DNA from: Mycobacterium gallinarum | GTDB taxonomy: Bacteria; Actinomycetota; Actinomycetes; Mycobacteriales; Mycobacteriaceae | Reading direction: 5' to 3' | DNA length: 64,000 bases | Assembly (NCBI RefSeq): GCF_010726765.1 | Contig: NZ_AP022601.1 | Span: forward strand, 4,030,001 to 4,094,000 | Part shown: one piece after another, positions 1 through 64,000 of the stretch | How the letters are laid out: the number at the start of each line of letters is the position of its first letter | Numbering within the stretch: position 1 is the stretch's first letter | Program-made: the position numbers and the translations under genes | Notes under the pieces: model-generated | Database searches by the model: none | Seen by the model: only the letters and a program-made list of their open reading frames with translations | What the model was told of the DNA's origin: nothing

Positions 1-824
1 GTGGCGGTCAGGTCGGGAACGTCGAGGATCGAGATGTCGGCCTGCGGATCGTACGAGACGACGTACGCGTCGTATGTCCGCCCGTCGACCTCGACGGTGG
101 CACTTTCCGCACCGGCGACGACGTGCGCGTTGGACATCACCCGATTCGGAGCGACGACGAATCCGGTGCCCTCGAGCACCTTCTGGCATCCGGGCGCGAC
201 ACCGCGGATCTTGACCACGCTGGGCCGCGTCGCCGCAACGACGGGGTCGCCCGCAAGCGCGGCGTCAGGAGCGTCGACGGCGACGATCGGCGTGCGCCCG
301 AACGGCTGCAACACGTCGGGCAGACCGGAGGTGTCCAGCAGCGCCGACAGCCGCGTCGGCACGGACCTCAGCCAGCTCGGCGCGACGTCGTCCACTTCCT
401 TGAGCACCACCGAGCCCCGCACGGCGGCGGCCAGGTTCGGCTGGTCGGAGGTTTGCAGCGGGTAGGTGAGCATCCACGCGGCCACCAGCACGGCGACGAT
501 TTGCAGCGCCACCCCGATGGTGGAGTCCAGCGTCCGCACCCCCGGGTTGCGAATGGCGCCCCGCACGGCCCGGCCGAGCACCACGCCCGCGATCTCACCG
601 ACGACCACCAGTGCGAGGATCAGGAACAGCGTCACGAAAAGCTTGGTGCGAGGACCCTCGAGGTTGGCGACGACGTGCGGGGCCAGCAGGACACCGGCCA
701 CCGCGCCGAGCACCACGCCCACGAAGGACAGCAACGATCCGAGCGCGCCGGAACGCCACCCCGAGACGGCGGCGATGAACGCCACCGCGAGGACAGCGAG
801 GTCGAGCCACTGCGACGATGTCAT
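1..824 (-). CDS. marP: MarP-type periplasmic serine protease (3' part off the left edge)
   Basis: Membrane-anchored serine protease, homologous to M. tuberculosis Rv3671c, which lets the cell survive acid and oxidative stress. The first 274 residues are visible. Four hydrophobic segments (about residues 7-20, 30-50, 62-86 and 103-121) form the CvpA/colicin-V-like membrane part. A trypsin-like domain starts near residue 195; the catalytic His lies in SNAHVV (about 234) and the Asp in YDPQADISIL (about 263). The nucleophilic Ser is beyond the window. The ATG start at 824 overlaps the stop of the Nudix gene (ATGA), so translation is probably coupled. It is the last visible gene of the nth–tlpA-like–nudix–marP operon. 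The identification is secure; only the C-terminus is missing. Confidence 0.93.
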   Translation of the reverse strand, partial: MTSSQWLDLAVLAVAFIAAVSGWRSGALGSLLSFVGVVLGAVAGVLLAPHVVANLEGPRTKLFVTLFLILALVVVGEIAGVVLGRAVRGAIRNPGVRTLDSTIGVALQIVAVLVAAWMLTYPLQTSDQPNLAAAVRGSVVLKEVDDVAPSWLRSVPTRLSALLDTSGLPDVLQPFGRTPIVAVDAPDAALAGDPVVAATRPSVVKIRGVAPGCQKVLEGTGFVVAPNRVMSNAHVVAGAESATVEVDGRTYDAYVVSYDPQADISILDVPDLTA

Positions 825-1612
825 GGTTGCGCCTTACCGTAGTCGGCGGCGTCTCCTACTTGCGCCATTGCGTCCTCTAGTTCGCGGATGTCGTCGGTGT
901 TCCACGGCCGCGCCCAGCCAGCGACGTCCAGCATCGCCGAGACCACCTGCCCGGTGAATCCCCAGACGAGCATCTCGTTCAGCAGGAAAGCCGGGCCGGC
1001 GGAGCGGCGCGTGTTCTCCTTGCGGTAGACCATGATTCGGTTCTCGGGATTGACGAATGCCCGGACCGGGACCCGCGCCACGACCGCCGTTTCGGACTCG
1101 TCGATCACCGCCACCGGCCCCGGATCGGGCGAGTAGGCGAGCACCGGCACGACGTGAAAGCCCGACGGCGGGATGAACATCCGCTCGAGGGTGGCCAGCG
1201 GCTGCAATCGGGCCTGGTCGATGCCGGTCTCCTCGGTAGCCTCGCGCAGCGCGGTGAACACCGGTCCGGTGTCGCCGGGATCGGCGGCCCCACCTGGGAA
1301 TGCGGCTTGTCCGGCGTGGTGACGCAGGGTCGACGCACGCACGGTCACCAGCAGTTCGGCATCGTCGGGAAGGCCGCCGGACTGAGAATCGGGCGGACCG
1401 GAGAACAGCACCAGCACCGCGGCGTCACGCCGCGCCCCGGTGACCGCGGCCTTGGTGTTCGCGGCGGTGATCATCGCCAGCACCTCGGGAGGCACCCGCC
1501 GGCGGTAGGCGTGCTTGATGTCTTTGGCGTTGTCGACCAGCGGTTTGAGCCACGATGGGGCCGCTCCAGCGTTGAGGGGAACGAGTTCGCTCCCGTCGCT
1601 GGCCCAACTCAC
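821..1612 (-). CDS. Nudix hydrolase, CoA-pyrophosphatase type
   Basis: 263-aa Nudix hydrolase, homologue of Rv3672c. The Nudix box is seen as a GG-rich stretch followed by REATEETG (about residues 106-128), supplying the metal-binding glutamates. Just before it, VRASTLRHHAGQAAFPGG fits the UPF0035 signature found in coenzyme A diphosphatases, so CoA or a related dinucleotide is the likely substrate. That is a family inference; substrate choice cannot be read from the sequence. The GTG start at 1612 overlaps the stop of the upstream thioredoxin-like gene (GTGA), and its own stop overlaps the marP start. It therefore sits in a tightly coupled operon whose other members act in the envelope or in DNA repair. 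Confidence 0.88.
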   Translation of the reverse strand: MSWASDGSELVPLNAGAAPSWLKPLVDNAKDIKHAYRRRVPPEVLAMITAANTKAAVTGARRDAAVLVLFSGPPDSQSGGLPDDAELLVTVRASTLRHHAGQAAFPGGAADPGDTGPVFTALREATEETGIDQARLQPLATLERMFIPPSGFHVVPVLAYSPDPGPVAVIDESETAVVARVPVRAFVNPENRIMVYRKENTRRSAGPAFLLNEMLVWGFTGQVVSAMLDVAGWARPWNTDDIRELEDAMAQVGDAADYGKAQP

Positions 1613-2256
1613 CCCGGCTCTCCTAACTGTGGATCGATGGCGGCCGCAATTTCGTCGGCATCGGCGAAGGACCGCGGCAGGATTTCGGCAACGCTACCGT
1701 CCGCACGCAGCACAACCGTCGCGGGCATGACGTTCGGCACCTTCAGCGCGGCCGCGATCCGCCTGCGGCCGTCCTGCAGCGTCGGCAGGTGTACGCCCAG
1801 CTCAGCCAGTCGCAGCAGGGCCGCTGTCTCGTTCTCGTCCTGATGCACCGTCAGCACCGTCACCTCCGAACCGACCCGACGCTGGTACTCCGCCATCGCG
1901 GGCAGTTCTTGGGCGCACGGCGCGCACCAGTAGGCCCATAGGTTGAGCACGACCGTGCGGCCCGCGACCGCCTTGGCGACGTCGACGCTGGACCCGTCAC
2001 CGGCGCATTCCAGGATGATGCCGCGCAACGCCTCCGGTCCTTCCCCGGCGCCCGGCGTCGGGCATGGCATCAGGTCGGCGCTGGCGCGTGGTTCGGCCAG
2101 CGCCTCCGCGGTGTCGGCGTCGCGCCGGTCGCGGGAGGCGCCCGGACCCGTCGAGCCCGGCTGGGATTCGTCGCCGCCGAGCTGGGTCCACAGCGCGGCA
2201 CCGAGGGCGACCACCACGACCATCACGGCCACGGTCCAGCGGGTCGAGGTGTTCAT
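1609..2256 (-). CDS. TlpA-like membrane-anchored thioredoxin
   Basis: 215-aa exported thiol-disulfide protein of the TlpA/ResA family, homologue of Rv3673c. An N-terminal membrane segment (about residues 7-22, rich in V and A) is followed by an extracytoplasmic thioredoxin fold with the active-site motif WCAPC in the context NLWAYWCAPCAQELPAM. It probably reduces or oxidises cysteines of envelope proteins; the partner is unknown. The ATG at 2256 was chosen because it directly precedes the signal anchor. An in-frame extension to 2535 exists but runs through the end of nth and lacks a membrane signal. It lies 20 bp downstream of nth and overlaps the Nudix gene by four bases. Confidence 0.87.
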   Translation of the reverse strand: MNTSTRWTVAVMVVVVALGAALWTQLGGDESQPGSTGPGASRDRRDADTAEALAEPRASADLMPCPTPGAGEGPEALRGIILECAGDGSSVDVAKAVAGRTVVLNLWAYWCAPCAQELPAMAEYQRRVGSEVTVLTVHQDENETAALLRLAELGVHLPTLQDGRRRIAAALKVPNVMPATVVLRADGSVAEILPRSFADADEIAAAIDPQLGEPG

Positions 2257-2276
2257 TCGATGCGTGGGGACGGCGG

Positions 2277-3029
2277 CTAGAGACCGGCCAGTGCCAGCAG
2301 GTGCTCGGTTTCGGGGCCTTTGACCAGAGGCGCGGCGATCAGCGGGTCGGTGGGACCGGCGCCGAAGGACGGGCAGTCCTTGGCGAGGACACATACGCCG
2401 CAGGCGGGCTTGCGGGCGTGGCAGACGCGGCGGCCGTGGAAGATCACGCGGTGGCTCAGGTCGGTCCATTCGCTGCGCTCGATGAGCTCGCCGACCGCAT
2501 GCTCGACCTTCACCGGATCCTCTTCCGTAGTCCATCCCCAGCGCCTGACGAGCCTGCCGAAATGGGTGTCGACGGTGATGCCGGGAATGCCGAAGGCGTT
2601 TCCGAGGATGACGTTGGCGGTCTTGCGACCGATGCCGGGCAGCGTGACGAGCTCTTCGAGCGTCGCGGGCACCTGTCCGTCGAACCGCTCGACGAGTTCT
2701 TGGCCCAACCGCATCAAGGAGTTGGCTTTGTTCCGGTAAAACCCGGTGCGCCGGATCAATTCCTCGAGTTCGGTGCGGTCGGCCTGCGCATAATCGAGCG
2801 CCGTCCGGTACTTCTTGAACAGTGCGGGGGTCGCAAGGTTGACGCCCTTGTCGGTGCTTTGTGCCGACAGAATCGTGGCGACGGCCAACTCGAGCGGATT
2901 GGTGAAGTCCAATTCGCAGTAGACATGTGGAAATGCCTGTGCCAGCACACGATTCATTCGCCGCGCCCGACGGACGAGACCGAGGCGGGTCTCACCGTCT
3001 CTTTTGCGGGCGCGCTTGGGCACAGTCAC
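2277..3029 (-). CDS. nth: Endonuclease III (DNA glycosylase/AP lyase)
   Basis: 250-aa base-excision repair enzyme that removes oxidised pyrimidines and cuts the abasic site. The HhH-GPD fold is clear. The hairpin [11 protein letters not shown] carries the catalytic Lys (about K136), and ITVDTHFGR carries the catalytic Asp (about D154). The C-terminal iron-sulfur loop has the exact CX6CX2CX5C pattern (C203, C210, C213, C219), so a [4Fe-4S] cluster is expected. It is first gene of the leftward operon with the thioredoxin-like, Nudix and MarP genes, the order found in M. tuberculosis (Rv3674c–Rv3671c). The short basic N-terminal extension before residue 20 is usual in mycobacterial versions. Confidence 0.95.
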
Positions 3030-3134
3030 GAAAACAGCCTACTGATCGGCTCTGACAGGCCGTCACGGAACACTGCGCGGACCGGTGACAATTCGTAATC
3101 CCGCTGAGACCTTGGGCGTGTTTACTTCTGCCTT

Positions 3135-3467
3135 GTGTCTTGGTTGCTCGTGGCCCTAATTCCTGGGCTGCTGATGCTGGCAACTTTCGCGCTGGAACGG
3201 CTCGAGACGAGCCTGTCCCGCGACACCGTGTCGTCCAGCGACGTGGCGGCGTTTCTCGAACAAGCCGAGGCCGACGACGTCAACACACTTGCGCGAGACG
3301 GTATGAGCCGCGCCATCGACCGCCAGCATCGGCGATTGCACGGGCAAGCATCCAAACAGAACGACCGAATACCGGGCGGGGATACTCCGGGTTTGCCGAC
3401 GCGAGTCCTTGTCCACAGCGCGATCAATCCTGAATTTCAGCGGACTCGGCAACCCAATCGTGTGTAG
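3135..3467 (+). CDS. Small conserved mycobacterial membrane protein
   Basis: 110-aa protein of unknown function. One N-terminal hydrophobic segment (about residues 3-18, SWLLVALIPGLLMLATF) is followed by a polar, acidic then basic tail with no recognisable domain. It starts at GTG 3135 and lies between nth (divergent) and crp (same strand), where M. tuberculosis has the small membrane protein Rv3675; the correspondence rests on position and the N-terminal anchor. There is a 102-bp gap to crp, so the two may have separate promoters. The C-terminal half (Arg, Pro and Gln rich) looks weakly constrained. Confidence 0.6.
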   Translation: MSWLLVALIPGLLMLATFALERLETSLSRDTVSSSDVAAFLEQAEADDVNTLARDGMSRAIDRQHRRLHGQASKQNDRIPGGDTPGLPTRVLVHSAINPEFQRTRQPNRV

Positions 3468-3569
3468 CGTGGGCTGGTCACTTAGGCGCATACCTCTAGA
3501 CTGATCGCGCTAACCATTTAGAGGTGGGCCTTCGCATGTCATATCAGCCAACAGCTTAAGAGGGGCAAC

Positions 3570-4244
3570 GTGGACGAGATCCTGGCGAGGGCCGGAATCT
3601 TCCAGGGGGTCGAACCCAGCGCCGTTTCAGCGCTGACCAAACAACTGCAGCCCGTCGACTTCCCCCGTGGGCACACCGTGTTCGCCGAGGGGGAACCCGG
3701 CGACCGGCTGTACATCATTGTTTCCGGCAAGGTGAAGATCGGCCGCCGCTCTCCCGATGGCCGCGAGAATCTGCTCACGATCATGGGCCCGTCGGACATG
3801 TTCGGCGAGCTGTCGATCTTCGACCCCGGCCCCCGGACGTCCAGCGCCACGACGATCACCGACGTGCGCGCCGTCTCGATGGACCGCGACGCCCTGCGTG
3901 CGTGGATCGCCGACCGCCCGGAGATCGCCGAGCAGCTGTTGCGCGTGCTGGCCCGCCGGCTGCGCCGCACCAACAACAACCTCGCGGACCTGATCTTCAC
4001 CGACGTGCCCGGCCGCGTGGCCAAGCAGCTTCTGCAGCTGGCCCAGCGCTTCGGCACCCAGGAGGGCGGCGCGCTGCGCGTCACCCACGACCTGACGCAG
4101 GAAGAGATCGCTCAGCTCGTCGGCGCATCGCGCGAGACCGTCAACAAGGCGCTTGCCGACTTCGCCCACCGCGGCTGGATTCGGCTGGAGGGCAAGAGCG
4201 TTCTGATCTCTGACAGCGAGCGCCTGGCCCGTCGCGCCCGCTGA
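3570..4244 (+). CDS. crp: cAMP receptor protein Crp (CRP/FNR family regulator)
   Basis: 224-aa global regulator, homologue of Rv3676. Residues about 8-125 form the cyclic-nucleotide-binding beta-barrel, with the phosphate-binding cassette around [18 protein letters not shown] long dimerisation helix follows (about 115-145). The C-terminal winged helix (about 150-215) contains the recognition helix [18 protein letters not shown]. The GTG start at 3570 follows a good ribosome-binding site (AGAGGGG) by four bases. The family binds TGTGA-N6-TCACA sites, and a near-match lies upstream of whiB4 in this window (8339-8354). The stop is only 3 bp from that of the convergent MBL hydrolase, leaving no room for a terminator between them. 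Confidence 0.96.
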
Positions 4245-4247
4245 CTG

Positions 4248-5024
4248 TCAGCTGCGCAGGTAGTCGACCTGGGCTTGGACGCTCCATTCCGCTGCATCCC
4301 ACAGTTTTTCGTCGACGTCGGTGTAAACATGCTCGACGATCTGCCGCGCGGTGGCCTCGTCGCCGAGCTCGCGTAGCGCTGCCCGCACCTGCTCGAGTCG
4401 CTCTTCGCGATGCGCCAGGTACATATCGCTGACCACTTCCAGGTCGGTGAGCTCAGGGCCGTGGCCCGGCAGGACCGTCCGGTGGCCGATGCCACGCAGC
4501 CGCCGAAGCGATTCAAGGTAGTCCCGCAGGCTGCCGTCTTCCTTGTCGATGACGGTCGTGCCGCGGCCCAGGACGGTATCGGCGGTCAGCACCGCGTCGT
4601 CGAGCAGGAATGACACTGAATCCGCGGTGTGCCCCGGCGTGGCCACCACTGTGATGCGCAAGCCGGCCGCGTCGATGACCTCACCGTCGGTCAGCGGTCC
4701 ACCGAGGCCCCGCAGGAAGCCGCTGCCGACGGAGCGCACCACCGCGCCGGTACGGTCGACGATCTTGTCGATCGCACCCGTGTGGTCCTCGTGCTTGTGG
4801 CTGATGAGTACCAGTGGGATCTTGCCCAGGCCGACGATCAGCTCGATATGCTCGTCGTCCTCGGGTCCGGGGTCGACGATGACCATCTCGTCGCTGCCCG
4901 GTCCCTGCAGCACCCACGTGTTGGTGCCCTCGAGGGTCAGCAGGCCGGGGTTGTCGCACAACAGCACCGACGCGGTTTCCGTCACCGGACGGAGTTTCTT
5001 GTACGCGGGGTGCTCGAGGGTCAC
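4248..5024 (-). CDS. MBL-fold metal-dependent hydrolase (LACTB2-like)
   Basis: 258-aa metallo-beta-lactamase-fold protein, homologue of Rv3677c. The metal motif is HKHEDH (H76, H78, D80, H81), with later ligands in TPGHTADS, LTADTVLG and LPGHGPE. The last ~70 residues are helical and resemble the C-terminal winged-helix extension of LACTB2-type nucleases and glyoxalase-II-like hydrolases. The substrate is not known; RNA or a thioester are both possible from the fold. It starts at ATG 5024, four bases downstream of the RidA gene stop, and so probably forms an operon with RidA and the 53-aa protein. It converges with crp. Confidence 0.85.
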   Translation of the reverse strand: MTLEHPAYKKLRPVTETASVLLCDNPGLLTLEGTNTWVLQGPGSDEMVIVDPGPEDDEHIELIVGLGKIPLVLISHKHEDHTGAIDKIVDRTGAVVRSVGSGFLRGLGGPLTDGEVIDAAGLRITVVATPGHTADSVSFLLDDAVLTADTVLGRGTTVIDKEDGSLRDYLESLRRLRGIGHRTVLPGHGPELTDLEVVSDMYLAHREERLEQVRAALRELGDEATARQIVEHVYTDVDEKLWDAAEWSVQAQVDYLRS

Positions 5025-5028
5025 GCGC

Positions 5029-5484
5029 TCACGCGACCTCGAAGATCACTTCGACCTCGACCGGGGCGTCCAGCGGCAGCTCCGAGACGCCGACGGCCGA
5101 GCGGGCGTGTGCCCCGGCGTCGCCGAAGACCTCACCGAACAGCTGCGACGCCCCGTTGATGACTCCGGGCTGGCCGTTGAAGCCGGGCGCGGAGGCGACG
5201 AAGCCCACGACCTTGACCACGCGGGTGACCGAATCGATGCCGACCAGCGAATGCACCGCGGCCATCGCGTTGAGTGCGCACACCCGCGCCAGCGCCTTGC
5301 CGTCCTCCGGTGTGACCTGGGCCCCCACCTTGCCTGCCTGAAGCAGACTTCCCGCCTCCATGGGCAGCTGACCGGCGGTGTAGACCAGATTCCCCGTACG
5401 CGCCGCGGGCACATAGGCGGCCAACGGCGGCACCACGTCGGGCAGCGTTATGCCCAGCTCGGCGAGTCTGGCCGACGGGCTCAT
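5029..5484 (-). CDS. RidA/YjgF-family enamine/imine deaminase
   Basis: 151-aa member of the RidA (YjgF/YER057c/UK114) family, homologue of Rv3678c. It belongs to the longer bacterial subgroup with an N-terminal extension (SARLAELGITLPDV). Conserved features are YTAGQLP, the helix around CALNAMAAV and the C-terminal block ARSAVGVSELPLDAPVEVE, whose Arg is the usual substrate-carboxylate ligand. RidA proteins hydrolyse reactive enamines such as 2-aminoacrylate formed by PLP enzymes; that is a family inference here. The ATG start at 5484 overlaps the stop of the 53-aa gene (ATGA), indicating translational coupling. Confidence 0.87.
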   Translation of the reverse strand: MSPSARLAELGITLPDVVPPLAAYVPAARTGNLVYTAGQLPMEAGSLLQAGKVGAQVTPEDGKALARVCALNAMAAVHSLVGIDSVTRVVKVVGFVASAPGFNGQPGVINGASQLFGEVFGDAGAHARSAVGVSELPLDAPVEVEVIFEVA

Positions 5485-5642
5485 TTTGGTCGCTTGAGAT
5501 AGGCGACGTGCTGCTCACCGGTCGGTCCTTGGAGTACCGACACCAGCTCCCAGCCGTCTTCTCCCCACTGATCGAGGATCTGTTTGGTCGCGTGCGTCAG
5601 CAGCGGAACGGTGGCGTATTCCCATTTGATCGCTTCGCTCAC
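5481..5642 (-). CDS. 53-aa DUF4177-like small protein
   Basis: A short gene beginning at GTG 5642 and reading MSEAIKWEYATVPLL, ending in AYLKRPK. The centre (QILDQWGEDGWELVSVLQG) has the KWEY…LNELGAEGWELV pattern of DUF4177-type proteins. Function is unknown. It corresponds in position and size to Rv3678A. It overlaps the RidA gene by four bases and is divergent from the Get3-like ATPase gene at 5717, with a 74-bp shared promoter region between them. It is easy to miss because of its size, but the conserved pattern and coupling support it as a real gene. Confidence 0.8.
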   Translation of the reverse strand: MSEAIKWEYATVPLLTHATKQILDQWGEDGWELVSVLQGPTGEQHVAYLKRPK

Positions 5643-5716
5643 GTCGCCCACCTGGTTTCTTCGCTCATGTTGCTGAGCTTATCGGGCAGCCAAGTGCACT
5701 TGGTTAGCATGCACGG

Positions 5717-6736
5717 GTGGGCACCACCTCTGAGGATCGCGGCGCGGTCGGCTGGCCGTCGCGCCTGACCAAGGCACGACTGCATTTCGTCACCGGCAAG
5801 GGCGGAACCGGCAAGTCGACCATCGCCGCCTCGCTTGCGCTGGCGCTCGCCGCCGGCGGCCGCAAGGTGTTGTTGGTGGAAGTCGAAGGGCGACAAGGCA
5901 TCGCGCAGCTATTCGACGTGCCACCGCTGCCCTACGAGGAGGTCAAGATCGCCACGGCGGACGGTGGCGGCACGGTCAACGCGCTGGCGATCGACACCGA
6001 GGCGGCGTTCCTCGAGTACCTCGACATGTTCTACAACCTGGGCATCGCCGGCCGGGCGATGCGACGAATCGGGGCGGTCGAGTTCGCCACGACCATCGCA
6101 CCGGGCCTGCGTGACGTGCTGCTCACCGGCAAGATCCGCGAGATCGTCACCCGTGCCGAGAAGGGAAAGCAGCCGGTTTACGACGCCGTCGTCGTCGACT
6201 CGCCGCCGACCGGCCGTATCTCCCGCTTCCTCGACGTGACCAAGGCCGTTTCGCAACTGGCCAAGGGTGGCCCCGTGCACTCGCAGGCAGAGAGCGTCGT
6301 GAAGGTATTGCACTCCGACCTCACCGCGATCCATCTGGTGACGCTGCTGGAAGCGTTACCCATCCAGGAGACGCTGGAGGCCATCGACGAGCTCAAGGAG
6401 TTGGGCCTGCCGATCGGCAGTGTCATCGTCAATCGCAACATCCCCTCCTACCTGTCGCCGGATGACCTGGCCAAGGCCGCCGAGGGGGTGATCGACGCCG
6501 ACGCCGTGCGGGCAGGACTCACCGATGCGGGAATTACGTTGTCCGACACAGACTTCGCGGGGCTGTTGACCGAGACCATCCAGCACGCCACCCGAATTCA
6601 GGCGCGTGCCGAAAGCGCCGAGCAACTCGACGAGCTCGACGTGGCCCGTCTCGAGTTGCCGCAGATTTCCGATGGCGTAGATCTCGGTAGCCTCTACGAA
6701 CTCGCCGAAGCGCTCGCCCACCAGGGGGTCAGATGA
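5717..6736 (+). CDS. bagA: Get3/ArsA-family ATPase, first of a pair
   Basis: 339-aa P-loop ATPase of the anion-transporting ATPase/Get3 family, homologue of Rv3679. The deviant Walker A motif is [12 protein letters not shown] near residue 28; switch motifs are [13 protein letters not shown] and [15 protein letters not shown]. In M. tuberculosis the Rv3679/Rv3680 pair is, from memory, named BagA/BagB for bacterial Get3-like proteins; they form a complex and no membrane pump partner is known. The stop overlaps the ATG of the second ATPase (ATGA), consistent with a hetero-oligomer made in fixed ratio. The start is GTG 5717. Confidence 0.88.
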
Positions 6737-7863
6737 GTACCACACCGCCCGCACTCGACATGGCCTCGATCCTGGCCGACACGTCCAATCGCGTCGTAGT
6801 GTGTTGCGGCGCAGGCGGTGTCGGCAAGACCACCACCGCAGCGGCGATGGCGTTGCGCGCCGCCGAGTACGGTCGCACCGTCGTGGTGCTGACCATTGAT
6901 CCGGCCAAGCGGCTGGCGCAGGCGCTGGGCATCAAGGATCTGGGCAATACGCCGCAGCGGGTGCCATTGGCCCCCGAGGTGTCGGGCGAGCTGTACGCGA
7001 TGATGCTCGACATGCGTCGCACGTTCGACGAAATGGTGATCCAGTACTCCGGAAAAGAACGCGCACAAGAGATTCTGGACAACCAGTTTTATCAAACCGT
7101 CGCGACGTCGCTGGCGGGCACGCAGGAATACATGGCGATGGAGAAGCTGGGCCAGCTGCTCTCCGAGGACCGCTGGGACCTCGTCGTCGTCGACACTCCC
7201 CCGTCGCGCAACGCGCTCGATTTCCTCGATGCGCCAAAACGGTTGGGCGGCTTCATGGACAGTCGGCTGTGGAAGCTGCTGCTGGGACCGGGCCGCGGTA
7301 TCGGCAAGTTGGTGACGGGCGCGATGGGGTTGGCAATGCGAGCACTCTCGACGGTGCTCGGCTCTCAGATGCTCGGCGATGCAGCGGCTTTCGTGCAGTC
7401 GCTGGACGCCACGTTTGGCGGGTTCCGGGAGAAGGCCGACCGCACCTACGAATTGTTGAAGCGCCGGGGCACCCAGTTCGTCGTGGTCTCCGCCGCCGAA
7501 CCCGACGCGCTGCGTGAGGCGTCGTTCTTCATCGACCGGCTCTCACAGGAACACATGCCGCTGTCTGGGCTCATCCTCAACCGCACCCACCCGATGTTGT
7601 CGTCGTTACACGCCGACAAGGCCGACGAGGCCGCGGATGCCATCGAAGCCGCCGATCCCGACTCAGTGACCGCGGCGGCGCTGCGGATCCACTCCGACCG
7701 TGCGGGACGGTCCAAGCGGGAGATCAGGCTGCTGTCGCGGTTCACGGGCGCCAATCCACATGTGGCGATCGTGGGTGTGCCGTCGTTGCCGTTCGACGTC
7801 TCCGACCTGGACGCGTTACGGGCGATCGCCGATCAGATCACCGGCGAGACGCCTGCGGCGTGA
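6733..7863 (+). CDS. bagB: Get3/ArsA-family ATPase, second of a pair
   Basis: 376-aa partner of the preceding ATPase, homologue of Rv3680. The P-loop is [12 protein letters not shown] (about residue 23-34); the switch regions are [14 protein letters not shown] and [16 protein letters not shown]. Unlike the first subunit it has the Asp of the TIDPA motif typical of Get3. A long central region (residues 170-260) has hydrophobic stretches ([19 protein letters not shown]) that could form a client-binding groove; this is inference. It is convergent with whiB4, 22 bp away. An inverted repeat (7863-7868/7881-7886) between the stops could act as a weak shared terminator. Confidence 0.88.
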
Positions 7864-7885
7864 GCCGCAATCCAGCCGGAGCGGC

Positions 7886-8242
7886 TTAGACAGCGCTGCG
7901 GTGCTTGCGCTGGGCGGCGAAGAACTCGGCCCAGGAAACCACCTCGGGGTGCTGCTTGAGCAGGGCACGGCGCTGGCGTTCGGTCATGCCTCCCCACACA
8001 CCGAACTCCACCCGGTTGTCGAGCGCATCGGCGCCGCATTCCAGGATCACCGGGCAATGCCGGCAGATCACGGCTGCTTTACGCTGCGCGGCTCCGCGGA
8101 CGAAAAGCTCATCGGGGTCGGCCTGACGGCAGCGTGCCTGGGAAACCCAGGCGATGCGTGCCTCAGCCTCGGCGCCTTGGACGACACTGGGGGCAGAAAT
8201 TGTCATGCTTGTCCTCCGCACTGCGGGCCTCGTACCGGACAC
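7886..8242 (-). CDS. whiB4: WhiB4 iron-sulfur redox regulator
   Basis: 118-aa WhiB-family protein, homologue of Rv3681c. The four [4Fe-4S] ligands are C38, C60, C63 and C69 (…C…CRHCPVILEC), followed by the WhiB turn GVWGG (81-85) and a basic C-terminus (TERQRRALLK) used for DNA binding. WhiB4 responds to oxygen and nitric oxide and represses antioxidant genes in M. tuberculosis; that role is transferred by homology. The ATG at 8242 gives an N-terminus (MSGTRPAVRRT) matching the family, so the internal Met at residue 13 was not preferred. A Crp-like site lies about 100 bp upstream. It is divergent from ponA2. Confidence 0.94.
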   Translation of the reverse strand: MSGTRPAVRRTSMTISAPSVVQGAEAEARIAWVSQARCRQADPDELFVRGAAQRKAAVICRHCPVILECGADALDNRVEFGVWGGMTERQRRALLKQHPEVVSWAEFFAAQRKHRSAV

Positions 8243-8540
8243 CAGCGTTCCCCTTCGTTCCGGCCGCCCCCCGACGACGGCTTACTCTCCTGGTGCAGAG
8301 CGCGTTAGTGCGTTCTACGTCACGTTGCGACGGTCTAGTGTGACCTGCATCGCACTGTCAGCACAACTTAAGTGGTCAGAACGCTTCTGCGCAATACGTA
8401 GAAGGCCACTTTTTTGGGACAACCGTGCCGTCCTTGACGGAAATTGACGCGCGCGCAGGTCGGCGAGCTAACAATGTGAGGCGATAACCGGGGGAAATCT
8501 GCGAATTTTGCTGGCGGAATCCGCTAGCTACTCTGTACGC
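8243..8540. promoter_or_regulatory. whiB4/ponA2 divergent intergenic region
   Basis: About 300 bp without a gene separate whiB4 (leftward) and ponA2 (rightward), so it should hold both promoters. The only recognisable element is the Crp-like half-site pair at 8339-8354. No clear terminator or riboswitch fold was seen. Confidence 0.6.
8339..8354 (-). promoter_or_regulatory. Putative Crp-binding site upstream of whiB4
   Basis: TGTGACCTGCATCGCA matches the mycobacterial Crp consensus TGTGA-N6-TCACA at 9 of 10 fixed bases. It lies 97-112 bp upstream of the whiB4 start. crp itself is 4 kb away in this window. Confidence 0.45.
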
Positions 8541-11012
8541 ATGCCCGAGACCCCGCCGCCCCCACCGCCGACCGCGGTCGCGGTGATCAAGCTCGCGTGG
8601 TGCTGTGTGTTGGCCAGCGTCGTCCTCGCGGCCCTGATGTTTCCCGTGGTCGGAGGGTTCGGACTGGTCTCGAACCGTGCCTCGGACGTGGTGGCCAACG
8701 GTTCGGCGCAACTGGTGGAGGGTGAGGTGCCGCAGGTGTCGACGATGGTCGACGCCAAGGGCAACGTCATCGCGTGGCTGTACAGCCAGCGTCGGTTCGA
8801 GGTGCAAAGCGACCAGATCGCCAACACCATGAAACTGGCGATCGTGTCCATCGAGGACAAGCGGTTCGCCGAACACAACGGCGTGGATGTACAGGGCACT
8901 CTCACCGGTCTTTCCGGTTATCTGTCCGGAAACCTCGACACCCGCGGCGGCTCCACGATCGAGCAGCAGTACGTGAAGAACTATCAGTTGTTGGTGATCG
9001 CGCAGACCGACGCGGAGAAGCGGGCGGCCATCGAGACCACACCGGCGCGCAAGCTGCGCGAGATCCGGATGGCGCTGACGCTGGACAAGACCTTCACCAA
9101 GCCCGAGATCCTGACCCGCTATCTGAACCTCGTCTCATTCGGCAACGGCGCGTTCGGTGTGCAGGACGCCGCGCAGACGTACTTCGGCATCAACGCCTCC
9201 GAGCTGAACTGGGAACAGGCCGCACTGCTGGCCGGCATGGTGCAGTCGACCAGCACCCTCAATCCGTACACGAATCCCGAGGGCGCCCTGGCCCGCCGCA
9301 ACGTCGTGCTGGACACCATGATCGAAAACATCCCCGAGGAGGCCGCGGCGCTGCGGGCGGCGAAGGACAAGCCCCTGGGCGTTCTGCCGGTGCCCAAGGA
9401 GTTGCCGCGCGGCTGTATCGCCGCGGGCGATCGCGCGTTCTTCTGCGATTACGTCCTCGAATACCTCGCGCGCGCCGGGATCAGTAAGGACCAGGTCGCC
9501 AGGGGCGGATACCTGATCAAGACCACTCTGGACCCCGACGTACAGATTCCGGTGAAAACGGCGGTCAACAACATCGCAAGTCCCGACCTCGACGGCGTCG
9601 CGAGCGTGATGAGCGTGATCAGGCCGGGCAAGGAGTCCCATCCGGTCCTGGCGATGGCGAGCAACCGGACCTACGGCCTGAACCTGGAGGCCGGGGAGAC
9701 CATGCAACCCCAGCCCTTCTCGCTGGTCGGCGACGGCGCAGGGTCGGTGTTCAAGATCTTCACCACAGCCGCCGCGATGGACATGGGCATGGGCATCAAC
9801 GCTCAGCTCGACGCGCCCGCCCGGTTCCAGGCCAAGGGTCTGGGCAGCGGTGGTGCCAGGGGCTGCCCACCGGCGACGTGGTGTGTGCAGAACGGCGGCA
9901 ACTACCGCGGCACCATGAGCGTCACCGATGCGCTGGCCACGTCGCCGAACACGGCCTTCGCCAAGCTGATCTCGCAGGTCGGTGTGCAGCGCACCGTCGA
10001 TATGGCGGTCAAGCTCGGCCTGCGTTCCTACGCGCTGCCTGGCACCGCCCGTGACTACGACCCAGAGAGCAACGAGAGCCTGGCCGACTTCGTCAAGCGA
10101 CAGAATCTCGGCTCGTTCACGCTGGGCCCCATCGAGGTCAACGCATTGGAGTTGTCGAACGTCGGGGCCACGCTGGCGTCCGGCGGCATGTGGTGCCCGC
10201 CCAATCCCATCGCCGAGGTCATCGACCGCGACGGCAAGCAGGTGTCGGTGACCACCGAGACGTGTGAACAGGTCGTACCCGAGGGGCTGGCCAACACTCT
10301 CGCCAACGCGATGAGCAAGGACGACACGGGCGCGGGCACCGCCGCCGGTGCCGCTGGCTCGGTCGGCTGGAATCTGCCGATGTCGGGCAAGACCGGTACC
10401 ACCGAGGCCAGCCGCTCCGCGGGCTTCCTCGGTTTCACCAACCAGTACGCCGCGGCCAATTACATCTACGACGACTCGACCGCGCCGGGCGCACTGTGCT
10501 CCTACCCGCTGCGCCAGTGCGGCGGTGACGGCAACCTGTTCGGCGGTAACGAACCCGCCCGGACGTGGTTCAGCGCGATGATGCCGATCGCCAACAACTT
10601 CGGGCCCGTCACGCTGCCGCCGACCGACCCCCGTTACGTCGATGGCGCACCGGGCTCGCGGGTGCCCAGTGTCTCCGGGATGAGCGAGAGCACCGCGCGG
10701 CAGCGGCTGCGCGACGCGGGTTTCCAGGTCGCCAACGAGTCGACGCCGGTGAACAGCACCGCGTCGTACGGATCAGTGGTGGGCACGTCACCGGCCGGTC
10801 AAACGGTGCCCGGGTCGATCATCACGATCCAGATCTCCAACGGCATCCCGCCGGCACCGCCTCCCCCGCCACCGGGTGCGATACCGGGTCTGCCGCCGCC
10901 GGTCGGGCAGACGGTGGTTCAGATCCCGGGACTGCCGCCGATCACGGTGCCGGTGCTGGGTCCGCCACCACCGCCGCCACCACCACCGGGGGCCCCGCCA
11001 CCACCGCCGTGA
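8541..11012 (+). CDS. ponA2: PonA2 class A penicillin-binding protein (transglycosylase/transpeptidase)
   Basis: 823-aa bifunctional peptidoglycan synthase, homologue of Rv3682. One N-terminal membrane helix (about residues 13-38) anchors it. The GT51 glycosyltransferase domain has the catalytic EDKRFAEHNG (about 104-113) and GGSTIEQQYVKN. The transpeptidase domain has SVFK (Ser about 401), SPN (in ATSPNTAF) and SGKTGTTE (about 614-621). A PASTA domain follows (SRVPSVSGMSESTARQRL…), then a Pro-rich tail of about 55 residues. The ATG at 8541 (MPETPPP) matches the family N-terminus; a TTG at 8508 in frame is less likely. PonA2 is linked to survival in non-replicating and stressed cells in mycobacteria. 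Confidence 0.95.
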   Translation: MPETPPPPPPTAVAVIKLAWCCVLASVVLAALMFPVVGGFGLVSNRASDVVANGSAQLVEGEVPQVSTMVDAKGNVIAWLYSQRRFEVQSDQIANTMKLAIVSIEDKRFAEHNGVDVQGTLTGLSGYLSGNLDTRGGSTIEQQYVKNYQLLVIAQTDAEKRAAIETTPARKLREIRMALTLDKTFTKPEILTRYLNLVSFGNGAFGVQDAAQTYFGINASELNWEQAALLAGMVQSTSTLNPYTNPEGALARRNVVLDTMIENIPEEAAALRAAKDKPLGVLPVPKELPRGCIAAGDRAFFCDYVLEYLARAGISKDQVARGGYLIKTTLDPDVQIPVKTAVNNIASPDLDGVASVMSVIRPGKESHPVLAMASNRTYGLNLEAGETMQPQPFSLVGDGAGSVFKIFTTAAAMDMGMGINAQLDAPARFQAKGLGSGGARGCPPATWCVQNGGNYRGTMSVTDALATSPNTAFAKLISQVGVQRTVDMAVKLGLRSYALPGTARDYDPESNESLADFVKRQNLGSFTLGPIEVNALELSNVGATLASGGMWCPPNPIAEVIDRDGKQVSVTTETCEQVVPEGLANTLANAMSKDDTGAGTAAGAAGSVGWNLPMSGKTGTTEASRSAGFLGFTNQYAAANYIYDDSTAPGALCSYPLRQCGGDGNLFGGNEPARTWFSAMMPIANNFGPVTLPPTDPRYVDGAPGSRVPSVSGMSESTARQRLRDAGFQVANESTPVNSTASYGSVVGTSPAGQTVPGSIITIQISNGIPPAPPPPPPGAIPGLPPPVGQTVVQIPGLPPITVPVLGPPPPPPPPPGAPPPPP

Positions 11013-11086
11013 CAGCCCTGTGGTCTGGCCCACGCTGACCGCGGTGAAATCGCAGTGAACGGTGGGCTGGCAGTAAGCTCTGCTTC

Positions 11087-12043
11087 ATGCCCGCGTCTTC
11101 GATTTTGAAGAATTCCGCAGTCGCCGCCGCCGGTTCGCTGGCTGCGGGGATCGGCTATGCGTCGCTCATCGAGCGCAATGCATTCGCCGTGCGTGAAGTG
11201 ACGATGCCCGTGCTCTCTCCCGGATCGTCACCGCTGAAGGTGCTGCACATCAGCGACATCCACATGCGTCCGCAGCAGCGCCGCAAGCAGGACTGGCTGC
11301 GGGAACTGGCGCGGCTGGAGCCGGACCTCATCGTCAACACCGGTGACAACCTCGCCCACCCGAAGGCCGTGCCCGCCGTCGTGCAGGCACTCGGCGACCT
11401 GCTCGCCGTGCCCGGGGTTTTCGTGTTCGGCAGCAACGACTACTTCGGTCCGAAGCCGAAGAACCCGCTGAACTACCTGACCAATCCGACTCGCCGCCTG
11501 CACGGCGAGCCGCTGCCCTGGCAGGACCTTCGCGCGGCGTTCACCGAGCGCGGCTGGCTGGACATGACGCACACCCGGCGCGAGTTCGAGGTGAGCGGCC
11601 TGCTGGTCGCGGCCGCGGGCGTCGACGATCCGCACCTCAAGCGTGACCGCTACGAGACGATCGCCGGACCCGCCAACCCGGCGGTGAACCTGCGACTGGG
11701 CCTGACCCATTCGCCGGAGCCGCGGGTGCTCGACCGTTTCGCCGCCGACGGCTATCAGCTGATCATGGCCGGGCACACCCACGGCGGCCAGCTGTGCCTG
11801 CCGTTCTACGGCGCGGTCGTCACCAACTGCGATCTCGACCGGTCGCGGGCAAAGGGTGCCTCCCAGTGGGGCGCCCACACGCAGCTGCACGTGTCCGCAG
11901 GCATCGGCACTTCACCGTATGCACCGGTGCGGTTCTGCTGCCGCCCCGAGGCCACGTTGCTGACTCTGGTCGCCGCACCAATCGGCGGGTCCTTCACCGG
12001 CATCCAAGAGGGCCAGTCCCACCCGAGCGTCTCGGTGCGCTGA
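11087..12043 (+). CDS. Membrane-associated metallophosphoesterase
   Basis: 318-aa calcineurin-like phosphoesterase, homologue of Rv3683 (YkuE/YaeI-like). A short hydrophobic N-terminus ([21 protein letters not shown]) may anchor it. Metal motifs are ISDIHM (DxH), NTGDNL (GD), GSNDYF in place of the usual GNHD, LTHSP and AGHTHGGQ. The GSND variant is common in this subfamily and keeps the Asn. Relatives hydrolyse phosphoesters, including UDP-linked envelope lipids (LpxH-like), but the substrate here is unknown. It lies 74 bp after ponA2 in the same direction, suggesting an envelope role. Confidence 0.85.
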
Positions 12044-12048
12044 GCGCC

Positions 12049-13152
12049 TTGAGCGCGGCAGCGAGCGCCAGCCGGGGCCGGCCACGCAAGTGGGTCGACA
12101 ATGCGGTTCGGTTGATCGAGGCCGACGCGCGACGTAGTGCCGACACGCACCTGCTGCGCTATCCGCTGCCGACCGCGTGGTGCGACACGGTTGATGTCGC
12201 GCTCTACCTCAAGGACGAGACCACCCACATCACCGGCAGCCTCAAGCACCGGTTGGCGCGGTCGTTGTTCCTGTATGCGCTGTGCAACGGCTGGATCGAC
12301 GAGAACACCACCGTCATCGAGGCGTCATCGGGTTCGACGGCGGTGTCAGAGGCGTATTTCGCGGCGCTGCTGGGTTTGCCGTTCATCGCGGTGATGCCGA
12401 GCTCGACGAGCGCCAGCAAGATCGCCCTGATCGAATCACAAGGCGGCCGTTGCTATTTCGTCGCCGAGTCGTCGCAGGTGTATGCCGAGGCCGAGCGGCT
12501 GGCCGCGGAGACCGGTGGCCATTATCTCGACCAGTTCACCAACGCCGAACGCGCCACCGACTGGCGCGGCAACAACAACATCGCCGAGTCGATCTTCGAT
12601 CAGATGCGCGACGAGGCCCACCCCGTGCCCGACTGGATCGTGGTGGGCGCGGGCACCGGTGGCACCAGTGCGACGATCGGCCGGTTCATCCGGTACCGCC
12701 GCTACCAGACGCGCTTGTGTGTGGTCGACCCGGAGAACTCGGCGTTCTTCCCCTCCTATGCGCAGGGGCGCGGCGACATCGTCACGGGGATGTCGTCGCG
12801 GATCGAGGGCATCGGCCGTCCACGCGTGGAGCCGTCGTTTCTGCCCGACGTCGTGGATCGGATGGTCGTCGTGCCCGATGCGGCGTCGGTCGCTGCCGCG
12901 CGGCATGCGAGTGCGGTGCTGGGGCGACGGGTGGGTCCGTCCACCGGGACGAACCTGTGGGGCTCCTTCGGGCTACTTGCCGAAATGGTCGCCAACGGAC
13001 GCAGCGGGTCAGTGGTGACCCTGCTCGCCGACAGCGGCGACCGCTACGCGGACACCTACTTCTGCGACGAGTGGCTTACCAGCCACGGGCTGGACCCCTC
13101 GCCGTGGGCCGAGGTCCTGGTCGAATTCGAACGCTCCGGCCGCTGGCCCTGA
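12049..13152 (+). CDS. PLP-dependent cysteine synthase-like lyase
   Basis: 367-aa fold-type II PLP enzyme, homologue of Rv3684. The PLP lysine lies in [13 protein letters not shown]. Further family marks are [12 protein letters not shown], the phosphate-binding loop [15 protein letters not shown] and the late [10 protein letters not shown]. It resembles cysteine synthase and cystathionine beta-synthase, but the exact reaction is unknown. The start is uncertain: no ATG or GTG is close, and TTG 12049, six bases after the phosphoesterase stop, gives an N-terminus ([15 protein letters not shown]) of family-like length. An open extension further upstream overlaps the phosphoesterase and is not credible. 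Confidence 0.8.
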
Positions 13153-13253
13153 TCCTCGGACCGGCCCATGAGGGGACCGTCGGAGGTCAGGAACAGCCAC
13201 AAGGCGGCCAGGACGAAGAATCCCAGATAGATCGAAGCGCCGAGCCCGGTCAT
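13056..13253 (-). CDS. Possible small membrane protein
   Basis: A 65-codon frame starting at ATG 13253 encodes [22 protein letters not shown], a convincing single transmembrane helix. The rest (residues 30-65) is antisense to the end of the PLP lyase gene and looks like an incidental translation. The helix and the intergenic start suggest a real short membrane peptide, perhaps with a poorly constrained tail, but no family is recognised. A purine-rich stretch (GTGAGGCGAGAA) lies upstream. It could equally be chance. Confidence 0.35.
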
Positions 13254-13407
13254 TTCTCGCCTCACTTAGTCGTTTTCTACCGTCAGTCTGCATAACGCCA
13301 CCGACAACCCAAATGCATCCACCGGCGTGTCGTGACGTGCACCTCAGTGCGGCCAGGCGCGTTTGGTGTCACACCGCGGGGGTGCGATACGCTGTCGTGG
13401 CTTCACT

Positions 13408-13484
13408 CGGGGTGTGGCGCAGCTTGGTAGCGTGCTTCGTTCGGGACGAAGAGGTCGTGGGTTCAAATCCCGCCACCCCGACCA
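13408..13484 (+). tRNA. tRNA-Pro (anticodon CGG)
   Basis: A 77-nt cloverleaf with encoded CCA. The acceptor stem is CGGGGTG/CACCCCG, the anticodon stem CTTCG/CGAAG with loop TTCGGGA (anticodon CGG, reading CCG), and the T arm GTGGG/CCCGC with loop TTCAAAT. It is followed at once by a terminator. Its 3' half is duplicated at 16963-17003, marking it as the attachment site of a small island. Confidence 0.97.
13442..13482 (+). repeat. Direct repeat, proximal copy (inside tRNA-Pro)
   Basis: Bases from the anticodon loop to the first C of the CCA end of tRNA-Pro. It matches 16963-17003 at 40 of 41 positions; the difference is in the T loop (TTCAAAT here). It is interpreted as the left attachment site of the island. 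Confidence 0.85.
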
Positions 13485-13486
13485 AG

Positions 13487-13521
13487 GAGAAACCCGCCGG
13501 CATAGCCGAGCGGGTTTTCTC
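13487..13521 (+). terminator. Rho-independent terminator after tRNA-Pro
   Basis: GAGAAACCCGC and GCGGGTTTTCTC pair (one extra A:T base in the right arm) around a 12-base loop, 3-37 bases past the tRNA. It probably came in with the island, because the displaced tRNA fragment at 16963-17003 has a different hairpin behind it. Confidence 0.7.
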
Positions 13522-13527
13522 TTGGGC

Positions 13528-14099
13528 GGGGGGCGTGATGCTCGGAGTCCGGAGTGCCTGGCGCCACAGCGGCGGTCACGACGGCGGCTCCCGCCACCTC
13601 GACTCGTGTGAATTCAGGCAGAGGGCTCTGACTGCTCAATCCGGTCGGGCGCCGGTTCCGTTTCAGTCCGCAGTTGGTCCGTGCCCGAGCATCGTTTGGA
13701 CGGCTTTCACGTTGCCCCGGCGCTGATGGCGAGGGAGGCGGCGGAATGACTAGGTCGCGGGGAGTGACTGTCGGGAAGTCCGAAATCTTCTTCACAAGTC
13801 GCTTGACAGCTGGGTTGGAAAGACGCGCGGTCGCCAGGTCGATACGCGCATTACTGCCCCTTCCGGCGACGTGAACACCAGCGCCTCGCGGAGCTTGCCA
13901 ATCATGAGCGCGGCCAACGGCTCTGCCAGAAGGCCGGGAAAGGGCATGGAACCAGAAGTCAGTTGCTGCTCGCCTCGTCGGCATGGCACAGCAGAAGTAT
14001 CCGCTCGGGGTGACCGACGAAGGCGAGTCGTTCGGCGCCGACAAAGTACGACGGCACTTGGCGATGCTCCTTCGTGGGGCCGCGCTGGCACCTCTGCAG
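13528..14099. other. Non-coding or decayed left part of the island
   Basis: About 570 bp with no convincing gene. Open frames exist on the minus strand, but they change frame and show no domain. Fragments such as ATARLSNPAVKRLVKKISDF (around 13780-13830, minus) look protein-like and may be the eroded 3' part of whatever once lay here. Confidence 0.5.
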
Positions 14100-14306
14100 C
14101 GAGCGCTTTGCTGAGCCATTCGTCGTCGGGGATCGATGTGATGCCTTCGAGGTGGGTACGTGCCGCGCCGGCGTTGTTGACCACGATGTCGACCGCCGCC
14201 GAGTTCGTTGAGCGCCGATGCCGCGGGACCCTCCCGTGACGATCGTGCGCTTGCCGGCGAATTCGGTTTTGCCTGGCGGATTCGGGGTTCTGTACATCGG
14301 GTTCAC
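14100..14306 (-). pseudogene. Short-chain dehydrogenase remnant
   Basis: The minus strand from 14306 reads FAGKRTIVTGGSRGIGA, the N-terminal NAD(P)-binding motif (TGxxxGIG) of a short-chain dehydrogenase. It then jumps to another frame reading VDIVVNNAGAARTHLEGI, the central NNAG motif. About 60 residues that normally lie between them are missing, and neither the YxxxK catalytic motif nor a C-terminus follows. It is therefore an internally deleted, frameshifted relic, 5' intact and 3' gone. It sits just upstream of the quinone-reductase-like gene in the same direction within the island. Confidence 0.8.
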
Positions 14307-14340
14307 GTCCGTCTCGGATCGCTATTCGGTTTGTCGGGCT

Positions 14341-15336
14341 TTAGGTTTCGATGACGATCTTGCCGATGGAGCGGTGGCTTTCGAGTAGCGTGTGGGCGGT
14401 TTTCATGTTGTCTGCGGTCAGCCCGGTGAGCGAGGTTGTGACGATCGGGCGTACCTGGCCGGTGCGGACGTAGTCGGCCACTGCGGTGAGGATGTGGCCC
14501 TGGCTGCTGGGGTCGGCTCCGCTGGCGACTTGGCTGAACACCATTTCGGTGTGCAGTGAAGCGGACTTCTGCACCAGGGGGGTGAGGTCGAGCGGGGTTC
14601 CGATGTCGATGGTCGATACGTGCCCGAACGGGCGCAGCACTGCCGCGATCTGATCGAGGTTGTTCGCGGTGGCGGCGGTGGAGAGCACCATGTCGACATG
14701 CTCGATAGAGGCTTGCCGGAGTTGGTCCGCGATATCCGCGGTGTGGTCGATCACCAGATCCGCGCCCATCGTCCGGCACCAATCTTGAGACTCTGGCCGA
14801 GAGGCGGTACTGATGGCCAACACCGGGGTCTTGGCCTTGAGCAGCTGCGTCGCCAGCGATCCGACTCCGCCGGCACCGCCAATGATCAAGACCCGTTCCA
14901 CGCCGAGCGGCAGGGCCGACTGATCGCGGAAGAGGGCTTCCCAGGCCGTCAGCGCACCGATCGGTAGTGACGCGGCGTCGCTGAATGACAGTTCGTCGGG
15001 GATCGTAGCGACGATCCGGTGGTCGACGGCCAGCCGTTGCGCCCAGCAACCGTCGCGAGTGGCGTCACCGGTGCCCATCACCCGATCACCCACGCGCAAC
15101 CCGCCTGCTGCGGCGCCGGTCTCGATGACGATCCCGGCGAATTCCCAACCCAGGATGACCCGCCCGCCCGGCTCGGCGCTGCGTATCGAGCGGATGAATG
15201 CTTCGCCGGGATTCACGCCGATCGCGCGGATCTCGATCAACACGTCACCTTCGCGCAGCTCGGGCTCGTCGACCTCGATGAGGTCGATCGCGAAGGCGTC
15301 GAGGGAGTGTGCGTGTTGGTAGGCAAGAGCTTTCAT
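14341..15336 (-). CDS. Zinc-independent quinone oxidoreductase (MDR family)
   Basis: 331-aa medium-chain dehydrogenase/reductase. The N-terminal GroES-like domain has GVNPGEAFIRS and LGWEFAGIV. The Rossmann domain has the NADP motif IIGGAGGVGSLATQLL (about residues 150-165). The GHE zinc-binding motif of true alcohol dehydrogenases is replaced by GWEFAG, and the structural four-Cys lobe is absent, so it is a quinone-oxidoreductase/enoyl-reductase type NADPH enzyme. The ATG at 15336 (MKALAYQ) starts the conserved domain; an in-frame extension to 15543 is not family-like. It lies in the island, co-directional with the reductase at 15500, and is probably controlled with it by the TetR protein. 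Confidence 0.85.
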   Translation of the reverse strand: MKALAYQHAHSLDAFAIDLIEVDEPELREGDVLIEIRAIGVNPGEAFIRSIRSAEPGGRVILGWEFAGIVIETGAAAGGLRVGDRVMGTGDATRDGCWAQRLAVDHRIVATIPDELSFSDAASLPIGALTAWEALFRDQSALPLGVERVLIIGGAGGVGSLATQLLKAKTPVLAISTASRPESQDWCRTMGADLVIDHTADIADQLRQASIEHVDMVLSTAATANNLDQIAAVLRPFGHVSTIDIGTPLDLTPLVQKSASLHTEMVFSQVASGADPSSQGHILTAVADYVRTGQVRPIVTTSLTGLTADNMKTAHTLLESHRSIGKIVIET

Positions 15337-15499
15337 GATTTTCCGTTCTGTTCGGTGTTGTGTCGCCTCTGGTGGATGGTGGCCCCGCCACACCAGCGGA
15401 GGGGCCTGACGTGTGAGGTGATGTCCGATGGGGAGCGGGATGCAGTCGCAGCTGCATCCCTCGCGCCACGAGTGTTTCCTTCCCTGGTCGGTAAAGCTC

Positions 15500-16102
15500 C
15501 TAGTCCTGTTTGAGCGCATGCAGCGCTGACAGGGGACCGCCACCGACCTGCATCAGCCGGCCGCCGTCTCGCAGGGCCCCGACATCGATCGGGGCGAAAC
15601 CGAGGCTGTCGGCCAACTGGAGAAAAGTGACCTTGGCTGAGGCGTCGTCGCCGGCGTAGAAAAGCACTTGGCGACCGGCCGGGTGACGCGGGTTGGCGGC
15701 GATGTAGCTGGCGTGCAACGTATTGAAGGCTTTGATCACTCGCGCCTTGGGGGCACGGTCAGCTACCCACTCGCTACCGGTTTGGCCCCCGAGGTCGGCC
15801 ACTTCAATCGGGTCTGCTTGGGCGAATTGGTTGGTGGCGTCGACCAGGATGCGTCCATCCCACGGCGACAGGTCGGCCAGCGCAGCTGGAATGTCCCACC
15901 ACATGACTGTCAGGAACACCATGTCGGCCTCGGCGGCTTCGGCGACGGTTCCCGCCGACGCAAGCGGGCCCAAGTCGTCGACGATCTCGGCCAATGTCGA
16001 CGGACCGCGGCTGTTGCTCAACATCACCGGGTGCCCAGCGCTGACCAAATGACGTGCGATGGCCTGCGCGACGACGCCGGCGCCGATGGTTCCAAACCGC
16101 AT
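15500..16102 (-). CDS. NADPH-dependent F420 reductase-like oxidoreductase
   Basis: 200-aa Rossmann protein of the F420H2:NADP oxidoreductase-like (Fno/ProC) superfamily. The N-terminal RFGTIGAGVVAQAIARHL is the dinucleotide-binding turn (GxGxxxxA), followed by SNSRGP, a typical NADP 2'-phosphate site. Further marks are VFLTVMWWDIP, VDATNQF and VIKAFNTLHASY. Whether it uses F420 or another partner is not visible. ATG 16102 was chosen because AGGGAGG lies six bases upstream; a TTG at 16108 is also possible. It is divergent from the TetR gene, with paired repeats in the space between. Confidence 0.82.
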   Translation of the reverse strand: MRFGTIGAGVVAQAIARHLVSAGHPVMLSNSRGPSTLAEIVDDLGPLASAGTVAEAAEADMVFLTVMWWDIPAALADLSPWDGRILVDATNQFAQADPIEVADLGGQTGSEWVADRAPKARVIKAFNTLHASYIAANPRHPAGRQVLFYAGDDASAKVTFLQLADSLGFAPIDVGALRDGGRLMQVGGGPLSALHALKQD

Positions 16103-16130
16103 GCTCAACCTCCCTCACTATTGCTGACGA

Positions 16131-16170
16131 TCATCATTAATAATCGTTACGCTGTCATGCGTCATCATTA
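16131..16170. promoter_or_regulatory. Candidate TetR operator (paired repeats)
   Basis: TCATCATTA occurs twice, at 16131-16139 and 16162-16170, 31 bp apart or about three helical turns. The first copy continues into an AT-rich near-palindrome (ATCATTAATAAT). The pair sits in the divergent spacer between the reductase and TetR genes, the usual place for a self-controlling TetR operator. Confidence 0.45.
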
Positions 16171-16325
16171 GTGTCAAGCCCGCGAAGGACATGGCCAGCG
16201 AAACCACTGCATCGTCAGAGAGGGCCGCGGTGACGGGCGGAGAGGTACATTGATGATGGGCACCATCGATGTGGGTATCGCTTGGTAGCGAAGAGTTTGA
16301 TTGCCCGCAGTGGGAGGAGCATCCG

Positions 16326-16937
16326 TTGCCTCGAGTGTCACGGCAGCAGAAAGAGTTGAACCGCGGACGCATCGTGTCGGCCGCCGGTCAAGGTTTTCGG
16401 GCTCGCGGGATTGACGGTGTTGGCATCGACGAGGTGATGAAGACAGCCGGGATGACCCATGGTGGGTTCTACAACCACTTCACCTCAAAGGAAGATCTCG
16501 CGCGGGAAGTACTCCACCAGGGATTCACCGAATCCCTGGCCCATGTCGCCGCCGTGATCGACGACCATCCCCGGTCCAGCCGCGCCGCCCTGCATGCTCT
16601 CGTCGATACCTACCTGAGCACCGAGCACCGCGACCATCCCGAACGTGGGTGCGCCTCTGCCGCCCTGGCCGCTGACTCCGGCCGGCACGGCATCACGGCC
16701 CAACAGGAGTACCAGCGCGGCCTGGAGGGGTATATCTCGGCCTTCACCGACTTACTGCAAGCCAGCGCCAGACAGACCAACACCAAGCTCGATGTGCGTA
16801 GAGCGCGCGAACAGGCCATCGCCCTGTTCAGTCAAATGGTCGGCGCACAGCTGATCGCCCGTGCGGTCGCCGAGGCCGATCCCGAACTCTCCGACGAAGT
16901 CTTGGCCTCCAATAGCAGAGCACTCAAGCGCCACTAG
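16326..16937 (+). CDS. TetR-family transcriptional regulator
   Basis: 203-aa regulator. The N-terminal helix-turn-helix (about residues 10-55) reads RIVSAAGQGFRARGIDGV then EVMKTAGMTHGGFYNHF, a classic TetR recognition helix. The helical ligand-binding part resembles the AcuR/YxaF-like group (ERGCASAALAAD). TTG 16326 was chosen because GGAGGA lies seven bases upstream and the product then starts MPRVSRQQK; an upstream ATG at 16269 lacks a ribosome-binding site. It is divergent from the F420-type reductase and likely represses the two island oxidoreductases. Its end lies 25 bp before the distal tRNA repeat, marking the island edge. Confidence 0.88.
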   Translation: MPRVSRQQKELNRGRIVSAAGQGFRARGIDGVGIDEVMKTAGMTHGGFYNHFTSKEDLAREVLHQGFTESLAHVAAVIDDHPRSSRAALHALVDTYLSTEHRDHPERGCASAALAADSGRHGITAQQEYQRGLEGYISAFTDLLQASARQTNTKLDVRRAREQAIALFSQMVGAQLIARAVAEADPELSDEVLASNSRALKRH

Positions 16938-16962
16938 AAGTCGCAATCAGAGTCCAGACGTC

Positions 16963-17003
16963 CGGGACGAAGAGGTCGTGGGTTCACATCCCGCCACCCC
17001 GAC
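16963..17003 (+). repeat. Direct repeat, distal copy (tRNA-Pro 3' fragment)
   Basis: The 3' half of tRNA-Pro without a 5' half, so not a functional tRNA. It differs from 13442-13482 by one base (TTCACAT) and ends GACTCA in place of GACCA. It is interpreted as the original chromosomal 3' end, displaced when the island inserted. Confidence 0.85.
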
Positions 17004-17021
17004 TCATGGATTTCAGGTAAG

Positions 17022-17053
17022 ACGCCCTGGTTCGGCTCAGCCGGTCAGGGCGT
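17022..17053 (+). terminator. Terminator behind the displaced tRNA fragment
   Basis: ACGCCCTG and CAGGGCGT form a perfect 8-bp stem around a 16-base loop with a short inner GGCT/AGCC pairing, followed by TTTCC. Its position just after the tRNA fragment suggests it is the tRNA's original terminator. Confidence 0.65.
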
Positions 17054-17102
17054 TTCCGTCGCTAGGTGCCGAAGGTGATCGGACTGGCGCTGGCTCCCAT
17101 TG

Positions 17103-17489
17103 CTACCTGCTCCTGGTCAGGACCAGCGCCGCCTCGTTGTAGGGGAACAGGCGATAGAAAGTGCGGCCCGGCCCGATGACGAGGGGTGCCGCCTCGGCCT
17201 TGCTCATCAGACGCGGATCGGTCAGCGCAACATCCTTGCCACGCTTGTGCAGCACCGCCGTTCCGCGGGCCAAAACGTTCTTCACCCAGTCCGTTTGGGG
17301 CCCGTACCCGATGAGAACGACGAACCCGTCCGCGGTCGGAAAAACCAACAGCGGTGTTCGGTACCGCTTACCCGACTTTCGTCCGATGTGCTCGAGCGTG
17401 CCTTGACCAGGCAGCCACGGAGTTATCGAACGAGCCGCCGGGTTGGTGACCCGGCGATTGAAGTTTGCGACTGCGCGGGGCACCCGCAT
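17103..17489 (-). CDS. Deazaflavin (F420)-dependent nitroreductase-family protein
   Basis: 128-aa protein of the DUF385/Ddn-like split-barrel family, abundant in mycobacteria. Family marks are NPAARSITPWLPG near the N-terminus, HIGRKSGKRYRTPL, the central GYGPQTDWVKNVLA and the C-terminal NEAALVLTR. Members bind F420 (or a fatty acid or quinone) and reduce nitro compounds, quinones or other electrophiles; the substrate here is unknown. It lies just outside the island, 49 bp beyond the terminator and converging with it. It is divergent from the haem-oxygenase-like gene. Confidence 0.82.
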   Translation of the reverse strand: MRVPRAVANFNRRVTNPAARSITPWLPGQGTLEHIGRKSGKRYRTPLLVFPTADGFVVLIGYGPQTDWVKNVLARGTAVLHKRGKDVALTDPRLMSKAEAAPLVIGPGRTFYRLFPYNEAALVLTRSR

Positions 17490-17614
17490 CAGACCCCCTC
17501 ATCGGAAAAACCTGGGCACGGAAGTGGCAACCGACTGTCAGATAGTAACGCCGTCTTATCGAGAAGACCAGGCTGCCGAGGTTTGACCCGCGGCGAGCCG
17601 GGAATCACACGGCT

Positions 17615-18634
17615 GTGACGTTGCCATCGACTCTCGTCGAACCTGCTCTCCCCCGCGCCGCCGGACCCGTGTCTTCGGCAGTCCTGGACATGCTTGCGCG
17701 CCAGCGCCCGGCCCTGCCCGTACGCCCGCTCGAGGTTCCGGTCTACGAGGCGGATCCATACGGACTCGACCTGCAACTCGCGCTGTGCGTCTGCTACGAG
17801 TTGCACTACCGCGGGTTTCATTCGGTCAACCCACGCTGGGAATGGAATCCCGCTCTGCTGCACTTACGTGGCCGCCTCGAGGAGGCGTTTCTGGAGGCCG
17901 TTCGGCGCGATGTCGGGGACATCACAACCGACGACACCGCCGAAGCGGAGATGAATGCGATCTCGCAAGAGCCCGTCGAGGGCCACGGCCCGTCCTATTA
18001 CCTGCGTGACGAGGGCACCTGGGAACAGATGCAGGAGTACTTCGTGCACCGCTCGATCTATCACCTCAAGGAGGGCGACCCCCACGCGTGGGCGATCCCC
18101 CGCCTCACCGGACGAGCGAAAGCGGCCTTCGTCGCAGTCGAATTCGATGAGTACGGCGCCGGCCGCGACGAGCGGGTCCACCAGCATCTGTACGCCGAAT
18201 TGATGGACGCCGCCGGCCTCGATGCCACCTACCTCGCATATCTCAACAACGTGCCCGCCGAGGCCCTGGCATCGATCAACCTGATGTCGCTGTTCGGGTT
18301 GCACCGCCAATTGCGCGGCGCAACGGTCGGGCACTTCGCGTCCACCGAGATCACCTCGTCGCCCGGGTCACGGCGACTGGTCGACGCGCTCCGGCGGATG
18401 AACGCACCCGAAGCATGCGTGACGTTCTACTCCGAACACGTGGTGGCCGACGCGGTTCACGAACAAGTGGTGCGTACCGACGTCGTCGGCGGTCTCCTTG
18501 CGCGCGAACCGCATCTCGAGGCTGACGTGGTGTTCGGGATCAGAGCGCGCGACCTTGTCGAAGACCGCCTGGCCGACCACCTGATGGAGTGCTGGAAGGC
18601 GGGCCGTTCGTCGCTAAGACGTCCCCTGAACTGA
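17615..18634 (+). CDS. Haem-oxygenase-like iron-containing redox enzyme
   Basis: 339-aa all-helical protein of the 'iron-containing redox enzyme' group with the haem-oxygenase-like fold. Candidate diiron ligands are spread as in such oxidases: the Glu/His in EYFVHRSIYHLKEGDPH (about residues 135-155), the acidic/His run FDEYGAGRDERVHQHLY (about 175-190) and EHVVADAVHEQV (about 275-286). The N-terminal CVCYELHYRGF is a conserved block. The reaction is unknown; relatives perform oxidative decarboxylation, N-oxygenation or C-C cleavage with O2. Start GTG 17615. The stop lies inside the convergent CDGSH gene (21-bp overlap), an unusually tight arrangement. Confidence 0.8.
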   Translation: MTLPSTLVEPALPRAAGPVSSAVLDMLARQRPALPVRPLEVPVYEADPYGLDLQLALCVCYELHYRGFHSVNPRWEWNPALLHLRGRLEEAFLEAVRRDVGDITTDDTAEAEMNAISQEPVEGHGPSYYLRDEGTWEQMQEYFVHRSIYHLKEGDPHAWAIPRLTGRAKAAFVAVEFDEYGAGRDERVHQHLYAELMDAAGLDATYLAYLNNVPAEALASINLMSLFGLHRQLRGATVGHFASTEITSSPGSRRLVDALRRMNAPEACVTFYSEHVVADAVHEQVVRTDVVGGLLAREPHLEADVVFGIRARDLVEDRLADHLMECWKAGRSSLRRPLN

Positions 18635-18829
18635 CCGCTTGCCGGCTCGCGGGCGGCACCGATGGCTGGTGTCGCACATCGGATAGTCCTTGCTACGACG
18701 ACACGTGCAGATCGCGACCATGAAGCGATCGGACTCCACGACGCTGCCGTCGGGCAACTCGATTCGCACCGGTCCCTCGACCATCACCGGGCCCGAGGGA
18801 ACGATGCGCACTGTGCGGGTTTCAGTCAC
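18614..18829 (-). CDS. CDGSH iron-sulfur domain protein
   Basis: 71-aa protein with the full CDGSH-type [2Fe-2S] motif: CTCRRSKDYPMCDTSH, giving the three Cys and one His ligands (C-X-C-X8-C-X3-H), with Thr in place of Gly at CDGSH. The N-terminal half (RIVPSGPVMVEGPVRIELPD) matches actinobacterial members that open with a beta-rich segment. Such proteins move electrons or clusters. The GTG start at 18829 overlaps the methyltransferase stop (GTGA), so it is translationally coupled to it, and its 3' end overlaps the haem-oxygenase-like gene on the other strand. Confidence 0.85.
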   Translation of the reverse strand: MTETRTVRIVPSGPVMVEGPVRIELPDGSVVESDRFMVAICTCRRSKDYPMCDTSHRCRPRAGKRSVQGTS

Positions 18830-19521
18830 GGTTTCTCGGCCCTGATCACCACGAGTTCTTCCTCGCGACGGCCCGGCTCGAGCCTGCCGGTGTCCTCCAG
18901 CCACGCGGCACGCGACATCAGCACGGGTCCGAACGGAATCCACTGATAGGCAACGATTTCCGCGTCAAGTCCCGCCGACGCCAGCGCCGCCAGCGTCTGA
19001 CGCGGGACGGCGAACTCGGATTGCACCAGAAGGAAAGTGCCACCCGGGGCAAGCAGATCCGGCACCGCCTCGCACAGCGGATCGAGAACGAGGCGACCGT
19101 CGGGGCCGGCATCCCACGCGCGCGCCGGGCCGGTATCCGGTGGTATCGGCGCGTACGCGACATCGGGATCATGTGGCACATACGGCGGATTACAGACCAC
19201 CACGTCGAACGGGCCGAACTCCGCGGCGCGCGCCCACGATCCCAGATGAACATCGACATCAACGCCGGCGCTCAACGCATTCACCCGCGCGTGCCGAACG
19301 GCACGCGAGCAGACATCGAACGCCATGACCTGCGACGCCCCCTGCTCGCCTGCGGCAATCCCCACCACACCGCTGCCGGTACACAGGTCGGCTACCCGGC
19401 GACCGAGCGCGAGGTCAGACTTCTCCATCACGTCGATGAGAAATTGCGAGTCTTCCTGCGGGGCGTAAACGCCCGCCGGCGCGATCAGAGTGTCCGACGA
19501 TTCGGAATAAGCGGTTGTCAC
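18826..19521 (-). CDS. HemK2/MTQ2-family protein methyltransferase
   Basis: 231-aa class I SAM methyltransferase. The SAM loop is VADLCTGSGVVGIAA (about residues 43-57), and the amide-nitrogen-methylation motif is VVCNPPYVP (about 108-116). This motif is typical of enzymes that methylate the side-chain N of Gln, as in the GGQ loop of release factors. It is short and lacks the N-terminal helical domain of PrmC, like HemK2/MTQ2. The substrate in bacteria is unknown. It is followed by the coupled CDGSH gene and then, convergent, the haem-oxygenase-like gene. This neighbourhood recurs in actinobacteria as far as I recall. Confidence 0.82.
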   Translation of the reverse strand: MTTAYSESSDTLIAPAGVYAPQEDSQFLIDVMEKSDLALGRRVADLCTGSGVVGIAAGEQGASQVMAFDVCSRAVRHARVNALSAGVDVDVHLGSWARAAEFGPFDVVVCNPPYVPHDPDVAYAPIPPDTGPARAWDAGPDGRLVLDPLCEAVPDLLAPGGTFLLVQSEFAVPRQTLAALASAGLDAEIVAYQWIPFGPVLMSRAAWLEDTGRLEPGRREEELVVIRAEKP

Positions 19522-19646
19522 GCAAGGGCCTTTCGAACAGTCTTGGCTGCGGCATCGCAGCAGTGCGCTGGATTAATGCCCGGTATCCGGGCTGTTAAAC
19601 CGCGTCGCCCGGTTTTGCGGCCCGGCAGTACGGGCACCCCTCAAGC

Positions 19647-20318
19647 GTGCAAATCTCCGATCTCGCCTCGTTGCCCATCAAGTTCGGTGCCGCCGCTCGG
19701 GGTCGGCGCCTGTTCCATCCCGTCGGTGTGCTCGCGGAAGGCATTTTGGAGCGGACGGCCCCCGGCAGTGAGGGACTTCCCATGCGGTCGTGCGACGTCA
19801 TCGGTCGCGTATCGAAGGGTGTCGGACTGCCAGGAGCGGCGCCCGACATCGCGGGGTTGGCGTTCCGGATTCCGCCGCCGCAGGATCTGCGTTCCTGCGG
19901 TCCCTGGGATGTGCTGCTGGCATCGACGGCAGCGGGCAGCCGTTTCGGTCTGGCGCCGGTGACCTCATGGTCGGGTGCCACCTTCTCCAGCCTGATGCCG
20001 TTGCGCTACCGCGACCGCGTGTGGTGGTTACGGGCACGGCTGGCCACCGACATCAGCGACCGCGGTCTTGCCCTCAACACGATTGAATCCCAAATCAGTT
20101 CGGGCGGCGTCGAGTTCGACATCGAACAGGCTCCCGCAAAGGGTGAGTTCAGCCCGTTGGCGCGGCTCACCTTGCGCTACGTCGACCCGAGTTGTGACGA
20201 CATCGCGTTCGACCCCGCGTTGCACAGCGACTGCGACGTCGAACTACTGCCCCGCTGGTTGACCAAATTCCGGCGCGCAGCCTATCGCCGCAGCCGCCAG
20301 GGACGTGACCCGCAGTAG
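19647..20318 (+). CDS. Uncharacterised protein, possibly catalase-like haem fold
   Basis: 223-aa protein of unknown function, sometimes annotated 'phosphodiesterase' in mycobacteria without visible support. I see no phosphodiesterase motif. Residues about 22-75 (FHPVGVLAEG … GRVSKGVGLPGAAPDIAGLAFRI) resemble the R-x-S-x-G-x-G-x-PD-x-G-A pattern at the start of the catalase haem domain, so a catalase-like fold is a reasonable guess. No proximal Tyr motif is visible. Start GTG 19647. A 125-bp spacer with a perfect GCCCGG-TAT-CCGGGC palindrome (19578-19592) separates it from the divergent methyltransferase. Confidence 0.65.
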   Translation: MQISDLASLPIKFGAAARGRRLFHPVGVLAEGILERTAPGSEGLPMRSCDVIGRVSKGVGLPGAAPDIAGLAFRIPPPQDLRSCGPWDVLLASTAAGSRFGLAPVTSWSGATFSSLMPLRYRDRVWWLRARLATDISDRGLALNTIESQISSGGVEFDIEQAPAKGEFSPLARLTLRYVDPSCDDIAFDPALHSDCDVELLPRWLTKFRRAAYRRSRQGRDPQ

Positions 20319-20321
20319 CTG

Positions 20322-20480
20322 TCAGGCGGTCGGCTCACCACCGGTATCGGCGACATCGGGCGCTTCCTCCCGGGTAGCCATACCTCCTTGGCCGCCCTCG
20401 TCGGTCGGACCCGGGCGTCCGCCCTTCTTCTCCGACTCGTCGACCGTATGGTCCTCGTAAATTCCCTTGCCCTTTGGCAT
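20322..20480 (-). CDS. 52-aa conserved hydrophilic protein
   Basis: A short gene from ATG 20480 encoding MPKGKGIYEDHTVDESEKKG and ending TGGEPTA. It is very polar, Gly- and Glu-rich, with no hydrophobic core, so probably disordered. Function is unknown. Similar small proteins starting MPKGKGIYED are, as far as I recall, annotated in many mycobacteria. It lies 9 bp downstream of the F420-dependent oxidoreductase stop region in the opposite sense of transcription flow, that is, upstream of nothing else on its strand. It ends 3 bp from the convergent catalase-like gene. Confidence 0.7.
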   Translation of the reverse strand: MPKGKGIYEDHTVDESEKKGGRPGPTDEGGQGGMATREEAPDVADTGGEPTA

Positions 20481-20489
20481 GTTTGCCTT

Positions 20490-21476
20490 TCAGTTCGATG
20501 CGCTTCTGAGTTTTTCCAGCAGAGATCCGGCCGCCTCCTTGAGGAACAGATCCTGGCCCTCGTCACCGATTTGCACGAGGGCGATATCGGTGAAACCCGC
20601 CTCCCAGTACTTGCTCACCGCATCGACGATCGCGTCGAGATCCGGTCCGCACGGGATGGATTCGGCGACGTCCTCCGGCCGCACGTACTGGGTGGCGCCG
20701 TCGAAACCGGCCGTGGTCGGCAGGTCGGCGTTGACCGCCCAACCGCCCCCGAACCAGCGGAACTGGTCGTGTGCGCGGCGAATTGCCTTGTCGCGGTCCG
20801 GATCCCAGCAGATCGGAATCTGGCCGATGACCCGCGCATCTCCGGGCAGCCCGGTGGCGCGCCTGGCGTCATGCCAGGCGTCCACGAAATCCTTGTTCGG
20901 TTCGACGGCGATCAGATGGTCGGACAGCGGCGCGAAGGTTTCCACCGATCGTTCGCCGGACACCGCTGTAGCGATGGCGACCGGCGTCTCCGGAATGTCC
21001 CAGAGTCGCGCGGAATCCACCTCGAAATGCTCGCCTTTCCAGTCGACGAGCTCGCCGGTGAACAACTCGCGGATGATCTGGATGGCCTCGCGCAGCATCT
21101 CTTGGCGTCGGGTCACGGTCGGCCACCTCTTGCCAACGACGTGTTCGTTGAGGTTCTCGCCACTGCCCAGGCCGAGGGTGAACCGGCCGTCGGCGAGGAT
21201 CTGCAACGTGGCGGCTTTCTGTGCGACGACCGCGGGGTGGTAGCGCATCGTCGGGCACGTGACGTAGGTGAACAACTCGACCTGATCGGTCGCATGCGCA
21301 ACGGCGCCGAGCACCGACCACGCATAGGGGGCGTGCCCCTGTGACGAGAGCCACGGAAAGTAGTGGTCCGAGGAGACCTCGAAGTCGAACCCGACCCGTT
21401 CTGCCGAAACGGCATAACGGACAAGATCTTTAGGTCCGCTCTGTTCGGTCATCAGGGTGTAGCCGAAACGCGTCAT
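20490..21476 (-). CDS. F420-dependent LLM-class oxidoreductase
   Basis: 328-aa luciferase-like (beta/alpha)8-barrel of the G6PDH-related F420 family. Marks are the N-terminal RFGYTLMTEQ, SSDHYFPW (active-site loop) and LGLGSGENLNEHVVGKRWP, a motif shared with F420-dependent glucose-6-phosphate dehydrogenase relatives. It would pass hydride between F420 and an alcohol or aldehyde; the substrate is not visible. Start ATG 21476. The 52-aa gene follows 9 bp downstream on the same strand and may be co-transcribed. The mycobacterial context (other deazaflavin proteins at 15500 and 17103) fits an F420-rich metabolism. Confidence 0.87.
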   Translation of the reverse strand: MTRFGYTLMTEQSGPKDLVRYAVSAERVGFDFEVSSDHYFPWLSSQGHAPYAWSVLGAVAHATDQVELFTYVTCPTMRYHPAVVAQKAATLQILADGRFTLGLGSGENLNEHVVGKRWPTVTRRQEMLREAIQIIRELFTGELVDWKGEHFEVDSARLWDIPETPVAIATAVSGERSVETFAPLSDHLIAVEPNKDFVDAWHDARRATGLPGDARVIGQIPICWDPDRDKAIRRAHDQFRWFGGGWAVNADLPTTAGFDGATQYVRPEDVAESIPCGPDLDAIVDAVSKYWEAGFTDIALVQIGDEGQDLFLKEAAGSLLEKLRSASN

Positions 21477-21512
21477 GGCTTTCGGGTACCCGGGCGGATG
21501 ACGACGAAACGG

Positions 21513-21977
21513 CTACAGCCTGGCCTTCACGGCAGCCGAGAGCCGTGAGCCGTCGGCCTTACCTGCAGCGATCGCAGTGGCGGCCTTCATCACCTGGCCC
21601 ATCTGCCTCATGCCCGGCCGCTCGCCGATCTCCTCGGCGACCTGCGCGATCGCGGTGTCGACCACATCGGCCACTTCCGCGTCGGTCAGCGGAGTGGGCA
21701 GGTACTCGTCGATGACGCGCGCTTCGGCATGCTCGTTGGCGGCCAGCTCACCACGGCCGTTCTGGGTGTAGATCTCCGCGGCCTCCGCGCGCTTCTTGGA
21801 TTCCTTGGACAGCACCTTCAGCACGTCCGCGTCGGACAGTTCGCGCGCATCCTTGCCCGCCACTTCCTCGGTCTGGATTGCCGCGAGCAGCATCCGCAGC
21901 GTCGCGGTCCGCAGTTTGTCCTGCGACTTCATCGCCGCGGTGAGGTCTGCACGCAGTTGCTCTTTGAGTTCTGCCAT
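21513..21977 (-). CDS. GatB/YqeY domain protein
   Basis: 154-aa YqeY-family protein, homologue of Rv3688c. It consists of the helical GatB/YqeY tail domain alone: MAELKEQLRADLTAAMKSQD, RTATLRMLLAAI, EYLPTPLTDAEV and the C-terminal MKAATAIAAGKADGSRLSAAVK. In amidotransferases this domain binds tRNA. Stand-alone versions have been proposed to be tRNA-amidation accessories, but the role is unproven. Start ATG 21977. It is divergent from the Pro-rich membrane protein, with 155 bp between the starts. Confidence 0.88.
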   Translation of the reverse strand: MAELKEQLRADLTAAMKSQDKLRTATLRMLLAAIQTEEVAGKDARELSDADVLKVLSKESKKRAEAAEIYTQNGRGELAANEHAEARVIDEYLPTPLTDAEVADVVDTAIAQVAEEIGERPGMRQMGQVMKAATAIAAGKADGSRLSAAVKARL

Positions 21978-22132
21978 GCCGCAAACCTACGCCGCACCGC
22001 CGGCTGCGGGTCCAGTGCCGAACCGCGCACCGTGATCTCGGTCGACATCGGGCCGCGGTGGCCTCGGTCGGCGCGCTGACACGGCGGTCAGAGACGTTTG
22101 TCAATTCGCATCATGATCGACAGGATGGTGCC

Positions 22133-23287
22133 ATGAGCACCGAGGCCGGCAATTCGGGGATCGCCGGACAGCCGCCACCGGGCTACGCACCACCTCCGGG
22201 CTACGCACCACCTCCGGGGTACGGACCGCCTCCGGGCTACGGACCACCGCCGGGCTACGGCCCCCCTCCGGGCTACGGCCCCCCTCCGGGCTACGGACCA
22301 CCGATGCAGCCCGTCCTCAAACCGGGCGTCATCCCGCTGCGACCGCTGAGCCTGTCCGACATCTTCAACGGCGCGGTCGCCTACATTCGCGCCAATCCGA
22401 AGGCGACGCTGGGATTCACCACCATCGTCGTCGTCGCCAGCCAGTTGATGGCGCTCGTGCTCTCCGTGGGACCGCTCGCCGCCGCCGGCCAGCTAGCGGG
22501 GTCGTTCAACAGTGACGAGCTGTCCACCGGCGCCCTGCTCGGCACGTCGCTGTCCAGCTTCGCCGGCGCCGCTGCGACCTGGTTGACCGCGATTCTGCTG
22601 AGTGGGCTGCTCACCGTCGTCGTCGGCCGGGCCGTCTTCGGGGCCGGCATCACGATCGGTGAAGCGTGGCAACGCCTCAAGGGGCGACTGTTGGCATTGA
22701 TCGCGTTCACGCTCATCGAAGGGTTGGGCGTCGCGATTCTGGTCGCCATCGTCTTCGGCCTGATCTTCTGGATCGGGATAGCGTCCAGCGTCACCGCCGC
22801 GATCATCGTGGGCCTGCCTCTGGGTCTGCTCTTGATCGCAGCGCTGGTCTATATCTGGGTGGTTCTCAGCTTCGCGCCGCCGCTCATCGTGCTGGAACGC
22901 ATCGGCATCTTCGCCGCCATCGAGCGGTCGTTCAGGTTGGTGAAGAACGACTTCTGGCGGGTATTCGGTATCCGGTTGCTCGCCACGATCGCGGTGCAGT
23001 TCATCGCCGGGGCGGTCACGATCCCGTTCAGCCTGGGCGGTCAGCTCCTTCTGATGGCGGCCGAGTCCACCGCGATGATGATGCTGTCATTCCTCCTGCT
23101 GTCGGTGGGCGGCGTCATCGCCCAGATCATCACCGCCCCATTCCTGGCGGGCGTCGTCGTGCTGCTCTACACCGATCGCCGGATCCGCGCCGAAGCGTTC
23201 GACCTCGTACTGAGGACCGGCGCGGCCTACGGGCCGTCCTCGCCATCCGATTCCACTGACCATCTGTGGCTGACCCGCCAAGCCTGA
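22133..23287 (+). CDS. Membrane protein with PPPGYG repeats (Rv3689-like)
   Basis: 384-aa integral membrane protein. The N-terminal 60 residues hold seven tandem PPPGYA/PPPGYG hexapeptides. The remainder has about six membrane segments (residues ~95-125, ~150-175, ~185-215, ~220-250, ~280-310 and ~320-350), resembling glycerophosphoryl-diester-phosphodiesterase-type membrane domains. Function is unknown. The ATG at 22133 was chosen because the product then opens MSTEAGN just before the repeats. It leads a co-directional block with the DUF4129, DUF4350, MoxR and DUF58 genes; the next gene starts one base after its stop. Confidence 0.85.
   Translation: MSTEAGNSGIAGQPPPGYAPPPGYAPPPGYGPPPGYGPPPGYGPPPGYGPPPGYGPPMQPVLKPGVIPLRPLSLSDIFNGAVAYIRANPKATLGFTTIVVVASQLMALVLSVGPLAAAGQLAGSFNSDELSTGALLGTSLSSFAGAAATWLTAILLSGLLTVVVGRAVFGAGITIGEAWQRLKGRLLALIAFTLIEGLGVAILVAIVFGLIFWIGIASSVTAAIIVGLPLGLLLIAALVYIWVVLSFAPPLIVLERIGIFAAIERSFRLVKNDFWRVFGIRLLATIAVQFIAGAVTIPFSLGGQLLLMAAESTAMMMLSFLLLSVGGVIAQIITAPFLAGVVVLLYTDRRIRAEAFDLVLRTGAAYGPSSPSDSTDHLWLTRQA
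22172..22297 (+). repeat. Seven 18-bp tandem repeats (PPPGYG)
   Basis: Seven in-frame 18-bp units encode PPPGYA or PPPGYG. Units differ mainly at third positions. The copy number is likely to vary among strains, as is common for such coding repeats. Confidence 0.85.
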
Positions 23288-23288
23288 C

Positions 23289-23942
23289 GTGCCGACGATA
23301 GACATCGACAGCGATGCCGCCCACGACGCCGCGCAACGCGAACTGCAAAAACCCATCTACCCCAAGCCGGGCCTGATTGAACGTCTCCTCGAGTGGATCA
23401 ACGAGTTGCTCTACCGGTTGGCCGACTCCGGATCTCGTCTGCCCGGTGGCTGGTTCACGATTTGTGTTCTGCTGATCCTGCTCGTCGTCGGGATCATCGT
23501 CGCGATACGGATCGCACGGCGCACCATGCGGACCGACCGTGGCGGTCGCTACGCGCTGTTCGGCGAACAGGAACTCAGTGCTGCCGAGCACCGGGCCACG
23601 GCCGAGCAGTGTGCCGCCGTGGGTGACTGGGCGGTGGCCATCCGTCACCGTCTGAGAGCAGTGGCCCGTGAGCTCGAGGACGCAAGGGTGCTGGATGCCA
23701 TCCCCGGCCGGACGGCCACCGAGCTCGCGCGCGACGCGGGTAAGGCGATGCCGGCGTTGGTCGCTGAATTGACCATGGCTGCAACCGCATTCAACGATGT
23801 CACCTACGGGGAGCGTCCGGGTACCGAAGCCGCGTACCGGATGGTCGCCCAACTCGACGATCACGTACGGTTCAAGACTGCGACGAGTTCCGGTGCCGCC
23901 CCCGCCGCCACGCCGTCCACCGGGTGGGCGGAGGTGCGATGA
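23289..23942 (+). CDS. DUF4129-domain membrane protein
   Basis: 217-aa protein, homologue of Rv3690. One membrane helix (about residues 55-78, WFTICVLLILLVVGIIVAI) separates an outer N-terminal part from a cytoplasmic DUF4129 region (AEQCAAVGDWAVAIRHRLRAVARELE; later RTATELARDAG). In many bacteria DUF4129 is fused to a transglutaminase; here it stands alone. Start GTG 23289. The stop overlaps the ATG of the DUF4350 gene (ATGA). It is part of the MoxR–DUF58 operon, which is presumed to assemble or check an envelope complex, but the client is unknown. Confidence 0.85.
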   Translation: MPTIDIDSDAAHDAAQRELQKPIYPKPGLIERLLEWINELLYRLADSGSRLPGGWFTICVLLILLVVGIIVAIRIARRTMRTDRGGRYALFGEQELSAAEHRATAEQCAAVGDWAVAIRHRLRAVARELEDARVLDAIPGRTATELARDAGKAMPALVAELTMAATAFNDVTYGERPGTEAAYRMVAQLDDHVRFKTATSSGAAPAATPSTGWAEVR

Positions 23943-25078
23943 CGAACACGGCCGTCGGGCACACGCTGAAGCAGCGCTGGAGCGCCTCCCGATGGATGCT
24001 GTTGTCGCTCGTCGTCGTCATCGCAGTCGCCACGTTGATCACCTATCTGACCGCGCCCCGACTCGGCGGCCCGATGGATCCGGAGTCCACGTCACCTGAC
24101 GGCACCCATGCACTGGTGACCCTGCTGCGCGAGCACGGCGTCGATGTCGTCGAGGCACCGGATGTCTCGGCGGCCGAAAGTGCCGCGCGGCCCGGCACAC
24201 TCATCGTTGTGCTGCAGACACTGCAGAACCTCGACGACGACGTCCTGTCGCGGCTGAGCAACCTGCCCGGCGACCGGCTCCTGGTGGCTCCGTCGTCGCG
24301 TACCCGTGAAGCGCTGGCTCCCCATATAACGCTCGCCGGGTCGGTTCCCTTCGGCGGCTCCGAACCGGGTTGCGACCTGCGGGAGGCGGCCCGAGCCGGC
24401 GTGGTTCAGCTCGGCGTGAGCGACGAATACGAAGCGGTGGATGACTTTTCGATCACCCGCTGCTACGACGGTGCTGTGGTCCGTTATGCCGAGGACGGCC
24501 GCACCGTCACGGTCGTCGGCAGCGGCGACTTCATGATGAACGGCGGACTGCTGACCGACGGCAACGCCGCCCTGGCGATGAACCTTGCCGGCACCAACCC
24601 GCGCGTGATCTGGTACGCACCGCAGAAGCGCCAAGGCGAATCGGATGCGGGCGCGGAAATCTCCGACCTGGTTCCTCCCGCAGTCGCATGGATCGTGATC
24701 CAGCTGTGCCTCGCGATCGCGCTGGTCGCGTTGTGGCGGGGCCGGCGCCTCGGTCCGCTTGTCGCAGAACGGATGCCCGTCGTCGTGCGCGCGTCCGAGA
24801 CGGTCGAAGGCCGCGGCAGGCTCTATCGATCCCGCCGCGCTCGCGACCGCGCAGCGACGGCCCTGCGCACCGCGACCTTGCAACGGATGCTGCCGCGCCT
24901 CGGCCTGTCCACCAACGCCGAGCCGCCCGCGGTAGTCCAGGCGGTGGCGCAGCGGTCCGGGCACCACGCACAGACAGTGGCGCACACACTGTTCGGTCCG
25001 CCACCGCAGACCGACGACGACTTGGTCCAGCTCGCCCGTGAACTCGACGACATCGAAAGGCAGGTCGCACAATCGTGA
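23939..25078 (+). CDS. DUF4350-domain membrane protein
   Basis: 379-aa protein, homologue of Rv3691. Membrane helices lie near residues 18-38 and about 245-265 (VPPAVAWIVIQLCLAIALVAL). The domain between (residues 45-235, TSPDGTHALVTLLREHGVDV) is the DUF4350 Rossmann-like extracytoplasmic part. The C-terminal ~100 residues are cytoplasmic, basic and helical. Function is unknown. It couples on both sides: ATGA with the DUF4129 gene and GTGA with moxR. Such four-gene sets (DUF4129–DUF4350–MoxR–DUF58) are widely conserved in actinobacteria. Confidence 0.86.
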   Translation: MTNTAVGHTLKQRWSASRWMLLSLVVVIAVATLITYLTAPRLGGPMDPESTSPDGTHALVTLLREHGVDVVEAPDVSAAESAARPGTLIVVLQTLQNLDDDVLSRLSNLPGDRLLVAPSSRTREALAPHITLAGSVPFGGSEPGCDLREAARAGVVQLGVSDEYEAVDDFSITRCYDGAVVRYAEDGRTVTVVGSGDFMMNGGLLTDGNAALAMNLAGTNPRVIWYAPQKRQGESDAGAEISDLVPPAVAWIVIQLCLAIALVALWRGRRLGPLVAERMPVVVRASETVEGRGRLYRSRRARDRAATALRTATLQRMLPRLGLSTNAEPPAVVQAVAQRSGHHAQTVAHTLFGPPPQTDDDLVQLARELDDIERQVAQS

Positions 25079-26058
25079 CTCAGCCACCTCCAGCTCAGAA
25101 CTCCGGCGCCGCGGGTGATGCGGCGCGAAATGCGCTGCTGGCCTTGCGCACTGAGATCGCCAAGGCAGTCGTCGGCCAGGAGGCGGTCGTCAGCGGCTTG
25201 GTGATCGCCCTACTGTGCCGCGGCCATGTGCTGCTGGAGGGAGTGCCGGGCGTAGCCAAGACCCTGCTGGTGCGCACGCTGGCGGCCGCGCTGCAGCTCG
25301 AGTTCAAGCGGGTGCAGTTCACGCCCGACCTGATGCCCGGTGATGTCACGGGTTCACTCGTATATGACGCCCGCACCGCCGAATTCGAGTTCCGCGCCGG
25401 TCCGGTGTTCACCAACCTGCTGCTGGCCGACGAGATCAACAGGACTCCGCCCAAGACTCAGGCCGCGCTGCTGGAAGCCATGGAGGAGCGCCAGGTCAGC
25501 GTCGACGGTGAACCGCGTCCGTTGCCCGACCCGTTCATCGTTGCGGCGACGCAGAACCCCATCGAGTACGAGGGCACCTATCAGCTGCCCGAAGCACAGC
25601 TGGACCGGTTCCTCTTGAAGCTCAACGTTCCCCTGCCGCCGCGGGACCAGGAGATCACGGTCCTCGATCGGCATGCGCGCGGCTTCGACCCTCGCGACCT
25701 GTCCGCCGTGCGGCCCGTCGCGGGGCCCGCCGAACTGGCGGCCGGGCGCGCCGCTGTACAACAGGTGCTCGTCGCCGACGAGGTGCTCGGCTACATCGTC
25801 GATATCGCAGGCGCTACAAGGCATTCCCCGTCACTGCAGCTAGGTGTGTCGCCGCGCGGGGCGACCGCCCTGCTCGGCACGGCCCGTTCCTGGGCATGGC
25901 TTTCGGGCCGCAACTACGTCACTCCCGACGACGTCAAGGCGATGGCGCGGCCGACGTTGCGGCATCGTATCCAGTTGCGTCCGGAGGCCGAGCTCGAAGG
26001 CGCTCATCCCGACGGTGTGCTGGACGGGATTCTCGCAGCCGTGCCGGTGCCGCGGTAG
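25075..26058 (+). CDS. moxR2: MoxR-family AAA+ ATPase
   Basis: 327-aa AAA+ ATPase, homologue of Rv3692. Walker A is GVPGVAKT (about residues 59-66), Walker B is LLADEINR (about 118-125), and sensor-1 is VAATQNPIEYEGTYQLPEAQ with the arginine-finger region LDRFLLKL. MoxR ATPases act as chaperones that insert cofactors or assemble complexes, usually with a von Willebrand or DUF58 partner. Here the partner is the next gene, whose GTG start overlaps the moxR stop. The start is GTG 25075. The assignment to MoxR is secure; the client is unknown. Confidence 0.92.
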   Translation: MTQPPPAQNSGAAGDAARNALLALRTEIAKAVVGQEAVVSGLVIALLCRGHVLLEGVPGVAKTLLVRTLAAALQLEFKRVQFTPDLMPGDVTGSLVYDARTAEFEFRAGPVFTNLLLADEINRTPPKTQAALLEAMEERQVSVDGEPRPLPDPFIVAATQNPIEYEGTYQLPEAQLDRFLLKLNVPLPPRDQEITVLDRHARGFDPRDLSAVRPVAGPAELAAGRAAVQQVLVADEVLGYIVDIAGATRHSPSLQLGVSPRGATALLGTARSWAWLSGRNYVTPDDVKAMARPTLRHRIQLRPEAELEGAHPDGVLDGILAAVPVPR

Positions 26059-27380
26059 TGGTTCTGACCGGCCGTGCCGGCTTGGTGGCACTGGTCTGCG
26101 TGCTTCCGGTCGCATTGTCACCGTGGCCGGCAACGGCGTTCGCTGTTCTAGCCGGTGCGCTTGCGACGGCGATCGTGCTCGACGTGCTGCTGGCCGCCAG
26201 CACTCGCCAGCTGGCCTTCGCGCGATCCGGTGACACCGCGGCGAGACTGGGGCAGCCCGTCGACGCGGTTCTCGAAGTGGAGAACCCCGGTCGACGACGC
26301 TTACGCGGACAGGTCCGCGATGCGTGGTCGCCCAGCGCCCGCGCCGAGCCGCGAATGCACGACGTGGATATTGCTCCAGGACAACGGGTTCGGCTCGTCA
26401 CCACGCTGCGTCCGGTTCGCAGGGGTGACCAGGGATCGGCGTTGGTGACGGCCCGGTCGATCGGGCCGTTGGGGCTGGCCGGCAGGCAGCACTCGCATCG
26501 GGTGCCCTGGCAGATCCGGATCCTTCCACCGTTCCTGTCGCGCAAGCACCTGCCCTCGCGGCTGGCCAGACTTCGCGAGCTGGAAGGGAACACCGCGGTC
26601 CTGATCCGCGGTCAGGGTACCGAGTTCGATTCGTTGCGTGAGTACGTCATCGGTGACGATGTCAGGTCAATCGACTGGCGCGCCACCGCCCGTCGAGCCG
26701 ACGTCGTGGTGCGGACGTGGCGACCCGAGCGTGACCGGCGAGTGGTGATCGTGCTGGACACCGGACGCACATCGGCGGGCCGTGTCGGCGTTGACCCCAC
26801 CGCCGACGACCCCAGTGGCTGGCCGCGATTGGACTGGTCCATGGATGCCGCGCTGCTGCTGGCCGCGCTTGCAGCGCGCGCAGGCGATCACGTCGACTTC
26901 CTCGCTCATGATCGCGTCACCCGGGCGGGACTGTTCAACGCCTCGCGCACCGAACTACTCGCGCAACTGGTCACCGCGATGGCGCCACTGGAACCCGCAT
27001 TGATCGAGTCCGATGCCAGAGCAATGGTGGCCGCGATACAGCGACGCGTTCGGCGCCGAGCGCTGGTCGTGTTGCTCACCGACCTGAACGCCTCCGCGCT
27101 CGACGAGGGTCTGATGGGGGTGCTGCCCCAGTTGTCGGCCAAACATCAGGTTCTGCTGGCCGCGGTCGCCGATCCGCGGGTGGACGCGATGGCCGCGGGA
27201 CGGGCGGACGCCGCCGAGGTGTACGACGCTGCGACGGCCGAACGTTCGCGCAACGACCGGCGTTCGATGGCGTCGCGACTGCGAGCGGCCGGGGTCGATG
27301 TCGTGGACGCACCACCCGACGAACTGGCACCCGCGCTCGCGGACCACTACCTCGCGATGAAGGCCACCGGCAGGCTCTAG
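26058..27380 (+). CDS. DUF58-domain membrane protein
   Basis: 440-aa protein, homologue of Rv3693. Two N-terminal membrane helices (about residues 5-45) lead into a DUF58/vWA-like domain. The DUF58 hallmark is FDSLREYVIGDDVRSIDWRATARRADVVVRTW (split here only as a descriptor: its key elements are EY, D-I-D-W and T-A-R). The vWA part shows VIVLDTGRTSAG and VVLLTDLNAS. It is the usual partner of MoxR. The GTG at 26058 overlaps the moxR stop by one base; an earlier start would lie within moxR. Its stop overlaps that of the convergent SpoIIM-like gene by four bases. Confidence 0.87.
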   Translation: MVLTGRAGLVALVCVLPVALSPWPATAFAVLAGALATAIVLDVLLAASTRQLAFARSGDTAARLGQPVDAVLEVENPGRRRLRGQVRDAWSPSARAEPRMHDVDIAPGQRVRLVTTLRPVRRGDQGSALVTARSIGPLGLAGRQHSHRVPWQIRILPPFLSRKHLPSRLARLRELEGNTAVLIRGQGTEFDSLREYVIGDDVRSIDWRATARRADVVVRTWRPERDRRVVIVLDTGRTSAGRVGVDPTADDPSGWPRLDWSMDAALLLAALAARAGDHVDFLAHDRVTRAGLFNASRTELLAQLVTAMAPLEPALIESDARAMVAAIQRRVRRRALVVLLTDLNASALDEGLMGVLPQLSAKHQVLLAAVADPRVDAMAAGRADAAEVYDAATAERSRNDRRSMASRLRAAGVDVVDAPPDELAPALADHYLAMKATGRL

Positions 27381-28369
27381 CGCGTCGGTACGACGTCCGG
27401 TGCGTCGGAGATGTCGCCGCTCTCCCCTGCAGCGACAGCCCGGCGGCCGAAATAGATTATGTAGCACAGGAAAGCGACTTCGGCCGCCACGCCGATGGCG
27501 ATGCGCACGAACGTCGGCAGCGGCGACGGCGTCACCAAGGACTCGATCAGCCCGGCCACCAGCAAGACGACGATCAGGCCGCCGGCGACCGCAACCACCG
27601 CCCGGCCCTGCTCCGCCAGCACCTGCGTCCGAGGCCGATCGCCCGGCGACACGACCGACCAACCGAGCCGCATGCCCACGGCCGCGGCGAGGAACACCGC
27701 TGTCAGTTCGATGAGCCCGTGCGGGGTCAGCAGGCCGAGGAAGACGTCGCCCTTGTCCGCGTCGAACATGAAGCCGGCGATCACCCCGAGGTTGAGCGCG
27801 TTCTGGAACAGGATGTACGGGATGGGGATGCCGAGCAGGATCGCGAACGCGATGCACTGAGCGGCCACCCATGAGTTGTTGATCCACACCTGCAGGCCGA
27901 ACGATGCGGCGGGGTTCTCGCTGTAGTAGTTGGCGAAATCCTCGTTCACCAATTGCTCGATCTCGCTTGGTGTTTTGAGGGCCGACTGCACCTCCTGGTT
28001 GCCCGACACCCACAGCGCGATCAGCGCGGTGACGAAGAAGAACGCGAAGGCCGTTGCGAGCCACCATCGCCATGACCGATAGGCGACCACCGGGAACGAC
28101 ACCGTCCAGAACCTGGCGAACTCGCGCCACAGCGGCGCGTGCGCACCCGTCACCACCGACCGTGCGCGCGCGACCAACCCCGACAGCCGCCCGATGAGGA
28201 CCGAGTCGGTGGACGAGCTGCGCACGATCGACAGGTGGGTGGACACCCGCTGGTAAAGATCGACCAGCTCGTCTACTTCGGCGCCGGTGAGCTTCCGCCG
28301 ACGCTTGATCAGCTGCTCCAGCCGCTCCCACGTCGGACGATGCGCCACCACGAACGCGTCGACATCCAC
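27377..28369 (-). CDS. Stage II sporulation protein M-like (DUF95) membrane protein
   Basis: 330-aa membrane protein, homologue of Rv3694c. The soluble N-terminus (AFVVAHRPTWERLEQLIKRR) is followed by about five membrane helices of the SpoIIM/DUF95 type, with the signature NAL…GVIAGFMFDADKGDVFLGLLTPHG. In sporulators SpoIIM takes part in peptidoglycan degradation at engulfment; mycobacteria do not form endospores of that type, so the role is probably in the envelope. GTG 28369 gives MDVDAF as in relatives; an ATG at 28411 in frame overlaps the RDD gene's 5' end and is less likely. The divergent RDD gene starts 27 bp away. Confidence 0.85.
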   Translation of the reverse strand: MDVDAFVVAHRPTWERLEQLIKRRRKLTGAEVDELVDLYQRVSTHLSIVRSSSTDSVLIGRLSGLVARARSVVTGAHAPLWREFARFWTVSFPVVAYRSWRWWLATAFAFFFVTALIALWVSGNQEVQSALKTPSEIEQLVNEDFANYYSENPAASFGLQVWINNSWVAAQCIAFAILLGIPIPYILFQNALNLGVIAGFMFDADKGDVFLGLLTPHGLIELTAVFLAAAVGMRLGWSVVSPGDRPRTQVLAEQGRAVVAVAGGLIVVLLVAGLIESLVTPSPLPTFVRIAIGVAAEVAFLCYIIYFGRRAVAAGESGDISDAPDVVPTR

Positions 28370-28396
28370 GCCACGAATCCTAGTAGCGTGATCGGC

Positions 28397-29284
28397 ATGG
28401 TCAGCCAGCAAGAACCCGTGGTGACCGGGGACGCGGTGGTCCTAGATGTTGAGATCGCCCAGCTACCGGTCCGCGCGCTGTCGGCGATCATCGACGTCAC
28501 CGTGGTCTTCATCCTCTACATCACCGGCGTCGTGTTGTGGGCCACCACACTCACCCAATTCGATCCGGCCTTCTCGGCTGCGGTGCTGATCATTTTCACC
28601 GTCCTGACAATCGTGGGGTATCCGGCGATATTCGAGACGACAACCCGTGGCCGTTCGTTGGGCAAGTTGGCGATGGGACTGCGGGTGGTGTCCGACGATG
28701 GCAGTCCGGAACGTTTTCGGCAGGCCTTGTTTCGTGCGCTGGCCGGCGTGATCGAAATCTGGATGCTCACCGGCGGGCCGGCGGTGATCTGCAGCCTGGC
28801 GTCGTCGAAGGGCAAGCGGATCGGCGACATCTTCGCCGGAACCGTGGTCATCAGTGAACGCGCACCGAGAATGTCGCCGCCTCCGCTGATGCCGCCGCAG
28901 CTCGCGTGGTGGGCGTCCACGTTGCAGTTGTCCGGGCTGCATCCCGAGCAGGCCGAACTGGCGCGCCAGTTCCTCTCCCGCGTATCGCAATTGGATCCAC
29001 AGCTGCGCGATCAGATGGCCTACCGGATCACCAGTGACGTCGTCGCCCAGATATCGCCGCCACCGCCGCCCGGTACCCCACCGCAGTACGTGCTGGCCGC
29101 AGTGCTGGCCGAACGCCACCGCCGCGAACTCGCGCGGTTGCAGCCCGCGCCTGCTGGGCCTCCGCCACAATGGCCGCCGAGCCCACCCCCCGTCGTCGGG
29201 TACCCGGCTCCGCCGCAGCAGGTTCCGCCGCAGCAGGTTCCGCCACCGTCGTCCGGCCCGGGCGGTTTCGCGCCGCCGAGCTAG
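28397..29284 (+). CDS. RDD-family membrane protein
   Basis: 295-aa protein, homologue of Rv3695. The RDD domain (residues about 20-150) has three membrane helices, with the first Arg/Asp pattern in LPVRALSAIIDVTVVF and ETTTRGRSLGKLAMGLRVV in the middle. The C-terminal half is soluble (FLSRVSQLDPQLRDQMAYRI) and ends in a Pro/Gln-rich tail (QQVPPQQVPPPSS). Function is unknown; some RDD proteins work as Na+/H+ antiporters. The ATG at 28397 gives MVSQQEPV. It is part of the same conserved mycobacterial neighbourhood as MoxR and DUF58 but points away from the SpoIIM-like gene. Confidence 0.86.
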   Translation: MVSQQEPVVTGDAVVLDVEIAQLPVRALSAIIDVTVVFILYITGVVLWATTLTQFDPAFSAAVLIIFTVLTIVGYPAIFETTTRGRSLGKLAMGLRVVSDDGSPERFRQALFRALAGVIEIWMLTGGPAVICSLASSKGKRIGDIFAGTVVISERAPRMSPPPLMPPQLAWWASTLQLSGLHPEQAELARQFLSRVSQLDPQLRDQMAYRITSDVVAQISPPPPPGTPPQYVLAAVLAERHRRELARLQPAPAGPPPQWPPSPPPVVGYPAPPQQVPPQQVPPPSSGPGGFAPPS

Positions 29285-29339
29285 CGACGACTCGGTGTCG
29301 CTGATCGAAAGATATTCCCCGTCAACGGTATCGAAGCCC

Positions 29340-29455
29340 GACGAGCAGGCGACGATCGGTGCGGTCGCCCAGCAGGTCGGGTACAGCACCCCGTTCGCGT
29401 CGAGCAGTGCGTTCAAGCGGGCCTATGGGGTCAGCCCGAACACCCACCGCTCCAC
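29340..29455 (+). pseudogene. AraC-family regulator remnant (C-terminal HTH only)
   Basis: The plus strand encodes IGAVAQQVGYSTPFASSSAF then KRAYGVSPNTHR, the second helix-turn-helix of an AraC regulator (pattern IA-x-VGY-x-SPFAFS-x-AFKR-x-GVSP-x-HR). There is no first HTH, sensor domain or start. It is embedded in the tail of an open frame that continues from the RDD region, so it is a dead fragment of about 35 codons. Confidence 0.7.
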
Positions 29456-29534
29456 CGCTTCATCGTCGGCGCACGTACTGGGCTCCTCAGCGCTCTAGGG
29501 CCATCCGTCGGTCCGCTGTCTCCGAATCACGAGT

Positions 29535-29753
29535 ATGCAGCGCCTCTACCGCATCACTCAACGCTTGCATGGTGGGCTCACCGTCGAGGTACCGGCGGAC
29601 GCGATTGCGACGACGGTCTCGGGTTGGCTCGCCGAACTCGGAGCCGACAGTCCATTGGTCGGCGATCTTCAAAGGGCCGTGAGCGCGGGGGACTGGCCTG
29701 CGGCGCGGGCCATCGGCGAGTACTTGGCGGTCGATGTGTCGGTGTCGCCCTGA
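29535..29753 (+). CDS. Small uncharacterised protein
   Basis: A 72-aa frame from ATG 29535: MQRLYRITQRLHGGLTVEVP, then ATTVSGWLAELGADSPLVGD and a C-terminus ending in AIGEYLAVDVSVSP. Residue use (amphipathic helices, balanced charges, no Arg/Pro excess) looks like a real protein rather than a shadow. No family is recognised and there is no strong ribosome-binding site. It precedes the PadR gene by 91 bp. The palindrome at 29778-29804 lies between them. Confidence 0.5.
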   Translation: MQRLYRITQRLHGGLTVEVPADAIATTVSGWLAELGADSPLVGDLQRAVSAGDWPAARAIGEYLAVDVSVSP

Positions 29754-29777
29754 CCTTGGACGTTGCATCGCGATAGT

Positions 29778-29804
29778 TTCCGATATATCGTCAACGTATC
29801 GGAA
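29778..29804. promoter_or_regulatory. Palindromic PadR operator candidate
   Basis: TTCCGATA and TATCGGAA are perfect 8-bp inverted halves 11 bp apart, centred 54 bp upstream of the padR start. An overlapping CGATATATCG lies in the left half. PadR regulators commonly bind such AT-rich-centred palindromes at their own promoters. Confidence 0.55.
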
Positions 29805-29844
29805 GCGCAGATCGTGCTTCCTGTCCGAAAGAAAAGACACAGAC

Positions 29845-30570
29845 ATGAACACCCCATTCACACCACCTCAAGGCCCGTTCGCGGGCCGCGGATTCGGCTT
29901 CGCGCCCGCCGTCAGTCCTGAAGACCGTCGTACGCTGCACGAACAGCGTCGGCAAGCCCGTCGCGGGTTCCGCGAGCACGTCCGTGAACATCGCGGCGAC
30001 GCAGGATTCGGTCCCGGTTTCGGCGGCTTCGGCCCCGGCAGCTTCGGTCCCGGCTTCGGCTTCGGCCCCGGCTTCGGCCCCGGTCGTGGCGGTCGGCGCG
30101 GCGGACCCCGCGGTGGCGGCCGCGGCAGGCGCGGTGACGTGCGCGCCGCAATCCTGAAGCTGCTCACCGATCGCCCGATGCATGGCTACGAGATGATTCA
30201 GGAGATCAACGAACGCAGTCAGCAGCTATGGAAGCCCAGCCCCGGGTCGGTGTACCCGACGCTGCAGCTGCTGGTCGACGAGGGCCTGCTCGTCGCGACG
30301 GAGACCGAGGGCAGCAAGAAGCTCTTCGAGCTCACCGATCAAGGCCGGGCCGCCGCAGCGAAGATCGAGACGGCTCCGTGGGACGCAATAGCCGAGGGTT
30401 GGAAAGAAGAAGCTCCGGGCGCAGTCAGCCTGCGCGCCGCCGTTGGCCAGCTGATGGGAGCGGTCGCGCAGTCGGCGCACGCTGCATCCGCCGAACAGCA
30501 GCAGCGCATTGTCGACATCGTCAACAACGCCCGCCGCGAGATCTACGGCGTCTTGGGCGAAGCCGACTAG
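29845..30570 (+). CDS. PadR-family transcriptional regulator
   Basis: 241-aa regulator. The N-terminal ~95 residues are a disordered Gly/Phe/Pro/Arg-rich tract (FGPGFGFGPGFGPG), unusual for the family but known in mycobacterial members. The winged helix follows: RAAILKLLTDRPMHGYEMIQ, the recognition segment KPSPGSVYPTLQLLVDEGLL and the wing TETEGSKKLFELTDQGR (about residues 98-170). The C-terminal helices (about 175-240) form the dimer interface. Start ATG 29845. An upstream palindrome supports autoregulation. It is followed by a strong stem-loop at 30577-30615, so it is probably monocistronic. Confidence 0.9.
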   Translation: MNTPFTPPQGPFAGRGFGFAPAVSPEDRRTLHEQRRQARRGFREHVREHRGDAGFGPGFGGFGPGSFGPGFGFGPGFGPGRGGRRGGPRGGGRGRRGDVRAAILKLLTDRPMHGYEMIQEINERSQQLWKPSPGSVYPTLQLLVDEGLLVATETEGSKKLFELTDQGRAAAAKIETAPWDAIAEGWKEEAPGAVSLRAAVGQLMGAVAQSAHAASAEQQQRIVDIVNNARREIYGVLGEAD

Positions 30571-30576
30571 CGATCT

Positions 30577-30615
30577 GTGCACGTTTGGGAGCGCCCACCG
30601 CTCCTAAACGTGCAC
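30577..30615. terminator. Strong stem-loop between padR and the aldo/keto reductase
   Basis: GTGCACGTTT-GGGAGCG pairs with CGCTCC-TAAACGTGCAC around a CCCAC loop, a near-perfect 17-bp stem without a following T-tract. It begins 7 bp after the padR stop. As far as I recall, similar palindromes recur between genes in mycobacteria, so it may be a dispersed element as well as a terminator. Confidence 0.6.
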
Positions 30616-30637
30616 AACTCGCGTATAGCGTGGCGCC

Positions 30638-31510
30638 ATGGACACCTTCCCGCTGGGCTCTTTCAATGTCGGGCGCGTCGGCTACGGCGCCATGCAACTA
30701 CCCGGGCCGGGAGTCTTCGGTCCGCCGCGAGACCATGACGAGGCGATCGCGGTCCTGCGCCGCGTCATCGAGTTGGGCATCAACCACATCGATACGTCGC
30801 AGTTCTACGGGCCCGATGTGTCCAATCAGCTGATCCGCGAAGCGCTGCACCCCTACCCCGCCGACCTCGCGCTCGTGAGCAAGGTCGGCGCCCGACGCGA
30901 TGAGACCGGCGCGTGGCTGCCCGCCCAGGAGCCCGATGACCTGCGCGCCGACATCGAGGAGAATCTGCAGACGCTGGGGACCGACCGCCTGGCCGCGGTC
31001 AACCTTCGCATTCATGCCGGCGATCCGAGCTCGGTCGGTCCTGTCGATCGCGAGTTGTTCGACCGTCAGCTCACCGCCATGATCAAGGTCCGTGATGAAG
31101 GGCTCATCGGAGGCATCGGACTGTCCAGCATCGGTCCCGAGCATCTGCGAATCGCGTTGGACCGCACCGAGATCGTGACAGTCCAGAACGCCTACAACCT
31201 CGTTGACCGAACCTCGCAGTCGGTGCTCGAGGCATGTGTCGAGCACGGCATCTCGTTCGTGCCGTTCTTCCCGCTCGGGTCGGCGTTCAGCCCAGACAAT
31301 CCGGTGCTCGGCCATCCTGCCGTCAAGAGCGAGGCGGAGAAACTGGGCCGCACGCCCGCGCAGATCGCGCTCGCGTGGACGCTGTCCGTCGCGCCGAACG
31401 TGCTGCTGATACCGGGCACATCGTCGGTGGCGCATCTCGAGGAGAACACCGCCGTCCGCGACATCACGCTCGACGACGAGACCAAACGCCAGCTCGACGC
31501 CGCCGCCTGA
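30638..31510 (+). CDS. Aldo/keto reductase
   Basis: 290-aa NADPH-dependent aldo/keto reductase barrel. The N-terminus GYGAMQLPGPGVFGPP, the Asp/Tyr of the catalytic tetrad in HIDTSQFYGP and the Lys in ALVSKVG are visible; the usual catalytic His region reads NLRIHAGDP. The cofactor end has LIPGTSSVAHLEENT. Such enzymes reduce aldehydes and ketones; the substrate is unknown. Start ATG 30638. It stands alone between two strong stem-loops (30577-30615 and 31513-31565) and converges with glpK. Confidence 0.88.
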   Translation: MDTFPLGSFNVGRVGYGAMQLPGPGVFGPPRDHDEAIAVLRRVIELGINHIDTSQFYGPDVSNQLIREALHPYPADLALVSKVGARRDETGAWLPAQEPDDLRADIEENLQTLGTDRLAAVNLRIHAGDPSSVGPVDRELFDRQLTAMIKVRDEGLIGGIGLSSIGPEHLRIALDRTEIVTVQNAYNLVDRTSQSVLEACVEHGISFVPFFPLGSAFSPDNPVLGHPAVKSEAEKLGRTPAQIALAWTLSVAPNVLLIPGTSSVAHLEENTAVRDITLDDETKRQLDAAA

Positions 31511-31512
31511 TT

Positions 31513-31565
31513 GCGATTTCGGTGTCGCCGGTAGCGCATACCGCGACCAACTACACCGAAATCGC
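31513..31565. terminator. Bidirectional stem-loop between the aldo/keto reductase and glpK
   Basis: GCGATTTCGGTGT and ACACCGAAATCGC are perfect 13-bp inverted repeats flanking a 27-base centre that has further short pairings (GCG…CGC). It starts 3 bp after the reductase stop and ends on the glpK stop codon, so it can terminate both convergent genes. Confidence 0.7.
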
Positions 31566-33082
31566 TAGTCGACGTCGACCCAATCGAGCGTGCGCTGCAC
31601 GGCCTTTTGCCAGCCGGCGTACCCGTCGGCGCGCTGCTCGTCGCTCCACGCCGGGGTCCAGCGGCTGCCTTCCTGCCAATTGGCCCGCAGGTCATCGGGA
31701 TTCTCCCAGAAGCCGACGGCGAGACCGGCCGCGTAGGCGGCACCCAGCGCCGTTGTCTCGGCGACGACGGGCTTGACCACCTCGACGCCGAGGACGTCGG
31801 CCTGGATCTGCATGCACAGGTCGTTGGCGGTGATACCGCCGTCGACCTTGAGTACCTCCATGTGCACGCCGGAGTCGGCCTCCATCGCGTCGACGACGTC
31901 GCGGCTCTGGTAGCAGATCGCCTCCAGCGTCGCGCGCGCCAGATGTGCGTTGGTGTTGAACCGCGACAGACCGACGATCGCGCCGCGCGCATCCGAACGC
32001 CAATACGGCGCAAAGAGTCCCGAGAACGCGGGCACGAAGTAGACGCCGCCGTTGTCCTCTACCTGACGGGCCAGCGACTCGCTCTCCGATGCGCCGCTGA
32101 TGATGCCGAGCTGGTCGCGCAGCCACTGCACCGCGGAGCCGGTGACGGCGATCGAACCCTCGAGCGCGTAGACGGGTTTCGCGTCCGCGAACTGATAACA
32201 CACCGTCGTGAGTAATCCGTTCTCCGAGCGGACGATCTTCTCGCCGGTATTGAGCAGCAGGAAATTGCCTGTGCCATAAGTGTTTTTGGCTTCACCCGCG
32301 TCGAGGCACACCTGACCTACCATGGCGGCCTGCTGGTCACCCAGGATGCCGGTGATCGGCACTTCGCCGCCGACCGGGCCACCCTCCAGGGTGCTGCCGT
32401 AGGAGTCCGGGTAAGACGACGGCTTGATCGCGGGCAGCATCTGACGCGGAATGTCGAAGAACGACAACAGTTCGTCGTCCCAGTCGAGCGTTTCGAGGTT
32501 CATCAGCATCGTGCGACTGGCATTGGTCACGTCGATGGCGTGCACACCGCCGCGGGCGCCGCCGGTGAGATTCCACAGCACCCACGAGTCCGTGGTTCCG
32601 AAGATCGCGTCGCCGCTCTCGGCGTCGCGGCGCACCCCGTCGACGTTCTCCAGAATCCACTGCAGCTTGCCTCCGGAGAAGTAGGTCGCGGGCGGCAGTC
32701 CTGCCTTGCGCCGAATCACGTCGCCGCGCCCGTCGCGGTCCAACGCGGTGGCGATTCGGTCGGTACGGGTGTCTTGCCACACGATCGCGTTGTAGTACGG
32801 CCGTCCAGTTTTGCGGTTCCACACCAGCGAGGTCTCCCGCTGATTGGTGATACCCAGTGCCGCCAGGTCGGTGGCCGACAGGTTGGCCTTGTTCAGCGCT
32901 GACTGGATGACAGCCCCGGTGCGTTCGGTGATCTCGACGGGGTTGTGCTCGACCCAGCCGGCCTTGGGCAGGATCTGTTCGTGCTCGAGCTGATGACGCC
33001 CCACCTCGGCGCCGTCGTGGTCGAAGATCATGCACCGGGTGCTGGTGGTGCCCTGGTCAATGGCGGCGACGAACTCGGCCAA
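31565..33082 (-). CDS. glpK: Glycerol kinase
   Basis: 505-aa FGGY-family kinase that phosphorylates glycerol to sn-glycerol 3-phosphate, homologue of Rv3696c. Marks are [16 protein letters not shown] (ATP phosphate loop, about residues 5-20), [20 protein letters not shown] and [20 protein letters not shown]. The TTG at 33082 was chosen: GGGGAG lies six bases upstream and the product then opens [11 protein letters not shown]; the long upstream extension runs through the divergent methyltransferase and is not real. Divergent from the methyltransferase gene at 33122, with only 39 bp between starts, so the promoters overlap. Confidence 0.94.
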
Positions 33083-33121
33083 CTCAAGCTCCCCTCGTAA
33101 CGGCGACTCCAATCGACCATC

Positions 33122-33883
33122 ATGGTCTACGTGGCCAAGCCGATCGTCGACATTGACCGCATGCCCCGCGGCGGGCCGGACGCATCGTGCCTGGACCGGC
33201 TGCTCGAGACCGACCGGCAGGAGTACCTGGACCGCGATGACGTAGAAGAGGGCGTCAAACGCAGCGTGATCCGCGCGCTGGAGTGGACCGGAGAACGCTT
33301 CGGGAACACCGAGAACTTCGCGCGGATCGCGCTGGAGGAAGTCGCTGACGTTGCGGATCCCAAGATCCTCGAGCTCGGCGCCGGCCACGGCGGGCTGTCG
33401 CGGAAATTGCTGGATTGGCATCCCACCGCCGAGCTGACCGTCACCGATGTCGAGCCCGCGTCGGTCGCGGCGATAGCAGCCAGCGACCTCGGCGACAACC
33501 CGCGCGCGACAGTTCGCGAAATGGACGCCACCGCCATCGACGCGCCCGACGGACACTTCGACCTCGCGGTGTTCGCGCTGTCGTTCCACCACCTGCCGCC
33601 CTCGGCCGCGTCCCGGGTGTTCGCCGAGGGCACGCGCGCCGCCGACAAACTGGTGATCATCGATCTGCCCCGACCGCCGGCGCCGCTGCACCTGCTCCGG
33701 CTCGCCGCGATGTTGCCGTTCGCGCCGTTCATACCGTTCGTTCATGACGGGGTGATCAGCTCACTGCGCACTTACAGTCCGTCGGCGCTGCGGACGCTGG
33801 CCGAACATGCCGATCCAGCGATCAGCGTGGAACTGCGCGGCGGGCTGATGAATCCGCAGGTTGCGGTGGCCACCCGCCGATAG
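33122..33883 (+). CDS. Class I SAM-dependent methyltransferase
   Basis: 253-aa methyltransferase. The SAM motif I is [16 protein letters not shown] (about residues 81-96), with motif [12 protein letters not shown] and the post-[16 protein letters not shown]. The last third carries hydrophobic stretches ([21 protein letters not shown]), suggesting a lipid-like or membrane substrate. The substrate is unknown. Start ATG 33122. It is followed 9 bp later by a GCS2-type ligase, and a lipoprotein and a second methyltransferase come next in the same direction. Confidence 0.8.
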
Positions 33884-33892
33884 GCTCGGATC

Positions 33893-35364
33893 GTGGGCGA
33901 AGAAGTGCAGGACACCGAGTACTCCCTCGCGCACCGCCGCGAGTACCGGCGCAAGGTGCAGCAGTGCCTCGACGTCTTCGAAACCATGCTCAAGGAGTCC
34001 AGTTTCGAGTTCGAACGGCCGCTGACCGGGATGGAGATCGAGTGCAACCTCGTCGACTCCGCGTACCAGCCCGCCATGACGAATCACGAAGTGCTGCAGG
34101 CGATCGCCGATCCGGCGTATCAGACCGAATTGGGCGCCTACAACATCGAATTCAATGTTCCACCGCGCCGGCTGCCCGGCCGCGCCGCACTCGAGCTCGA
34201 AGCCGATGTGCGGGCCAGCCTCAACGCGGCCGAAGCCAAGGCCAATGGGCATGACGCGCACATCGTCATGGTCGGCATCCTGCCGACCCTGATGCCCGAG
34301 CACCTCACGGGGCGGTGGATGAGCGAGTCGGTGCGCTACCAGGCGCTCAACGACTCGATCTTCACCGCGCGCGGCGAGGACATCCTGATCGACATCAACG
34401 GGCCGGAACGGCTCAGCCTGCAGACCGAGTCGATCGCGCCGGAGTCCGCGTGCACCAGCATGCAACTGCACCTGCAGGTCTCCCCGGCTGACTTCGCGCA
34501 CAACTGGAACGCGGCGCAGGTGCTGGCCGGTCCGCAGCTGGCGCTGGGCGCCAACTCGCCGTTCTTCTACGGGCACCAGCTGTGGGCCGAGACGCGCATC
34601 GAGCTGTTCGCGCAGGCCACCGACACCCGGCCCGACGAGCTCAAGACCCAGGGTGTGCGGCCCCGCGTGTGGTTCGGCGAACGCTGGATCACCTCGATCT
34701 TCGACCTGTTCGAGGAGAACGTCCGCTACTTCCCGTCGCTGCTGCCCGAGATGTCCGACGAGGACCCGTCCCACGAGCTGGCCGAGGGCCGCACCCCCAA
34801 GCTGGCCGAACTGCGGCTGCACAACGGCACGATCTACCGGTGGAACCGGCCCGTGTACGACGTCGTCGAAGGTAGGCCCCACCTTCGGGTGGAGAACCGG
34901 GTGCTGCCCGCCGGGCCGACGGTGGTCGACATGATGGCCAACGCCGCGTTCTACTACGGCGTGCTCCGGACCATGGCCGAGGACGACAGGCCCATCTGGA
35001 CGAAGATGAGTTTTGCTGCGGCCCAACATAATTTCGTCGAATCCGCGCAGAACGGCATGAACGCGCGGCTGTATTGGCCCGGCCTCGGTGAGGTGACACC
35101 CGACGAGCTGGTGCTGCGGCAGCTGCTGCCGATGGCCGACGAGGGGCTGCAACGTTGGGAGGTGTCCGCCGACGTCCGCGACCGCTACCTCGGTGTGATC
35201 GAGGGCCGCGCGAAGACCGGTGTCAACGGGTCCGTTTGGCAGATCGCGACGGTGCACGCGCTGCAGGAGGGTGGGCTGTCGCGGCCGGACGCGCTGGCCG
35301 AGATGCTGCGGCTCTACTGCGAACGCATGCACAGCAACGAGCCCGTGCATACGTGGGATGGCCT

Positions 35365-35368
<4 letters not shown>
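33893..35368 (+). CDS. Glutamate–cysteine ligase family (GCS2) protein
   Basis: 491-aa ATP-dependent carboxylate-amine ligase of the GCS2 group. Conserved elements are ERPLTGMEIECNLVD (substrate and metal-binding Glu, about residues 43-57), AYNIEFNVPPRRLP, SMQLHLQVSP and VENRVLPAGPTVVDMMANAAF. It is longer than and distinct from the EgtA gene at 40612, so the genome window carries two glutamate-cysteine-ligase-like enzymes. The amino-acid pair it joins is unknown. Start GTG 33893. The stop overlaps the GTG of the lipoprotein gene (GTGA), implying coupling. Confidence 0.83.
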
Positions 35369-37647
<2,279 letters not shown>

Positions 37648-37648
<1 letters not shown>

Positions 37649-38613
37649 CACCGCTCCGACAGTGACAGGCCGAAGTCACCGGCGCTGTCGGTCCACCAAT
37701 GTGTCCGGCGCAGGCCGGAGTCGGCCAGTTCGGCGGCGACGCCGTCAGGGCGGAACTTGCACGACACCTCGGTGAGCATCTCCTCACCGTCGGCGAACTC
37801 GATCGCGAGGTCGAGTGCCTTCACCTGCACCCGCTGGGCGTGGCCGGCGCGCAGCCACATCTCTATGCGCTCCTCGTCGGTGTTCCATTTCGCGATGTGC
37901 TCGAACGAGTCGAGGTCGAAGTCCGCGTCCAGCTCACGGTTGACCACGGCCAGCACGTTGCGGTTGAACTGTGCGGTGACGCCTGCGCTGTCGTCGTAAG
38001 CGCGCACCAGTCGATCGGCGTCCTTGACCAGATCGGTGCCCAGCAGCAGACTGTCGCCGGGCTGCAGCGTCTCCGCCAACGCGGTGAGGAACTCGGCGCG
38101 CGGCCCGGGCGTGAGGTTTCCGATCGTCGACCCGAGGAAGACGACCAGCCGGCGGCCAACCCGGGGGATCTTGCCCAGATGCTCCTCGAAGTCGCCGCAC
38201 ACCGCGTCGATCTCGATGCCCGGGTATTCCTTCTCGATGGCGGATCCGGCGGCCTTGAGTACCGACGCGTCGACGTCGAACGGTATGAACCGCCGCAGGG
38301 ATCCGTTGTCGCGCAGGGCATCGAGCAGCATACGGGTCTTCTCCGACGTGCCGCTGCCCAGCTCGACGAGCGTGTCCGCCCCCGACGCGGCCACGATCTC
38401 GGCCGACCGCTCGCGCAGGATCTGCGCCTCGGTGCGCGTGGGATAGTACTCGGGCAAACGGGTGATCTGGTCGAACAGATCGCTACCCGCGGAGTCATAG
38501 AACCACTTGGGCGGCAACGATTTCGGGGTCTGCGTCAAACCGTCGCGCACATCGCGGCGCAGCGCTTGTCCTGCCGAGTCGGCTGACAAGTAGTTCGAGA
38601 GGGCGAACGTCAT
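37648..38613 (-). CDS. egtD: L-histidine N-alpha-methyltransferase EgtD
   Basis: 321-aa SAM-dependent enzyme that trimethylates histidine to hercynine, the first step of ergothioneine synthesis, homologue of Rv3701c. Residues about 30-60 ([34 protein letters not shown]) form the conserved N-terminal block, with [20 protein letters not shown] as the SAM loop. The substrate-binding [24 protein letters not shown] and [10 protein letters not shown] follow. The ATG at 38613 is used; it overlaps the egtC stop by one base. Length and motifs match known EgtD exactly. Confidence 0.95.
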
Positions 38614-39302
38614 CACGATCCTTTCAGCGGGATCAGTTCGATGTCCCGGCCGAGAACCGAGACCAGGTGGCGATCGGGGATTTCCTGCCAGCCGGGGTTG
38701 TCATCGTAGGGCTCGCTGGCCAACACGACGCCGTCGTCACGTCTCAGCGCCGAAAGGGTGTCGCCCCACGTGGTGGCCAGCAGGCGAGAACCGTTGCCCG
38801 CCAGTATGTTCAGGCGGGCATTGGGGTCCGCGGCGGCGACCTCGACGATGGTGTCCCCGAGCGCGTCCAGCCCGCGCTCGAAGATCAGCGCCGCCAACAC
38901 CGCGCTATCGCAGGTCGATTCGGCCTTCGCCGACAACGGCAGGACCGCGCGGTCGACGAGCCCGTTGTGCGACAGCAGCCAGTGACCGTCGGTGAAAGGT
39001 GCCGACGCCGACGGCTCGATGGGCATGCCGACGCTCGCAGAGCGTACGGCCGCGACGATGCACCCGCTGCGCAACGCGGGCGCCACCGACGCGAACGATG
39101 CGTCTCCCCACAGCGGTGCGGCGCTGCGCCAGCGTCGCGGTGTGTGTTCGTCGAAGAACCCGACCCCCCAGCCGTCGGCGTTCATCAGGCCATGCTTCTG
39201 TCGCCGCGGTGAATACGACTGCACCAGAAGGCCGTTCGCCGGCTCCAGCAGCAGTGACGCGACGGACACCGACCTGCCGAGCCAGCCGAGGTGACGGCAC
39301 AT
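38613..39302 (-). CDS. egtC: Ergothioneine amidohydrolase EgtC
   Basis: 229-aa class II (Ntn) glutamine amidotransferase fold, which removes the glutamate from gamma-glutamyl-hercynylcysteine sulfoxide; homologue of Rv3702c. The nucleophile is Cys2 (MCRHLGWLG), processed to the N-terminus. Further marks are [16 protein letters not shown] and LLSHNGLVD (substrate Asn-Gly pair). The ATG at 39302 follows from the need for Cys at position 2; a long upstream extension in frame overlaps egtB. Stop and start overlap with the flanking genes (TGATG) on both sides, giving strict translational coupling. Confidence 0.94.
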
Positions 39303-40615
39303 CAGGCTCGATCTTCCTCGACGGACCACGCCAGACGCACACCGGAGAAGATCTGCCTGCGGATCGGATGGTCCCAGTTGCGGAAGCTGGGCCGCAGGAT
39401 GCTCGGCGCGACCGCCCACGACCCGCCGCGCAGCACCTTGTAGTCGCCATCCCCAGACCCCTCGAAGAACGGGGCGGAGTACTGCTCGTAGAGCATCGGG
39501 GTGAAGCCCGGCCACGGCCGCAGCGGCGACGTGGTCCACTCCCACACGTCGCCCAGCATCTGTTCGGCGCCGTACGCCGATGCGCCCGCCGGATACGCGC
39601 CCACCGGCGCGGGCCGCAGCGCGTCGCCGCCGAGGTTCGCCAGATGTGCCGTCGGTTCCGACGATCCCCAGGGATAGCGGCGTCGTGCCTGCACCGCGGG
39701 ATCCCATGCGCAGGCCTTCTCCCACTCCTGCTCGGTGGGTAGCCGCGCACCCGCCCATGCGGCGTATGCCTCGGCTTCGAAGAAGGTGACGTGCTGGACG
39801 GGTTCGTCGGCGGGGATGGCCTCGACATGTCCGAAGCGGGTGCGGGTACCGTCCAGGTTCCAGAATTGCGGCGCCCGCAGATCCGAGTCCTGCCGGTGCG
39901 CCCAGCCGCGTTCGGACCACCAGTGCCGTTGGTCGTAGCCGCCGTCGTCGACGAAGTCGCGCCACTCGCCGTTGGTGACGGGCACCGTGCCGATGCGGAA
40001 GGCGGGCAGGTCGACCACGTGCGCGCAACGCTCGTTGTCCAGCGAGTGCGGCTCGGTGACCGCGTCCACTCCGAGGACGAACTCACCGCCGGGGACGAGC
40101 ACCGACGTACCCGCGACGCCGGCCCGGCCCGACGGCAGCGGCGTTCCCCGGTTCAGCAGCGCGGGCCCGGTCCGCAGGTTCAGCGCCTGCAGCATGGTCT
40201 CGTCGTGCTGGTTCTCATGGCTGACCACCAGACCGAAGACGAACTCCGCCTCAGAATCCGCGCGGCCTTCGGGCAACGCGTCGAGGCGGTCGAGCGCCTT
40301 GTTGCGCACGGTCGAGCAGTACGACCTGGCTTCGGCCGGCGACAGCAACGGTAGGTCAACGCGGCTGGCGCGGGAGTTGAGGAACGCGTCGTAGCACCGC
40401 TCCACCGCGGGATCGAGGAGTCCTGGCCGGCCGGGGTCGTTGCCCCGCAGCAGCCACAGCTCTTCCTGCCAGCCGATGTGGGCGAGGTCCCACACGAGCG
40501 GGCTCATCAACGGGTCGTACTGGCGGTGAAGTTCGGCGTCGTCGAACTCGACCAGCCGCAGAGTCCGGTCGCGGGCCGTCGTGAGTTCGCGGGCGAGTCT
40601 CTCGCGTACCGTCAC
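39302..40615 (-). CDS. egtB: Hercynine oxygenase / sulfoxide synthase EgtB
   Basis: 437-aa non-haem iron enzyme that joins gamma-glutamylcysteine and hercynine with O2, homologue of Rv3703c. The N-terminal DinB-like domain gives the iron-binding three-His set: one His in [12 protein letters not shown] (about 46) and two in HENQHDE (about 133 and 137). The C-terminal part is a formylglycine-generating-enzyme-like fold ([54 protein letters not shown]). The GTG at 40615 overlaps the egtA stop (GTGA) and gives the family N-terminus; no residue extension is needed. Confidence 0.94.
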
Positions 40616-41898
40616 AACTCCCCTTGCGCCAGTTGCGTGACCGCCGGTGCGATCCCGTACTTCACGACCCGGTCGGAGAAATCGTCGGCCGGGCACCGTC
40701 CCTGTTCCACCGAACGCACCAACTGCTGCATCGATTCCTCGAGTTCGGCGGGCGCACGTTCGGCGGCCGCCTGCACACATACCGCGGCGGCGTCGGCGAG
40801 CCTGCGGTCACCGAGGCCAATCTGCGCGGCGCGGTCCCACGCCGTCGCAACGGATTCGGTGGCCTCCGCGGCGATATCGGCCGCCGCCGGATCGTCGAGC
40901 AGCGTGACGAGCGTGAACACCACGGCGGGCCACACTGCGTCCGGGACGCTGTCGAGGTAGCGGATCTCGAGCCAGCGCCGCGGCCGGACGGGCGGGAACA
41001 GCGTGGTCAGGTGGTAATCCAAATCGCTGCGCGTCGGCCTGCGGTCGCCGAGCAGCACGCGGCCGTCAGCCCAGTCGGCGAACGGCACCCACGTGGTCAG
41101 CGGGATCACCTCGGGACTCTTGACGAGCATGACCGGCGCCTTCAGCGCGTAGCGGGCCCAGTCGCGGGCCGGGTCGTCACCGCTGGCGCCGAGGACGGGT
41201 CCGCAGCGCGCCGAGTCCAGCTGACTCCATACGTGTTGGCGTGCCGACCGCCATCCGGCGAACTTGCCACCGAGCAGGGGTGAGTTGGCGGCGATCGCGA
41301 TCATGGTCGGCCCGAGTGCGTGCGCGAGCCGCACCCGGTCGGCCCAGCCAGCGTGTGGACCCGCGTCGACGTTGATCTGGATCGACGCCGTCGACGTCAT
41401 CATGGCCGCGCCGGCGGCTCCGGTGTCGCTGGCCTTGAAGAACGTCTCCATCGCCTGGTAGCGAGCTCCGGGGTTGACGCGTTTGGCCGGCCGCAGCGGA
41501 TCGGCGCCGAGCAGCACCAGCCCCAGACCCGCCTGCGCGAACGTCGCGCGCAGCGCGGCACGGTCGGCCTGCATCGCGGCGATGGCCGGCAGCGGACCGA
41601 CCATCGGCGGACCCGACAACTCGACGGCACCGCCGGGTTCGACGGTCACCGCACTACCCCCGGGCAACGCCGAAATGCCACCGATGATCTCGGTGATTTC
41701 ATTCCAGCCAGGCCGGCGCGTGGGCTCCGCCAGGTCGAAGCAATGCGCCTCGACCTCCAGGCCCACCCGGCCTACGGGACCGTCGTTCAGACAGTGGTCA
41801 CTGATGTGGCGGTGCGCGTCGTTGGCGCTGGTCAGTTCGCCATTCGGGGGTTCGATCGGATGTGCGTCGTCCACCTCGGACGTCATGGCGAAGGTCAT
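40612..41898 (-). CDS. egtA: Glutamate–cysteine ligase EgtA
   Basis: 428-aa ATP-dependent ligase producing gamma-glutamylcysteine for ergothioneine synthesis, homologue of Rv3704c. Conserved parts are [14 protein letters not shown] (first metal Glu, about residues 40-55), [29 protein letters not shown] (active-site core), [15 protein letters not shown] and [16 protein letters not shown]. It is the first gene of the egt operon, read leftward. ATG 41898 has a purine-rich GGAAG upstream; a second ATG at 41886 is possible. The 124-bp upstream region to the next minus-strand gene should hold the operon promoter. Confidence 0.93.
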
Positions 41899-42022
41899 GT
41901 CTTCCGGCCCCTTCCGGGTAGGGAACGATCGTGTCCTTCAGTACATCTTCCAGACCGCACCGACAAAGTCCCACGAAATTTTCTGTGACGTCGTTGGTGG
42001 GTGTACCCAGATGTTCGCGCGG

Positions 42023-42709
42023 TTACTGACCCAAGGTGTTCTGCATGGCACCGGCCAGCACGTTCACCGCTGGACCCCCGTTACCGGACTGACAGACTTT
42101 CGCCTGTAGCAGAACGTTCTCGCGCTTACGCGTCGTGTTGAAGCAGCGGCGGTCGGTGGCTTGGCCCGGTGTCGCCGGCGGCCCGGCTCCGATCTCCTGC
42201 TTGACCCAGTCCGCGTCGGTGGCGCCGGCCGGACCGCCGGTGAAGGTCCACACCTGGGTCGACATGTTGTCCAGGTGCATCGCGGTGGTCTGGCCGTTGC
42301 AGCCCAGAGTGCGGTCGACGAGGCGGCGGAAAGCCCGGTCGGCGGCGTCATTGGTGGCGAAGACGCCGACCGCCTGCTTGACGAAATGGGTCTGGTCGCT
42401 GGGCCCGGTCTGCGCCACCGCGCCGTTGAACGACGCCAGGTCCGGATCCGCGTAGACGTCGGGCAGACCCACGTCGGCCCAGTTGTTGCACGCGGCGTTG
42501 TCGACATAGAACGACTGGAACGGCGCGGTGAACGTCGACTCGAACCGCATCGGCGCCCCGATGATGTTGCCCACCGAACCCTTGGCCAGCACCGCGTAAT
42601 TCACGACGCCCGGATCGGACGGTCGCGCCGAAGCCTCCCCCGGCGGCGCCGTCAACGACAGGCCGGCGGCAACACCGACGCCGGCGAGGACGGCGAGCCG
42701 CCGAGGCAT
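42023..42709 (-). CDS. Exported PknH-sensor-like protein
   Basis: 228-aa secreted protein, Rv3705c-like. A signal peptide (MPRRLAVLAGVGVAAGLSLT, cleavage around residue 30) is followed by a domain like the extracellular sensor part of PknH (SFYVDNAACNNWADVGLPDVY … GCNGQTTAMH … CQSGNGG), with four Cys likely to form two disulfides. Ligand is unknown. ATG 42709 is used; a GTG three bases earlier is equivalent. It lies upstream of egtA on the same strand and downstream of the Ohr gene, with only 6 bp between. Confidence 0.82.
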   Translation of the reverse strand: MPRRLAVLAGVGVAAGLSLTAPPGEASARPSDPGVVNYAVLAKGSVGNIIGAPMRFESTFTAPFQSFYVDNAACNNWADVGLPDVYADPDLASFNGAVAQTGPSDQTHFVKQAVGVFATNDAADRAFRRLVDRTLGCNGQTTAMHLDNMSTQVWTFTGGPAGATDADWVKQEIGAGPPATPGQATDRRCFNTTRKRENVLLQAKVCQSGNGGPAVNVLAGAMQNTLGQ

Positions 42710-42715
42710 CACGAA

Positions 42716-43144
42716 CTAGACCTTCGCCGACAGCTTGACGTCGATGTTGCCGCGAGTGGCCTTGGAGTACGGGCAGAACTGGTGTGCCTTCTCCATCAGC
42801 TCCTCCGCGGCGGCCTGCTCGAAGCCGGGCAGGTAGCCGATCAGGTGGGCGTTGATGGCGAACCCGCCGTCGGGGTCCTTACCGAATCCGACCTGCGCGG
42901 TGATCGCGCTGGCATCGTCGACGTCGATCTTCTCCTTGCCCGCGACCGCACGCAGCGCGCCGAGGAAGCACGCGGCGTAGCCGGCCGAGAACAACTCCTC
43001 GGGGTTGGTGCCTACGCCGCTGCCACCCATCTCTTTTGGATGGTTGGTGTCCAGGTCGATACGGCCGGTCGAGGACTTCACATGGCCTTCGCGGCCGCCT
43101 CCGGTCGCGGTGGATTCTGACGTGAAAACAACTTCGATGCTCAT
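42716..43144 (-). CDS. Organic hydroperoxide resistance protein (OsmC/Ohr family)
   Basis: 142-aa thiol peroxidase of the Ohr type. The two catalytic cysteines are in GYAACFLGAL (about residue 62) and HQFCPYSKATRGN (about 125), with the substrate-binding Arg in the last block. It reduces organic and fatty-acid hydroperoxides, recycled by lipoylated proteins in known cases. ATG 43144 opens the conserved N-terminus (MSIEVVFTSEST); an ATG 12 bases earlier also has a plausible AGGG. It sits between katA and the exported protein, all on the minus strand, in a run of oxidative-stress genes. Confidence 0.88.
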   Translation of the reverse strand: MSIEVVFTSESTATGGGREGHVKSSTGRIDLDTNHPKEMGGSGVGTNPEELFSAGYAACFLGALRAVAGKEKIDVDDASAITAQVGFGKDPDGGFAINAHLIGYLPGFEQAAAEELMEKAHQFCPYSKATRGNIDVKLSAKV

Positions 43145-43195
43145 GGCCCTGATCATGCCAGCCCTGCTGCAGACGGCAAGGTGGCCGTCTGCCCG

Positions 43196-44656
43196 CTAGC
43201 CGTCGGCGCCGCCCTGTTTGGCGCGTACGCCTTCCTCGATCTTCTTACCGAGATCGGGGTCGACGTTCGTCCAGTACTGGAAGACACGCGATAGCACCGG
43301 CTCGCGAACGCCATCAAGGACGTGCCCGATGATGTTGTGTGCCAATCGATCCCGAGCGGCGTCGTCGAGGACTTCGCGGACCAGTGTGCCCGCCTGTCCC
43401 CAGTCGTCGTCCTCGGCGCGCAGGGCATAGGCCGTGCGAACCATGTCCCCATCGGACGCCCAGTGCACCTCGGCAGCGCGCTTCGGGTCGACCTCCGGGC
43501 CGCCCATCGAGTTCGGCGTGTAGACGGGGTCGGTCGCATTGCGGATACGCATCGCGCCGTCCTTGGAATACGCGCGCACCTCTGTGTGCGGCTCGTTGAC
43601 GGGAATCTGCTTGTAGTTGACGCCGAGCCTGGCGCGGTGGGCATCGGAGTAGGAGAACCCGCGGGCCAGCAGCATCTTGTCCGGGCTCAATCCGGTGCCG
43701 GGCACGATGTTGTTCGGCTCGAAGGCGGCCTGCTCCATCTGCGCGTGGTAGTCCTCGACGTTGCGGTTCAGGGTCATCTTCCCGACTTCGTGCAGCGGGT
43801 AGTCGCCATGCGGCCACACCTTGGTGAGGTCGAAGGGATTGAACCGGTAGGTCTTGGCGTCCTCGAACGGCATGATCTGCACGTGCAAGGTCCAGCTCGG
43901 GAAGTTGCCGTCCTCGATCGAGGTGAACAGGTCGCGCTGGTGGTAGTCGCCGTCCTCGCCGGCCAGCCGATCGGCGTCCTCCTGGGTGAGGAAGTCGATG
44001 CCCTGGTCGGTCTTGAAGTGGTACTTGACCCAGAACAGCTCGTCGTTGGCGTTGAGCCAGCTGTAGGTGTGGCTGGAGTAGCCGTTCATGTGCCGCCACG
44101 TCTTGGGGATGCCGCGGTCACCCATCAGCCAGGTGACCTGGTGCGCAGACTCCGGGGATAGCGTCCAGAAGTCCCACTGCATGTGGTGGTCGCGAAGATT
44201 GTTGGCGGCCATCCGCTTCTGCGAGCGGATGAAGTTCTGGAATTTCATCGGGTCACGCACGAAGAACACCGGGGTGTTGTTGCCGACCATGTCGAAGTTG
44301 CCGTCGGACGTGTAGAACTTCAGCGCGAACCCGCGCGGGTCACGCCAGGTGTCCGGGCTGCCGCGCTCACCGGCGACGGTGGAGAACCTGGCGACCATCT
44401 CGGTCTTGGCGCCGGGCTGCAGAAACGCCGCCTTGGTCCACTGGCTGACGTCATGGGTGACCTCGAACTGACCGAACGCACCGCCGCCCTTGGCGTGGGG
44501 CTGCCGCTCGGGAATGCGTTCCCGATTGAAGTTGGCCATCTGCTCGATCAGGTAGTGGTCCTGGAGCAGGATCGGGCCGTCGGGGCCGACGGTCAGTGAA
44601 TGTTCGACGCTGGGGGCCGGGGCCCCGGCATCTGTGGTAGTGAACTTCTCGGTCAT
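43196..44656 (-). CDS. katA: Monofunctional haem catalase
   Basis: 486-aa small-subunit (clade 3) catalase. The distal His is in [20 protein letters not shown] (about residue 56), the distal Asn in [20 protein letters not shown] (about 129), and the proximal haem Tyr in [16 protein letters not shown] (about 340). The length fits clade 3. It has the NADPH-type core but no C-terminal flavodoxin domain. GAGGAG lies nine bases upstream of the ATG at 44656. A SigF-like promoter (GTTT-N16-GGGTG, 44708-44732 minus) lies upstream. It converts H2O2 to water and O2; such a catalase is absent from M. tuberculosis, which uses KatG. Confidence 0.95.
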
Positions 44657-44707
44657 CAGGTGTCATCTCCTCGAGGAGGCTGTGGGCTGTGCCTCGTCGT
44701 GTTGATT

Positions 44708-44732
44708 CACCCTGAATGGATCGGTTCCAAAC
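44708..44732 (-). promoter_or_regulatory. SigF-like promoter of katA
   Basis: On the minus strand GTTT, 16 bases, then GGGTGA, close to the mycobacterial SigF consensus GTTT-N15/16-GGGTAT. It is 52-76 bp upstream of the katA start codon. Confidence 0.45.
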
Positions 44733-44747
44733 ATCGCTGGACATCGA

Positions 44748-44798
44748 AATCCGCTTTTTGCAGACGGTTACTCGAACTTTCTCTGCATAAAGCGGATT
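44748..44798 (-). terminator. Long inverted repeat between the Pro/Gly-rich gene and katA
   Basis: AATCCGCTTTTTGCAG and CTGCATAAAGCGGATT pair at 15 of 16 positions around 19 bases. It lies 10 bp beyond the stop of the upstream minus-strand gene, so it probably terminates that gene. A regulator-binding role for katA is the alternative. Confidence 0.5.
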
Positions 44799-44807
44799 CG
44801 ACGAGGG

Positions 44808-45200
44808 CTAGGGGCGCGACGGCGGCGTCGCGCCCGGGGATGACGGCGGCGGCTCGGAACGAGGACCACCGGGGCCGAAACCCGGGCCGGGGCCGAACTC
44901 GCCGCGCGGCATCATCGGGAACATGCCCGGCGGGGGCGGTCCGCGGTGGATGAACGCCATACCGCCGTCACCCCCTGGGCCACCGTGTCCGCCGCGGTGC
45001 CCTGAACTCTGAGCTCCGAGGATGAACCCGGAGAAGAAGATGACCGCGACGATGAACACCACACCCGCGACGATGCCGACCCAGGCGGCGACGAGGGTCG
45101 CCTTGGACCGCCGGGGTTCCCCGCGCACCACGGGCTGTGCGGGGGGCGCGGTGACGACGGGGCCGGTCGCGGGTTCCGGGGATGCCGATGTTTCGCTCAT
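44808..45200 (-). CDS. Single-pass membrane protein with Gly/Pro-rich tail
   Basis: 130-aa protein. The Pro/Ala-rich N-terminus (residues 1-40) is cytoplasmic, one helix lies near residues 43-65 (LVAAWVGIVAGVVFIVAVIFFSGFILGAQ, listed only by position), and a His/Gly/Pro-rich outer tail follows (GHRGGHGGPGGDGG, GPGPGFGPGGP). No family is recognised; the layout resembles several small mycobacterial membrane proteins. ATG 45200 is used because it starts MSETSASPEP; earlier ATGs add only MGMIVG. It shares a divergent 237-bp region with the FAD/Rieske gene. Confidence 0.7.
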   Translation of the reverse strand: MSETSASPEPATGPVVTAPPAQPVVRGEPRRSKATLVAAWVGIVAGVVFIVAVIFFSGFILGAQSSGHRGGHGGPGGDGGMAFIHRGPPPPGMFPMMPRGEFGPGPGFGPGGPRSEPPPSSPGATPPSRP

Positions 45201-45402
45201 GCCCACGATCATGCCCACCGTACTGATGTGCCCGTCATGTATCGCCTATGAATCAGCTGTGTGCGGAATGGGATCGGCTCTGTCAGGGGGTGCGTCATCG
45301 CTGAAGAAATGGCCCGAGCATGCCGGGAACAGGTAATCGCCCAAAGGCAGAGTTCGCTTGTGGGAGGGAAGGTTTTGCCATCCGGCAGGCAAGGTTTTCG
45401 AC

Positions 45403-45426
45403 GTTTGGCGGCCCCCGGGCCGGGTA
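45403..45426 (+). promoter_or_regulatory. SigF-like promoter of the FAD/Rieske gene
   Basis: GTTT (45403), 15 bases, GGGTA (45422), matching the SigF consensus. It lies 12-35 bp upstream of the ATG at 45438. Confidence 0.45.
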
Positions 45427-45437
45427 GTTCTGGCGCC

Positions 45438-46943
45438 ATGACCTCGCTATGGCTGGCCGACGCGGCCGAATCCGCCGGTACTCCGCGCGACGAGATTCTC
45501 CGGGATGCCTCCGACGTGGTGGTCGTCGGCGCGGGGATCACCGGCCTCACCACAGCTGTGCTGCTGGCCAGGGCGGGTAAACGCGTCACCGTCGTCGAAG
45601 CCCAGTACGTCGGTGCCGGGGCGACCGGTAACACCACGGGGAAGGTGAGCCTGCTGCAGGGCACCAAGCTCTCACGTATCGCCAAGAAGCACGGGCAAGA
45701 GGTGCTGCGGGATTACGTCACCGGAAATACCGAGGGCCGCGAGTGGCTACTTCGCTACTGCGAGGAACACGGTCTCGATGTCCAGCGCGAAGACGACTAT
45801 GCCTACGCCCAGGCGGCCGACGGCGTGGACACCGCGAGGTCGGTGCTGTCAGCCGCCAGGGCAGCCGGACTCGACAGCGCCGAGTGGGTCGAGCAGGCGG
45901 ACGTTCCGTTCCCGTTCCGCGGCGGGGTTCGACTGCCGGACCAGGCGCAGATCGATCCCATGCCGTTCCTCAACCGTCTGGTGACCGAGCTCGAAACGCA
46001 TGGCGGCACGTTGCTGCAGGGTGTTCGAGTCACTTCGATCTCCGGCACGGGTCCACTGCAGGTTTCCGTGCAGCTACCGGAAACCTCAGAGCAGCAACAG
46101 GTTTCTCTGACGGCGCAGCAGGTTGTGCTCGCGACCGGCATCCCGATCTTGGACCGAGGCGGATTCTTCGCCAGGGTCAAGCCCCAGCGCTCCTACTGCC
46201 TGGCGTTCGACGTACCCGGCGACATCACCCGTTCCATGTTCCTCTCCGTGGACTCGCCTACTCGCTCGGTGCGCTACGCGCCGACTGCCGGGGGAGAAAA
46301 GCTCGTCGTCGGCGGCGCTGGGCATACCGTCGGACGCGCCGATTCAGCGGCGGCCGGTATCGAAGAGCTGACGAAATGGGCCGTCCTGCACTATCCGGGC
46401 GCCGTTCGGACCCACGTCTGGTCCGCCCAGGACTACACGCCGATCGACGAGCTCCCGTATGTGGGGCCGCTGCTGCCGAAGTTCGACAGAATCTTCGTCG
46501 CTACAGGTTTCGACAAGTGGGGGATGTCCAACGGCGTCGCGGCGGCGCTGGCGCTCTCGTCGCAGATGCTCGGCGGCCGGATGGACTGGCGTCGCGCGTT
46601 CGCGAGTTGGAGCCCACATGAAGCCGCCGGCCTCGCCACAGCGCTGATGTCGAACCTCGAGGTGGGGTTCAACTTGGCCAAGGGCTGGGTGACGCCGATC
46701 GTCGCCTCGACGGCCACGCCGAGCGAAGGCGACGGCGTGGTGACCGGACCTCCTTGGCACCTGCGCGCACAGAGCACGGTCAACGGTGAGACGCACGTTG
46801 TCTCTCCCGTGTGTCCGCACCTCGGCGGCATCGTGAGCTGGAACGACGCGGACTGCACCTGGGAGTGCCCGCTGCACGGCTCCCGTTTCGCCCCCGACGG
46901 CAGCCTGCTCGAGGGCCCCGCCACCAAGTCTTTGACGGCCTGA
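45438..46943 (+). CDS. FAD-dependent oxidoreductase fused to a Rieske domain
   Basis: 501-aa two-domain protein. Residues about 1-390 are a DAO-type FAD enzyme: VVVVGAGITGLTTAVLLARAG (dinucleotide fold, split by description), GVGATGNTTGK-like substrate loop (AGATGNTTGKVSLLQG) and VATGFDKWGMSNG at the FAD end. Residues about 430-495 are a Rieske [2Fe-2S] domain with CPHLGG (C-x-H) and CPLHGSRF (C-x2-H). Such fusions pass electrons between flavin and iron-sulfur centre; the substrate is unknown. ATG 45438 opens MTSLWLAD. A SigF-type promoter precedes it, so it probably belongs to the stationary or stress regulon. Confidence 0.87.
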   Translation: MTSLWLADAAESAGTPRDEILRDASDVVVVGAGITGLTTAVLLARAGKRVTVVEAQYVGAGATGNTTGKVSLLQGTKLSRIAKKHGQEVLRDYVTGNTEGREWLLRYCEEHGLDVQREDDYAYAQAADGVDTARSVLSAARAAGLDSAEWVEQADVPFPFRGGVRLPDQAQIDPMPFLNRLVTELETHGGTLLQGVRVTSISGTGPLQVSVQLPETSEQQQVSLTAQQVVLATGIPILDRGGFFARVKPQRSYCLAFDVPGDITRSMFLSVDSPTRSVRYAPTAGGEKLVVGGAGHTVGRADSAAAGIEELTKWAVLHYPGAVRTHVWSAQDYTPIDELPYVGPLLPKFDRIFVATGFDKWGMSNGVAAALALSSQMLGGRMDWRRAFASWSPHEAAGLATALMSNLEVGFNLAKGWVTPIVASTATPSEGDGVVTGPPWHLRAQSTVNGETHVVSPVCPHLGGIVSWNDADCTWECPLHGSRFAPDGSLLEGPATKSLTA

Positions 46944-47044
46944 GCTCACGCGCGGAGTCACACTTGTTCGGCCTGTCCTACGAGGTCAACGGCTGTGACG
47001 AACTTCGTTGAATGGATAGCGCCGACCCGGGGTAATCCCCAACC

Positions 47045-47746
47045 ATGCACCGAGAATCCAGCCACGTCTTGGCGCAGACACTGGGAAACCTGGCCGTCGA
47101 GATGCAGGGCCAGGCGGACAGCCAAGACACTTTGCAGACCATTGTCGACGCGGCCGCGGAAATCGTGCCTGGGGCGCGGTGGGCCGGCATCTCTCTCATC
47201 GACGGCGAACGAGTGGTCGTCAAAGTCCCGACCGATCCGATCGTCGCCAAGCTGGAAGATTTGCAGGTGGAGTTGGGCGACGGCCCCTGCCTCACGGCCC
47301 TGAGAGATCAGCAGACCGTGCGCATCGACGATACGAAATTCGATACCAGATGGCCGCAATTCGCAAACCAGGCAGTGGAACTGGGCGTGCGAAGCGTGCT
47401 GTCATTTCAGCTGTTCGTGCGGCGCGGCAAGCTCGGCGCCCTCAACGTGTACGGCACTGAGGCCGGTGGGTTCAGCGACGATTCGGTGGAGACCGGAATG
47501 ATCCTGGCCCGGCACGCTGCTGTCGCGATGGCGGACTCGGCGGCGGCGGTCCAGTTCCAGACGGGACTTGCCAGCCGCGACATCATCGGGCAGGCCAAGG
47601 GGTTGCTCATGCAGCGCGACAACCTCACCGGAGTGCAGGCTTTCGCCATGCTGACCCGCGCATCGCAGGAAACCAACATCAAGCTCGTAGACGTGGCCCG
47701 CTGGCTGGTCACCGAGCACGAGGAGGGCTTGTCAAGGTCTGATTAG
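47045..47746 (+). CDS. GAF-ANTAR transcription antiterminator
   Basis: 233-aa signalling protein. The GAF domain spans about residues 20-165 (WAGISLIDGERVVVKVPTD, GDGPCLTALRDQQTVRIDD, SVLSFQLFVRRGKLGALNVYG). The ANTAR RNA-binding domain lies at about residues 170-230 (ASRDIIGQAKGLLMQRDNLTGVQAFAML, TNIKLVDVARWLV, given as separate parts). ANTAR proteins bind two-hairpin RNA motifs and prevent termination. The signal bound by the GAF is unknown. Start ATG 47045. Its stop overlaps that of the convergent DUF4185 gene by four bases (TTAG). Confidence 0.9.
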   Translation: MHRESSHVLAQTLGNLAVEMQGQADSQDTLQTIVDAAAEIVPGARWAGISLIDGERVVVKVPTDPIVAKLEDLQVELGDGPCLTALRDQQTVRIDDTKFDTRWPQFANQAVELGVRSVLSFQLFVRRGKLGALNVYGTEAGGFSDDSVETGMILARHAAVAMADSAAAVQFQTGLASRDIIGQAKGLLMQRDNLTGVQAFAMLTRASQETNIKLVDVARWLVTEHEEGLSRSD

Positions 47747-48861
47747 GGTTTGAACGGGTTCACCGCGAATTGGATGACCCGGTACGGCGTCCCGCCGCGG
47801 GCGGTGGTGTTCCACTGGCTGACGAACACCCTCAGTTCGTCCAGAGTGGAACCGGGTGAAATGTATCCGCCGTAGGGCTGTGCCAACCGGTTGTTCTCCG
47901 GCGGCCCAAGGTGTTCCACGGGATTCGGCCATTCGGTGGCCACGACGACCGTCGTCACCGGGGCTGTCCCCAGACCGGTCGGGTCATGGGCGACTCGCAC
48001 CTCCATGTTCCCGGTGGTCGCGTTGAAGTACGACAGCACCGTCTTGCCGTCGATCTGGCGGATGCTCATCTCACCGATCATGTCCGGCCACAACGGAGTT
48101 GGCGGCTGCCCCCAGCCCAGTTCCGTCGACCAGCCCTGCCAGCTGGAGCGATCGGTGAAGGTCTTGGGCTGCGCGCGATACAACACCAACGGTCCAGTGC
48201 GGTCGAAGTTGTTCGCGACGATGTACACCCATCCGCTCTCGGAGTCCGGCCGAGGGATCGGGTCGTAGTAGCCACTGATCTGCGACTGCCAAGAGTTCTC
48301 ATAGGTCGCGTCGCGGACCGAACCTGGAACTGTCTGCCAGTTACTCTGTGCGGCATCCGCTTTCACCAGTCGCGATGTCAGCGGCTTGAGGTCGCGCACT
48401 GTGGTCACCAACAGGTAGTTCTCGCGGTTTATCTGCACCACGCCGGCGGGTAGCTGTGAGGTCCCCGGCTCGGTGGGATCGCCCAGCAGCGGCTTGTCGA
48501 TACCCCTCACCGCGTCGTAGCGCACACCGTTGGGATCGTCGATCGAATCGGATTCGACGTGCAGCGCGATCGGCGAATACCACCCGCCGAAGCCGACCGC
48601 CTGGCCGGCGAAACTGTCACCGCAGACCTGAAGGATGCCGCTGGGAAACTCCATGAACTCGCAGAGGTCGGTGGCACCGATACCGTAATCCCTTGTCGGC
48701 GTACCCGTCCCGGCCGTTGGGCCGATTCGGATGACCTGACCGGGCGCGAGCGGATGCAGGACCGGATCAGGGATGGGCGACGGCGGATCCGCGTGGGCCC
48801 ATGGGGACGACGCCAGCCATAGACCGATGGCTGCGCCTGCGACGGCCCAGCGGGAAGTCAC
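47743..48861 (-). CDS. Secreted DUF4185 protein
   Basis: 372-aa exported protein, homologue of Rv3707c. A signal peptide (RWAVAGAAIGLWLASSPWAHA) is followed by a DUF4185 beta-propeller-like domain: TRDYGIGATDLCEFMEFPSG, GGWYSPIALHVESD, ENYLLVTTVRD and SQISGYYDPIPRPDSESGWVY. Some DUF4185 proteins have arabinan-degrading activity (glycoside hydrolase relatives) in mycobacteria, so a cell-wall role is possible; catalytic residues were not identified. ATG 48861. It lies 7 bp downstream of asd on the same strand and may be read with it. Confidence 0.84.
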   Translation of the reverse strand: MTSRWAVAGAAIGLWLASSPWAHADPPSPIPDPVLHPLAPGQVIRIGPTAGTGTPTRDYGIGATDLCEFMEFPSGILQVCGDSFAGQAVGFGGWYSPIALHVESDSIDDPNGVRYDAVRGIDKPLLGDPTEPGTSQLPAGVVQINRENYLLVTTVRDLKPLTSRLVKADAAQSNWQTVPGSVRDATYENSWQSQISGYYDPIPRPDSESGWVYIVANNFDRTGPLVLYRAQPKTFTDRSSWQGWSTELGWGQPPTPLWPDMIGEMSIRQIDGKTVLSYFNATTGNMEVRVAHDPTGLGTAPVTTVVVATEWPNPVEHLGPPENNRLAQPYGGYISPGSTLDELRVFVSQWNTTARGGTPYRVIQFAVNPFKP

Positions 48862-48868
48862 CCGACGT

Positions 48869-49939
<1,071 letters not shown>

Positions 49940-49976
49940 CTACGCTACGCGCGGGAGGTACCCCCACACCTTGGAC

Positions 49977-51242
49977 CTAACGTCCCGTTCCCGCGTACAC
50001 AACAGCCTCCTCGTCACCGCCGAGGCCGAACGCCTCGTGCAGCGCGACGACGGCCTTGTCCAGCTCAGTGTCCTTGACCAACACCGAGATTCGGATCTCG
50101 GAGGTGGAGATGAGGTCGATGTTCACCCCGACCTCGGCGAGCGCCTCACAGAACTTCGCGGTGACGCCGGGGTGGCTGCGCATACCCGCACCGACGAGCG
50201 ACACCTTGCCGATGTGGTCGTCGTAGAGCACCTTGGAGAAGCCGATCTCGTCCTGCAGGGCGGTCAGCTTCTCCACCGCGCCCGGCCCGCTCTCGCGCGA
50301 GCAAGTGAACGTGATGTCGGTCTTACCGTCCTCGACCTTGGAGATGTTCTGCAGCACCATGTCGATGTTCACGTCGGCGTCGGCGACCGCACGGAACACC
50401 TTGGCGGCGTAGCCGGGAACGTCGGGCAGGGCCACGACGGTGACCTTGGCCTCGCTGCGGTCATGCGCGACTCCGGTCAGGATGGCGTCTTCCATCGGGA
50501 TGTCCTCCATCGATCCTTTGACGAGAGTGCCTGGCTTGTCCGTGTACGACGAGCGGACGTGAATCGGAACGTCGTAGCGACGGGCGTATTCCACGCAGCG
50601 CAGCATCAGCACCTTGGCCCCGCAGGCGGCCATCTCGAGCATCTCCTCGAAGCTCACGGTGTCGAGGTGCTTGGCGTTGGGCACGATGCGGGGGTCCGCG
50701 GTGAAGATGCCGTCGACATCGGTGTAGATCTCGCACACGTCGGCGTTCAGCGCCGCGGCGAGCGCGACGGCGGTGGTATCGGATCCGCCGCGGCCGAGCG
50801 TGGTGACGTCCTTGCTGTCCTGGCTGACCCCCTGGAATCCGGCGACCAGGACTATCAGACCCTGGTCGAGCGCTTCCTGGAGACGGCCGGGGGTGACGTC
50901 GATGATCTTGGCGTTGCCGTGGGTCCCGGTCGTGATCACGCCGGCCTGCGATCCGGTGAACGACCGCGCCTGCGCACCGAGCGAGTCGATGGCCATCGCG
51001 ACCAGCGCGTTCGAGATCCGCTCACCCGAGGTCAGCAGCATGTCCATCTCGCGCGCGGGCGGGGCCGGGGAGACCTGCCGGGCCAGATCGAGCAGGTCGT
51101 CGGTGGTGTCACCCATCGCCGACACCACGACGACGACGTCGTGACCTGCCTTCTTGGTCTCGACGATGCGCTCGGCGACGCGGCGGATCCGCTCGGCGTC
51201 CGATACCGAGGATCCGCCGTACTTCTGCACGACGAGCGCCAC
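49977..51242 (-). CDS. ask: Aspartokinase
   Basis: 421-aa class II aspartokinase, homologue of Rv3709c. The kinase part opens [20 protein letters not shown] (residues 4-23) and includes [15 protein letters not shown] and [19 protein letters not shown]. Two ACT domains follow (about residues 260-410): [20 protein letters not shown] with [10 protein letters not shown], and [26 protein letters not shown] in two parts. Lysine and threonine normally give concerted feedback there. In actinobacteria an internal start makes a beta subunit of the ACT part; its exact position was not fixed here. It is followed by asd. Confidence 0.96.
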
Positions 51243-51336
51243 TGGGCATGCCTTTCAGGTGGTTGGGACCGCGGTCATGGGTCCGGCACAATCCCAACAA
51301 GGATAAGGGTTTGACGCACCCTATTTTGTCCGCCGG

Positions 51337-51792
51337 TCAGCTGCAGGCGTCCGCCAGCTGGCTGAGTCCGTCCCCGATGCGCTTGTTCAGAAGCGTCATC
51401 TCGAAAAACGACGGCGGCGCAGGCGCGCCCGGCGCGTGATTCTCAGACTCGGCCCTCGCCCGCGGAAGCATCGCGACGAATTTGGAGGCCGCATCGGCGA
51501 CCTGGATGGCGGTGGCCGCGAGGTTGGGGTCGTTGATGTTCTGTGCACGCTGGGCCATACCGTCGGCCCATTGCTGGTACGCGGCGTCCTCGGCCACCGT
51601 CGGTACAGCCGGGTCGCTGTCGGATTCCTTAGAGGCGATCAGCTCGCCCTGTGACTTGTTGTAGTCGAGGAAGGCCTGCACGGGCTTGCACTCCTCGGAG
51701 GGCCCGTCGAAGAAGACATTCGATACCACGAACGCGATCACGACGATGACGACGACGACTATGGCGAGCCACCAGCGTCGGTCGAGTCTCAT
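51337..51792 (-). CDS. Membrane-anchored uncharacterised protein
   Basis: 151-aa protein with an N-terminal anchor (RWWLAIVVVVIVVIAFVVSN, residues 5-25) and an outer helical domain (CKPVQAFLDYNKSQGELI … DGLSQLADACS). Two Cys near each end of the mature domain could form a disulfide. No family is recognised, though similar anchored helical proteins occur in mycobacteria. ATG 51792 directly precedes the basic-hydrophobic signal (MRLDRRWW); a longer frame to 51918 overlaps the amt promoter. It is divergent from amt, with 128 bp between starts. Confidence 0.72.
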   Translation of the reverse strand: MRLDRRWWLAIVVVVIVVIAFVVSNVFFDGPSEECKPVQAFLDYNKSQGELIASKESDSDPAVPTVAEDAAYQQWADGMAQRAQNINDPNLAATAIQVADAASKFVAMLPRARAESENHAPGAPAPPSFFEMTLLNKRIGDGLSQLADACS

Positions 51793-51853
51793 TGCTGAAA
51801 CTCTAGCGACCCGCCGACTATTAACGCGCAGGCAACATCGCGAGCTGATCCAC

Positions 51854-51884
51854 GTAACAGAAACAACGGTTACTGACAGTGAAC
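51854..51884 (+). promoter_or_regulatory. Putative GlnR box upstream of amt
   Basis: GTTAC-TGACAG-TGAAC (51869-51884) fits the GlnR pattern GTnAC-N6-GaAAc with one change, and a second GTAAC lies at 51854-51858. It is 37-67 bp upstream of the amt start. GlnR controls nitrogen assimilation in mycobacteria. Confidence 0.5.
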
Positions 51885-51920
51885 GGTCCGCGGCGGGCCG
51901 CATCACTTCAGGAGACATAA

Positions 51921-53180
51921 ATGGATGTAGATACAGGGACCACAGCGTTCATGCTGTGTTGCATCATCGGCCTCACGCTGATGATCCCCGGGCTCGCTCT
52001 CTTCTACGGCGGCATGGTGTCCGTCAAGAGCTCGACCAACATGATGATGATGACCTTCGGCGCGTGCGCGATCGTCGGTGTGCTGTGGGTGCTGTTCGGC
52101 TTCTCCATGACATTCGGGACGTCCTACGGCGGATTCCTCGGCAGCATCACCGAGTTCGCCGGGATGAAGGACCTACTCGAGTCGAACACCACGATCGCCG
52201 GGCTCCCGATAACACTGTTCGCGTTGTTCCAGGCGCTGTTCGCGGCGATCACCGTCGCACTGATCTCCGGTGCCGTGGCCGACCGGATGAAGTTCGGCGC
52301 CTGGATGGTCTTCGCCGCCGTGTGGGCGGTGCTGGTGTACTTCCCCGTGGCGCACTGGGTTTTCGCGTTCGACGGTGTGGTGACCGAGGACTCCGTCGGC
52401 GGCTGGATCGCCAACAAGCTCGCCGCCATCGACTTCGCGGGCGGCACCGCGGTGCACATCAACGCCGGCGCGGCAGCGCTGGCCGTCGCGATCGTGCTCG
52501 GCAAGTCCGCCGGCTGGGGACAGCTGCGCAAGCCGCACAACGTTCCGCTGACACTGCTCGGCGCCGGCCTGCTGTGGGCAGGGTGGTACGCATTCAACGG
52601 CGGGTCGGCACTGGCCGCGGGTAACTCGGCCTCGATCGTCATGGTTACCACGTTCGTAGCGACGTGCGCTGCGACCCTGGCCTGGATCGCGGTGGAGAAG
52701 ATCAAGGACGGCCACGTCACGGGCGTCGGCGCAGCGTCCGGTGCGATCACCGGACTCGTCGCGATCACCCCCGCGTGCGGATCGGTGACGCCCGTCGGCG
52801 CCATCATCCTCGGGGCCATCGCGGGTGCCGTCTGCGTGTACGCGGTGGGCCTGAAGGAGCGCTTCGGCTACGACGACTCGCTCGACGTGGTCGGTGTCCA
52901 CCTGGTCGGCGGAGTCGTCGGCACCCTGCTGATCGGATTCCTGGCCAGCGAGTCGATGCCCAACGGCATCAACGGGCTGTTCTACGGAGGCGGGTTCGAC
53001 CAGCTGTGGCGGCAGGCCGTCGCGGCGGGCGCGGTGATGATCTACTCGTTCGTCGTCGCCGGCATCATCGCCCTCGCCATCAAGATGACGATGGGCATCC
53101 GCATCTCCCCCGACGAAGAGGAAAAGGGCATCGACGCGACCTTCCACCGCGAGGCGTCGTACGAACTGCAACCTGCCTGA
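51921..53180 (+). CDS. amt: Ammonium transporter (Amt/MEP family)
   Basis: 419-aa ammonium channel with the usual 11 membrane helices. Marks are GTTAFMLCCIIGLTLMIPGL with ALFYGGMV, the conserved ALISGAVADRMKFGAWM, AHWVFA, and the twin-His pore region AIDFAGGTAVHINAGAAALA and DVVGVHLVGGVVGTLLIGF. The cytoplasmic tail ends in ATFHREASYELQPA. It imports ammonium when nitrogen is scarce. Start ATG 51921. A GlnR-like box precedes it. It leads a co-directional set with glutamine synthetase III and the glutamate-synthase-like genes, so nitrogen is taken up and assimilated by one unit. Confidence 0.95.
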   Translation: MDVDTGTTAFMLCCIIGLTLMIPGLALFYGGMVSVKSSTNMMMMTFGACAIVGVLWVLFGFSMTFGTSYGGFLGSITEFAGMKDLLESNTTIAGLPITLFALFQALFAAITVALISGAVADRMKFGAWMVFAAVWAVLVYFPVAHWVFAFDGVVTEDSVGGWIANKLAAIDFAGGTAVHINAGAAALAVAIVLGKSAGWGQLRKPHNVPLTLLGAGLLWAGWYAFNGGSALAAGNSASIVMVTTFVATCAATLAWIAVEKIKDGHVTGVGAASGAITGLVAITPACGSVTPVGAIILGAIAGAVCVYAVGLKERFGYDDSLDVVGVHLVGGVVGTLLIGFLASESMPNGINGLFYGGGFDQLWRQAVAAGAVMIYSFVVAGIIALAIKMTMGIRISPDEEEKGIDATFHREASYELQPA

Positions 53181-53268
53181 CGCGTAGTCGACCGGCGCGG
53201 ACCATACCGGCCGCGCCGGTCGACTCATAGGTGTCGTGTTTCCTTACAAGAGACAGGGTTTCCGCACA

Positions 53269-54582
53269 ATGTCCAACGATCTGGCGTTGCATGCCGAGGC
53301 ATCCGGGACGAAATTCATTCTCGCGTTGTTCATCGACCTGCGCGGCAAGCCGTGCGCCAAGCTGGTGCCGGTCGAAGCCGTCGACCTGCTCGCCACCGAG
53401 GGCGTGGGATTCGCCGGGTACGCCGTCGGCGCCATGGGCCAGGAGCCCAAAGACCCTGACCTGATGGCCATTCCGGATCCCGAATCGTTCACGCCGATCC
53501 CGTTCCTCAAGGAGGGACTGGCGATCGTGCACTGCGACCCACATGTCAACGGCGAACCGTGGCCCTTCGCGCCGCGCGTCATTCTCAAGGCGATGATCGC
53601 GCAGGCGTCCGACGCAGGCTTCGAGCCGTGGGTCGGCGCGGAGGTCGAATACTTCCTGTTGCGTCGCGACGCCGACGGTGCACTGTCCACCGCCGACACC
53701 GCCGACACCGCCGCCCAACCCTGTTACGACGCACGCGGCGTCACCCGGATGTACGACCACCTCACCGCGATCTCGACGGCGATGAACAGCCTCGGCTGGT
53801 TCAACTACGCCAACGACCACGAAGACGGCAACGGCCAGTTCGAGCAGAACTTCCAGTTCGCCGACGCGCTGACCACCGCCGACCGTGTCGTCACGCTGCG
53901 TTATCTGCTGTCGATGATCGCCGCCGAGCGGGGCATGGTGGCCACCTTCATGCCAAAACCGTTCGCCGACCGCACGGGAAGTGGTCTGCACCTGCATCTT
54001 TCGCTGACCACCGGCGGCACTCCGGTATTCCCCGCCGGTGCGGGCATCCCCGACGAGCGGGGGCTCGGCCTGTCGGATACCGCCTACTCGTTCATCGGCG
54101 GCATCCTCGAACACGCCTGCGCGCTGCAGGCTGTCGTCGCACCAACAGTCAACTCTTACAAGCGGACTCGGGCGACCTCGACGGCATCCGGTGCCGCGTG
54201 GTCACCCAACACCCCCAGCTACGGCGGCAACGACCGCACGCATTACATCCGGGTGCCCGACGACCAGCGTGTCGAGCTGCGCGGTGGTGACGGTTCGGCG
54301 AATCCCTACCTGGCGATCGCGGCCGCGCTCGGTGCGGGCATCGACGGCATCAAGCGCAGCACCGATCCCGGTGGTGTTGGCTCCCAAGGTCGTTCGGCGC
54401 TGCCGCCCACACTGTTGCACGCTGTCGACGAACTCGAGAGCGACCCGGTGATCACCGGTGTGCTCGACGCTGCCGGGGACGGGGTGGCCTCCTACTTCGC
54501 GAGCATCAAGCGCGACGAGTTCTTCGCCTACCACAGCGCCGTGACACCGTGGGAAATCGACCACTACCTCACCGCGTTCTGA
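53269..54582 (+). CDS. glnT: Type III glutamine synthetase (GlnT)
   Basis: 437-aa glutamine-synthetase-family enzyme of the GlnT group. Conserved parts are GAEVEYFLLRRD, NYANDHEDGNGQFEQNFQFAD (substrate and metal region), ATFMPKPFADRTGSGLHLH (active-site His/Glu) and ELRGGDGSANPYLAIAAALGAGID. It lacks the adenylylation loop seen in GlnA1. Relatives act on glutamate or on methylamine (gamma-glutamylmethylamide synthetase), so ammonia is not the only possible substrate. ATG 53269 is used; a GTG at 53236 is alternative. It follows amt by 88 bp. Confidence 0.87.
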   Translation: MSNDLALHAEASGTKFILALFIDLRGKPCAKLVPVEAVDLLATEGVGFAGYAVGAMGQEPKDPDLMAIPDPESFTPIPFLKEGLAIVHCDPHVNGEPWPFAPRVILKAMIAQASDAGFEPWVGAEVEYFLLRRDADGALSTADTADTAAQPCYDARGVTRMYDHLTAISTAMNSLGWFNYANDHEDGNGQFEQNFQFADALTTADRVVTLRYLLSMIAAERGMVATFMPKPFADRTGSGLHLHLSLTTGGTPVFPAGAGIPDERGLGLSDTAYSFIGGILEHACALQAVVAPTVNSYKRTRATSTASGAAWSPNTPSYGGNDRTHYIRVPDDQRVELRGGDGSANPYLAIAAALGAGIDGIKRSTDPGGVGSQGRSALPPTLLHAVDELESDPVITGVLDAAGDGVASYFASIKRDEFFAYHSAVTPWEIDHYLTAF

Positions 54583-54597
54583 GCGAAAGGATTTCCG

Positions 54598-55476
54598 ATG
54601 TGCGGCATTGTGGGCCTGCACTTGCGCCACCCCGACCTGCATCCCCAACTCGGCGAACTGGTCACCGGCATGTTGTGCGAGATGGGCGATCGAGGTAGCG
54701 ACTCGGCCGGCGTTGCGGTGTACGGAGATCCGACGTGGTCACCGCCCGGTCACGGCTGCGTGTCACTGCTCGAGGTCGACGCGAGCCCGGACGAGGTCGC
54801 CGAGACGCTCGGCGTTTCGGTCACACAGCTCGACGAGACGTATCTCCTTACCGCACAGACCTCCTCAGAGGACATCTTGGCCGCCGCCAAGTCGGCGTAT
54901 CCCGACGCTCTGGTCGCCGGATTCGGCGCCGACCTCACGGTGCTCAAAGGCGTCGGCCATCCGCGGGTACTCACCGAACGCTGGGGGCTCGCCAAGGCGC
55001 AAGGCTGGCAGGGCGTCGGGCACACCAGGATGGCAACCGAGTCGGCGGTGACGCCCGCAGGGTGCCATCCGTACGCGGTGGGCCCCGAACAGTGCATGGT
55101 GCACAACGGATCATTCGCCAACCACGCCACCATCCGCCGCGAGTTACGTTCAGCGGGAGTGTCATTCGACAGCGACAACGACACCGAGGTGGGCGCGCGT
55201 TTCATCGCCGATCAGCTGGCCAACGGCCGAGACGTCGAGGGAGCGCTGAAGGAGCTCTGCGCGGTGTTCGACGGCTTCTACACACTGCTGGTGTCCAACA
55301 GGGACTCGTTCGCCGTGGTCCGCGACGCCATCGCGTGTAAGCCCGCTGTCATCGCCGAAACCGATGACTGGGTCGCCATGAGCAGCGAATACCGCGCTCT
55401 GGCAGGCCTTCCCGGTGTGGAGACGGCCAAGATCTGGGAGCCCGAGCCGGAAGTGGTCTACGCATGGAGACGCTGA
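54598..55476 (+). CDS. glxB: Class II glutamine amidotransferase, glutamate-synthase subunit
   Basis: 292-aa Ntn amidotransferase. The nucleophile is Cys2 (MCGIVGLHLRHPDLH); further marks are MLCEMGDRGSDSAGVAVYG, VGHTRMATESAVTPAGCHPY and VHNGSFANHATIRREL (Asn-Gly pair). It matches the GlxB/large-subunit N-terminal part of glutamate synthase, here a separate gene. It would release ammonia from glutamine for the synthase subunit. ATG 54598 is 15 bp after glnT. The following gene starts inside its end (55464). The name follows the glxABCD convention for split glutamate-synthase-like proteins. Confidence 0.83.
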   Translation: MCGIVGLHLRHPDLHPQLGELVTGMLCEMGDRGSDSAGVAVYGDPTWSPPGHGCVSLLEVDASPDEVAETLGVSVTQLDETYLLTAQTSSEDILAAAKSAYPDALVAGFGADLTVLKGVGHPRVLTERWGLAKAQGWQGVGHTRMATESAVTPAGCHPYAVGPEQCMVHNGSFANHATIRRELRSAGVSFDSDNDTEVGARFIADQLANGRDVEGALKELCAVFDGFYTLLVSNRDSFAVVRDAIACKPAVIAETDDWVAMSSEYRALAGLPGVETAKIWEPEPEVVYAWRR

Positions 55477-56147
55477 TCGCATATGACCTGGCCACCACCC
55501 CGCTGCGCGAGATCAACGCCGCTCTGCACGCCCCCGGCTTGTCGGGTGACTACGTCATCGCCCATCCCGACGGCGCACACAACGTCGCGGTCGGTTTGAA
55601 CGCGCCGATACGGGTGACCATCGCGGGTCACGTCGGCTACTACGCAGCGGGCATGAACCAGCAGGCCCGCGTCACGATCGACGGCAACGCCGGCACCGGC
55701 GTCGCCGAGAACATGATGAGCGGCACCGTCTGGGTCAAGGGCAGCGCATCCCAGTCCGCCGGTGCCTCCGCGCACGGTGGGCTCCTGGTCATCGAGGGCA
55801 AAGCCGCTGCGCGGTGCGGTATTTCGATGAAAGGAGTTGACATCGTGGTGGGCGGCGACGTCGGACACATGAGCGCCTTCATGGCGCAGGCGGGCAGGCT
55901 CGTCGTCCGCGGAGACGCCGGCGAGGCGCTCGGCGACTCGATCTACGAGGCACGCATCTACGTCCGCGGCGACGTCACATCGCTGGGCGCCGACTGCGTC
56001 GCCAAAGAGATGCGTTCCGAACATCACGCTGAGCTCGAATCACTATTGGCAGCAGCCGGATTTGACGACGACACCACAAGCTACAGCCGCTACGGCTCGG
56101 GCCGTTCGCTCTATCACTTCCACGTCGACAACGCGACGGCCTACTGA
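55464..56147 (+). CDS. glxC: GXGXG-domain glutamate-synthase-like subunit
   Basis: 227-aa protein made of the right-handed beta-helix GXGXG domain of GltB. Repeated turns are visible: AGHVGYYAAGMNQQARVTID, GNAGTGVAENMMSGTVWVKG, GASAHGGLLVIEGKA and GGDVGHMSAFMAQAG. In full-length glutamate synthase this domain scaffolds the ammonia tunnel. It overlaps the preceding gene by 13 bp and its stop overlaps the ATG of the FMN subunit, so the three subunits are made together. Function in the complex is structural by inference. Confidence 0.83.
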   Translation: METLIAYDLATTPLREINAALHAPGLSGDYVIAHPDGAHNVAVGLNAPIRVTIAGHVGYYAAGMNQQARVTIDGNAGTGVAENMMSGTVWVKGSASQSAGASAHGGLLVIEGKAAARCGISMKGVDIVVGGDVGHMSAFMAQAGRLVVRGDAGEALGDSIYEARIYVRGDVTSLGADCVAKEMRSEHHAELESLLAAAGFDDDTTSYSRYGSGRSLYHFHVDNATAY

Positions 56148-57475
56148 TGAGCTACACCGCTGACGAGCGCGCCCGACTGGGCCTTCGCGAATCCGCGACG
56201 TTCGACAGGTCGACCATCGCCGCCATCCACCGTGCCGCCGAGACCGGCATCTACGACATCCGCGGCTGGGGCGCCAAGCGTCCCCTGCCCCACTTCGACG
56301 ACCTGCTGTTCCTCGGCGCGTCGATGTCGCGCTATCCACTGGAGGGCTACCGCGAACGGTGTGACACCGACGTCGTGCTCGGCGACCGCTGCGCCAAGTT
56401 CCCACTGCACCTCGACATTCCGATCACCATCGCGGGCATGTCCTTCGGCGCACTGTCCGGTCCGGCGAAGGAGGCGCTCGGGCGCGGCGCCAGCGAGGTC
56501 GGCACCTCCACGACGACCGGCGACGGCGGGATGACTCCCGAGGAGCGGACACAGAGCAAATTCCTCGTCTACCAATATCTTCCATCCCGCTACGGCATGA
56601 ACCCCGACGACCTTCGCAAGGCCGACGCGATCGAGGTCGTTCTCGGGCAGGGCGCCAAGCCCGGCGGCGGCGGCATGCTGCTCGGACAGAAGATCTCGCC
56701 GCGCGTCGCGGCCATGCGCACCCTGCCCGAGGGCATCGACCAGCGCTCGGCGTGCCGCCACCCCGACTGGACCGGTCCCGACGACCTGACGATCAAAATC
56801 AACGAGCTGCGGGAGATCACCGACTGGGAGAAGCCGATTTATGTGAAGGTCGGCGCCACCCGCACCTATTACGACGTGAAACTCGCGGTGCACGCGGGAG
56901 CGGACGTCGTCGTCGTGGACGGCATGCAGGGGGGTACCGCGGCGACTCAGGAAGTGTTCATCGAGCACGTCGGAGTCCCGACACTGGCGGCTGTCCCGCA
57001 AGCGGTGCAGGCGCTGCAGGAGCTCGGGGTGCATCGCAAGGTACAGCTGATCGTGTCGGGTGGTATCCGCACCGGAGCCGATGTGGCGAAGGCGCTGGCG
57101 CTGGGTGCCGACGCGGTCGCGATCGGCACCGCCGCGCTGATCGCGTTGGGCGACAACCACCCTCGCTACTCTGCCGACTACGAAAGGCTCGGCAGCGCCG
57201 CGGGGTTCTTCGACGACTTCCAGGACGGCACCGACCCGGCGGGTATCAGCACCCAGGATCCGGAGCTGGCGTCGCGGTTCGACCCCGTCGAAGGCGGTCG
57301 GCGTCTGGCCAACTACCTGCGGGTGCTGACCATGGAAGCCCAGACGATCGCCCGCGCCTGCGGCAAGTCCCACGTGTGCCACCTCGAACCGGAGGACCTG
57401 GTGGCGGTCACGATCGAGGCGGCGGCGATGGCGCGGGTCCCGTTGGCCGGCACCGAGTGGATTCCGGGCAGATGA
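56147..57475 (+). CDS. glxD: FMN-binding glutamate-synthase-like subunit
   Basis: 442-aa (beta/alpha)8 FMN protein, equivalent to the central synthase domain of GltB. Marks are PITIAGMSFGALSGPAKEAL (FMN loop), TSTTTGDGGMTPEERTQS, LGQGAKPGGGGMLLGQKISP, VVDGMQGGTAATQEVFIEH and VSGGIRTGADVAKALALGAD. A Cys cluster near the C-terminus (ARACGKSHVCHLEPEDLV) could hold iron-sulfur, though fewer Cys than the GltB 3Fe-4S motif are visible. It overlaps both neighbours by one to four bases. With the amidotransferase and GXGXG proteins it forms a glutamate synthase split into three genes, with no GltD-type NADPH subunit nearby. Confidence 0.85.
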   Translation: MSYTADERARLGLRESATFDRSTIAAIHRAAETGIYDIRGWGAKRPLPHFDDLLFLGASMSRYPLEGYRERCDTDVVLGDRCAKFPLHLDIPITIAGMSFGALSGPAKEALGRGASEVGTSTTTGDGGMTPEERTQSKFLVYQYLPSRYGMNPDDLRKADAIEVVLGQGAKPGGGGMLLGQKISPRVAAMRTLPEGIDQRSACRHPDWTGPDDLTIKINELREITDWEKPIYVKVGATRTYYDVKLAVHAGADVVVVDGMQGGTAATQEVFIEHVGVPTLAAVPQAVQALQELGVHRKVQLIVSGGIRTGADVAKALALGADAVAIGTAALIALGDNHPRYSADYERLGSAAGFFDDFQDGTDPAGISTQDPELASRFDPVEGGRRLANYLRVLTMEAQTIARACGKSHVCHLEPEDLVAVTIEAAAMARVPLAGTEWIPGR

Positions 57476-58665
57476 CCACCGCGGATGTCGTGATCGTCGG
57501 CGGCGGCATCGAGGGTGCCGCGGCGGCGTGGGCTTTGTCGCAGCGTGGTGTCACCAATGTCGTTGTGGCCGAGCGCAGTACCGTTGGTGCCGGGATGACC
57601 GGGAAGTCGAGCGGCATCGTGCGTTGCCACTACGGCGTCAGCTCGCTGGCCGCGATGGCCACCGTCGGCCTCGAGGTGTTCGAGAAGGCTCAGGATTTTC
57701 TCGGGGATCACGCAGTCGACATCGGCTTCCGGCAGACCGGCTACGTCGTCGGCGTCGGCGATCCAGATATCGACTCGCTGCGAAAGAGCCTTGCCGCGCA
57801 GCGCGCAGTGGGCGTTCAGACCGAGGAGATCGACGCCTCCGACGTCGCCCGGCTGTGGCCGCACGCGGATTTGACGCCGTTCCGGGCATTCGCGTGGGAG
57901 GCACGTGGTGGCTACGGCGACGCGTACCAGACAGCGCAGGCGTTCGCGGCGTCGGCGCGCGCGGCTGGTGTGCGGATTCTCCAGGGCGCCAACGTGACCG
58001 GATTGCTGACCGCCGGTGACAGAGTCACCGGTGTTCGGTTGGCCGACGGATCGGAGGTCTCCACGGACACCGTCGTGGTGGCCACCGGCGTCTGGACCCG
58101 GGAGTTCCTGACGCCGTATGGCATCGATGTGCCCATCCGAGTGGTCCGCGAACAGCTGGTCACCATCAAGCCGGGTGTCGAGATCGGCAGTGTGCCGGTG
58201 TTCTCCGATCTGGTGTCACTGCAATACATTCGCCCGGAACTCGGCGGTGAGCTGCTGTTCGGCAACAGCGACCTGTCGGACGTCGAGGACGCGAACCCCG
58301 ACGACTACCTCAACCGCGCCACCGAGGCCTTCGTCGAGGACACCGTCGAGCGCGTCCAAACGAGATTCCCCGGCTTCACCGATGCGGCGATCACCGGCAG
58401 CTACGCCGGCTGCTACGACGTCACCCCGGACTGGAACCCGGTCATCAGCACGACGGGCGTGGAGGGGCTCGTCGTCGCCGCCGGATTCAGCGGTCACGGG
58501 TTCAAGATCGCACCAGCGGTCGGACGGTTGATCGCCGATCTCGTCGTTGACGGCCGCAGCGCCGATCCCCGCATCCCCGACAGTGACTTCCGGCTGTCCC
58601 GATTCGGCGAGGGCGACCTACTCACAAGCCCGTATCCGTATTCCGGTGCCGGACAGATGCGCTGA
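57472..58665 (+). CDS. FAD-dependent amine-oxidase-like enzyme (SoxB-like)
   Basis: 397-aa DAO-family flavoenzyme resembling the sarcosine oxidase beta subunit. The FAD loop is ADVVIVGGGIEGAAAAWALS (residues 4-23), with GKSSGIVRCHYG as the substrate/flavin region and AGCYDVTPDWNPVIS near the C-terminus. GVEGLVVAAGFSGHGFKIAP completes the FAD site. It likely oxidises a secondary amine or N-methyl amino acid and would release an amine for the neighbouring synthase; this is inferred from context. The ATG at 57472 overlaps the stop of the FMN subunit (ATGA). Confidence 0.83.
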   Translation: MTTADVVIVGGGIEGAAAAWALSQRGVTNVVVAERSTVGAGMTGKSSGIVRCHYGVSSLAAMATVGLEVFEKAQDFLGDHAVDIGFRQTGYVVGVGDPDIDSLRKSLAAQRAVGVQTEEIDASDVARLWPHADLTPFRAFAWEARGGYGDAYQTAQAFAASARAAGVRILQGANVTGLLTAGDRVTGVRLADGSEVSTDTVVVATGVWTREFLTPYGIDVPIRVVREQLVTIKPGVEIGSVPVFSDLVSLQYIRPELGGELLFGNSDLSDVEDANPDDYLNRATEAFVEDTVERVQTRFPGFTDAAITGSYAGCYDVTPDWNPVISTTGVEGLVVAAGFSGHGFKIAPAVGRLIADLVVDGRSADPRIPDSDFRLSRFGEGDLLTSPYPYSGAGQMR

Positions 58666-58679
58666 CTCCTGGCTGAACC

Positions 58680-59327
58680 ATGTCTGACATCCCGCTGCTC
58701 CGCAACAGGTCCGGCACGGCTCGCGACCGCGACCCGCACGCGCCGGTAGCCGAGCTCGAGCTGGAGGCCGCCATCGGGCGCAACGTCCGCCAGCTCCGCC
58801 TGCAGCAGGGCCTGACGGTGGCCGAGATGGCCACCCAGGTAGGCATTTCGAAGGCGATGATGTCGAAGATCGAGAATGCCCAGACATCGTGCAGCCTGAG
58901 CACCCTGGCGCTGTTGGCCAATGGCTTCGACATACCCGTCACCAGCCTGTTCCGGGGTGCGGACGTCGAGCGTCCCGCCTCATTCGTCAGCGCGGGCACG
59001 GGAGCACGCATCGTCCGCAACGGTACGAAGGAAGGCCACGAGTACCAGCTGTTGGGCTCGCTTCGCGGCGAACACAAGCGCCTCGAGTGTCTGCACGTCA
59101 CCCTGTCGGCGAAAAGTCAGACCTATCCGTTGTTTCAGCATCCGGGCACCGAGTTCATCTTCGTGCTCGAAGGGGTGATGGATTACAGCCACAGCCGCAC
59201 GGTGTACCGGCTGAACCCGGGCGACTCGCTGCAGTTCGACGGCGAGGGCGCACACGGGCCGGTGGATCTGGTCGAGCTGCCCATCCGTTTCCTCTCGGTG
59301 ATCGCATTCCCCGATTCCCACGTCTAG
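58680..59327 (+). CDS. XRE-family regulator with C-terminal cupin
   Basis: 215-aa regulator. The helix-turn-helix (about residues 25-85) is IGRNVRQLRLQQGLTVAEMA followed by ISKAMMSKIENAQTSCSLST. The cupin (about 130-205) shows FQHPGTEFIFVLEGVMDYSH and LNPGDSLQFDGEGAHGPVDL. This domain pair senses a small ligand and controls an adjacent catabolic gene set. It is 14 bp after the amine-oxidase-like gene in the same direction, so it is co-transcribed and probably controls the amt–glnT–glx cluster alongside GlnR. Confidence 0.9.
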   Translation: MSDIPLLRNRSGTARDRDPHAPVAELELEAAIGRNVRQLRLQQGLTVAEMATQVGISKAMMSKIENAQTSCSLSTLALLANGFDIPVTSLFRGADVERPASFVSAGTGARIVRNGTKEGHEYQLLGSLRGEHKRLECLHVTLSAKSQTYPLFQHPGTEFIFVLEGVMDYSHSRTVYRLNPGDSLQFDGEGAHGPVDLVELPIRFLSVIAFPDSHV

Positions 59328-59369
59328 TCCCCAGCGACCTGCATTTTGTGGCGTGGCTGGGTGGGGAGT

Positions 59370-59408
59370 ATGGTGACCAACGTGCAGCGGGTGCTCCTTC
59401 TCGGCAGC

Positions 59409-59423
<15 letters not shown>
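59370..59423 (+). CDS. leuA leader peptide
   Basis: A 17-codon frame from ATG 59370 encodes MVTNVQRVLLLGSRDGV, with three consecutive Leu codons (CTC CTT CTC). A GTG start one codon later is better spaced from GGGGAG. It lies 73 bp upstream of the leuA start and overlaps the hairpins that would control leuA. The pattern (short, three Leu, before leuA) fits ribosome-mediated leucine sensing. Confidence 0.65.
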
Positions 59424-61313
<1,890 letters not shown>

Positions 61314-61318
61314 GCGTT

Positions 61319-62308
61319 CTAGAAGAGCGCGAACTGGTCGCCGGCCAGCGTGACGTCGGTGAATTCCTCGACGGTACTGCCGCCGACCACGGCATCGAGC
61401 CCACTCATGAAATCGGCGTCCGTTATGGACGGAACGCCCAGCTCACGGGCCTGGAAACCCTTGCCCTGCTCGGGTTGGGCCTCGTTGCAGATGATGAGTG
61501 AGGTCTCGGAGTCCACATTGTCCGTATAGGACAGCCCGGCGTGCACAATCCGCTCGACGAGTTCCTCGTGGGTGCGCTCGACCTCGGCCGCCAGTGCGAC
61601 CCGCATCCCCTGAACCAGCGGTCTGCCCTCGACGAACCGGCCGGGGTTGACGTACGGGCATGGCAGCCGTGCGGCCATCATCTTCAGCGGCCGCAACTCC
61701 TCGTGTGTCACCTGGCCGTTGGGCCACTCGCGCCGCGACAGCGGGCGAACAGGCAACCACACCTTGCGTTCCCGCGCACGCACCAGGACCGGCTTGAGGA
61801 TCTGCGCGAGCACCATCGCGTCGTCGAGCGCGTCGTGGGGCTTTAGCTGCGTGATACCCCAGTGTGCGGCAAGGGTTTCCAGCCGCAGGTTCTCGGTGCC
61901 CAACTCGAGGCGGCGGGTCAGCTCGACGGTGCACATGGCGGTGTCGATGGGCAGTACCGCGTCGACCATCTCGGCCTCAGCGGTCAGGAACGAGTAGTCG
62001 AACCCCACGTTGTGCGCCACCAGGGTGCGGCCACGCAGCAGCTCGATCAGATCGCCGACGATGTCGCCGAAGCACGGCTGGCCTTCGAGCATCTCAGCGG
62101 TCAAACCGTGGACATGGGTCGGGCCGGGATCCACCCGCGGATTGAGAAGCGTGTAGAGACTCTGTTCGACGTTGCCGTCGTCACCGAGAGCCAGCGCCGC
62201 GATGCTGATGACCCGAGCGTGTCCCGGATGGAAGCCCGAGGTCTCCACGTCGACGACGGCCCAACCTGCGCCATCGTCGGTCGCGGGGCGGCCCCAGCAC
62301 TGACTCAC
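61319..62308 (-). CDS. dnaQ: DnaQ-like 3'-5' exonuclease with BRCT domain
   Basis: 329-aa protein, homologue of Rv3711c. The N-terminal DEDDh exonuclease shows VDVETSGFHPG (first Asp and Glu), VAHNVGFDYSFL (second Asp) and HDALDDAMVLA (His and Asp). The C-terminal ~75 residues (GMRVALAAEVERTHEELVER … EFTDV) form a BRCT-like fold. It resembles the proofreading subunit of DNA polymerase III, but mycobacterial replication fidelity is reported to come from the PHP domain of DnaE1, so this may serve repair. GTG 62308 gives the family N-terminus; a longer ATG form starts at 62338. It ends 5 bp from the convergent leuA. Confidence 0.87.
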   Translation of the reverse strand: MSQCWGRPATDDGAGWAVVDVETSGFHPGHARVISIAALALGDDGNVEQSLYTLLNPRVDPGPTHVHGLTAEMLEGQPCFGDIVGDLIELLRGRTLVAHNVGFDYSFLTAEAEMVDAVLPIDTAMCTVELTRRLELGTENLRLETLAAHWGITQLKPHDALDDAMVLAQILKPVLVRARERKVWLPVRPLSRREWPNGQVTHEELRPLKMMAARLPCPYVNPGRFVEGRPLVQGMRVALAAEVERTHEELVERIVHAGLSYTDNVDSETSLIICNEAQPEQGKGFQARELGVPSITDADFMSGLDAVVGGSTVEEFTDVTLAGDQFALF

Positions 62309-62392
62309 AATTTCGAGGATGGCACGGACGGGTGACAAACCACCTGAGGCGCAGCGCGCTCGCTCAGCGTGTCGGCTCTTAGACTGCCGGGG

Positions 62393-63628
62393 ATGGTCAC
62401 CATTCGCGGACGTGCAGCGCTGACGGCGGGCGCCGGCGCGCGCTGGGCGTCACGCGTCACCGGCCGCGGTGCAGGCGCGATGATCGGCGGCCTGGTCGCG
62501 ATGACGCTGGACAGATCAATCCTGCGTCAGCTCGGCGAGGGCCGTCGCACCACGATCGTGACCGGCACCAATGGCAAGTCCACGACCACGCGAATGACCG
62601 CGGCGGCACTGGCAACGCTGGGACCCGTCGCGACCAACGCCGAGGGCGCGAACATGGACGCCGGGTTGGTCGCAGCACTCGCGGGCACGCGGGACGCGTC
62701 GCTGGCAGCACTCGAAGTCGACGAGATGCACGTGCCGCATGTGGCCGACGCGCTTGACCCCGCGGTGATCGTGCTGCTGAATCTGTCGCGAGATCAGCTC
62801 GATCGCGTCGGTGAGATCAATCACATCGAACGCACGCTGCGGGCCGGTCTGGCGCGTCATCCGTCGACGGTCGTCGTCGCGAATTGCGACGACGTGTTGA
62901 TGACGTCGGCCGCATACGACAGCCCGAATGTGGTGTGGGTGGCCGCAGGCGGTGGGTGGGCCAACGATTCGGTGAGCTGCCCGCGCTCGGGCGAGATCAT
63001 CGTGCGCGACGGCGCGGTCTGGTATTCGACGGGAACTGATTTCAAACGGCCAGAGCCGCAGTGGTCGTACGATGACACGCACATTTACGGGCCCGACGGA
63101 CTGTCGCTGCCCATGCAGCTGGCGCTCCCGGGGAACATCAACCGCGGCAACGCCACTCAGGCGGTCGCCGCCGCGGTGACGTTGGGCGCGGATCCAGCGG
63201 CCGCCGTCGCCGCGGTATCGCGGGTCGACGAGGTCGCCGGGCGGTACAGCACGGTGCAGCTGGGGCAGCATTCGGTGCGCATGCTGCTGGCGAAGAACCC
63301 GGCGGGCTGGCAGGAGGCGTTGTCGATGGTCGACACCGACGCCGGCTCAGTGGTGATCTCGGTGAACGGTCAGGTGCCCGACGGGGAGGACCTGTCGTGG
63401 CTGTGGGACGTCAACTTCGAGCATTTCGTGAACCATCCGGTGGTGGCCGCAGGAGAGCGCGGTACCGATCTGGCGGTGCGACTTGGGTATGCGGGCGTCG
63501 AACACACGTTGGTGCACAACGCTGTTGAGGCGATCACGTCGTGCCCACCGGGGCATGTCGAGGTGGTCGCCAACTACACCGCGTTCTTGGCGCTGAACCG
63601 GACGTTCGGGAGGGCCGCCCGTGCGTGA
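62393..63628 (+). CDS. murT: Lipid II isoglutaminyl synthase subunit MurT
   Basis: 411-aa Mur-ligase-like protein that with GatD amidates the D-glutamate of lipid II, homologue of Rv3712. Marks are TIVTGTNGKSTTTRM (P-loop, about residues 57-71), AALEVDEMHVPHV (with the central Asp/Glu) and NLSRDQLDRVGEI. The C-terminal DUF1727 domain (LAKNPAGWQEALSMV, DYG-equivalent VNGQVPDGEDLSWLWDVNFE) contacts GatD. The zinc-ribbon region has only one Cys (see findings). ATG 62393 opens MVTIRGRAAL. It overlaps gatD by 8 bp. Confidence 0.93.
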   Translation: MVTIRGRAALTAGAGARWASRVTGRGAGAMIGGLVAMTLDRSILRQLGEGRRTTIVTGTNGKSTTTRMTAAALATLGPVATNAEGANMDAGLVAALAGTRDASLAALEVDEMHVPHVADALDPAVIVLLNLSRDQLDRVGEINHIERTLRAGLARHPSTVVVANCDDVLMTSAAYDSPNVVWVAAGGGWANDSVSCPRSGEIIVRDGAVWYSTGTDFKRPEPQWSYDDTHIYGPDGLSLPMQLALPGNINRGNATQAVAAAVTLGADPAAAVAAVSRVDEVAGRYSTVQLGQHSVRMLLAKNPAGWQEALSMVDTDAGSVVISVNGQVPDGEDLSWLWDVNFEHFVNHPVVAAGERGTDLAVRLGYAGVEHTLVHNAVEAITSCPPGHVEVVANYTAFLALNRTFGRAARA

Positions 63629-64000
63629 GTCGACGGTGCGGATCGGGTTGGTGCTGCCCGATGTGATGGGAACGTATGGTGACGGCGGCAATTCGGTGGT
63701 GCTGCGCCAACGCCTGCGCTTGCGGGGCTTCGATGCGGAGATCGTCGAGATCACCCTCGCGGACCCGGTGCCTGCCGAGCTGGATCTGTACACCCTTGGC
63801 GGAGCAGAGGATTACGCGCAACGGTTGGCGACCCGGCATCTGCAGCGGTATCCGGGCCTGCAGCAGGCCGCGGAGCGGGGTGCGCCTGTGCTGGCGATCT
63901 GCGCGGCGATCCAGGTGCTGGGTCACTGGTACGAAACGTCGTCGGGTGAGCGGGTCGACGGGGTGGGCATGCTCGACGTCACGACGTCTCCCCAGGACAG
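63621..64000 (+). CDS. gatD: Lipid II isoglutaminyl synthase subunit GatD (5' part, cut by the right edge)
   Basis: The first ~126 codons of a class I glutamine amidotransferase of the CobB/CobQ-like type, homologue of Rv3713. It opens MRESTVRIGLVLPDVMGTYG from GTG 63621 and contains LYTLGGAEDYAQRLA and the nucleophile region VLAICAAIQVLGHWYE, whose Cys (about 95) is the catalytic thiol. It provides ammonia to MurT. It overlaps the murT stop by 8 bp, so the two subunits are translated together. The catalytic His lies beyond the window. Confidence 0.92.
   Translation, partial: MRESTVRIGLVLPDVMGTYGDGGNSVVLRQRLRLRGFDAEIVEITLADPVPAELDLYTLGGAEDYAQRLATRHLQRYPGLQQAAERGAPVLAICAAIQVLGHWYETSSGERVDGVGMLDVTTSPQD

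Follow-up and report, generated by a model that had tools for sequence, protein, structure and literature searches.

The window, the whole 64-kb stretch of DNA analyzed here, contains a compact locus in which a gene for a haem-oxygenase-like diiron (HDO-type) protein converges on a two-gene unit encoding a CDGSH [2Fe-2S] protein and a HemK2/MTQ2-like NPPY methyltransferase (Table 1). Inspection of the DNA, the open reading frames, and their translations confirmed a 21-bp overlap between the convergent HDO and CDGSH genes and a GTGA coupling in which the GTG start codon of the CDGSH gene (18829-18827) lies over the TGA stop codon of the methyltransferase gene (18828-18826). The three reading frames, the coupling, and the overlap described in the original prediction were thus borne out to the exact base. 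The genome carries one match above cut-off for each of PF14518, PF09360, and TIGR00537. Flanking the trio are genes for a nitroreductase-family deazaflavin-dependent protein, a luciferase-like monooxygenase, and YqeY. The divergent gene next to the methyltransferase gene had no match in Pfam or NCBIfam at E 0.01; it was rejected as a fourth core part because a homologue occurs in just 13 of 51 mycobacterial loci, and we regard it as an occasional companion.

Table 1. Features of the trio locus, in window positions.
Feature	Position	Strand	Details
SigF-type promoter motif GTTT-N15-GGGAA	17581-17604	+	10 nt before HDO start codon
HDO-type (haem-oxygenase-like, 'iron-containing redox enzyme') diiron protein	17615-18634	+	339 aa; GTG start; PF14518, E 8.2e-59
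Convergent HDO/CDGSH overlap	18614-18634		21 bp
CDGSH [2Fe-2S] protein	18614-18829	-	71 aa, CTCRRSKDYPMCDTSH; PF09360, E 4e-16, 59.4 bits against a cut-off of 29.5
HemK2/MTQ2-like NPPY methyltransferase	18826-19521	-	231 aa; TIGR00537 (HemK2/MTQ2 family), 91.5 bits against a cut-off of 87
SigF-type promoter motif GTTT-N15-GGGCA	19577-19600	-	upstream of methyltransferase-CDGSH pair
SigF-type promoter motif GTTT-N16-GGGCA	19612-19636	+	serves divergent neighbor gene
Divergent gene, neighbor of methyltransferase	19647-20318	+	223 aa

The predicted metal ligands of the HDO are E153, E179, H189, E245, H275, D279, and H282, all of which were invariant in 130 of 130 aligned sequences; the original prediction had allowed that the diiron ligands might fail to be conserved in orthologues, and this was not the case. 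Six of these residues (E179, H189, E245, H275, D279, and H282) complete the 3 His + 3 carboxylate set of the HDO superfamily in every row, and predicted ligand E153, likewise present in 130 of 130 rows, would provide the extra Glu of the auxiliary helix that marks the 3H/4C subset described in PMC13108848. The seven-ligand set is therefore of the SznF-like 3H/4C kind. The solved folds closest to the AF2 model of the HDO (pLDDT 92.9) were those of the N-oxygenases HrmI, SznF, and RohS. In an alignment read by eye, E153 falls on a Glu in SznF and RohS and on a Lys in HrmI, and all seven ligand residues are identical in SznF, whose aligned Glu we take to be the extra ligand of that 3H/4C enzyme. 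Sequence identity is low, at 18% over 305 residues for SznF and 13-15% for RohS. Similarity of fold and ligands suggests that the HDO may be an N-oxygenase. Two considerations from the review PMC13108848 count against this assignment: HrmI, a lysine N-oxygenase and the nearest fold, is a 3H/3C enzyme, and the HDO fold does not fix the reaction, which in other members can be desaturation or C-C bond cleavage.

The CDGSH protein has the [2Fe-2S] motif of three Cys and one His, with C41, C43, C52, and H56 as predicted cluster ligands; the cysteines were present in 108 of 108 sequences and the histidine in 107. Like bacterial CISD type 4 proteins, which are common in Actinobacteria (PMC3174974), it is small and has a single CDGSH-type motif, but it differs from them in its dedicated linkage to an HDO and in the replacement of the motif Gly by Thr in 84 of 108 sequences. 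The methyltransferase is closest to HemK2/N6AMT1 both by sequence and by fold, and the NPPY motif was found in all 23 methyltransferases examined. Unlike HemK2/MTQ2/N6AMT1, its clade keeps a C-terminal tract, FGPV...EELVVIRA. A canonical PrmC was not confirmed in the genome, where three of five weak TIGR00537 matches were inspected as ORFs and, by eye, resemble methyltransferases of other kinds.

We surveyed gene neighborhoods across actinobacteria, as the original prediction had proposed. Among the best 80 of 523 loci by HDO similarity, a named set that is skewed to close relatives, CDGSH lay within 3 kb of the HDO in 71 of 80, the methyltransferase in 67, and both in 67, with one shared arrangement in 65 of the 80. 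Genome surveys were otherwise confined to Actinomycetota. An even phylum sample of 49 HDO copies from 46 genomes, which excluded the window's own genome, gave CDGSH within 3 kb of 31 copies, the methyltransferase within 3 kb of 14, and both within 3 kb of 13; 17 of the 49 copies had neither within 4 kb, and a relaxed CDGSH motif gave no match in the 17 even-sample loci without CDGSH in that interval. Two or three of the trio genes occurred within 4 kb of one another in ten arrangements, five of which include all three (HDO>CDGSH<MT<, HDO>MT>CDGSH>, MT>CDGSH>HDO>, MT<HDO>CDGSH>, and HDO>CDGSH>MT<, where MT is the methyltransferase); the last was seen once, with a partial methyltransferase match (L137). 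The methyltransferase was distant from the HDO or on a different contig in five genomes (G243, G182, G023, G159, and G120). Clustering of neighboring ORFs yielded, as judged by eye, mainly frame artefacts of high-GC DNA, although a glycosyltransferase-like (GT-like) gene in 11 loci stood up; no additional core gene adjoining the trio was recognized, with most recurring clusters unannotated. In HDO clades of families f16 and f31 (L122, L124, L126, L127, L131, L135, and L136), no CDGSH, methyltransferase, or GT-like gene was recognized beside the HDO.

The three families also co-occur irrespective of position. Among 246 evenly drawn Actinomycetota genomes, the HDO was found in 47, CDGSH in 71, and the methyltransferase in 20 when counted at E<=1e-20, a threshold that may miss divergent members. 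CDGSH was present in 36 of the 47 HDO genomes compared to 35 of 199 without an HDO, and all 20 methyltransferase genomes also had an HDO; p values for this co-occurrence ignore phylogeny. With families f1 and f4 excluded, CDGSH was still present in 22 of 33 HDO genomes compared to 35 of 197 others, and the methyltransferase in 6 of 33 compared to 0 of 197. HDO genomes without a CDGSH match (11 of 47) or without a methyltransferase at E<=1e-20 (27 of 47), together with the 17 of 49 copies that have neither nearby, suggest that the HDO is able to work with other partners. In a sample of 98 genomes of the genus, 87 had all three genes, ten had none, and one had only an HDO relic. CDGSH and the methyltransferase were missing from the identical 11 genomes, and the HDO from ten of those; the eleventh, G316, a 3.3-Mb genome, matches the HDO weakly over a stretch interrupted by five in-frame stops (G316:C1:2521332-2522231). 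Two matches among the 87 trio genomes were partial, to the HDO in G258 and to the methyltransferase in G292.

An rpoB tree was planned with the 11 trio-less genomes and 19 HDO genomes; G285 gave no rpoB match, which left 29 genomes, ten of them trio-less. The trio label required five changes on this tree, four of them forced by well-supported branches, with bootstrap support that is not fully settled; because several changes are needed, the trio was probably lost jointly several times within the genus. These data bear on the reading that the three genes lie together through chance or inherited synteny, without any functional link. The single arrangement in 65 of 80 named loci would fit it, those loci being the closest relatives, but the ten arrangements across families, the joint absences that need several changes on the genus tree, and the co-occurrence that persists where the genes are unlinked make this reading extremely improbable, and it was rejected. 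Togetherness by chance synteny within one genus, which the original prediction had held open as a way it might fail, is contradicted by the survey, in which the three families co-occur and are linked in varied orders in families beyond the genus. Linkage and co-inheritance thus support a functional unit, and it is nearly certain that the three genes form one.

A different gene adjoins the HDO in part of the phylum. In 11 of 49 even-sample HDO copies, a GT-like gene with weak matches to glycosyltransferase families 2/21 lies directly 3' of the HDO gene in the same direction (L111, L112, L113, L115, L116, L118, L120, L125, L130, L134, and L157); these 11 loci span six families, and all but one belong to classes other than the window's. 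The methyltransferase was near none of these 11 loci, compared to 15 of 49 HDO copies with a methyltransferase within 8 kb (Fisher p 0.011, phylogeny ignored). On an HDO tree, the GT-like and methyltransferase labels each needed about four changes, two of them forced. Because the two alternate at an HDO-CDGSH core, tailoring of a pathway product fits better than modification of the HDO or CDGSH protein, and we infer that they are exchangeable tailoring enzymes around this core.

The same observations speak to an alternative in which the methyltransferase would modify the HDO, the CDGSH protein, or a translation factor under stress, with HDO and CDGSH forming the oxidative part. Its nearness to HemK2/N6AMT1 by sequence and fold agrees with the original prediction of a protein-glutamine methyltransferase; the protein-glutamine acceptor did not stand up as well, as the alternation with the GT-like gene favors product tailoring. 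Moreover, 11 of 98 genus genomes lack the methyltransferase, which is therefore unlikely to be the sole release-factor methyltransferase; many loci have HDO and CDGSH without a methyltransferase nearby; and in the 49 HDO copies examined the GT-like gene is never beside a methyltransferase. We consider protein modification an unlikely role, though one that deserves weight.

SigF-type promoter motifs, in the form taken from PMC4694148, precede both transcription units of the trio; ten such motifs occur on the two strands of the window, three of them at this locus. We scored GTTT-N14-17-GGG ahead of each transcription unit as the SigF-regulon motif, with random 200-mers of the same loci as background. 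Within the named set, mycobacterial loci carried the motif before the HDO in 43 of 51 cases and before the methyltransferase in 43 of 45, compared to 3.2% of random 200-mers, and before the operon-internal CDGSH gene in 0 of 47. Among base-shuffled copies of these upstream regions, the mean number with the motif was 0.5 of 51 (HDO) and 0.6 of 45 (methyltransferase). On the opposite strand, the motif was present for 12 of 51 HDO and 24 of 45 methyltransferase upstream regions, where it perhaps serves divergent genes, as in the window.

In M. smegmatis, MSMEG_1771, MSMEG_1772, and MSMEG_1773 are reported to be strongly reduced in a sigF mutant, with the annotations 'methylase, putative' (MSMEG_1771) and 'conserved hypothetical protein' and with motifs GTTT-N15-GGGTA at 29 (MSMEG_1771), the same form at 696 (MSMEG_1772), and GTTT-N15-GGGAA at 11 (MSMEG_1773; PMC4694148). 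Gene order, annotation, and promoter spacing suggest that these three genes correspond to the trio. The published MSMEG_1773 promoter string had 0 matches with <=1 mismatch in 396 genus genomes, and a P450 beside the HDO, hinted at by MSMEG_1775, did not help the mapping, with a P450 motif lying 3-4 kb away in 2 of 51 mycobacterial loci. The SigF-type promoter motifs and the probable M. smegmatis connection, neither of which figured in the original prediction, make control of the trio by SigF likely.

The strict GTTT motif is rare outside mycobacteria. In non-mycobacterial loci, 11 of 39 HDO genes were preceded within 260 nt by a relaxed G..T-N14-17-GGG motif, as were 5 of 33 genes for the methyltransferase and 1 of 36 for the CDGSH protein; the background was 3.7%. 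Streptomyces SigB homologues recognize GTTT or GNNT at -35 and a GGG-type -10 element (PMC8346170), and the relaxed motif is suggestive, at most, of SigB-type control. Sigma-like clusters were present near the trio in seven loci and RsbW-like clusters in four, with one member of each checked with Pfam: a sigma-70 factor (L132:10993-12030, + strand) and a histidine-kinase-like ATPase (RsbW-like; L092:10843-11478, + strand), both of which fit general-stress control.

The promoters also weigh on the proposal that the trio belongs to a secondary-metabolite cluster peculiar to certain strains and plays no part in general stress. HDOs are known chiefly from natural-product biosynthesis, with about a dozen characterized (PMC13108848). 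SznF and FlcD are natural-product enzymes, and the alternation of methyltransferase-like and glycosyltransferase-like partners would suit such a cluster. Presence in 87 of 98 sampled genus species and SigF-type promoters are difficult to reconcile with strain specificity, however, and no further core gene was recognized adjoining the trio, where most recurring ORF clusters are unannotated. A cluster of this kind therefore seems quite improbable.

We favor, with a probability of roughly 0.55, a stress-induced pathway. SigF, a general stress sigma factor, would drive expression of the trio in mycobacteria, with SigB-type factors probably doing so in some other genera. Judging from its ligands and fold, the 3H/4C diiron site of the HDO would activate O2 and, by analogy with the three nearest structures, oxidize a nitrogen-bearing substrate. 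The CDGSH [2Fe-2S] protein would then re-reduce the diiron site for repeated turnover, a simple reading that we adopt because of the gene linkage. The HemK2-like methyltransferase may N-methylate the pathway substrate or product, and the GT-like enzyme could take over tailoring in some other lineages. A precedent for an N-methyltransferase working with an HDO is streptozotocin biosynthesis, in which the arginine N-methyltransferase SznE works alongside the 3H/4C N-oxygenase SznF (PMC11705231). SznF differs from the HDO in having a cupin domain and acting in a natural-product pathway, and the passages of PMC11705231 consulted mention no CDGSH partner.

The role of the CDGSH protein admits another explanation, namely that it assembles or repairs a labile diiron cofactor, supplying iron or a cluster rather than electrons for turnover. 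MitoNEET-type proteins have been discussed as handlers of clusters and iron, and the linkage data fit this role equally well. Many HDO diiron sites are labile (PMC13108848). Against cofactor supply, the dedicated partner of the mangotoxin HDO MboA is a reductase, MboB, in what the authors of PMC13185094 regard as possibly the first characterized HDO-redox partner pair; this system resembles the trio in giving an HDO its own iron-sulfur redox partner, but MboB is a flavin and [2Fe-2S] reductase and MboA makes an alkyne (PMC13185094). We view cofactor supply as unlikely, though deserving of some weight, and electron donation by the CDGSH protein remains our preferred reading.

More speculatively, the stress pathway may extend across actinobacterial families, with CDGSH as dedicated electron donor to a diiron N-oxygenase and an interchangeable methyltransferase or glycosyltransferase finishing an N-oxygenated stress metabolite or peptide; we hold this broader version only tentatively. 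If true, CDGSH proteins would gain a defined catalytic role, and most sampled species of the genus would use an HDO with a fixed iron-sulfur partner in their general stress response. Two questions would become testable, namely the identity of the cellular electron donor of HDOs and the function of bacterial CDGSH proteins. For three M. smegmatis genes with strong SigF dependence, the trio also suggests what their biochemistry might be. No paper on the trio was found among open-licence PMC papers, nor was one recognized by title or abstract. Elsewhere in the window, a PLP-type enzyme (36527-37651, - strand) appears by eye to be EgtE-like (ergothioneine C-S lyase), and it is adjoined by an ORF that likewise looks SAM methyltransferase-like by eye (35796-36530, + strand).
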